A stretch of 32,909 nt of DNA, from positions 1-32,909 of the forward strand of contig JAURFB010000024.1 of NCBI GenBank assembly GCA_030827165.1, written 5' to 3'. Positions 1 to 32,909 of this stretch are shown here, in pieces. The notes beneath the pieces were generated by a model that saw only the letters and a list, made by a program, of their open reading frames with translations, searched no databases and had not been told where the DNA came from. The DNA comes from Marivivens sp. (GTDB lineage Bacteria; Pseudomonadota; Alphaproteobacteria; Rhodobacterales; Rhodobacteraceae). Within the stretch, counting starts at the first letter, position 1. Every line of letters begins with the position of its first letter. The translations under genes were made by a program, and so were the position numbers.

Positions 1-103
1 AGAAAGGATCAAACGGAAGACCATCGAAACGCGGCGCTTGCTTCACCGCAAATCCGCCGCATAATCACATGAACCAGATGAGCCAGACCCTCTCTTAGCT
101 CAG
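1..103 (+). mobile_element. Possible 3' end of an insertion sequence or other truncated gene
   Basis: The window opens inside a reading frame (frame 2) that codes about 20 basic residues, ending KSAA, before a TAA at 62-64. It is followed by non-coding sequence rich in short pyrimidine runs. The short basic C-terminus and the following stretch look to me like the end of a transposase and an IS terminus. I see no matching inverted repeat inside the window, so this is a weak inference. It could equally be the tail of an ordinary gene. Confidence 0.2.
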
Positions 104-280
104 CCCGCCAACTGGCCCAAAAACTCTGACGACGGACAGTCGTCCCCCAGAAGGGACATTTCCCCTATGAAGTGACCCTTGGGTGTGATGGCTCAACGGT
201 TTTTCTTGCTTGGTTCCACGGAGAATTGAACCACCTTGGCGGCTCATGCGTATAAGACCTGACAAACAATGGAGATACCA

Positions 281-445
281 ATGTCAGATTGCACCTGCGG
301 ACGTAGCCCAACCGGAAAATGTGTCGGCTGGCACGGACTAACTGAAGAGCAGTACGTTGAGAAGAAAGCTGCGTATGAGGCTAGGCAGACTGCAAAGGCC
401 CAAGGAACAATCGTTCTGCAAGCCACGGATTCGGGATCGAATTAG
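281..445 (+). CDS. Small cysteine-rich protein with a CDGSH-like motif
   Basis: A 54-residue reading frame starts at ATG 281 behind a good ribosome binding site (GGAGA at about 271-275). Near the N-terminus it has the pattern C-x-C-x2-S-x4-C-x-G-x-H (residues 4-18, CTCGRSPTGKCVGWH). This resembles the 2Fe-2S ligand set of CDGSH proteins (three Cys and one His), but it is one residue shorter and lacks the Asp of CDG. The rest is a charged helix (EEQYVEKKAAYEARQTAK). The role is unknown; an Fe-S or zinc site is an inference. It stands alone, about 140 bp upstream of the SOUL gene on the same strand. Confidence 0.6.
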   Translation: MSDCTCGRSPTGKCVGWHGLTEEQYVEKKAAYEARQTAKAQGTIVLQATDSGSN

Positions 446-586
446 TAGTTTGCTAGACCGGCACCATTTGACTGCGGCCCTTGCGTTGCTTCTTTCCTTC
501 ATACAGCCCCATTTCGATGCATGCGATGTATCTGAGTGACCTTCCTCAGAAATTTTGTGATTAATTTACGAAGCAAACTATCATCA

Positions 587-1180
587 ATGATCCGCCCCTT
601 GGTTGCGCTCATTGCATTAATGACAGGAGGAGCGGCAATGGCATACGAAGAACCTTCTTATCGTGTTGTGCACCAAGGGGGTGAATATGAAATTCGACAA
701 TATGAAGATCGAATAGCAGCACAAGTCACGTCCGGCGGGAGCCAAAATGGGTCATTCGGATTACTGTTCCAGTACATTTCTGGCGCAAATACTGCTTCAG
801 AGAAGGTGGCTATGACTACACCAGTGGCCCAATCAGAAAAGATCGCAATGACGGTGCCTGTCGCTCAGTCCTCTGGTGGCCAATCGGGCTTCATGCAATT
901 CTTTCTCCCAGCGCAATACACGCTGGAGACCGCACCAAAGCCCACGAACCCTCGCGTCGAAATCGTAAGCGTCGAAGGCGGCTACTACGCGGTGCGAACC
1001 TACAAGGGTAGTGCGAATGAAAAGAATTTTCTAAAAGCACAGTCAGATTTGCTGAACCAGTTGGCCGTAGACGGAGTTGCTGCATCTGGCCAGGTGATTA
1101 GAGCTACTTACAATGGCCCATTCACCCCTCCCTTCATGAGACGAAACGAGGCAATGGTCAGGGTCGACTGGAATGGATGA
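587..1180 (+). CDS. SOUL-family haem-binding-like protein, exported
   Basis: The 197-residue protein has a clear signal peptide, MIRPLVALIALMTGGAAMA, with likely cleavage before YEEP. The mature part has SOUL/HBP features: Y-R-V-V-x-Q-G-G-E-Y-E-I-R-x-Y near its start, paired KVAMTTPV and KIAMTVPV strands, and a C-terminal YNGPFTPPFMRRNE motif typical of the family. SOUL proteins bind haem or related tetrapyrroles; here the site would be periplasmic. The frame is open back to GTG 536, but the ATG at 587 starts exactly at the signal peptide and is preferred. It precedes the photolyase block but is not in an operon with it. Codon use is AT-richer than in the right half of the window. Confidence 0.88.
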   Translation: MIRPLVALIALMTGGAAMAYEEPSYRVVHQGGEYEIRQYEDRIAAQVTSGGSQNGSFGLLFQYISGANTASEKVAMTTPVAQSEKIAMTVPVAQSSGGQSGFMQFFLPAQYTLETAPKPTNPRVEIVSVEGGYYAVRTYKGSANEKNFLKAQSDLLNQLAVDGVAASGQVIRATYNGPFTPPFMRRNEAMVRVDWNG

Positions 1181-1335
1181 GCGTTAGGTCGCACTTCTCT
1201 ATGTGTCACCTGCCACTCTTATCAGACCCTCTTTTGCTAGGATCTCCTCATGGCACGGTCGGAAGACGCAGCTAATTACCCACATGCCAGACAGCATCCT
1301 TCAACGTCTCAAGCCAATTTCTATATTGCGCCGCA

Positions 1336-1824
1336 TCACCTGTTTGGCGCCACTCCTGTCCCAGATCTAGGCTTCGCGGTCGAGACGCCGAGTTTGGATA
1401 ATGCCATCGAGATTGCGGGGCGGATCCACAGAAATCCCCTGTAGAACAGTTCCAAAGCCGCCAACGTCCCAGGAAGAGACGCAACCTTCGCCAACCAAGA
1501 CCAGTTTGGCAGGGCACGCCAAATCTCTACAAACGCATCGGCTCCTGAAATCAGAACACCGTCGTGACGGCGGACGTGAAAGCGTCGCATGGCCTCTTCA
1601 AGTGCCAAATCATGAACCGTATCGCCGTCCCCTTGAGACACATCTACGAGTTTGAGGTTGGTTCCTCCAATTCTTGAGGCATAGAACGCTATCTCCCTCG
1701 TGCACAGTGGGCACGACCCATCATAGTAAAGGGTCGGACCGCAAGGGCCGTTCTGGGGGATCTCTATGGGTCCTGAAGCGGTCGCATCCTGACGAAATCT
1801 GATCATCGCGAGTTTCATTCTCAT
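1336..1824 (-). CDS. DCC-family thiol-disulfide oxidoreductase (DUF393)
   Basis: The protein is 162 residues, with the family signature LYYDGSCPLCTREIAFY at residues 32-48. The CxxC pair is C38 and C41 in a thioredoxin-like N-terminus. Later come the typical GADAFVEIWRALP and a C-terminal hydrophobic stretch with a YRGFLWIRP-type segment. The DCC family is named for its DxxCxxC motif; activity is presumed redox and the substrate is unknown. ATG 1824 lies just after the photolyase stop (1827), so the two genes are probably co-transcribed. ATG 1818 and ATG 1806 are in-frame alternatives. DUF393 next to photolyase genes is a recurring bacterial arrangement, which supports a role in light or oxidative damage. 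Confidence 0.88.
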   Translation of the reverse strand: MRMKLAMIRFRQDATASGPIEIPQNGPCGPTLYYDGSCPLCTREIAFYASRIGGTNLKLVDVSQGDGDTVHDLALEEAMRRFHVRRHDGVLISGADAFVEIWRALPNWSWLAKVASLPGTLAALELFYRGFLWIRPAISMALSKLGVSTAKPRSGTGVAPNR

Positions 1825-1826
1825 GC

Positions 1827-3281
1827 CTAAAGAATTAGAGCCTGTTCGATCATTAAAGTGCCGTCTTGACCTCGATTTTGGTAGGCGTTCAGAGCCCGAT
1901 TGCGCCCTTCGGAAAGCCCGACGAGGGGCTTGGGATATTGATTTGCAGCGGAGAGGTCCCAACTGCGCGGGCAGGCCTCAAAGAATTCCAGAGCCTCGGG
2001 TCCTGGTTTGGGCGCAAGTTCGGCGACATACCGGTGAATGTAGGTGTTATGTGGATCAAATTTCTCGGCCTGTGTCTCGGGGTTGAAGATGCGAAAATAG
2101 GGGGCCGCATCCGGCCCTGAACCTGCCACCCACTGCCAACCCATCGCATTTGCTGCAGGGTCCCAGTCGATCAGGCACTCTTCAAACCACTTCTGACCAA
2201 CCCGCCAATGCTTCATCATGTGTTTGGTCAAATACGATCCAACGATCATACGGCTGCGATTATGCATATGGCCAGTGACGTACATCTCGCGCATCGCCGC
2301 ATCGACGAAGGGAATGCCCGTTCGGCCCTGTTTCCATCGCAGAACATCGCCATCGTCCTCCAGAGACCAAGGAAAAGCATCCCATTCGGGCCTCCAGTTT
2401 TGTGTGGTGATACGAGGGGTATGGAAGACTAGTTGATACGCAAACTCTCGCCAGACCAACTCCTGAAGGAAATGCTCGGCACCGCGACTACCTTCAAGAA
2501 GCGCTCGCATACCTGCGTGCCAAACAGTCCGCGGCCCTATCTCCCCCCAAGCCAGGTTCTCGGATAGCCGGGATGTGGCAAGTTCGGCGGGAAAATCCCT
2601 TCGGCTCTTGTATGCGTCGATCCGCGACATCAAGAAATCTGATAGGCGCTCTAGTGCCCTTTTCTCCCCCACACAGGCGTATCGAGTCAAAAAGGGCGCA
2701 CCACGGTGAACGCCATCTCCTAGACGCAGATCTTGCAGATGGACACTTTCCGGCCATTGAGTAGGCACCCTCAGCCTTCGGGGCGCATGTTCGGGTGCAG
2801 AAACAGAAAGCTTTCTGACGGCACGCCACATTGGACTAAATACCTTGTAGAACTCGCCCGACTTTGGACTGACGTTCCAGGGTTCAAAAAGGAGGTGGCC
2901 CGGGAAACTCTTTGCCTCAATGCCTGAAGCTTTTAGTAGCTTCTTGACGTCCGTGTCTCTCGCGACTGCATCGGGGTCATATGCTCGCGTCCACCAAACG
3001 TCCTGAGCGCCTGTTTCTTTCACGAGCGCATTCAAGGCCTCAGTCGCGTTCCCACGCCTCAAGACAAGACGTGAACCCACTTCTTCTAGTGAATGTCCGA
3101 AGGTCTTGATTGCTTGGGCGAGCCGCCACTTCGGGGCGGCTCCAAAGGTCCCGGCTACCTCGTCGAGAATGAATACCGGAATGATTGGCCTACCAGTTTG
3201 GCAGGCCTCAGCCAGTGCCGGATGATCTCCCAGTCTGAAATCCCTGCGAAACCACAAAATGATAGGTGAGGAATTGTCCAT
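1827..3281 (-). CDS. phrB: Deoxyribodipyrimidine photolyase (class I cryptochrome/photolyase family)
   Basis: A full-length 484-residue flavoprotein predicted to split UV-induced cyclobutane pyrimidine dimers in DNA using blue light and FADH-. The N-terminal antenna domain starts ILWFRRDFRLGDHPAL. The C-terminal FAD domain shows the family blocks LSENLAWGEIGPR, ELVWREFAYQL, GRTGIPFVDAAMREMYVTGHMHNRSRM and LIDWDPAANAMGWQWVAGSGPDAAPYFRIFNP, ending with YPKPLVGLSEGRNRALNAYQ. ATG 3281 has an AAGGA site upstream. DUF393 follows immediately on the same strand. DUF2256 and a short-chain dehydrogenase diverge on the other side, as in light-inducible photoprotection clusters. The symbol is given by family; the exact lesion specificity is not shown by sequence. 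Confidence 0.95.
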   Translation of the reverse strand: MDNSSPIILWFRRDFRLGDHPALAEACQTGRPIIPVFILDEVAGTFGAAPKWRLAQAIKTFGHSLEEVGSRLVLRRGNATEALNALVKETGAQDVWWTRAYDPDAVARDTDVKKLLKASGIEAKSFPGHLLFEPWNVSPKSGEFYKVFSPMWRAVRKLSVSAPEHAPRRLRVPTQWPESVHLQDLRLGDGVHRGAPFLTRYACVGEKRALERLSDFLMSRIDAYKSRRDFPAELATSRLSENLAWGEIGPRTVWHAGMRALLEGSRGAEHFLQELVWREFAYQLVFHTPRITTQNWRPEWDAFPWSLEDDGDVLRWKQGRTGIPFVDAAMREMYVTGHMHNRSRMIVGSYLTKHMMKHWRVGQKWFEECLIDWDPAANAMGWQWVAGSGPDAAPYFRIFNPETQAEKFDPHNTYIHRYVAELAPKPGPEALEFFEACPRSWDLSAANQYPKPLVGLSEGRNRALNAYQNRGQDGTLMIEQALIL

Positions 3282-3547
3282 TTGCGTCCTTCAATGCTTG
3301 TTCTTGATACGGTCACTCAATTCAAGGCGATCAAAAAAATCGGGCGGCTTGTCGGGAAATCCACAGAACTTTCATCAGCACATGCAACGGCCCAGTACTG
3401 CCAAGCCCTTCTGGCGAGGCCATTTATTCACCTCACGAGATAGCGGTCGTTGTGGGAAATGATCCGACTGATCTACAGCACTGGCTGAGGCGTAGCAGAT
3501 AGAGGCCAAATTTGGTCTTGTTCGTAACCATGGAATGCCGGTGCGGG

Positions 3548-3706
3548 ATGACCAAATATACAAAACAAAAAGGTAATCTGCCCCAAAAGCCATGCCATTC
3601 TTGCGGCCGACCATTCACCTGGCGGCGCAAATGGTCAGCCTGCTGGGACGATGTCAGATACTGTTCCGAAAGATGCCACCGATCGCGGCGAGGAGCAGCG
3701 AAATGA
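3548..3706 (+). CDS. DUF2256 family small zinc-finger-like protein
   Basis: The protein is 52 residues with the whole DUF2256 pattern: LPQKPCHSCGRPFTWRRKW, then WDDVRYCSERCHRSRR. Four cysteines in two CxxC-like pairs (CHSC and CSERC) probably bind zinc. The function is unknown. Family members often sit beside photolyase, cryptochrome and short-chain dehydrogenase genes, as here. The next gene starts inside the stop of this one (ATGA at 3703-3706), so translation is likely coupled. The frame is open further back (ATG 3530, and 3512 as an alternative start), but the conserved family region fits the ATG at 3548. Confidence 0.85.
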   Translation: MTKYTKQKGNLPQKPCHSCGRPFTWRRKWSACWDDVRYCSERCHRSRRGAAK

Positions 3707-4368
3707 CTGGAAGAGCACTTGTGATAGGGGCATCGGGCGGGATTGGAGGGGCGCTTTCTAAGGCCCTAATGCTTGCAGGAAATGCGGTTCTTGAAATCTC
3801 TAGGTCAAGGGATGGATTCGACATCACTGATCCATCGAGTGTAGCTGACCATCTCGAAAAGCTCGATGGGACCTTTGACAAGGTCCTGATCGCGACTGGA
3901 ATCCTTGCCCCGTCAAACAAACGCCCTGAAAAGTCACTCTCAGAGATTGAGGCCGGCGATATGGCGCATGTCTTTGCAGTAAATGCCATCGGACCGGCAC
4001 TCGTCCTCAGCCATGCTGCAAGGCTCCTCCCGCTCAAGCAGCGGGCTATCGTCGGTGTTCTTACCGCGCGTGTCGGCTCTATTGGAGACAATGGTTTGGG
4101 GGGATGGTACAGTTATCGCGCTTCAAAGGCTGCCGCGAACCAGGTTGTACGCACCGCCTCGATCGAAATCGCGCGGAAACGGAAAAATTCGATTGTAGTG
4201 GCACTGCATCCCGGAACGGTATCGACACCGTTTACGGACGCCTACCCTGCTCATAGCAAAGTGTCCCCTGACGTAGCGGCTGAGAATATTCTTAGCGTTC
4301 TGGAAGGGCTGGAGCCGTCGGACAATGGCAACTTCTTTGACTGGGCGGGGAAACCTGTTCCATGGTAA
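3703..4368 (+). CDS. Short-chain dehydrogenase/reductase (SDR)
   Basis: A 221-residue single-domain Rossmann oxidoreductase. The NAD(P)-binding motif GASGGIG lies at residues 9-15, an NAG-like ATG at 65-67, the catalytic Ser near 126 and the Tyr-Lys pair in YRASK (Y138, K142). It is shorter than the usual 250 residues, as in the CsgA/C-factor-like SDR subgroup. The start overlaps the DUF2256 stop and has AGGAG about 8 bases upstream. The substrate cannot be read from the sequence. Its pairing with DUF2256 and the divergent photolyase suggests it belongs to a light or oxidative stress response. Confidence 0.9.
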   Translation: MTGRALVIGASGGIGGALSKALMLAGNAVLEISRSRDGFDITDPSSVADHLEKLDGTFDKVLIATGILAPSNKRPEKSLSEIEAGDMAHVFAVNAIGPALVLSHAARLLPLKQRAIVGVLTARVGSIGDNGLGGWYSYRASKAAANQVVRTASIEIARKRKNSIVVALHPGTVSTPFTDAYPAHSKVSPDVAAENILSVLEGLEPSDNGNFFDWAGKPVPW

Positions 4369-4837
4369 AGTACGGGCCCTTCGCGCTGTGATCAGCCCCA
4401 TCTGACTGGTCCAATTTGAATGTTAGTGCATGATTGGCCTGGGTTCCATCGGCACGATGCTTTCCGGCGCGGGCGGGCGATATCCCAATGAGCTTTGCGA
4501 GCTCTTGACGCGGCTCCTAGATCAACGATTGTCGAGCTGCCGGATAATCTCCGAAACCTCTGACCCTTGGCACCGCTTGTTTCCTAACAGAGACTGAGAC
4601 AGCCCCCGCCACCGCATTCGCTCTATCGTCATGGCTGCTGGGCGCATGGTCGATAATGTCTCGGCCGCCTCGCGTGGTGCGGCGCTCAAAGCCGACCAGC
4701 TGCTTCTTCAACTCTGGGCACGGGGGCAGCTCTATAACTCCGGCGCTGAGCGCTGGGGCAAAGTGACGTGGTCGGACGGAACACTCGCCTTACGGCGCCA
4801 GTCTGCCTTTGATTCCATCGATTCTAAGGAGGATCAG
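4369..4837. other. Stretch without a recognised gene; possible decayed reading frame
   Basis: No family is recognisable here. On the plus strand one frame reads ATG 4430 to a TGA at 4595-4597 (55 codons). After that TGA the same frame stays open to 4843 (with an ATG at 4631, 70 codons, ending KEDQW). The two halves could be one gene with an in-frame stop, but neither half resembles anything I know, and the ribosome binding sites are poor. The base composition of the second half is closer to the core genome than to the flanking accessory genes. Confidence 0.35.
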
Positions 4838-4882
4838 TGGTGAGCCGTGCAGGATTCATACCTGCGACCCACTGTTTAAAAG
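4838..4882 (-). repeat. Decayed 3' half of a tRNA-Lys gene (old attachment-site-like remnant)
   Basis: Read on the minus strand, this is the 3' half of a bacterial tRNA-Lys. It has the anticodon loop CTTTTAA (4882-4876), the anticodon stem 3' strand, the variable loop, the T stem GCAGG/CCTGC, the acceptor strand ACGGCTC, a discriminator A and an encoded CCA (4840-4838). The T loop reads TATGAAT instead of the usual TTCGAAT, and the anticodon stem is imperfect. Sequence 5' of the anticodon loop does not form the rest of a tRNA. Such halves, broken at the anticodon loop, are typical leftovers of integration at a tRNA gene. It is not a functional tRNA. Confidence 0.8.
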
Positions 4883-4951
4883 TTTCTGACCCACTAATAT
4901 TTTGAAACTAGACATTCTTGCATCTCAGTAACCGCTCAATAGATTGCGGAG

Positions 4952-5926
4952 ATGCTGCGTCTCCTGCTTCTTATTTCGGTCCTAATCGCACTCTTCGTGT
5001 TGATTGTCCTCTGGTTGACCCAACGCCATGAGGCTGAGGCAACTTCGGCTTACCCGCCGGAGGGGCAGTTCCTCGAGGTCAGCGGGCGAAAAGTCCATGC
5101 AGTCGTATTGGGAAACGGTCCGGATCTAGTGCTGATCCACGGGGCGAACGGCAATACGCGTGACATGACATTCTCTTTGGCGAGCGAGCTGACTGACCGC
5201 TACCGGATCATCATCTTCGACCGCCCGGGTCTGGGCTATACAGACAGGGTCAGCCCCAGTTTTGCCGGAGCGTTTGCAACTCGGGGTGAAAGTCCTGCCG
5301 AACAGGCGGCCATGTTGCAGAAGGCGGCTGCAATGCTAGGGGCGGATCGACCCATAGTGTTGGGTCACTCTTACGGCGGTGCGGTTGCGCTTGCTTGGGC
5401 GGTCACTATGCCTGACACCTTGGCGGCAGTGGTGTCGGTAGGCGGGGTATCTCTGCCTTGGCCGGGAAAATTGGACCCTCTCTATCGCTACGTCGGGACG
5501 TCATTGGGCGGAGCGCTATTGGCCCCGGTTTTGTCAGCGTTTGTTCCGGACAGGTATGTGTCGGACACAATTGAGTTGATCTTTGCTCCCTCGGAAGCGC
5601 CAAGGGGCTATTCAGACTACGTCGGACCTGCGCTTTCTCTAAGGAGCGACACGATACGGGCGAACTCACGTCAGGTGAATGATCTGCGCCCCTACATTGT
5701 CGAAATGTCAAAGTCCTATCCAGAACTGGTTCTTCCAGTCGAGTTGGTGCACGGGACCTCCGACGCCATCGTTCCAATTGATGTTCACGCGCGACCGGTG
5801 TCACTCGTCCTACCGAACGCAATTTTGACTGAAATTGAGGGAGCGGGGCATATGCCGCATCACACCCACGCTGATGTAGTCATCGCCGCCATTGATCGAG
5901 CCGCGCGGCGTGCTGGTTTTCCCTAG
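4952..5926 (+). CDS. Membrane-anchored alpha/beta hydrolase
   Basis: The protein has 324 residues. An N-terminal hydrophobic helix (about residues 2-22, LRLLLLISVLIALFVLIVLW) is followed by a Thr/Gln/Arg turn, so it is probably an inner-membrane anchor with the catalytic domain outside. The hydrolase domain shows the oxyanion segment LIHGANGN (62-68), the nucleophile elbow GHSYGG with S140, the acid HGTSDAIVP (D271) and the His GAGHMPHH (H300). The substrate is unknown; esterase, lipase or haloperoxidase-like enzymes all fit. It stands alone on the plus strand, just downstream of the tRNA-Lys remnant, and may be cargo of an integrated element. Confidence 0.88.
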   Translation: MLRLLLLISVLIALFVLIVLWLTQRHEAEATSAYPPEGQFLEVSGRKVHAVVLGNGPDLVLIHGANGNTRDMTFSLASELTDRYRIIIFDRPGLGYTDRVSPSFAGAFATRGESPAEQAAMLQKAAAMLGADRPIVLGHSYGGAVALAWAVTMPDTLAAVVSVGGVSLPWPGKLDPLYRYVGTSLGGALLAPVLSAFVPDRYVSDTIELIFAPSEAPRGYSDYVGPALSLRSDTIRANSRQVNDLRPYIVEMSKSYPELVLPVELVHGTSDAIVPIDVHARPVSLVLPNAILTEIEGAGHMPHHTHADVVIAAIDRAARRAGFP

Positions 5927-6131
5927 ACATGTCAGCGGCTTCAGCTGAAGCATCTTGGATAGCCCCCGACGTCAGTAGTTTTCAGTGACGCGTTTGCGAG
6001 CGGGGAAGGCAATGCTTACCTCAAAAGGCAAGTGATGATCATATAGGTCGAGGTGTTTGTCAGTTTCGCTCTTGCCACAACATTGCTTGGCAAAATAGAA
6101 CAAAGGATGAACATACAGCAGCGAGGGTGTC

Positions 6132-6386
6132 ATGCCAAAAGGTCGGGTCGAGCGGCTAATACCCCGGCGCTACCAGACTGTAGGCAACATGATCGCTGAG
6201 GGTGTGAAGGTCAGAGCTCACTGCTCGAAGTGCGACCTAACACTCGTGGTCGACCTGGAGCTTCTCAAGTCCCACAACGGCGAGACCTTCAGCTTGATCG
6301 GCAAGCGAGGGAAGTGCAGGCGGCTAAACTGTGATGGCTCTACTTTGTTTTTGGCAGAGGGTCACGGCAGGTTTGAGCCGCTATGA
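6132..6386 (+). CDS. Small zinc-ribbon-like hypothetical protein
   Basis: The protein is 84 residues, starting at ATG 6132 behind GCGAGGG. It has CSKC near residue 32 and a later C-x5-C (CRRLNC) near 67-72. Between them lie a DLELL segment and a GETFSLIGK segment, followed by GSTLFLA. The arrangement of paired cysteines around a beta-rich core suggests a small metal-binding fold. It resembles small conserved hypothetical proteins of alphaproteobacteria, but I cannot assign a family name or a role. It is separated by about 200 bp from the hydrolase upstream. Confidence 0.65.
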   Translation: MPKGRVERLIPRRYQTVGNMIAEGVKVRAHCSKCDLTLVVDLELLKSHNGETFSLIGKRGKCRRLNCDGSTLFLAEGHGRFEPL

Positions 6387-6486
6387 TTGCTTTCGCTCAA
6401 GCAATTATGACTTTTTTGTGACTTCTGTAATCTGTTGCCCCTTGTGCGCTCTTATCTTGAACACTTGCAAACAAGGGAGAATCCAA

Positions 6487-6711
6487 ATGAAGAAGTTAAT
6501 TTCTGTATCACTGGTCGCGTTTGCTGCTTTGTCGGCTCCAGCCTTTGCAGATGCTCCAGGTGCGTCAGGCGTCGCCGGAACCTACGGCGAGGTGCACAAA
6601 GGATTGGCGACTTCGGGTGCTACAGGTCAAGGCCCGAACCGCGGCGGCCATGTGCCTGGGCAGATGCACGGCGGCATGACCGGTTTTGCCGGAGTCGGCA
6701 AAGGAGCCTGA
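6487..6711 (+). CDS. Small exported Gly/His-rich protein
   Basis: The protein is 74 residues with a textbook signal peptide, MKKLISVSLVAFAALSAPAFA, cleaved before DAPG. The mature part is only about 53 residues, rich in Gly, Ala, His and Met (GGHVPGQMHGGMTG), with no cysteine and no recognisable fold. It is probably unstructured in the periplasm. The His/Met-rich stretch might bind a metal, but that is speculation. AGGGAGA lies 8-14 bases before the ATG. It lies between the zinc-ribbon-like gene and the end of the recombinase gene, so it is likely part of the island cargo. Confidence 0.65.
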   Translation: MKKLISVSLVAFAALSAPAFADAPGASGVAGTYGEVHKGLATSGATGQGPNRGGHVPGQMHGGMTGFAGVGKGA

Positions 6712-6721
6712 AAGTAGAAAG

Positions 6722-6755
6722 ACCTGTCGCTGAGCCATTTGGTTTGGCGGCAGGT
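6722..6755 (+). terminator. Inverted repeat after the small exported-protein gene
   Basis: ACCTGTCGC at 6722-6730 pairs with GCGGCAGGT at 6747-6755 (8 of 9 positions). This could form a hairpin in the transcript just past the stop at 6711. No run of T follows, so a classic intrinsic terminator is doubtful. Confidence 0.35.
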
Positions 6756-6793
6756 AGCTACATGACCTCAGAAGCGTCGATCCGGCGGATAGT

Positions 6794-8344
6794 CTACGCT
6801 ACGAAGCCCCAGTCGGGCTGTTCGAGAGCCTGCAACAAGCCATCGGACAGAAACTTCGGCGGCATCATAGTCCCGTATTTCTCGTGTATCTTCGTGCTTT
6901 CAGGAGACTCGTGACCGATGATGTAATGTTGATGGTCGGTTCTCATGCCTGAGGCTCGCATCTTGTCTGTGAGAGTATGACGGAACGAGTAGGGTACTAG
7001 ACCCTCAACCTTGCCGCCCAGTAGCTTTGAAAGCCTGTTGCGCAGATTCACACTGACGTTTTGCGCTCCCTTGGCGTTTCCAAACCTCGGAAAGAACGCT
7101 TCACTGAGACCGGATGGGGCGGAATACTTTGCCAACGCCTTGGCTAGCTCTGGGACTATTGGCACGGCTCTGGATCGGGTGTCCTTGTCGAGCGTCCTAA
7201 TATCGTTGTCTTTGAACACAATGTACGGGACTTCGGCTCGCAGGTGCACGTCTTGAACCTCCAGCCCAGAGGCAGCTTCAGTCCTGCAACCTGTGAAAGC
7301 CATTATAAGGCCAATCAAGCCAACTTCCTGTATCCGGTCTTGCTTCAAAAGTTCGATGTAAGCCCGCCACTGATTTGGGTTGAACGACACTCTAGCGGAA
7401 GCGTGTTTCTGCTCTAGCTTTGAGTTTGGCAAGCCAGCGAAGGGATTGAATAGGTTCGAGTTCGTTTCAGTGTTCCAGTTGTTCAGGATGGCTGACAGGA
7501 TGTTGATGTATTTGTTATGGGTTCCGTAGTTCGGCCAAGCGGCCCTACATCCTGACCTAACCTTGCTTCGATCTAGGTCGGCAAGTTTGGTTTCATTGCC
7601 GCTGAAAAGGCCCCCAACCACCCTGATAGCAGTCTCAGCCTGTAGTCTGGCTTTGTGGGCCTTCTCTGGGGAGCGGTCAGGCTTCTTGTGCGACTGGGTG
7701 TCTAAGTACAGGTGGAGGGCGTCCCATAGGGTCGGCGTGGCTTTGCTGGGGTTTCGACCCTCCAGCTGTGCCCTTATCTCAGCAACCAACTCTGGGTCAT
7801 AGCTGGCAAGCATGGGGGCCACATAGCCTTGTCCGTGCCAATGACCTGCATCGTAGTCTTTCTGCATGGTAGCGTAGTCGGTGTGGTCTTCTAAATAGTT
7901 CATGACCAACAAATCACGATAGTTCCACCAAGCCGCCAACTCACTGCGGAAATCTTCAAAGGTCTGACCTGGTTTCCTTACTGGTGGCGCTTCGCGTGGG
8001 TCGATCCCAGCTATCGCTATCATGGCCTGAGCTTCTTGGGCTTTGGTCAATGTCGCCGATGGATATCTCGCTAGTTTGCTATGAGCGTAGGCAACAGCCA
8101 ACTCAAAACGCTTGTGCTCTTTGGCGAACAGGATCAGCGCTTGTTCTCGATCCTTGGTCCCAAAAGAGACTTTCCACTCCCGCTTTCCCAAGATCGAGCG
8201 GACATCTTCAGGAACGGCTCTCCTAAATCGCCAAATCCCAGATGCGGAGCGGTCCAAGCCGGATAGCCTGTGTGCCAAAGCAGAGGTCCTTGTACCAACT
8301 TTGTACCAAAACCTTGTACCAACTTTCTGGTAAAATACCAGCAA
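6794..8344 (-). CDS. Tyrosine recombinase / integrase (DUF6538-type N-terminus)
   Basis: A 516-residue phage or island integrase. The N-terminal part (WRFRRAVPEDVRSILGKREWKVSFGTKDREQA, about 38-69) matches the DUF6538 arm-binding region. The central part (about 255-310) fits the SAM-like core-binding domain. The catalytic domain shows TGCRTEAA with R354, YSFRHT with R455, IGH with H478 and the nucleophile in HEKYG, Y490. The first position of the H-x-x-R box is Tyr (Y452). The gene reads away from the tRNA-Asn gene, which starts about 30 bp beyond it, so tRNA-Asn is the likely integration target. The ATG at 8344 lies at the edge of short direct repeats, which therefore encode the repeated KVGTR residues of the N-terminus. 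A later start is possible but no ATG is available. Confidence 0.93.
   Translation of the reverse strand: MLVFYQKVGTRFWYKVGTRTSALAHRLSGLDRSASGIWRFRRAVPEDVRSILGKREWKVSFGTKDREQALILFAKEHKRFELAVAYAHSKLARYPSATLTKAQEAQAMIAIAGIDPREAPPVRKPGQTFEDFRSELAAWWNYRDLLVMNYLEDHTDYATMQKDYDAGHWHGQGYVAPMLASYDPELVAEIRAQLEGRNPSKATPTLWDALHLYLDTQSHKKPDRSPEKAHKARLQAETAIRVVGGLFSGNETKLADLDRSKVRSGCRAAWPNYGTHNKYINILSAILNNWNTETNSNLFNPFAGLPNSKLEQKHASARVSFNPNQWRAYIELLKQDRIQEVGLIGLIMAFTGCRTEAASGLEVQDVHLRAEVPYIVFKDNDIRTLDKDTRSRAVPIVPELAKALAKYSAPSGLSEAFFPRFGNAKGAQNVSVNLRNRLSKLLGGKVEGLVPYSFRHTLTDKMRASGMRTDHQHYIIGHESPESTKIHEKYGTMMPPKFLSDGLLQALEQPDWGFVA
8288..8326 (+). repeat. Short direct repeats at the integrase start (possible arm-type sites)
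   Basis: The 15-mer CCTTGTACCAACTTT occurs at 8288-8302 and again at 8312-8326, 24 bp apart. A third TTGTACCA lies at 8301-8308, so the octamer occurs three times (8290, 8301, 8314). They sit between the catalytic part of the integrase gene and the tRNA. This is where integrase arm-binding or excisionase sites are expected. Confidence 0.7.
8327..8341. promoter_or_regulatory. Perfect palindrome at the integrase start codon
   Basis: CTGGTA (8327-8332), AAA, TACCAG (8336-8341) form a perfect 6-bp inverted repeat. It overlaps the presumed integrase start codon and shares the TACCA core with the neighbouring direct repeats. It may be a binding site for the integrase or an excisionase-type regulator that represses integrase expression. 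This is inference from position and symmetry only. Confidence 0.45.
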
Positions 8345-8376
8345 CCATTTATAAAATTAGGGAATTTTGAGGAAGC

Positions 8377-8451
8377 TGGCTCCGGCGGTAGGGATCGAAC
8401 CTACGACCAATTGATTAACAGTCAACTGCTCTACCGCTGAGCTACGCCGGA
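8377..8451 (-). tRNA. tRNA-Asn (anticodon GTT)
   Basis: A complete cloverleaf reads on the minus strand from 8451. It has the acceptor TCCGGCG/CGCCGGA, a D arm with AGCTCAGCGGTAGAGC, the anticodon loop CTGTTAA (GTT), the T arm GTAGG-TTCGATC-CCTAC, a discriminator G and an encoded CCA at 8379-8377. Its 3' end faces the integrase gene. All stems pair, so the gene appears functional even though an element seems to have integrated at its 3' end. Confidence 0.97.
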
Positions 8452-8531
8452 ACACGGGGGCCGTATAGCAATGGGTCGCGGCGGCGTCCAGTGGGTTGTG
8501 GTGAAAAAACTCCCGCTCGGGGAGATTTTCT

Positions 8532-9434
8532 TCAAGCTATTGAAAAGATTTCATTAACGGACAAATGCGGGGTAGCGAGAACAAGCTTGCGGCCGGTCAG
8601 ATCGATGAGGTGGGCAAAGACATTGCGGGCCGCGGCCGGCAGGAGGGCCGGGGCGACGTCAGTATAGATGGCGGCTGTGAGCGCCTCACAGGTTGCGGGG
8701 CCGCTTGCAAGGGCCGCGAGGATTTGCGCCTCGCGCGACAGGCGGTGGTCAATCAACCAGCGAAGGCGCGCATCAAGATCGTCGACCGGATGGCCGTGTC
8801 CCGGCAGGGCGCGGCTGGCGCCGATCTCGGTCAGGCGGCGGGTTGAGGCCATGAAGTCGGTAAGATCGCCATCAGGCGGCGAGACGAGCGAACTGGCCCA
8901 GCCCATCACATGATCGCCGGAAAATAGGTCGTCGCCGCACTTCAGGCAGAGGTGATTGCCGAAATGGCCGGGGGTGTGAAAGACTTCAAGCCTCCATTCA
9001 TCGCCGTCCACAAGATCACCATCTGCCAAAAGGATATCCGGCGCGAAATCCGGATCCACGCCTTCGCCGCCCCCGGCAAGCCCTTGCCTCGAGAGCCGAT
9101 CCATCGTGGGGCTGCGACCGGCGGCGCTATTGCCAAAGGCAAGAACCGGCGCGCCTGTGATCTCGGCAAGTGGCCGGGCGGCGGGGGAATGATCGATATG
9201 GCTGTGGGTGACAAGGATATGGCTGACCTTCCTCCCCCCGATCGCAGCGACGAGATTATCGAGATGGGATTTGCTGGCGGGGCCGGGGTCGATCACCGCA
9301 ACGCTTGTCTCGCCAAGAAGATAGCTGTTGGTGCCCCAATAGGTCATCGGCGAGGGGTTGGGAGCAAGCACCCGCGCGATACCGCCACCGAGGCTTTCGG
9401 CAATTCCGGCCCCAGGGCGTTTCTCCTCCGTCAT
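8532..9434 (-). CDS. MBL-fold metallo-hydrolase
   Basis: The 300-residue protein has the metallo-beta-lactamase metal site THSHIDHS (H77, H79, D81, H82), a later HTPGHFGNHLCL and SGDHVMGW, and a GHG-containing LPGHGHPVDD. A C-terminal winged-helix-like segment (LDARLRWLIDHRLSREAQILAAL onward) is typical of LACTB2-like members. That group includes hydrolases and endoribonucleases; the substrate here is not known. It is the first clearly core-type, GC-rich gene after the tRNA-Asn island edge. It is divergent from the sensor kinase, with about 40 bp between the starts. Confidence 0.9.
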   Translation of the reverse strand: MTEEKRPGAGIAESLGGGIARVLAPNPSPMTYWGTNSYLLGETSVAVIDPGPASKSHLDNLVAAIGGRKVSHILVTHSHIDHSPAARPLAEITGAPVLAFGNSAAGRSPTMDRLSRQGLAGGGEGVDPDFAPDILLADGDLVDGDEWRLEVFHTPGHFGNHLCLKCGDDLFSGDHVMGWASSLVSPPDGDLTDFMASTRRLTEIGASRALPGHGHPVDDLDARLRWLIDHRLSREAQILAALASGPATCEALTAAIYTDVAPALLPAAARNVFAHLIDLTGRKLVLATPHLSVNEIFSIA

Positions 9435-9473
9435 GGTGCTTTCTTCCGTTTCGATCCGCGGCTAGCTTTAGGT

Positions 9474-10796
9474 ATGTTTTTCGCTTGGCTCAAACAATAC
9501 ATGCCGCGCAGCCTTTACGGGCGGGCGACACTTATCCTCTTGATGCCAGTGGTGGCGGTGCAGCTCATCGTCTCGGTGGTATTCATTCAGCGCCATTATG
9601 ACTGGGTCACGCGGCAGATGACCCAGACCGTGGCCGAAGAGCTGGCGTATCTTGCGCAGGGTATTGCGGAGGCGCCTGACGCCGCTGCCGCAGTCGTTTT
9701 CGCAGAGGGTTTCGGCCGCGCCATGAATATGAAGGTGGACTTCGAAGCCGATCCGGATTCGGTGAATCCGGTGGTGCAGTGGTATGATCTCTCGGGCCAC
9801 GCCATGCGGCGATTTCTGGAAGCGGTACCCGAAGTCACGGTTGTCGATCTGCAAGTCGGTTGGCGGGTCAGGCTGTGGCTGGATACTTCCAGAGGCGGGG
9901 TCGCGGTGGATTTCGCCCGCACCCGTGTGGCGGCGCGCAACCCCCATCAGCTCATCGTGATCATGCTTGTCATGGGGGCGTTCTTGACGCTCATTTCCTT
10001 CTTCTTCCTCCGCAATCAGCTGCGCCCGATCAAGCGCATGGCCGAGGCGGCGGCCGAGTTTGGCAAGGGCCGCAATGTGCCCTTTACCCTGACCGGCGCG
10101 ACCGAAGTGCGGGCTGCGGGGACGGCGTTCCTTGAAATGCGGACGCGGATCGAGCGGCAGGTGCAGACGCGGAGCTTGATGCTTTCGGGGGTCGGTCATG
10201 ATCTCAGAACGCCTCTGACAAGATTGCGTCTTGCCCTGTCGATGATGGACGGGAAAGAAGCTGGGCCGCTGATCGCGGATGTCGAGGATATGGAACACCT
10301 TGTCGACGCTTTCCTCGAGTTCGGCCGGCAAGATGCGGCAGACAAACCCGAAGAGGTCGATCCCGCCGTGCTCCTGGGGCAAGTCATTGACGATGCGGAG
10401 CGGGCGGGGCAGGCGGTGCATCTTGGCAAGGCATCTTTGGAGGCGGGGACAGTGTCTTTGCCCCTGCGGCCCCTGGCCCTGCGCCGCGCGCTCGACAATC
10501 TGATCGGCAACGGGTTGCGCTATGGAAGCGAAGTGAGGATCGGGGTGAGGGCCACGGACCGTACCGTGATCTTTTCTGTCGAGGACAACGGCCCCGGCAT
10601 ACCGGAGGCGCAAAGGGACGAGGCGATTCGCCCCTTTACGCGCCTCGACCCCGCGCGCAATCAGAACAAGGGCTCGGGCGTGGGGCTTGGGCTGGCCATC
10701 GTTGCCGATGTGGCGAGGATGCACGGGGGCAGCTTGAGGCTCGGGCAAAGCGAGGCCTTGGGCGGCCTTGTGGCCGAGATCGTGATACCGCGCTGA
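9474..10796 (+). CDS. EnvZ-like membrane sensor histidine kinase
   Basis: A 440-residue kinase. Membrane helices lie at about 17-38 and 160-179 and enclose a periplasmic sensor of about 120 residues. A HAMP linker follows at about 180-232, then the phosphoacceptor box GVGHDLRTPLTRLRLAL with H242. The HATPase_c domain shows LDNLIGNGLRYG (N box), DNGPGIP and GSGVGLGLAIV. ATG 9474 is preferred; ATG 9501 is a possible shorter start. The layout matches EnvZ-type osmosensing kinases of alphaproteobacteria. No response regulator gene is adjacent, so its partner must be elsewhere. An MBL hydrolase gene diverges just upstream. The stop is followed directly by the structured repeat. Confidence 0.9.
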   Translation: MFFAWLKQYMPRSLYGRATLILLMPVVAVQLIVSVVFIQRHYDWVTRQMTQTVAEELAYLAQGIAEAPDAAAAVVFAEGFGRAMNMKVDFEADPDSVNPVVQWYDLSGHAMRRFLEAVPEVTVVDLQVGWRVRLWLDTSRGGVAVDFARTRVAARNPHQLIVIMLVMGAFLTLISFFFLRNQLRPIKRMAEAAAEFGKGRNVPFTLTGATEVRAAGTAFLEMRTRIERQVQTRSLMLSGVGHDLRTPLTRLRLALSMMDGKEAGPLIADVEDMEHLVDAFLEFGRQDAADKPEEVDPAVLLGQVIDDAERAGQAVHLGKASLEAGTVSLPLRPLALRRALDNLIGNGLRYGSEVRIGVRATDRTVIFSVEDNGPGIPEAQRDEAIRPFTRLDPARNQNKGSGVGLGLAIVADVARMHGGSLRLGQSEALGGLVAEIVIPR

Positions 10797-10862
10797 GGGG
10801 GCTCTGCCCCCGCCGCCCTTGCGGGCGGCTCCCCCGGAGTATTTGCGGCCAAAAGAAGGGGG
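10797..10862 (+). repeat. Structured dispersed intergenic repeat, single copy
   Basis: Directly after the kinase stop come three parts. They are GGGGGC-TCT-GCCCCC (10797-10811), a perfect hairpin GCCGCCC-TTGC-GGGCGGC (10812-10829), and TCCCCCGGAGTATTTGCGG, whose C run can pair with GGGGG at 10858-10862. The same order of parts recurs at 19354-19492 with a different but again self-complementary central hairpin. It may also terminate the kinase transcript. Confidence 0.8.
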
Positions 10863-10871
10863 AGGACGGTT

Positions 10872-10947
10872 TGGTAGGCCCGGAGGGACTTGAACCCCCA
10901 ACCAAAGCGTTATGAGCGCTCTGCTCTAACCATTGAGCTACAGGCCC
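10872..10947 (-). tRNA. tRNA with CAT anticodon (tRNA-Ile2 more likely than elongator tRNA-Met)
   Basis: A complete 76-nt cloverleaf on the minus strand begins GGGCCTG at 10947, with D arm AGCTCAATGGTTAGAGC, anticodon loop CTCATAA (CAT), T loop TTCAAGT, discriminator A and encoded CCA at 10874-10872. The first pair is G1-U72. The D arm and the TTCAAGTCC T loop resemble the lysidine-modified tRNA-Ile(CAT) of other proteobacteria more than tRNA-Met. The C1xA72 mismatch of initiator tRNA is absent. The Ile2 assignment is a judgement from memory of family sequences. Confidence 0.9.
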
Positions 10948-11048
10948 GCCTGCCGATTGCCTATCTGGGCGGCGGGGGAGGGTCAAGTTGTCACTGGTCA
11001 GCGCGGGCGGGTTGGGGTATCGGGGCGGCAACGGAGAAAGGGGACCAG

Positions 11049-12092
11049 ATGAGCACCAAGACCGGGCTGACCTATGCGGACGCGGGTGTTGATATCGATG
11101 CGGGCAACGCGTTGGTAGAGCGGATCAAGCCGGCAGCCAAGCGGACGGCGCGGCCGGGGGTGATGTCGGGTCTGGGTGGCTTTGGGGCGCTCTTTGATCT
11201 CAAGGGTGCGGGCTATGTCGATCCGGTTCTCGTGGCGGCGACCGATGGCGTTGGGACCAAGCTCCGGATCGCCATTGATACCGGCAATGTCGATACGATC
11301 GGCATCGACCTTGTGGCGATGTGTGTGAACGATCTTATGTGTCAGGGCGCCGAGCCTTTGTTTTTTCTGGACTATTTCGCCACGGGCAAACTGGATGTGG
11401 ATGCAGCTGCGCGGATCATCGAGGGCATTGCCGAGGGCTGTGCGCAATCGGGCTGTGCGCTTATCGGCGGCGAGACGGCCGAGATGCCGGGGATGTATCA
11501 CGCGGACGATTTCGATCTGGCAGGCTTTGCCGTGGGCGCGATGGAGCGCGGCGCGGATTTGCCGGCGGGGGTTGAAGAGGGGGATGTGCTTCTCGGGATT
11601 TCCTCGTCGGGCGTTCATTCCAACGGCTATTCCTTCGTGCGCAAGGTGGTCGGGGTGTCGGGCCTTGGCTGGGACGCGGCCTCGCCCTTTGGCGAGGGCA
11701 GCCTGGGCGCGGCGCTTCTGACGCCGACCCGTCTATATGTGAAACAGGCCTTGGCGGCGGTTCGCGCGGGCGGCGTTCATGCGCTGGCGCATATCACCGG
11801 CGGCGGCCTTACGGAGAACCTGCCGCGGGTTCTACCCGAGGGGCTTGGCGCCGAGATTGATCTTGGCACATGGACGCTTCCGGGTGTGTTCCGCTGGCTG
11901 GCGGAGACCGCGAATATGGAAGAGCCCGAGCTTCTCAAGACCTTCAATTCGGGCATTGGCATGATCGTCGTTGCCGCCGCAGATCGTGCGGCGGCGCTGA
12001 CCGAGGTTCTGCGGGCCGAGGGCGAGGACGTGCGCCCAATCGGCCGCGTCGTGAAAGGGCAGGGCGTTTCCTACAACGGACGGCTTTTGTGA
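11049..12092 (+). CDS. purM: Phosphoribosylformylglycinamidine cyclo-ligase (AIR synthetase)
   Basis: A 347-residue enzyme of purine synthesis that closes FGAM to AIR with ATP. Conserved blocks are [13 protein letters not shown] at the N-terminus, [98 protein letters not shown] and [12 protein letters not shown] 11049 has GAGAAAGGGG shortly upstream. purN begins within its stop codon (GTGA), so the pair is translationally coupled. Confidence 0.98.
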
Positions 12093-12703
12093 AGCGACGC
12101 GTCGGCATTCTGATCTCTGGTGGCGGGTCCAACATGGTCGCCCTCGTGAAATCGATGACCGGCGATCATCCGGCGCGGCCTGTTCTGGTGGTCTCGAATG
12201 ATCCGGAGGCGAGCGGCCTAGAAAAGGCGCGCGCCCTTGGCGTTGCGACAGCCGTTGTCGATCATCGCCTCTTCGGCAAGGATCGCGCGGATTTCGAGGC
12301 CGAGCTGGATCGGGTATTGCGCGAGGCAGGGGTCGAGATCGTCTGCCTTGCCGGTTTCATGCGGATTCTGACGCCCGAGTTCACCCGCAAATGGGCGGGG
12401 CGGATGCTCAATATCCATCCCTCGCTTTTGCCGCTTTACAAGGGCCTGCATACCCATGCCCGCGCGCTTGAGGCGGGAGATGGCGAACACGGTTGTTCGG
12501 TGCACGAGGTCACGGCCGAGCTTGATGGCGGGCCGATCCTTGGGCAGGCGCGGATTGCCATTGACGCGGGCGACACAGCCCAAAGCCTTGCCGTGCGGCT
12601 TTTGCCGATGGAGCACGCGCTCTATCCGGCGGTCTTGCGCCGCTATGCCGCCGATGACCGGACGCCCGTTTTTCTGTCCGAGGGTATCAGCGCGGTCTCG
12701 TAG
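12089..12703 (+). CDS. purN: Phosphoribosylglycinamide formyltransferase (GART)
   Basis: A 204-residue folate-dependent enzyme that formylates GAR to FGAR. It shows the N-terminal [13 protein letters not shown] phosphate loop, [25 protein letters not shown], the catalytic [13 protein letters not shown] segment and [19 protein letters not shown]. The start is GTG 12089, overlapping the purM stop by the sequence GTGA. The last 61 bases overlap the 3' end of the convergent Hint-domain gene. Confidence 0.97.
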
Positions 12704-13658
12704 GTGCGCAGACAGGGGCGGGCTGTTTCGAGGGTGCGATGGGAGGCCTCGGGGAACTGGGCCAGGATCTCGTTCCGTGCCTTGGTGTCCAGCCGCCCCA
12801 GAGCTTCGGCCCCCAGATGCAGGCTTTCGGTGCGGATACCTTCGGCAAAGATGATCTCGTGGCGCTCGAAGAGGATGTGGAACCAGGTGATCTTGGGCTG
12901 CGGCACCTGCCGGATCGTCGATCCGTTCACAAGATGGACGGCGGCCACCAGAACCTCGGGCTGGCCGAAATACATCTCGGTGCGCCAGTCGGTCATCACC
13001 ATCCGGTGCTGCGGCGAGACCGTGAGGCGGCGATAGTTGCCAAGGGCGCAGGGTTCGAAAACGATGGGTGCGTCCGGGCCGGTGGCCGAAACCTCGCGCT
13101 TGCCGATCCATCTGATTTTCTGAAGCCCGCTGTCGAGAGTGGTGACCTTATCGCCGATCCGCAGAGTTTCGATCGGCAATGGGCCGATGTCGGTTTCGAT
13201 CAGCGTGCCTTTTGCGAGGCAGGGAAATGTCGGCGGCGTCGGAGGCAGGCTGGTGAAGGGCAGCTCGACCCCGAGTGGGACGCTGGCGCCGGGGCCAAGT
13301 TGCATCGATCCGTCGGTCACGCCGTTGAGACTGATCACAACCCCGCTGCCGTCGCCATTGTCGAGCATCAGGTGCGTGTCCGACCAGGCGCGTCCGTTAT
13401 AGAGCGTGGTGTCGGGGTAGAGACCCGTATAGACGAGATCGCCGCTGGGATATTCATAGATCGAGACAGTTTGACCCGCTGTCAGACCTGTATCGCCGGC
13501 AGCCACATCATCGACAACGATCCGATAGACGTCGGTCGGGCTCCCGAATGTCGAAACATCGTTCAGCGTGACCTTTGTGCCGTTGCTCTGTCCGGATACA
13601 TGTACGGAGGAATAAAGGCCGAGCTGATCGCCTGTCAGAAAAATTCTGTAGTCGCCAT
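12643..13658 (-). CDS. Hint (hedgehog/intein) domain protein, N-terminus probably frameshifted
   Basis: About 335 residues. The Hint_2-type domain begins CLAKGTLIETDIGPLPIETL, continues with IGDKVTTLDSG and has the B block LTVSPQHRMVM with MYFGQPEVLV, ending ...YETALIP. In front lies a beta-rich region of about 150 residues (STFGSPTDVYRIVVDD, YEYPSGDLVYTG). The frame has no good start codon near FLTGDQLGLY. However, ATG 13658 in the next frame gives MATTEFF and then a stop. One more T in the T5 run (plus-strand A5, 13639-13643) would join it as MATTEFFLTGDQLG, which looks like the true N-terminus. Without that, the frame is open back to 13857. The function is unknown; family members may self-process. 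The 3' end overlaps purN. Confidence 0.7.
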
Positions 13659-13880
13659 GGGGCTGACACGTCCTGCAACAACGGCCCCCCCAGGCGCTTG
13701 CGCAGCATTGCGTTGAATCTAGGGTGAATTTCCTCCGAAGGCAAGCAGATGGGCGGCGGCGATCGCGGCTTGATCGGGCTGTCGCCCTGCTGCAACAGGC
13801 GGTCGGGTCGAGGCCTTTCCAAGACCGAGGCTTTGGCCTAAGAACGCAAAACCCCAACGCCGCAAGAAAAGACCGATCCG

Positions 13881-15038
13881 ATGAAGATGATCACCACGAC
13901 CGAAGCTCTGGCCGCCTTCTGCACCGAGGCCGCCAAGCATCCTTATGTGACCGTGGACACCGAATTCCTGCGCGAGCGGACCTTTTGGTCGAAGCTCTGC
14001 CTCTTGCAGATGGCCTATTCCGATCCTGAGGGCGGCGACGCCGTCTTGGTCGATCCCTTGGCCGAGGGGCTTTCGCTTGAGCCGGTCTATGAGCTTTTCC
14101 GCGACAAGGCGGTCGTGAAAGTGTTTCACGCCGCGCGGCAGGATCTTGAGATCTTCTTCGTCGATGCCGGCGTCATTCCCGATCCGATGTTCGACACGCA
14201 GGTTGCGGCGATGGTCTGCGGCTATGGAGAGCAGGTCGGTTACGAGACCCTCGTGCGCAAGATCGCCAAGGCCGATCTGGACAAGTCGCACCGCTTTACC
14301 GATTGGTCCCGCCGCCCGCTGACCGAGGCGCAGGCAACCTATGCGCTGGCGGACGTGACGCACCTGCGGCAGATCTATGAAGTGCTGGCCGCCCGCCTTG
14401 CCAAGACGGGGCGCGAGCGCTGGGTTGCCGAAGAGATTGCCGTTCTGACCGATCCCTCGACCTACGAGGCCCATCCCGAGAACGCATGGGAGCGGGTGAA
14501 AACCCGCAACCATTCGGGCCGCTTCATGGCGGTGGTGAAAGAGCTTGCGACCTTTCGGGAGAGCTATGCGCAGGCCAGGAATGTTCCCCGCTCGCGGGTG
14601 TTCAAGGATGATGCGTTGATCGAGCTGGCCTCGACCAAGCCGCAGAACGAAGCAGATCTCGGCCGATCCCGCCTCCTTTTGCGCGAAGCGCGGAAGGGTG
14701 AGATTGCCGAAGGCATCCTGCGGGCCGTGAAAGCCGGGCTCGAGATGCCGAATGACAAGCTGCCCAAGGTCGACCAAAGCCATGAGAAACTTCAGGTCAA
14801 TCCCGCGCTGGCCGATCTTCTGCGCGTTCTTCTGAAGGCCAAGTCCGACAACGAGGGCGTGGCCGCCAAGCTGATCGCCACCTCGACCGAGCTTGACGCC
14901 ATTGCCGCCGGAGAACGCGATCTTCCGGCGCTGCATGGCTGGCGGGCCGAGGTGTTTGGCAACGAGGCGTTGATGCTTTGCGATGGAAAGGTCGGCCTCG
15001 CGACCAAGGGCCAAAAGGTCGTGACGGTTCGCCTCTGA
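13881..15038 (+). CDS. rnd: Ribonuclease D
   Basis: A 385-residue 3'-5' exoribonuclease for tRNA and other small-RNA end trimming. DEDD exonuclease motifs are seen as VTVDTEFLRE (D26, E28), KVFHAARQDLEIFF and YALADVTHLRQIYEVL. The C-terminal HRDC domain follows (ARNVPRSRVFKDDALIELA). The length is usual for the family. The first ATG at 13881 is used; ATG 13887 is two codons later. It is divergent from the Hint gene and convergent with the lipoprotein gene, with only one base between the two stops. Confidence 0.96.
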   Translation: MKMITTTEALAAFCTEAAKHPYVTVDTEFLRERTFWSKLCLLQMAYSDPEGGDAVLVDPLAEGLSLEPVYELFRDKAVVKVFHAARQDLEIFFVDAGVIPDPMFDTQVAAMVCGYGEQVGYETLVRKIAKADLDKSHRFTDWSRRPLTEAQATYALADVTHLRQIYEVLAARLAKTGRERWVAEEIAVLTDPSTYEAHPENAWERVKTRNHSGRFMAVVKELATFRESYAQARNVPRSRVFKDDALIELASTKPQNEADLGRSRLLLREARKGEIAEGILRAVKAGLEMPNDKLPKVDQSHEKLQVNPALADLLRVLLKAKSDNEGVAAKLIATSTELDAIAAGERDLPALHGWRAEVFGNEALMLCDGKVGLATKGQKVVTVRL

Positions 15039-15039
15039 C

Positions 15040-15525
15040 CTATCGCGAAAGCCGTTTCGTCGCGCTCGCCCCGCGCACCACGACCGCTTTTATCCCGCGC
15101 AGCACGGCGGCATCGATCACGGTCGCCACGGTGATCTGCCGCGAATTGGCGCTGCCCACAGCCTCAAAGCCCGCCGGGCGCTCGACACGGAAGTCATAGG
15201 TCAGAACGCCATTCGAGACATCGACCAACACAAGCTCGGCGTTGAAATATCCCTGACTTGCGGCAACTCCGGTTGCCCGAAGGATCGCGCCGCTCCCTGA
15301 CGTTTCCAGCGAGGCAGAAACCAAAGATTCGATCAAGACGCGGGCATCGACAACTGTCACCTCGGCCCGAGCCGGCACCAGAGGCTTGCGTTGGATGGCC
15401 GCTTCGTTCGTCGCTTCGGGCGCAGGGTCGAACCAATTGAGCGGATTCAACCTTGACTCGGAGACCCTCGCACAGCCCGAAAGCGCCGCCGCCAGCCCCA
15501 CCGCGATCGCCAGTTTTCTCAGCAT
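15040..15525 (-). CDS. Putative lipoprotein of unknown function
   Basis: The 161-residue protein has a lipoprotein signal, MLRKLAIAVGLAAALSGC, with lipobox L-S-G-C and the lipid-modified Cys at 18. The mature protein has a Pro/Ala-rich linker and then a beta-rich domain (EVTVVDARVLIESL, YFNAELVLVDVSNGVLTYDFRVE, ending in basic residues). Residue 19 is Ala, which favours sorting to the outer membrane. I do not recognise the family with certainty. It is convergent with rnd and divergent from sufE, so it is probably transcribed alone. Confidence 0.8.
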   Translation of the reverse strand: MLRKLAIAVGLAAALSGCARVSESRLNPLNWFDPAPEATNEAAIQRKPLVPARAEVTVVDARVLIESLVSASLETSGSGAILRATGVAASQGYFNAELVLVDVSNGVLTYDFRVERPAGFEAVGSANSRQITVATVIDAAVLRGIKAVVVRGASATKRLSR

Positions 15526-15635
15526 GACCGTCCCCCTTGCTCTAGGGCTAGCCGAAAGCTGCGGTCTTGGGAAGCGGGCACTGGACCTTTGAGGCCATCC
15601 TCCTTAAGTCGGGCTGGCAACAAAGAGGATGCGCC

Positions 15636-16046
15636 ATGGCCACGGAAGCCTTTGAAGAGATTGCCGAGACCTTCGAGTTTCTCGACGACTGGGAAGACCG
15701 CTATCGTCATGTGATCGACCTCGGCAAAGCGATGGAGCCTTTGGACGATGGCCTCAAGACCCCGACCTTCAAGGTCGAGGGCTGCGCCAGTCAGGTCTGG
15801 CTGGTCCCGCAAATCGAAGGCGGTGTTTTTGGGTTCAAAGGTGAGAGTGACGCCATGATCGTGCGTGGCCTGATTGCCGTTCTGCACGCGCTCTATTCGG
15901 GTGTGCCGGTCAAGGATGTGGCCGCAATCGACGCCAAGGCCGAGCTTGGCCGCCTTGGTCTCAACGATCACCTTTCTGCGCAGCGATCGAATGGCCTCAG
16001 GGCGATGGTCGAACGCATCCGCGCCACCGCCGCCGCGGCAGCCTAG
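15636..16046 (+). CDS. sufE: SufE-family Fe-S cluster assembly protein (sulfur acceptor)
   Basis: The 136-residue protein stimulates the cysteine desulfurase SufS by accepting persulfide. The family block FKVEGCASQVWLVP holds the acceptor cysteine C50, followed by GESDAMIVRGLIAVLHALYSG and the C-terminal LSAQRSNGLRAMVERI. ATG 15636 has AGAGGA about 8 bases upstream. It is not next to the other suf genes. Its stop overlaps that of the convergent DUF1638 gene by four bases. Confidence 0.95.
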   Translation: MATEAFEEIAETFEFLDDWEDRYRHVIDLGKAMEPLDDGLKTPTFKVEGCASQVWLVPQIEGGVFGFKGESDAMIVRGLIAVLHALYSGVPVKDVAAIDAKAELGRLGLNDHLSAQRSNGLRAMVERIRATAAAAA

Positions 16047-16672
16047 GACAGCGCCCCCAAGGCTGCTGCCAGATCGCCGTAGCCGGTAAAGCGGCGCTCG
16101 AAAGCAAGGCCCAGCCGCTTTGCGCAAGCATTGGCCTTTTCGGTCAACGCCGGATCGTCAATCTGGGCCTGATAGACGAGCTTGGTGTAATTGCCGAAGT
16201 AGGCCTCGCGCAGTTCTGGGTGCCGGTCTAGGCCGAGTGGCTTCCAGACAAAGGCATCAAACTGCCGCACGAGGAAATCGGTAAGGTAGAAGGCTGTGAT
16301 CTCGTCGCGCTGTGCGAAGGCGGCGTTGCCTTCATAGAAACTGTAACAGTGGGGCCCTTCCAGCATCTCGACGCCAAGGCGTTTGCAGGTCGCTTCAAGC
16401 TGACCTCCGGTGCCGCAATCGGCGTAAACCACGAAAATCTCGTCATAGTACTGGCGATGCTCGGCCACCGCCGCTTCGATGCCGGGCGTGATCTTTTTGG
16501 GGCTGTTGTGAAAGATCGCCGGTAGGCATTGCAGATCGATATGATCCCAACCGTTTGCCGTCTTGAGCGCCACGATCTCATGCGCCAGCGCGCCGCAGGC
16601 CAAAAGGAGAATGCGCCCCTTGCCGCGCGGCCCGAGGCCTTCTTTCGTCAGCGCTGCGTCGTCGAGTTTCAT
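16043..16672 (-). CDS. DUF1638 protein, linked to B12-dependent methyl transfer
   Basis: A 209-residue protein of the DUF1638 family. Recognisable segments are ILLLACGALAHEI, LPAIFHNSPKKI, VVYADCGTGG and GPHCYSFYEGN, ending with AQRLGL-like helices and YGDLAAALG. Family members recur beside corrinoid proteins and methyltransferases, but no activity is established that I can cite. It is the last gene of the minus-strand operon that begins with the corrinoid protein; its ATG overlaps the stop of the YbjQ gene (ATGA). Conserved cysteines in LACGA, ADCGTGG and PHCYSF suggest a metal or methyl-acceptor site, which is inference. Confidence 0.88.
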   Translation of the reverse strand: MKLDDAALTKEGLGPRGKGRILLLACGALAHEIVALKTANGWDHIDLQCLPAIFHNSPKKITPGIEAAVAEHRQYYDEIFVVYADCGTGGQLEATCKRLGVEMLEGPHCYSFYEGNAAFAQRDEITAFYLTDFLVRQFDAFVWKPLGLDRHPELREAYFGNYTKLVYQAQIDDPALTEKANACAKRLGLAFERRFTGYGDLAAALGALS

Positions 16673-16983
16673 TTCAGCCGCACAGCCGTGCCATAGGCCA
16701 GGATTTCCGACGCGCCGCCCATGATCGTCGAGGTCTCCATCCGAAAGCCGATCAGGGCGTCGGCCCCCCTGCTGCGCGCCTCGTCCTTCATCCGGTCGAT
16801 CGCCTGCTCGCGCGCGCCGGCCAGAAGCGAGGAATAGCCGGTGATCTCGCCACCAACCAGATTGCGCAGGGAGGCGACGATATCGGTTCCGATATGCTTG
16901 GCGCGCACGGTCGAGCCGCGAACCATGCCAAAGGTTTCAACAACCTCGCGACCCGGAATGGTGTCGGTCGTGGTGATCAGCAT
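16669..16983 (-). CDS. YbjQ/UPF0145 family protein
   Basis: The 104-residue protein has the family pattern LITTTDTIPGREVVETFGMVRGSTV at the N-terminus, then SLRNLVGGEITGYSSLLAGAREQAIDRM and ARSRGADALIGFRMETSTI. These proteins form pentameric rings in known structures and are sometimes labelled heavy-metal binding, but their role is unsettled. The ATG at 16983 lies two bases past the stop of the small membrane protein, and its own stop overlaps the DUF1638 start. It is co-transcribed with a corrinoid protein, so it may serve the same system. Confidence 0.9.
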   Translation of the reverse strand: MLITTTDTIPGREVVETFGMVRGSTVRAKHIGTDIVASLRNLVGGEITGYSSLLAGAREQAIDRMKDEARSRGADALIGFRMETSTIMGGASEILAYGTAVRLK

Positions 16984-16984
16984 G

Positions 16985-17206
16985 TCATTTCTCGATCTTG
17001 TCGTAGTGGTCATTGTCGCGGTTCGATAGGCGTTCGGAGATTACCCGCCAGACCACATAGAGCCCAAGGGCTATAGGCAGCGCCGTCAGGACGGCGGCCA
17101 GAGGCGAAATCCGGGATGCCGAAAAAAAGAGCATCGCAATCCAGATCGTGCCGCCCGCGGCAGCAGGAACGGTCACGAGGATCAAGACAAGACGGTCAAG
17201 CGGCAT
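16985..17206 (-). CDS. Small two-helix membrane protein
   Basis: The 73-residue protein has two hydrophobic segments, about residues 6-28 (LVLILVTVPAAAGGTIWIAMLF) and 35-55 (LAAVLTALPIALGLYVVWRVI), with a short charged tail (NRDNDHYDKIEK). AGGAGGTG lies 5 bases before ATG 17206, the best ribosome binding site of this operon. I do not recognise the family. It sits between the corrinoid protein and YbjQ genes, almost touching the latter. Confidence 0.75.
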   Translation of the reverse strand: MPLDRLVLILVTVPAAAGGTIWIAMLFFSASRISPLAAVLTALPIALGLYVVWRVISERLSNRDNDHYDKIEK

Positions 17207-17305
17207 GGCGCACCTCCTGGAGGGAATATGGGAAGACCACGCGCAAAAGGAAAGCCCCGCGCGCCGGTTTGGCCGCGGGGCAATGGTTTGCATATCGTCT
17301 TGGGA

Positions 17306-18007
17306 TCAGGCGTGGGCGCCCTGATTGTGCTTGCGGCCAACGAGTGTCTTGGCGGTCTCGACCGCCACCGCCGCATCGCGGCAATACGCGTCGGCGCCGA
17401 TTGCCCGGCCGAATTCTTCGTTGAGCGGCGCACCGCCGACCAGGACGATATAATCCTCGCGCATTCCCTTTTCGACGAGCGTGTCGATCACGACCTTCAT
17501 ATAGGGCATGGTCGTGGTCAGAAGCGCCGACATTCCCAGGATATCCGGTCCTTCGCTTTCCAGCGCGTCCAGATATTTTTCGACAGAGTTGTTGATGCCA
17601 AGATCGACAACCTCAAAGCCCGCGCCTTCCATCATCATGCCGACAAGGTTCTTGCCGATGTCGTGGATGTCGCCCTTGACGGTGCCGATGACCATCTTGC
17701 CAACGCGCGGCGCACCGGTTTCGGCCAGCAGCGGCTTGAGGATCGCCATGCCGCCCTTCATCGCATTGGCGGCCAGCAGAACCTCGGGAACGAAGAGGAT
17801 ACCATCGCGGAAGTCGGCGCCGACGATGGTCATGCCGCCGACGAGCGCCTCGGTCAAAACGCGATAGGGTGCCCAGCCGCGCCCGATGAGGATGTTGACG
17901 CCCTCTTCGATCTCTTCCCGGAGGCCGTCATAGAGATCGTCGAACATCTGCGCGACAAGGTCTTCGTCGTTGAGTTCGGAGAGGATGATTTCGTCTTCGT
18001 CGGACAT
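17306..18007 (-). CDS. Stand-alone corrinoid (B12-binding) methyl-carrier protein
   Basis: The 233-residue protein has a helical cap domain (about 35-95: LTEALVGGMTIVGADF, LFVPEVLLAANAMKGGM) and a Rossmann-like cobalamin domain. The Co ligand is H115 in GDIHDIG (D-x-H-x-x-G), followed by MSALLTTTM and VLVGGAPLN. This is the layout of MtbC/MtaC-type carriers and of the B12 module of MetH. It carries the methyl group between two methyltransferases. ATG 18007 has AGGTGA upstream; GTG 18019 is an alternative. Together with DUF1638 and the nearby homocysteine methyltransferase it probably forms part of a split B12-dependent methionine synthase. Confidence 0.93.
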   Translation of the reverse strand: MSDEDEIILSELNDEDLVAQMFDDLYDGLREEIEEGVNILIGRGWAPYRVLTEALVGGMTIVGADFRDGILFVPEVLLAANAMKGGMAILKPLLAETGAPRVGKMVIGTVKGDIHDIGKNLVGMMMEGAGFEVVDLGINNSVEKYLDALESEGPDILGMSALLTTTMPYMKVVIDTLVEKGMREDYIVLVGGAPLNEEFGRAIGADAYCRDAAVAVETAKTLVGRKHNQGAHA

Positions 18008-18249
18008 TGGCGTACTCACCTGTTCAGTGGGCGGGGTTCACACCGGATTTGCGCGTATATCCGCTGTCGGTCTGAGCGGATTGCGACACTGCCTGCCTCT
18101 GAACCGACGCGGGGTCAACGGAAATGTTGCGCGCTCCGCCCTGTCGGGCCCGCGCATTCGGCGTGGGGCGTTCCGGCTTGCGGCAAATCCATGCCGCGAC
18201 GGAAAAGTTTCGCTGGTATCGCTCGGTAGGTTCACGATATGTTCCGGAT

Positions 18250-19344
18250 ATGTCACATCGTCCCTCGCCTCATGAGCACGGTCTTGGCTTGCGAACCCCG
18301 GGTCGGGCCGCAGGCTCGAATGCGACAAACCGGTTCGAGCCCTACAGCCGCGAACGGATCGATGACGGCTGGGAACCTGAAGAGGATCTGGCGGTTTTGC
18401 GAACCGAGGTTCGCGAGGAACGGCCGCGCAAGGTCATCACCCGCAACACCTCGCCAGATATCTCCTTTGACCGCTCGATCAATCCCTACCGTGGCTGTGA
18501 ACACGGGTGCATCTACTGTTTTGCCCGCCCAAGTCATGCCTATCTCGGGCTTTCGCCCGGCCTCGATTTCGAGACGCGGCTTGTTGCGCGGCCCGCCGCC
18601 CCCGAGGTCTTGCGCGCAGAACTCCTGGCAAGGGGCTATGCGCCGGCGCCCATCGCCATCGGCACCAACACCGATCCCTATCAGCCGATCGAGAAAGAGC
18701 GGCGGATCATGCGCGGCATCCTTGAGGTTCTTGCGGCGTTCAATCATCCGGTCGCCATCGTGACAAAGGGCGCACTGATCGAGCGCGATATCGACCTTTT
18801 GGCGCCGATGGCGGAAAAGGGCCTCGTGCGGGTCGGAATATCCGTCACGACGCTGGATCCGACACTGTGCCGCTTGCTCGAGCCACGCGCGCCGGCCCCC
18901 GCGCGGCGGCTGGCCACGGTCCGCAGGCTTTCAGAGGCGGGAATTGCCGTGCGCCTGATGGTCTCGCCTGTCCTTCCGGCGCTGACCGACCATGAAATCG
19001 AGGCGATCGTGGCCGCCGGTGCCGAGGCGGGCGCGCGGGCGGCGTCGTCGATTGTCTTGCGACTGCCGCGCGAGGTTGCTCCCCTTTTTCGAGACTGGCT
19101 CGAGACCCATGTCCCGGACCGCGCCGAACGGGTGATGGGGCGGGTGCGGGAACTGCATGGCGGACGGGATTATGATCCTGAATGGGGCCGCCGGATGCGC
19201 GGGCAGGGGCCTTGGGCCGAGCTGATACGGGCACGGTTCGATCTGGCGCTCCGCCGGCATGGCCTCGACCGGACCCTGCCGGCCTTGCGAACGGATCTTT
19301 TTCACCCTCCCTCAAGGTCCGGCGATCAGCTGGCCCTCTTCTGA
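18250..19344 (+). CDS. PA0069-family radical SAM protein
   Basis: A 364-residue protein with the 4Fe-4S site NPYRGCEHGCIYCFARPSH (C83, C87, C90). Conserved SAM-domain segments follow, including GTNTDPYQPIEKERRIMRGIL and VGISVTTLDP. It matches the group annotated PA0069/spore-photoproduct-lyase-like radical SAM proteins, whose reaction is not established. A basic, poorly conserved N-terminus precedes the core. The start at ATG 18250 follows a 240-bp divergent region shared with the corrinoid gene. It ends in front of the head-to-head repeat. Confidence 0.9.
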   Translation: MSHRPSPHEHGLGLRTPGRAAGSNATNRFEPYSRERIDDGWEPEEDLAVLRTEVREERPRKVITRNTSPDISFDRSINPYRGCEHGCIYCFARPSHAYLGLSPGLDFETRLVARPAAPEVLRAELLARGYAPAPIAIGTNTDPYQPIEKERRIMRGILEVLAAFNHPVAIVTKGALIERDIDLLAPMAEKGLVRVGISVTTLDPTLCRLLEPRAPAPARRLATVRRLSEAGIAVRLMVSPVLPALTDHEIEAIVAAGAEAGARAASSIVLRLPREVAPLFRDWLETHVPDRAERVMGRVRELHGGRDYDPEWGRRMRGQGPWAELIRARFDLALRRHGLDRTLPALRTDLFHPPSRSGDQLALF

Positions 19345-19353
19345 AGGCGGAGT

Positions 19354-19492
19354 AGGGGGCTCTGCCCCCCGGCACCTTGTGCCGTCCCCCGGGATATTTC
19401 CGGGCCTCGGAGACGAAGGTGCCCTTCTCCGAGGCCCGCAAGTATCCTCGGGGGGAGGCCGCGGAGCGGACGGGGGGCAGACAGCCCCCTAT
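19354..19492. repeat. Head-to-head pair of the structured intergenic repeat
   Basis: Unit one is GGGGGC-TCT-GCCCCC (19355-19369), the hairpin CGGCAC-CTT-GTGCCG (19370-19384) and TCCCCCGGGATATTT (19385-19399). A perfect 13-bp stem follows (19401-19413 with 19426-19438, CGGGCCTCGGAGA), and then the inverse of unit one (AGTATCCTCGGGGGGA from about 19441, GGGGGG-CAGACA-GCCCCC near 19475-19492). It fills the space between the convergent radical SAM and homocysteine methyltransferase genes and probably ends both transcripts. Confidence 0.85.
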
Positions 19493-20505
19493 CCGCGACG
19501 GCGGCGCCCGCTACGTTCTCGTGTGGGGCCTGTATCGTCACCGGTTCCATCGCTGGTCGAGGAGAGGGGGCCGATCTTGTCGACAATCAACTCGAGCGAG
19601 GGACGCGGCCCGCGCGGCGTGGTTTCAAGAGCCTCGCGCATGTATTTCAGGTGTTCGGGGGTCGTGCCACAGCAGCCGCCGATGATCTTCGCGCCGGCGT
19701 TGCGCGCCAAGATCGCGTATTCGGCCATGAGGTCAGGCGTGCCGTCATAGTGGATGTGGCCGTCGTGATACTTGGGGATGCCGGCATTGCCCTTGGCAAT
19801 GAGCGGTCGTTCCGGGGCGGCGGCGGCGGAGCCGAGAAGCGTGCGAAGCAGGTCGGAGGCGCCGACGCCGCAGTTGGCCCCAAATGCGAGCGGCTGGTAG
19901 GGCAGCTTGGCAATCATCTTGGCCATGTCGGCCGATGTCAGGCCCATCATCGTGCGGCCTGCCGTGTCAAAGCTCATGGTGCCGCACCAGGGCATGCCAG
20001 CACGCGAAAAGGCCTCGGCTGCGGCGCGGAATTCATCCGCCGACGAGATCGTCTCGACCCAAAGAACATCCGCGCCCCCCTCCTTCAGGCCCTCGGCCTG
20101 TTCGTGGAAGATCTCGACCGCGCGGTCATAGGTCAGGCTGCCCATCGGGGCCATGATTTCGCCAGTAGGACCGACCGAGCCGGCCACGACCACCGGGCGC
20201 CCGGCGCGGTCGGCCACCTCGCGGCCCAACTCCGCGGCGACGCGATTGAGCTCGCGCACACGGCCCTCGGCCCCGTGCAGCTTCAGCCGCGAGGCATTGG
20301 CGCCGAAACTGTTGGTCAGGAACAGATCGCTACCGGCCAGAACGGCGCCTTCATAGAGCGCCTTTATCCGATCGGGATGTTCGAGGTTAAACATCTCCGG
20401 CGCATCGCCCGAGCTGAGCCCCATGTTGAAGAGGTTGGTTCCGGTCGCGCCATCGGCCAAGAGCCAGTCGCGGCTGTCAAGAAGGCGGGAGAGGGCGTCG
20501 GTCAT
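19489..20505 (-). CDS. bmt: Betaine-homocysteine S-methyltransferase-like enzyme (homocysteine module)
   Basis: The 338-residue protein starts LLADGATGTNLFNMGL and has NSFGANASRL, VVVAGSVGPTGEIMAPMG and ADVLWVETISSADE. The three zinc ligands are C212 (GANCGVGASD) and C278/C279 (GGCCGTTPEH). This is the homocysteine-binding module shared by BHMT and MetH; it methylates homocysteine to methionine. The methyl donor may be betaine or the neighbouring corrinoid protein. No folate or B12 domain is attached. The ATG at 20505 lies inside the 3' end of the broken MprF-like gene (29-base overlap). The C-terminal tail is basic and probably variable. Confidence 0.92.
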   Translation of the reverse strand: MTDALSRLLDSRDWLLADGATGTNLFNMGLSSGDAPEMFNLEHPDRIKALYEGAVLAGSDLFLTNSFGANASRLKLHGAEGRVRELNRVAAELGREVADRAGRPVVVAGSVGPTGEIMAPMGSLTYDRAVEIFHEQAEGLKEGGADVLWVETISSADEFRAAAEAFSRAGMPWCGTMSFDTAGRTMMGLTSADMAKMIAKLPYQPLAFGANCGVGASDLLRTLLGSAAAAPERPLIAKGNAGIPKYHDGHIHYDGTPDLMAEYAILARNAGAKIIGGCCGTTPEHLKYMREALETTPRGPRPSLELIVDKIGPLSSTSDGTGDDTGPTRERSGRRRRG

Positions 20506-22166
20506 GAGCGGGGCCTGTGATCTGGGGCAGGGTAGCGGCCTGCCCGGGCTGCAGGTTCCACTCGTCGCAATCGCATAATATGGCCGGCAATTCAAATCGA
20601 ATTTCCGAGAGCGGGCCGCATGGAGGCCTGCGTTGAAGGGAAGGCCCCGGGAAATGGATGGCCGCCGCAACGGTGAGCGCGGCCCGGGTCATGGTGAACG
20701 TCCCGGCGGCGCAGAGATAGCGAGGTTCCCAATCTGGCGCAAAACTTTGCTTGAAACGCCTCAACCCCGGCGCGAGCGCTGCGGCGGGCAGGAGGCGTGT
20801 GAGGGTTTCTCCCGCTGCGGGCACCGCTGCCAGGGACAGGCGGCTGATGCCTTCGGCGCGGCAGGTCTCGATTGCGGATGTCAGCAAAAGGTGCATCGTG
20901 CCGTCCGGGCTGCCGTCGACGTGCCGCACCAGATCAAGTGACCAGTCCTGCGCGCCTGCGTGAAAGCTTGCGAATGCAAGCAGCCGGTCGCGCGAATAGG
21001 CGAGGAAGACCCGCTGTTGTTCGAGGAGGTCGGGCGCAAAGCGCCCCATGCTGAAGCCGCGCTCGCGCCGGTTCTTCAAAGTCCAGGCGGTGTTGACCTG
21101 GGCCATTTCGGCAATCGGCAGCCGGTGTCGGGGGGCCTCGAGTCTTATGCCCGCCTGGGCAGCGTGCCGCAGGTGACGCCGAAGCTGGCGCCGGGAGGAT
21201 CCCTCCGGGCTCCACTTCTGGGGATCGACGATCGCCTCCTCGGCGACCTTCAGCACCTGCCAGCCGAGGGATCTGGCGGCCAATGCTTCGGCCCGGCCCG
21301 CTTTGTAGAGCACCGGGACAAGCCCCGCGCGGCGCATCGTTCTGGAAAACGAGCCAATTTCGGCAGGGCCAAACGCGGGCCCGATCGCGATCCCGAGGCC
21401 CAGCCTTTCGCGGCACAGCCATAGCGCAGGACCGGCGCGCAGGATCGCTGCTCCTTGGCGAACGAGACCCCACTCGGACGGCATGGGCGCGCTTTGCCGT
21501 TCCGCCACAAGGGGGGCGACAGGGCGCAAAAGACCCAATAGCCCCAGAAAAGCGGGCAGAAGGTAATAGATGATCCGGAACGCCAGGATCGCGCCGATCA
21601 GCGCCGCCTGGTCGGAGTGAGGCAAGAGCGCGAGCAAGACGAGTTCGAACGCCCCAAGGCCACCCGGCGATCAGGCCAACCGCGGCGGCCCAGACCGCCG
21701 GATCCGGGGCGCCCGGCCAAAGCGCCAGGGCGACGGCGGCCAGCAAGGACCAGAGAAGCAGGAACGACAGGCTGACCCGCAGCGAAAACCGCGCGGCCTC
21801 CCACAACGACCAATCGGGCAGGCAGCGCCACCGGACCAACGCGGAAACCAGGGTTCCGAAGCCGGCGGTTTGGGCAATCGAGATACCGATAAGACCCTTC
21901 CGGCGCGCGATGCGCGGCGATACTCCGGTTTTCAGGGCCCGATGCAGCACCGCGTCATATTGCCCGACCGCCATCAGGCTGAGCCACGTCGCCCCGATGG
22001 CCCCCATCCAGCCGGCGGGTGACACCGCGCCGAGAGCGTCAAGAACATGCGAGGGCTCCACGCCTTCAAGCCGTTTCGCAAGTATCCACAGGCCGACCGC
22101 CAAGGCCGCGACGGGCCAAAGGTGCCAGATACGCGCGCCCCGAAGACGCTTTTCCCCCAGTTCCAT
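20477..22166 (-). pseudogene. MprF-like lysyl-phosphatidylglycerol synthase/flippase, broken by +1 frameshift
   Basis: The first part, from ATG 22166 (GGGAG upstream), codes a membrane domain with several hydrophobic helices typical of the UPF0104/MprF flippase region. The frame then fails near 21665. In the next frame the protein resumes with GAFELVLLALLPHSDQAALIGAIL and membrane helices. A cytoplasmic acyltransferase-like domain follows (LKVAEEAIVDPQKWSPEGSSRRQLRRHLRHA, TAWTLKNRRERGFSMGRF) to 20477. Removing one C of the plus-strand CCC at 21663-21665 restores the family motif GGLGAFE. Repaired, it would be about 560 residues. The family adds lysine or another amino acid to phosphatidylglycerol. 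It could be a true pseudogene or a sequencing error. Confidence 0.85.
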
Positions 22167-22303
22167 AAACCGCTCCCGCTTCACCACGGAGACGAGCCTA
22201 GGGGGCGCCGATGAAGGCAGCGTTAAGGCGGCAAAAGAAACGGCGCCCGGCTTGTGCCGCGCGCCGCCAACTGTGTCTGGGCTCTTGAGTTAAGGCCTTG
22301 GGA

Positions 22304-22621
22304 TCAGACGACTTCTTTCATGACCTGATCCTTGGCAACAAGGAGCAGCTCTTTCATCTTGGCGCGGATCGTGGCTTCGTCTGCGAGGCTTCCAAGGTCG
22401 GCGGCCAGTTTTTCATAAACATCTTCGTCGCCCGCGTGTTTGAGGTCTTCGCGCACGACATCTGCGGCATAGGCTTTGGCGTCATCTTCCGATTTACCCA
22501 TCAGGCCCGCGGCCCAAAGGCCAACCAGCTTGTCGCGGCGGGCGGCGACTTTGAACTGCATCTCGGCGTCGAGGGCGTATTTGGCTTCGAAGGCGTGTTC
22601 GCGATCGTCGAAAGTGGACAT
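22304..22621 (-). CDS. DUF1476 protein, F1Fo-ATPase inhibitor subunit zeta
   Basis: The 105-residue helical protein is of the type known from Paracoccus as the zeta subunit, which binds F1 and blocks ATP hydrolysis. Seen here are the N-terminal inhibitory region [20 protein letters not shown], then [29 protein letters not shown] and the four-helix part to VMKEVV. The length is typical. It is divergent from purC, a common alphaproteobacterial arrangement. Confidence 0.93.
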
Positions 22622-22770
22622 GGGGCTCGGGTCCTTACTCTGGAATTGCTGTTAATCCTGATATGCCCCCGGATGCGCTTGCCCGCAAGGGGGGCTTGGA
22701 CTATGAGGCCCACATGACGCACGTCTGTGAGGCTCTATGGCGGGGCCGCGCGTGTGGGCGAGAGGTAGGC

Positions 22771-23535
22771 ATGGCCCGTCGCAAGAAGATCTACGAAGGC
22801 AAGGCTAAGGTTCTTTATGAAGGCCCCGAGCCGGGAACGCTGGTCCAGTATTTCAAGGATGACGCGACCGCCGGCAACGGCGCCAAGAAGGCGACGATCG
22901 ACGGCAAGGGCGTTCTCAACAACCGCCTGTCCGAGTTTTTCATGACCGGCCTTCAGGGAATCGGCGTTCCGACCCATTTCATCAAGCGGCTCAATATGCG
23001 CGAGCAGTTGATCCGCCAGGTCGAGATCATTCCGCTCGAGGTGATCGTGCGCAACTATGCCGCCGGTTCGATGGCCAAGCGCCTCGGCATGGAAGAAGGA
23101 ACCCAGCTTCCGCGCCCGATCGTCGAATTCAGCTATAAGAACGACGCGCTCGGCGATCCGCTGGTGCCCGAGGAATACGTCGTCACTTTCGGCTGGGCCA
23201 GCCAGCAAGATCTTGACGACATCGTGTCCATCGCGCTGCGGGTCAATGATTTCATGTCGGGCGTGATGCACGGCGTCGGCATCCGTCTGATCGACTTCAA
23301 GATCGAGATCGGCCGGATCTGGGACAACGATTATCACCGTCTCGTCGTAGCCGACGAGATCAGCCCCGACAGCTGCCGCCTGTGGGATATCGAGACGGGC
23401 CAGAAGCTCGACAAGGACGTGTTCCGCCGCGATCTGGGCAGCCTGACCGATGCCTATACCGAAGTGGCGCGCCGCCTCGGCGTCCTGCCCTCTAACGTCA
23501 CCCACCGGCCGAACAAGCCGACCCTGATCAACTAA
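22771..23535 (+). CDS. purC: SAICAR synthase
   Basis: A 254-residue enzyme of purine synthesis joining CAIR and aspartate with ATP. Motifs are [82 protein letters not shown] and [16 protein letters not shown] 22771 has GAGAGG upstream; the open frame continues 36 codons further back but without conserved sequence. purS follows after 18 bases, so they form an operon. Confidence 0.98.
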
Positions 23536-23553
23536 GCTTCAAGGATTGCCCCG

Positions 23554-23793
23554 ATGAAAGCCCGCGTTCATGTCATGTTGAAAAACGGCGTTCTCGACCC
23601 CCAGGGCGAGGCCGTGCGCCATGCGCTCGGCGCTCTGGGGTTTGACGGGGTCTCGGGCGTCCGCCAGGGCAAGGTGATCGAGCTTGATCTCACCGATACC
23701 GACGCCGCCGGCGCCAGGGCCCGCGTGACCGAGATGTGCGAGAAGCTTCTCGCCAACACGGTGATCGAAAGCTACACCATCGACATCGCCTGA
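23554..23793 (+). CDS. purS: FGAM synthase subunit PurS
   Basis: The 79-residue small subunit of formylglycinamidine ribonucleotide synthetase works with PurQ and PurL. It has the family pattern of an N-terminal VMLKNGVLDPQGEAV, GFDGVSGVRQGKVIEL and a C-terminal MCEKLLANTVIESYTIDI. AAGGA lies about 9 bases before the ATG. purQ is not next to it: an alcohol dehydrogenase and a Hint-domain gene lie between. Confidence 0.97.
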   Translation: MKARVHVMLKNGVLDPQGEAVRHALGALGFDGVSGVRQGKVIELDLTDTDAAGARARVTEMCEKLLANTVIESYTIDIA

Positions 23794-23876
23794 GGTTTCT
23801 GGCGCACGCCGAATTTTCCCTCATGGACCCATCCGCGAAGTCGCGCTAGCAATTGGCGACTTGAAAGGGTCTGCCC

Positions 23877-24917
23877 ATGCGCGCCGCCGTTCTGACCGAG
23901 TTCAACGCCCCGCTTGAGATGCGGGACGTTCCTGATCCTGATTGCCCCGAGGACGGCGTTGTCCTGAAGGTTCTGGCTTGCGGTGTGTGCCGGTCGGATT
24001 GGCACGCGTGGAATGGGTCGGACCCAGTGCCGCTCCCGCATATCCCGGGCCATGAATATTGCGGCGAAGTGATCGCCGTGGGCGCGCGGACGGGGCGCTG
24101 GAAAGTGGGGGATCGGGTGATCGCGCCGTTCATCCTCGCTTGTGGCCAATGCCCCGACTGTGCGGCGGGCCGTCAGACGATCTGTGCCGATCAGGCTCTG
24201 CCGGGTTTCACCCAGGCTGGCAGTTTCGCCGAGAAAATCGCCGTGCCGCACGCCGATCATAACCTGACGGCTCTTCCCGAAGGTATGGACCCCGCTCACG
24301 CCGCTGCCCTTGGCTGCCGCGCGACGACCGCATGGCACGCGCTGACGGACCGTGCGGCGCTGGCGGCTGGGGAATGGCTCGCCGTGTTTGGCGGTGGTGG
24401 CGTAGGGGTCTCGGCGCTGATCCTGGGGCGGGCGCTCGGGGCGCGGGTTATCGTGGTGGATGTGGTGGCCGACAAGCTCGATTTCGCGCTCTCGCTCGGG
24501 GCGGAGGCGGTGGTCGATGCCTCGAAGGAAGACGCGGCCGCGGCTGTCCGCCGGATCACCGGCGGCGGGGCCGATGTGGCGGTCGAGGCGCTCGGCGTTC
24601 CGGCGACCACGGTTCCGGCGCTGAAATCCCTGCGCAAACTGGGGCGGATGGTGCAGGTCGGGATGCCGGCGGGCGAGCATCTGACGATGCCAATCCCGAT
24701 GGATGCAATCTATTCCGGCCAGCTGGCGCTTTTTGGAACGCGGGGAATGCCGGCATGGCGCTATCCGAGCCTTCTGTCGATGATAGCATCGGGGCGGGTC
24801 GATCTGACGCCGCTTGTGACTCGGCGGATCGCGCTTTCGGAGGCCTCGCGTGAACTGGCGGCGTTCAACGGGCCGACACCGCCGGGCGTGGCCGTGATTA
24901 CCGATTTCGCAACCTAG
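23877..24917 (+). CDS. Zinc-dependent alcohol dehydrogenase (MDR family)
   Basis: A 346-residue medium-chain dehydrogenase. Catalytic zinc ligands are C38 (CGVCRSD) and the GHE pair H59-E60. The structural zinc lobe is C89, C92, C95 and C103 (ACGQCPDCAAGRQTIC). The NAD(P) fold has VFGGGGVGVSALILGRALGARVIVVD. The substrate is unknown. It sits between purS and the convergent Hint gene (3 bases between the stops) and has no obvious link to purines, so it looks like a later insertion into a pur cluster. Confidence 0.93.
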   Translation: MRAAVLTEFNAPLEMRDVPDPDCPEDGVVLKVLACGVCRSDWHAWNGSDPVPLPHIPGHEYCGEVIAVGARTGRWKVGDRVIAPFILACGQCPDCAAGRQTICADQALPGFTQAGSFAEKIAVPHADHNLTALPEGMDPAHAAALGCRATTAWHALTDRAALAAGEWLAVFGGGGVGVSALILGRALGARVIVVDVVADKLDFALSLGAEAVVDASKEDAAAAVRRITGGGADVAVEALGVPATTVPALKSLRKLGRMVQVGMPAGEHLTMPIPMDAIYSGQLALFGTRGMPAWRYPSLLSMIASGRVDLTPLVTRRIALSEASRELAAFNGPTPPGVAVITDFAT

Positions 24918-24920
24918 GCG

Positions 24921-25973
24921 TCAGGCGGCCAGGCGGTCGATTCCCGCGCTGGCCCTTGGCGCGGCCCCGGCGAAGAGATGCGGCAAGAGGAGGGCGGTCT
25001 CGTGGGCCTTCAGGCTATAGGCGGCCGCGGTTCCCGATTTCGACAGCAGGGCGGGATCCAGCGCTTCAAGATCGGCGCGTGCGGCGTCGTCCAGAGCGCA
25101 GAGGCCGACGGGGCCGGGCTGAAAGCTTTCCGCGGCAAGCCCGTTTGCGAGCAAGAGATCATGATCGTCAAGCAAGAGGTGATAATAGGTCACCGGACCC
25201 GACGGCATCACGGCGCGAACCGGCCCCTGTTCCAAATGGCCGGCGCGGGCCAGAACCCGATCCTGCCCGAAGAGCATTTCCACGGTCCAGCCCTCGACAG
25301 CCAGGCGATGCTGGCGTGAAAGGTAAAGATCGCTGTGCGGCAGGTTCGCCCCGAAGGTTCCTGCGGGGATGCGAACCGGACGCAGCTCTTTCCTAAGGAA
25401 TAGATCAGCGGTCGTGATGGTGCGCGCGCCGATCCAGCGGATCGGCTTTGCGGCGTTGTCGGCCGTCAGGACCAGATCCCCGACCTTGAGGTCCTGGACC
25501 AGACGCTCGCCCGTCGGGGTGGCAATCTTCGTGCCATCAGCGAAACAGACGACGATCGTCGTGGTCTGGACGCCGGTGATCGGAACGGAGCCACTGGGCA
25601 GGGCGTCCATGATCTCGTAGGTGCCCGTCCCATCGGCGATAAAATAGTAGCGTTCACCGCCAGCGGAGATCACGACGACTTCTTTGTTTTCAACGCCAAG
25701 ATCCGTGAATTTCTTGGACGTCGGCAGATTGCCGGAAAACTCCACTGTGAAATCCATCTGCACGCCGTTGATGATAACCTGTGTATCAGGATCAACCCCG
25801 CCGTTGTTGGGATCGAGCAAGATGTCGCCATAGGGATCATCGGGGGCGCTTGCGCCGGGGACGGCAACGAAGGTGATCTCGGTGACGGGAACCTGGGCCG
25901 TGTTGACCGAATTGATTTCCGAATTGGCGGCTGACGAGTTGTCGCCGCGCGCCCAGAAGCTGATTGAAATCAT
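24921..25973 (-). CDS. Hint (hedgehog/intein) domain protein
   Basis: About 350 residues. The N-terminal part is beta-rich and acidic ([34 protein letters not shown]). The Hint_2 domain begins with [30 protein letters not shown], has IRWIGARTI and the B block [26 protein letters not shown], and ends [15 protein letters not shown] 25973 is preferred; GTG 25976 is one codon earlier. It is a paralogue of the Hint protein at 12643-13658, sharing the domain layout and the ETALL-type end. Secretion and self-processing are suggested for some relatives, but I see no signal peptide and no downstream splicing partner. Confidence 0.85.
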
Positions 25974-26201
25974 CACGCCACCCTTGGAATACCGTTTCGC
26001 TTGCCACCTTCGGTGGGGAGGGTGTCTTCTCGATGGCAGTGGCTGGACGTCTTTGGGGATTCATTGTGGCGCAAAATGGATCGCCCGACCGGCCGTCGGG
26101 CGAAATGCCGCGTCGAAATGTGCTGGTGGGGCCTGTTCTGGTCTTTGCCTTGTGCCGGATTCGGTCTATGGGCGGGCAGGCCAGATAACCCGGAGCGCGC
26201 C

Positions 26202-26870
26202 ATGAAAGCTGCCGTCATCGTTTTCCCCGGTTCAAACTGCGATCGCGACATGGCGGTAGCCCTGCGTCAGGCGGGTGCGGATGTGACCATGGTCTGGCAT
26301 AAGGATGCCAAGCTGCCGGCTGGTGTCGATCTTGTCGCGGTTCCGGGCGGATTTTCTTTCGGCGATTACCTGCGCTGTGGCGCCATCGCCGCGCAGTCGC
26401 CGGTCTCGCAAGCGGTGATCGAACATGCGAATCGTGGCGGGTTTGTCCTTGGTGTCTGCAACGGCTTTCAGGTTCTGACCGAAACCGGCCTTTTGCCGGG
26501 CGCGCTGATGCGCAACGCGGGGCTCAAGTTCGTCTGCAAGACCGTGAAACTGAAGGTCAAAACCACCGATAGCGCCTTTACCGGTAGCTATGCCGAGGGG
26601 GCCGTGATCAACGTGCCGATCGCGCACCATGACGGCAACTATTTCGCCGACCAGGACACACTGGCGCGCCTCAAAGGCGAGGACCGCATCGCCTTTACCT
26701 ATGTCGACAACCCCAACGGAGCGATGGCCGATATCGCGGGTGTTCTGTCCGACAATCGCCGCGTCCTTGGGATGATGCCGCACCCCGAGCGGGCCGTGGA
26801 TCCCGCGCATGGCAGCACCGACGGCAGGGCCCTGTTCCAGAGCCTTGTTGCGCAAATGACCGCCGCCTGA
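26202..26870 (+). CDS. purQ: FGAM synthase glutaminase subunit PurQ
   Basis: A 222-residue class I glutamine amidotransferase supplying ammonia to PurL. Motifs are the N-terminal [33 protein letters not shown], the nucleophile C86 in GVCNGFQVL and the His-Glu pair in [11 protein letters not shown] 26202 has GGAG about 7 bases upstream. The reading frame is open further back, but without conserved sequence. It is separated from purS by an alcohol dehydrogenase and a Hint gene. Confidence 0.97.
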
Positions 26871-26927
26871 GGCCGGACATCTTTCGCCGCGCTTGTGGGT
26901 TCATCGGGGCGGCCCTAGTCTGGCGGC

Positions 26928-28685
26928 ATGAGCGATATCGATAGCACCTCGGCCCCGCAGGCCGGTTGGGGCCGCTGGATCTGGCGGCTGCTCAACGTCG
27001 TTATAATCGTGATGGCGATTGGCGTGATCGTCTTGACCAACCAGCTCTTGACGGAACGCTATACCGAAGCGACCCGCAGCCGCGCCGAAGTCAGGATGAC
27101 GCTCTATGTCGGCAACCTGATCAGCGAATTGCAGCGCAACTCGATCGTGCCGCAGCTTTTGGCGCGGGATGCCGAGCTGATAGGGGCGCTCAAGAACAAC
27201 GAATTCACAGCCTCAAGCCAAAGGCTTCTCAGCTATGTCGACGAGATCGGCGCCGCATCGCTCATGCTGCTCGACAGCGGGGGCAGGACGGTGGCGGCAA
27301 CGGATCGCAGCCATATTGGCGAGGTTCACCGAAGCGATCCCTATTTCGTCAACGCGCTGCGGTCCAACATGACAGTGTTCACGCTGTTTCAGACGGATGC
27401 CGGCGCCTATTCTTTCGTCTATTCCCGCCGGATCGACGAGGGCAATGCTCCGTTGGGCGTGTTGACGGTCGAGGTCGATTTGCAGCGGCTGGTGTCGGGC
27501 TGGGCGGGCGTGTCCGACGCTTTTTTCGTCACCGACAGCACGGGCGCGATCGTCTTGTCGACCGAACCGCGCTGGAATGGGTTGGAAGAGGCCGCCGCGC
27601 TGTCGCGCCAGTCGGCGCCGTCTGCCATCGAACGGGCGATCCGCGCCACACAGGATTGGACAACCGTTTCGGCCGACGCCTATGTCCAGGGCGAGGCGGT
27701 GTTGCGGCAGGAAACGCGCGTGCCATTTCAAGGCTGGAAGATGGTCACTTTCACCACCTACACCTCGATCCGCGAGAAGGTGAATGGCGTTCTGGCGCTC
27801 GAGATCATGGGATTTGCGCTTCTGCTGGCGCTGGTCTTTTGGGTCTCGTCCCGCAAGGCAACCACCCGGCTCTTGTTCTCACAGCAGGAATCGGCGCAAC
27901 TTCGGGCGCTAAATATACGCCTGCAAAGGGAAATTGCCGAACGGGAGCGTGTCGAGAAGACCCTTCAGGTGGCCGAGCAGAGCCTTGCCCAATCGTCCAA
28001 GCTGGCAGCCCTTGGCGAGATGTCGGCGGCTGTCAGTCACGAGCTGAACCAGCCGCTCGCGGCGATGAAGACCTATCTTGCCGGTGCGCGGCTTCTGGTG
28101 CAGCGGCGGCGGATGGACGAGGCGGTGTCGTCATTCCAGCGGATCGACGACCTGATCGAAAGGATGGGCGCGATCACACGTCAGCTCAAGTCCTATGCCC
28201 GCAAGGGGGCCGACAGTTTTGCGCCCGTCGACACCCGCGAGGCGGTGACTTCGGCGCTGGCGATGATGGAGCCGCAGCTGCGCACGCGAGACGTCGCAAT
28301 CACCCGCACGCTGCCGACCGAACCGGCGATGATCCTTGGGGATCGGATGCGGCTTGAGCAGGTGATCATCAACCTTCTGCGAAACGCGCTCGATGCGACC
28401 AAGGGCGAGGACGACCCGAGCGTCGATGTCTTTCTGACGGTCGGCGACACGGTCCGCCTCAGCGTGCGTGACAATGGCCCGGGCATTGACGATCTCGACG
28501 CGCTTTTCGAACCCTTCTATACGACCAAACAGCCGGGCGATGGCGTCGGCCTTGGTTTGGCGATTTCATCGGGTATCGTCAGCGAGCTCGGTGGGCGGCT
28601 TACCGCCCATAACGCGCCGGAAGGGGGGGCTGTATTTGAAGTCCAGCTCCCTATTTATAAAGAAGACGTCGAGGCAGCGGAGTAG
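26928..28685 (+). CDS. dctB: DctB-like sensor histidine kinase
   Basis: A 585-residue kinase. Membrane helices lie at about 19-40 and 288-307, with a double-PDC/Cache-like periplasmic sensor between (YVDEIGAASLMLLDSGGRTVAA, RSDPYFVNALRSN, FSFVYSRRI-like, LGVLTVEVDL). A coiled coil (about 315-358) leads to the phosphoacceptor SHELNQPLAAMKTYLAGA, H371, and an ATPase domain with NLLRNALDA, DNGPGID and GVGLGLAIS. This is the layout of C4-dicarboxylate sensor DctB; the ligand is assumed by homology. The partner regulator follows after 4 bases. No dct transporter gene is in the window. Confidence 0.9.
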   Translation: MSDIDSTSAPQAGWGRWIWRLLNVVIIVMAIGVIVLTNQLLTERYTEATRSRAEVRMTLYVGNLISELQRNSIVPQLLARDAELIGALKNNEFTASSQRLLSYVDEIGAASLMLLDSGGRTVAATDRSHIGEVHRSDPYFVNALRSNMTVFTLFQTDAGAYSFVYSRRIDEGNAPLGVLTVEVDLQRLVSGWAGVSDAFFVTDSTGAIVLSTEPRWNGLEEAAALSRQSAPSAIERAIRATQDWTTVSADAYVQGEAVLRQETRVPFQGWKMVTFTTYTSIREKVNGVLALEIMGFALLLALVFWVSSRKATTRLLFSQQESAQLRALNIRLQREIAERERVEKTLQVAEQSLAQSSKLAALGEMSAAVSHELNQPLAAMKTYLAGARLLVQRRRMDEAVSSFQRIDDLIERMGAITRQLKSYARKGADSFAPVDTREAVTSALAMMEPQLRTRDVAITRTLPTEPAMILGDRMRLEQVIINLLRNALDATKGEDDPSVDVFLTVGDTVRLSVRDNGPGIDDLDALFEPFYTTKQPGDGVGLGLAISSGIVSELGGRLTAHNAPEGGAVFEVQLPIYKEDVEAAE

Positions 28686-28689
28686 GGCG

Positions 28690-30021
28690 ATGACCAAAGC
28701 GATGAAGATCGCGATCGTCGATGACGAAAAGGATATGAGGCAGTCAATCAGCCAATGGCTGGCGCTGTCGGGTTTCGACACCGAAACTTTCGCCAGCGCC
28801 GAAGACGCGCTCAAGGGGCTCAGCCCCGACTATCCCGGTATCGTCGTCTCCGACATCAAGATGCCCGGCATGGACGGGATGCAGTTTTTGAAGAAGCTCA
28901 AGGGTGTGGATTCGACCCTGCCGGTTATCATGATCACCGGCCACGGCGATGTGCCGATGGCGGTCGAGGCGATGCGGATCGGGGCCTATGACTTTCTTGA
29001 AAAGCCCTTCAACCCCGACAAGATGACCGAGCTGGCCAAGAAGGCGACGCAGGCCCGCCGCCTGACGCTCGACAGCCGCGCGCTGCGGCGCGAGTTGTCG
29101 GACGGATCTTTGCTGATGAAGAAGTTGATCGGTTCGAGCCCGGCGATGGATCGGTTGCGCGAGGATATCCTCGATATTGGCCAGGCCGACGGCCATGTGC
29201 TCATCGAGGGGGAGACAGGCACCGGCAAGACGCTGGTTGCTCACGCGCTCCACGCGGTCGGTGCGCGGGCGGCCCGGAAATTCGTTCTGATTGCCTGCTC
29301 GGCTTTTGACGAAGACGCCCTGAACCGCCGCCTCTTTGGCCCCGCTCATGACGACGAACCAATTCCGACCATCGAAGAGGCGCGGGGTGGAACGCTGGTG
29401 CTTGAGGATATCGAGGCGCTGAGCCCGGTTCTTCAGGCCCGCCTGATGACCGCGATCAACGATCAGGGCAACCCACCCGAGACCCGCATCGTCGCCATCT
29501 GTAACCTTCAGGAACAGGACAAGACTTGCGAAAGTGTCCTGCGACCCGATCTCTTCTATCGTCTTGCGGCCATGCGGATCATCGTGCCACCGCTGCGCCA
29601 GAGAGGCGAGGATGTGCTGACGCTCCTTACCGCCCTGACCGACCAGTTCGCCGACGAATACGGCTGCAACGCCCCGCAAGTGAGCGCGCAGGAGGCAGCC
29701 CAGCTCTTGCAGGCGCCGTGGCCCGGCAATGTGCGGCAACTGATCAACGTCGCCGAGCGCGCCGTGCTGCAAAGCCGCCGCGGGACCGGATCGATTGCCT
29801 CGCTCTTGATGGCCGATACCGACGATGCGCGGCCGGCAATGACGACCGAGGGCAAACCGCTCAAGGAATTCGTCGAGGCGTTCGAGCGGATGCTCATCGA
29901 CAACACCATGCGTCGCCACAAGGGGTCGATCGTTGCGGTGATGGACGAGCTGTGCCTGCCGCGCCGGACGCTCAACGAGAAGATGGCCAAGTATAACCTG
30001 CAGCGCTCGGACTACCTCTAG
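28690..30021 (+). CDS. dctD: DctD-like response regulator without the GAFTGA sigma54 loop
   Basis: A 443-residue regulator. The receiver domain has acidic pocket D11/D12, phosphoacceptor D55 (VVSDIKMPGMDG), T84 and K105. The AAA+ domain has Walker A GETGTGKT (174-181). Where sigma54 activators carry GAFTGA, between LFG (215-217) and EEARGGTL (229-236), there are only 11 unrelated residues. Walker B reads LVLEDIE instead of the usual LFLDEIG. The arginine region RPDLFYRL and PWPGNVRQL are kept, as is a FIS-type helix-turn-helix at the C-terminus (MRRHKGSIVAVMDELCLPRRTLNEKM). It probably does not contact sigma54. It is the partner of the DctB-like kinase. Confidence 0.9.
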   Translation: MTKAMKIAIVDDEKDMRQSISQWLALSGFDTETFASAEDALKGLSPDYPGIVVSDIKMPGMDGMQFLKKLKGVDSTLPVIMITGHGDVPMAVEAMRIGAYDFLEKPFNPDKMTELAKKATQARRLTLDSRALRRELSDGSLLMKKLIGSSPAMDRLREDILDIGQADGHVLIEGETGTGKTLVAHALHAVGARAARKFVLIACSAFDEDALNRRLFGPAHDDEPIPTIEEARGGTLVLEDIEALSPVLQARLMTAINDQGNPPETRIVAICNLQEQDKTCESVLRPDLFYRLAAMRIIVPPLRQRGEDVLTLLTALTDQFADEYGCNAPQVSAQEAAQLLQAPWPGNVRQLINVAERAVLQSRRGTGSIASLLMADTDDARPAMTTEGKPLKEFVEAFERMLIDNTMRRHKGSIVAVMDELCLPRRTLNEKMAKYNLQRSDYL

Positions 30022-30041
30022 GGGCTTCAACCCATGGTGGT

Positions 30042-30062
30042 CGCGCCTCTTGGCGGGGCGCG
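30042..30062 (+). terminator. Possible terminator hairpin after dctD
   Basis: CGCGCCTC (30042-30049) pairs with GGGGCGCG (30055-30062), with one T-G pair and a 5-base loop TTGGC. It starts 20 bases after the dctD stop. No T run follows, so the call is tentative. Confidence 0.4.
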
Positions 30063-30082
30063 GAAAACTTGCCCATTGTGTC

Positions 30083-30112
30083 TTGACCCTTTCCTACCTT
30101 ATGTAGGCATTA
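30083..30112 (+). promoter_or_regulatory. Candidate rne promoter with an internal palindrome
   Basis: TTGACC at 30083-30088 fits a sigma70 -35 box. A weak -10 (GCATTA or an adjacent hexamer near 30106-30112) follows at 17-18 bases. The spacer holds the palindrome CCTAC-CTTAT-GTAGG (30093-30107), which may be an operator. If this is the promoter, the rne leader is about 325 bases long. Confidence 0.45.
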
Positions 30113-30443
30113 CGGGCGTTCGCACGATGGCGTGCGGGATCGTCCGGTGAGTTTCACTGTCTTGGGATGCTCCGGCCACAGCGCGCCGGGTTTTGAGGCA
30201 GAGGATTTGGCCCCTCGGGGCTGGAGAATTGCCCTGGGCTGCGCGAGGTTTCAGACGCGTCCGGGCAGATGAACGGGCCCCGGTTGCGGGGTCGGAGAGC
30301 AAACGCGATGCACTGCGCTGTGGCGACAGGATGGATGCGAGTGGCCCTTTCGGGTCTCGCCCCTGCCCATGCGCGGATCGCCCTGAATAATCACACCGTT
30401 TCATCAGCCGCCCCGCCGGGGCGCGCCTTGGGGCGTTGTGAGA
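30113..30443 (+). other. Long untranslated leader of rne
   Basis: No convincing gene lies between dctD and rne. The sequence is GC-rich with several self-complementary stretches, for example GGCCCCTCGGGGC near 30209-30221 and GGGCCCCGGTTGCGGGGTC near 30276. Short open frames here (for example from ATG 30269) overlap the rne start out of frame and resemble no family. RNase E in enterobacteria controls its own message through the 5' leader; a similar role here is inference. Confidence 0.5.
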
Positions 30444-32909
30444 ATGGACAAAATGGCAAAGAAAATGCTGATCGATGCCACGCACGCGGAAGAAACCCGC
30501 GTTGTCGTGGTGGACGGAAACAAAGTCGAAGAATTTGATTTTGAAAGCCAATCCAAGCGCCAACTCGCCGGGAATATCTACCTCGCCAAAGTCACACGCG
30601 TAGAGCCCTCGCTTCAGGCGGCCTTCGTCGATTACGGCGGCAACCGGCACGGCTTTCTGGCCTTCTCGGAAATCCATCCCGATTACTATCAGATCCCGGT
30701 CGCAGATCGCGAGGCGCTGATCGCCGAAGAACGTGCCTATGCCGAAAGCCTGCGCGACGAAGGCGATGCCGAGGCCGAGGAGAGCGAAAAAACCCGCAAG
30801 GTGAGCCGCTCGCGCCGCTCGCGATCGCGCGGCAAATCGACGGCGGCAAGCCGCGAGTCGGGCGATATCATCACCACTGCCGAGGTTGACCGCGACGATG
30901 TCGCAATCTCCGGCATGGAAGTCGTCGATCTTGGAGACGACACCGACGATGACAGCGCCCACGACGGCGAAGCGATGAGCCCGATGGAGACCGTCGCGGA
31001 AACGCCGGTCGACACGCCGGCGGCCGAAGACGAGGACGACGACGCTGACGGAACGGTCGAGACCTTCGAAAAAGACGACACCATCGAGAGCGTCGCCGAA
31101 GAAGACGATAGCGAAGAGGAGCGCCCGGTTAGCAAGCCGCGCGCCAAGCGCTACAAGATTCAGGAAGTGGTCAAGGTGCGCCAGATCATGCTGGTGCAGG
31201 TCGTCAAGGAAGAGCGCGGCAACAAGGGTGCGGCGCTGACCACCTATCTTTCGCTCGCGGGCCGCTACTGCGTCTTGATGCCCAATACCGCCCGTGGCGG
31301 CGGCATCAGCCGCAAGATCACCAATGCCGCCGACCGCAAGAAGCTCAAGGAAATTGCCGCCGAGATCGACGTGCCCGATGGCGCGGGTCTCATCATCCGC
31401 ACCGCCGGAAGCCAGCGGACCAAGGCCGAGATCAAGCGCGACTATGAATATCTTCAACGCCTCTGGGAACAGATCCGCGAACTGACGCTGAAATCCATCG
31501 CGCCGGCCAAGATCTATGAAGAGGGCGACCTCATCAAACGCACGATCCGCGATCTCTATTCCAAGGAGATCGACGAGGTGATCGTCGCGGGCGAGGCTGG
31601 GTATCGCTCGGCCAAGGACTTCATGAAGATGATCATGCCGTCCCACGCCAAGAATGTGAAACCCCATGTCGAACAGATGCCGCTTTTCGCGCGCTATCAG
31701 GTCGAGGGGTATCTTTCGGGGATGTTCAATCCGACGGTTCAGCTTCCTTCGGGCGGCTATATCGTGATCGGTGTGACCGAAGCGCTTGTCGCCATCGACG
31801 TGAACTCGGGCCGCGCCACCAAGGAAGGCTCGATCGAGCAGACCGCACTGAAAACCAACCTTGAAGCCTCGGACGAAGTGGCCCGCCAGCTGCGCCTGCG
31901 CGACCTGGCCGGCCTGATCGTCATCGACTTCATCGACATGGACGAGCGCAAGAACAATCTGGCGGTCGAAAAACGCCTGAAGGACAAGCTCAAGACCGAC
32001 CGCGCCCGTATTCAGGTGGGCCGGATTTCGGGCTTTGGCCTTCTCGAGATGAGCCGCCAGCGCCTGCGCCCCGGCATGCTCGAGGCCACGACCCAGCCTT
32101 GCCCGCATTGCCACGGCACCGGCCTGCTGCGGTCCGACGACAACGTGGCCCTATCGATCCTGCGTCAGCTTGAGGAAGAGGGTGTGAGCGGGCGGTCGAA
32201 GGAAGTTCTGGTTCGTGCTCCGGTGGGCATTGCCAACTTCCTGATGAACCAGAAGCGCGAGCACATCGCCGCCATTGAGGCCCGCTATGGCATGGCCGTG
32301 CGGATCGAATGTGACGTGACCCTTATTTCGCCCGATTTTGCCATCGAGAAGTTCAAGACCGCGACCCGTGTCGTGCCCGAGGCCGCCCCGATCACCGCGT
32401 CGATGATCGTGATCGAAGAGGACGAGGAAGATCTCGTGGTGGATGAGGCGGAAGAGGCCGAAGACGAGGCTGAGGCCGCACCGGCCGCGGCATCTGACGA
32501 AAACGGGGACAAACCCAAGAAACGCCGGCGCCGTCGGCGTCGTCGGCGGTCGGGCAACGGCGCCTCTGGCGAGGGGCAGGACGGTGCCGCCGATCAAGGG
32601 GACGAGGACGACGCCGAGGAGGCCGAAGAGGCTTCGGCAATGGCCGCCTCCGAGCAAGCACCCGCCGCCGAACCCGAAGCTCCGGCCAAGCCGAAAGCCA
32701 GCCGTTCGCGCAGCCGTAAGCCGAAGGCCCCCGCTGAGGAGGCTCCGGCCGAACCTGCCGCCGAACCCGCGCCTGCGGAAGCGGTTGCCAAGGAAGCTCG
32801 GGCCAAGCCGAAACGCAGCCGCAAGGCGCCTGCCAAGAAGGCGACCGAGCCCGAGGTGAAGGCCGAAGAGCCCGCCGCCGAAGCACCGGCAGAAGAGACC
32901 AAGCCTGCG
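30444..32909 (+). CDS. rne: Ribonuclease E, 5' part (runs off the right edge)
   Basis: 822 codons are visible with no stop. RNase E cuts single-stranded RNA and organises the degradosome. The N-terminus (KKMLIDATHAEETRVVVVDG) leads into the S1 domain (GNIYLAKVTRVEPSLQAAFVDYG). That domain is split by an acidic and Arg/Ser-rich insert of about 140 residues (roughly 90-230) before KVRQIMLVQVVKEERGNKGAALT. The DNase I-like catalytic part shows AIDVNSG near residue 451 and DFIDMDE near 495. The zinc link is CPHCHGTG near 552. The C-terminal scaffold has an acidic run, a block of nine arginines and Ala/Pro/Lys/Glu-rich repeats. ATG 30444 is the first start; ATG 30453 is also plausible. Confidence 0.97.
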   Translation, partial: MDKMAKKMLIDATHAEETRVVVVDGNKVEEFDFESQSKRQLAGNIYLAKVTRVEPSLQAAFVDYGGNRHGFLAFSEIHPDYYQIPVADREALIAEERAYAESLRDEGDAEAEESEKTRKVSRSRRSRSRGKSTAASRESGDIITTAEVDRDDVAISGMEVVDLGDDTDDDSAHDGEAMSPMETVAETPVDTPAAEDEDDDADGTVETFEKDDTIESVAEEDDSEEERPVSKPRAKRYKIQEVVKVRQIMLVQVVKEERGNKGAALTTYLSLAGRYCVLMPNTARGGGISRKITNAADRKKLKEIAAEIDVPDGAGLIIRTAGSQRTKAEIKRDYEYLQRLWEQIRELTLKSIAPAKIYEEGDLIKRTIRDLYSKEIDEVIVAGEAGYRSAKDFMKMIMPSHAKNVKPHVEQMPLFARYQVEGYLSGMFNPTVQLPSGGYIVIGVTEALVAIDVNSGRATKEGSIEQTALKTNLEASDEVARQLRLRDLAGLIVIDFIDMDERKNNLAVEKRLKDKLKTDRARIQVGRISGFGLLEMSRQRLRPGMLEATTQPCPHCHGTGLLRSDDNVALSILRQLEEEGVSGRSKEVLVRAPVGIANFLMNQKREHIAAIEARYGMAVRIECDVTLISPDFAIEKFKTATRVVPEAAPITASMIVIEEDEEDLVVDEAEEAEDEAEAAPAAASDENGDKPKKRRRRRRRRRSGNGASGEGQDGAADQGDEDDAEEAEEASAMAASEQAPAAEPEAPAKPKASRSRSRKPKAPAEEAPAEPAAEPAPAEAVAKEARAKPKRSRKAPAKKATEPEVKAEEPAAEAPAEETKPA

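Follow-up and report, generated by a model that had tools for sequence, protein, structure and literature searches.

Anticodon-loop ('A') attachment sites form a described class for tRNA-targeting islands, documented in the Islander database (PMC4383910). A published survey of Rhodobacteraceae prophages likewise reports tRNA genes as integration sites, tRNA-Asn included, and does not list tRNA-Lys (PMC8224337). Here we describe a fragment of tRNA-Lys in the accessory DNA of a Marivivens sp. contig (the whole analysed stretch of 32,909 nucleotides is hereafter called the window). It is probably a relocated junction, originally the chromosome-side (distal) attachment junction of a former tRNA-Lys integrative element. 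Relics of this kind are ordinary, but the relocated flank is unusual. The scar illustrates that accessory DNA can contain a tRNA fragment at a place where no integration occurred; the sequence past the CCA tells which side of the junction is present and whether the fragment was moved.

A decayed tRNA-Lys 3′ half and the flank beyond its CCA

Using the 45-base 3′ half of tRNA-Lys(TTT) as a query and allowing up to three mismatches, we scanned the window and 100 shuffled versions of it. The window gave a match at a single place (4838-4882, minus strand) and the shuffles gave none; the resemblance is not due to chance. Neither ARAGORN nor Rfam calls a tRNA at this position, and the sequence is therefore a fragment. 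A previous sequence-only reading of this DNA had described it as running from the anticodon loop of tRNA-Lys through the CCA with a drifted T loop, and both points hold. The homology extends from C32 to the CCA with 3/45 mismatches (T to A at 4875, T to A at 4859 and C to T at 4858), the last two of which convert the T loop from TTCGAAT to TATGAAT. The fragment covers the 3′ end of the tDNA and not an internal part, and its edge lies in the anticodon loop, a known crossover region, as in the Islander definition. Its core is decayed, which sets it apart from the site that a functional tRNA-Lys element would keep intact. The features of the region are collected in Table 1.

Table 1. Features of the window around the tRNA-Lys fragment and the tRNA-Asn gene
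Feature	Coordinates	Strand	Remarks
SOUL-photolyase-SDR cluster, accessory DNA	536..4368		Neighbouring genes
IS3-family element, 3′ end remnant	4389..4504	-	84% to other copies in the genome, located at contig ends
Unassigned DNA to the left of the captured piece	4505..4756		No match in the genome or in 394 family genomes; 70-aa ORF without Pfam/PHROGs match
Last 11 amidohydrolase codons, GKVTWSDGTLA	4757..4789	+	Stop TGA changed to TTA
Spacer, amidohydrolase end to tRNA CCA	4790..4837	+	48 bases, as long as at G000:C116; alignable in part to G003 and G002
tRNA-Lys(TTT) 3′ half, C32 of anticodon loop to CCA	4838..4882	-	3 mismatches; attachment-site core remains
5′ edge of tRNA homology (junction)	4883..4884		Same base as 13 other family junctions
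Intact alpha/beta hydrolase gene	4952..5926	+	Starts 68 bases from the junction, in the place expected for an integrase
Tyrosine integrase (DUF6538 + Phage_integrase) of the tRNA-Asn island	6794..8344	-	Only distantly similar to integrases beside tRNA-Lys halves
Intact tRNA-Asn(GTT)	8377..8451	-	Right border of the low-GC accessory DNA

Past the CCA, the homology continues from 4837 down to 4757, that is for 81 bases, into the tail of an amidohydrolase gene, a feature absent from the sequence-only reading. This stretch is the chromosomal flank that follows tRNA-Lys in the genus, and it matches the flank of the empty locus of the congeners G001 and G002, again as in the Islander definition. Aligned without the tRNA part, it scores 22-28, whereas 2,000 shuffles gave means of 9-9.5 and at most 17-19. 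No amidohydrolase remains were found left of 4757 by tblastn. The window tail peptide has a serine where that of the intact gene in the same genome (contig C116 of G000, the window's genome) has a threonine (GKVTWTDGTLA). At the DNA level the two tails differ at 7/33 bases, with 6/7 differences at third codon positions (binomial chance of about 0.007 by our own arithmetic), and the tail of the sampled congeners differs from that of C116 at two bases. The third-position bias indicates that the tail was still coding when most of the differences accumulated, in line with an origin in another lineage. It favours a tail that would have diverged within a functional gene of another lineage, been captured and then decayed slowly, on the basis of few sites (seven differences). 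Among 30 amidohydrolase orthologues, two of them from this genus, the amidohydrolase/tRNA-Lys pair and the TW(S/T)DGTLA tail are confined to the genus; the tails of the 28 from other genera are different, and no tRNA-Lys lies within 1.5 kb on either side of these genes. The source should therefore be this genus or a very near relative, and the donor lineage would be marked by an intact amidohydrolase gene with the last codons GGCAAAGTGACGTGGTCGGACGGAACACTCGCC beside tRNA-Lys.

The intact tRNA-Lys(TTT) gene, which the sequence-only reading had suggested locating, lies at G000:C73:10-85. Unrelated pieces could in principle have been joined at a tRNA sequence in the draft, as might happen in an incomplete genome of 129 contigs, and there is a sharp GC change at tRNA-Asn. 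However, the fragment differs by three bases from every intact copy and its flank by about 24% from that of the other loci, and it is thus not a mis-joined copy of them; we regard such an assembly artefact as very improbable.

tRNA-Lys as a recurrent integration site in the family

In G001 and G002 the site is empty: dapF, tRNA-Lys and the amidohydrolase gene are contiguous, the tRNA and the amidohydrolase gene being in convergent orientation. The same site is occupied in the window's genome, where the locus is split over C73 and C116, two contigs that are not physically joined in the draft. At the C73 end, the intact tRNA-Lys is followed by TGAAATCA, an element-type flank that also follows tRNA-Lys in several occupied genomes of the family. 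C116 carries, in this order, the intact amidohydrolase gene, a second and undecayed 3′ half (G000:C116:50477-50536) and a tyrosine integrase gene starting about 150 bases further on. In G004 tRNA-Lys has a different, element-like flank, and the G003 assembly breaks exactly at tRNA-Lys, which is consistent with an element there without being proof of one. In the Islander definition, a displaced fragment and its intact cognate tRNA share a replicon in direct orientation, with 2-200 kb of island separating them. Here the intact tRNA-Lys, the present element and the intact amidohydrolase all lie on contigs other than that of the window, and the C116 fragment is a better partner for the intact tRNA-Lys than the window fragment. 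Since an intact amidohydrolase already adjoins the C116 half and the real tRNA-Lys locus is elsewhere, the window scar is a second, relocated copy, in the low-GC island at tRNA-Asn. Two elements inserted in tandem at the tRNA-Lys locus of today were considered and rejected as an explanation: the half between them would be bordered by element DNA left and right, whereas the C116 half is already beside the intact amidohydrolase.

We compared the fragment with 13 genomic distal 3′ halves, from C116 and from other genomes of the family. All 13 are cut at one common base, CTTTTAATC. An integrase gene lies 1-178 bases from the cut and reads away from it in 11/13, and in a twelfth (L204) it is split between frames. 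The core is exact in 12/13, the other (L213) having two mismatches. Several of these halves have an intact tRNA-Lys on the same contig, directly oriented and at a distance of about 9 to 55 kb, and the identical 45-mer is present in four viral contigs. tRNA-Lys(TTT) is thereby documented as a recurrent integration site in the family. Across it (L065, L068 and L200-L216), integration involves several divergent integrases and one common crossover edge; at one locus (L212, G059:C1) tRNA-Lys is present as two intact genes in tandem, separated by 226 bases.

What is chiefly in doubt is the nature of the break of the window fragment in the anticodon loop, which is probably a true crossover edge but might have arisen by chance. 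An illegitimate event, for example linked to the IS3 remnant, might have duplicated the end of the amidohydrolase together with the 3′ part of tRNA-Lys, starting from an empty locus and with no integration at all. The missing relic of a tRNA-Lys integrase beside the fragment, the IS3 end about 250 bases away and the directly adjoining bacterial hydrolase would all be in keeping with this. Yet the break falls at the edge common to 13/13 family junctions, and we estimate at about 3-4% the chance that a random break in a 76-base tRNA lies within approximately one base of that edge, so that a chance partial duplication appears unlikely. The fragment is probably not an isolated duplicate lacking a junction, and tRNA-Lys-linked elements are present in this genome and widespread in the family, two points on which the sequence-only reading had made its interpretation depend.

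Surroundings of the scar and the tRNA-Asn island

Between 3901 and 8377 no second integrase or integrase relic was found, only the integrase at tRNA-Asn. The cognate integrase that accompanies an island in the Islander scheme is thus missing, and the scar is therefore classed as a relic junction and not as one end of an island that can still be recognised. Together with the position of the hydrolase start, this indicates that loss or replacement of the element side reached close to the junction. The hydrolase gene, whose named relatives belong to the Rhodobacteraceae, is absent at the DNA level from the four congeners, and none of 80 hydrolase loci in other genomes is associated with tRNA-Lys. 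When the same junction was sought in plasmids and phages, only the IS3 end and one unrelated tRNA-Lys matched. A 17-mer from beside the cut, considered as a shared element-side sequence, occurs in 11 viral contigs, none of them in a tRNA context, and was set aside as a chance match.

The IS3-family remnant, farther left, has longer copies in this genome and in its congeners, several at contig ends. The gene order of the accessory cluster is permuted, SOUL-photolyase-SDR in the window and photolyase-SDR-SOUL in G003:C26 (L069, 8163-12291), with a DNA identity of 72-77% for these genes compared with about 82% for the backbone. On the other side of the tRNA-Asn gene, a dispersed repeat of roughly 60 bases (10797-10860) has very many copies in this genome and in four congeners.

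These surroundings bear on another route by which the junction could have moved. A tRNA-Lys element might have excised aberrantly with 81 bases of host flank, the junction inside, and later joined the tRNA-Asn island. This variant would account for the short flank and the relocation, and tRNA-Lys elements are common, but no element backbone genes are recognised around the fragment and its left neighbour (4505-4756) has no known relatives; we find it quite improbable. The scar would then record host sequence moved by an integrase from one tRNA site to another within a genus, with the element leaving tRNA-Lys with host flank and being re-installed at tRNA-Asn, a view to which we give similarly little weight.

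The GC content is roughly 48-60% left of tRNA-Asn and mostly 60-66% to its right. The sequence-only reading had placed the nearby integrase at tRNA-Asn, and its gene indeed lies against it. A homologue of this integrase in G308 (L267/L269, G308:C3) also lies against tRNA-Asn and is paired with a 17-base, 3′-terminal repeat of the tRNA 12 kb away, which suggests an acceptor-end attachment core for DUF6538-type integrases. Because this repeat is not an anticodon half, the tRNA-Asn integrase is a different system from that of the tRNA-Lys scar. With the 17-base core as a query, no distal tRNA-Asn fragment was found in the window or in the genome, and the integrase has no close relatives in viral contigs. 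The acyltransferase that flanks tRNA-Asn in G002 and G003 (L072, 8827-9702) is here on G000:C124, which bears no tRNA-Asn fragment, and the far end of the island was therefore not found in the assembly. We may wonder whether the fragment is itself the distal attachment site of the tRNA-Asn island, given its direct orientation with tRNA-Asn and the integrase between them, a canonical geometry. This is hardly credible, in view of its 18/45 mismatches to tRNA-Asn compared with 3/45 to tRNA-Lys, of the 3′-terminal repeat used by the G308 homologue and of a flank that belongs to tRNA-Lys.

Origin of the scar and comparison with known systems

The chromosome-side flank and the standard 5′ edge are both present, hence our reading of the fragment as the distal junction of a former tRNA-Lys element. 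A tyrosine integrase would have crossed over in the tRNA-Lys anticodon loop, the incoming element restoring the tRNA with its own 3′ half and displacing the old 3′ half to beside the amidohydrolase. The junction and about 81 bases of flank would then have been copied or transferred, most likely from another congeneric lineage, and have landed in the accessory island that now adjoins tRNA-Asn; the favoured route is horizontal capture within the genus. After capture, the integrase end of the element would have been lost, the amidohydrolase cut to 11 codons and the sequence left to drift, the present scar probably having no function. Against this scenario, there is no integrase on the 5′ side of the scar, unlike in 12/13 comparison junctions, the captured flank is only 81 bases long, and a search of the other genomes for the arrangement of the scar, as donor or as route, found none.

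The decayed end of a tRNA-Lys integration proposed from sequence alone thus gains support from the shared crossover edge and from the tRNA-Lys elements of the genome and family. The proposal of a second, older integration or a nested island stands in part: the older tRNA-Lys origin, independent of the tRNA-Asn integrase, is retained, but not integration or nesting in place, as the flank is relocated and no second integrase lies beside it. The two tRNA-Lys events in this one genome suggest an order of age, with the scar older and the resident element newer.

This resident element (G000:C116/C73) has the same half-tRNA edge and amidohydrolase flank as the scar, together with an undecayed half, an integrase of the Arm-DNA-bind_3/Phage_integrase type and a DUF3631 protein; both proteins are missing from the window copy, whose half is decayed. 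The 9.2-kb tRNA-Lys element of G013 (L068) shares the 45-base core and the edge and carries an integrase beside its distal half but, unlike the scar, it is complete and in place, with both ends on one contig. The prophages of Rhodobacteraceae also use tRNA genes as sites, as here, although the tRNAs listed for them do not include tRNA-Lys (PMC8224337). Finally, the scar resembles the displaced tDNA fragments of Islander (PMC4383910) in being a 3′ fragment that starts in the anticodon loop, repeats the intact tRNA directly and is linked to integrases in relatives. It differs from them in having no integrase and no island shown between it and the intact tRNA-Lys, and in having moved with its host flank.
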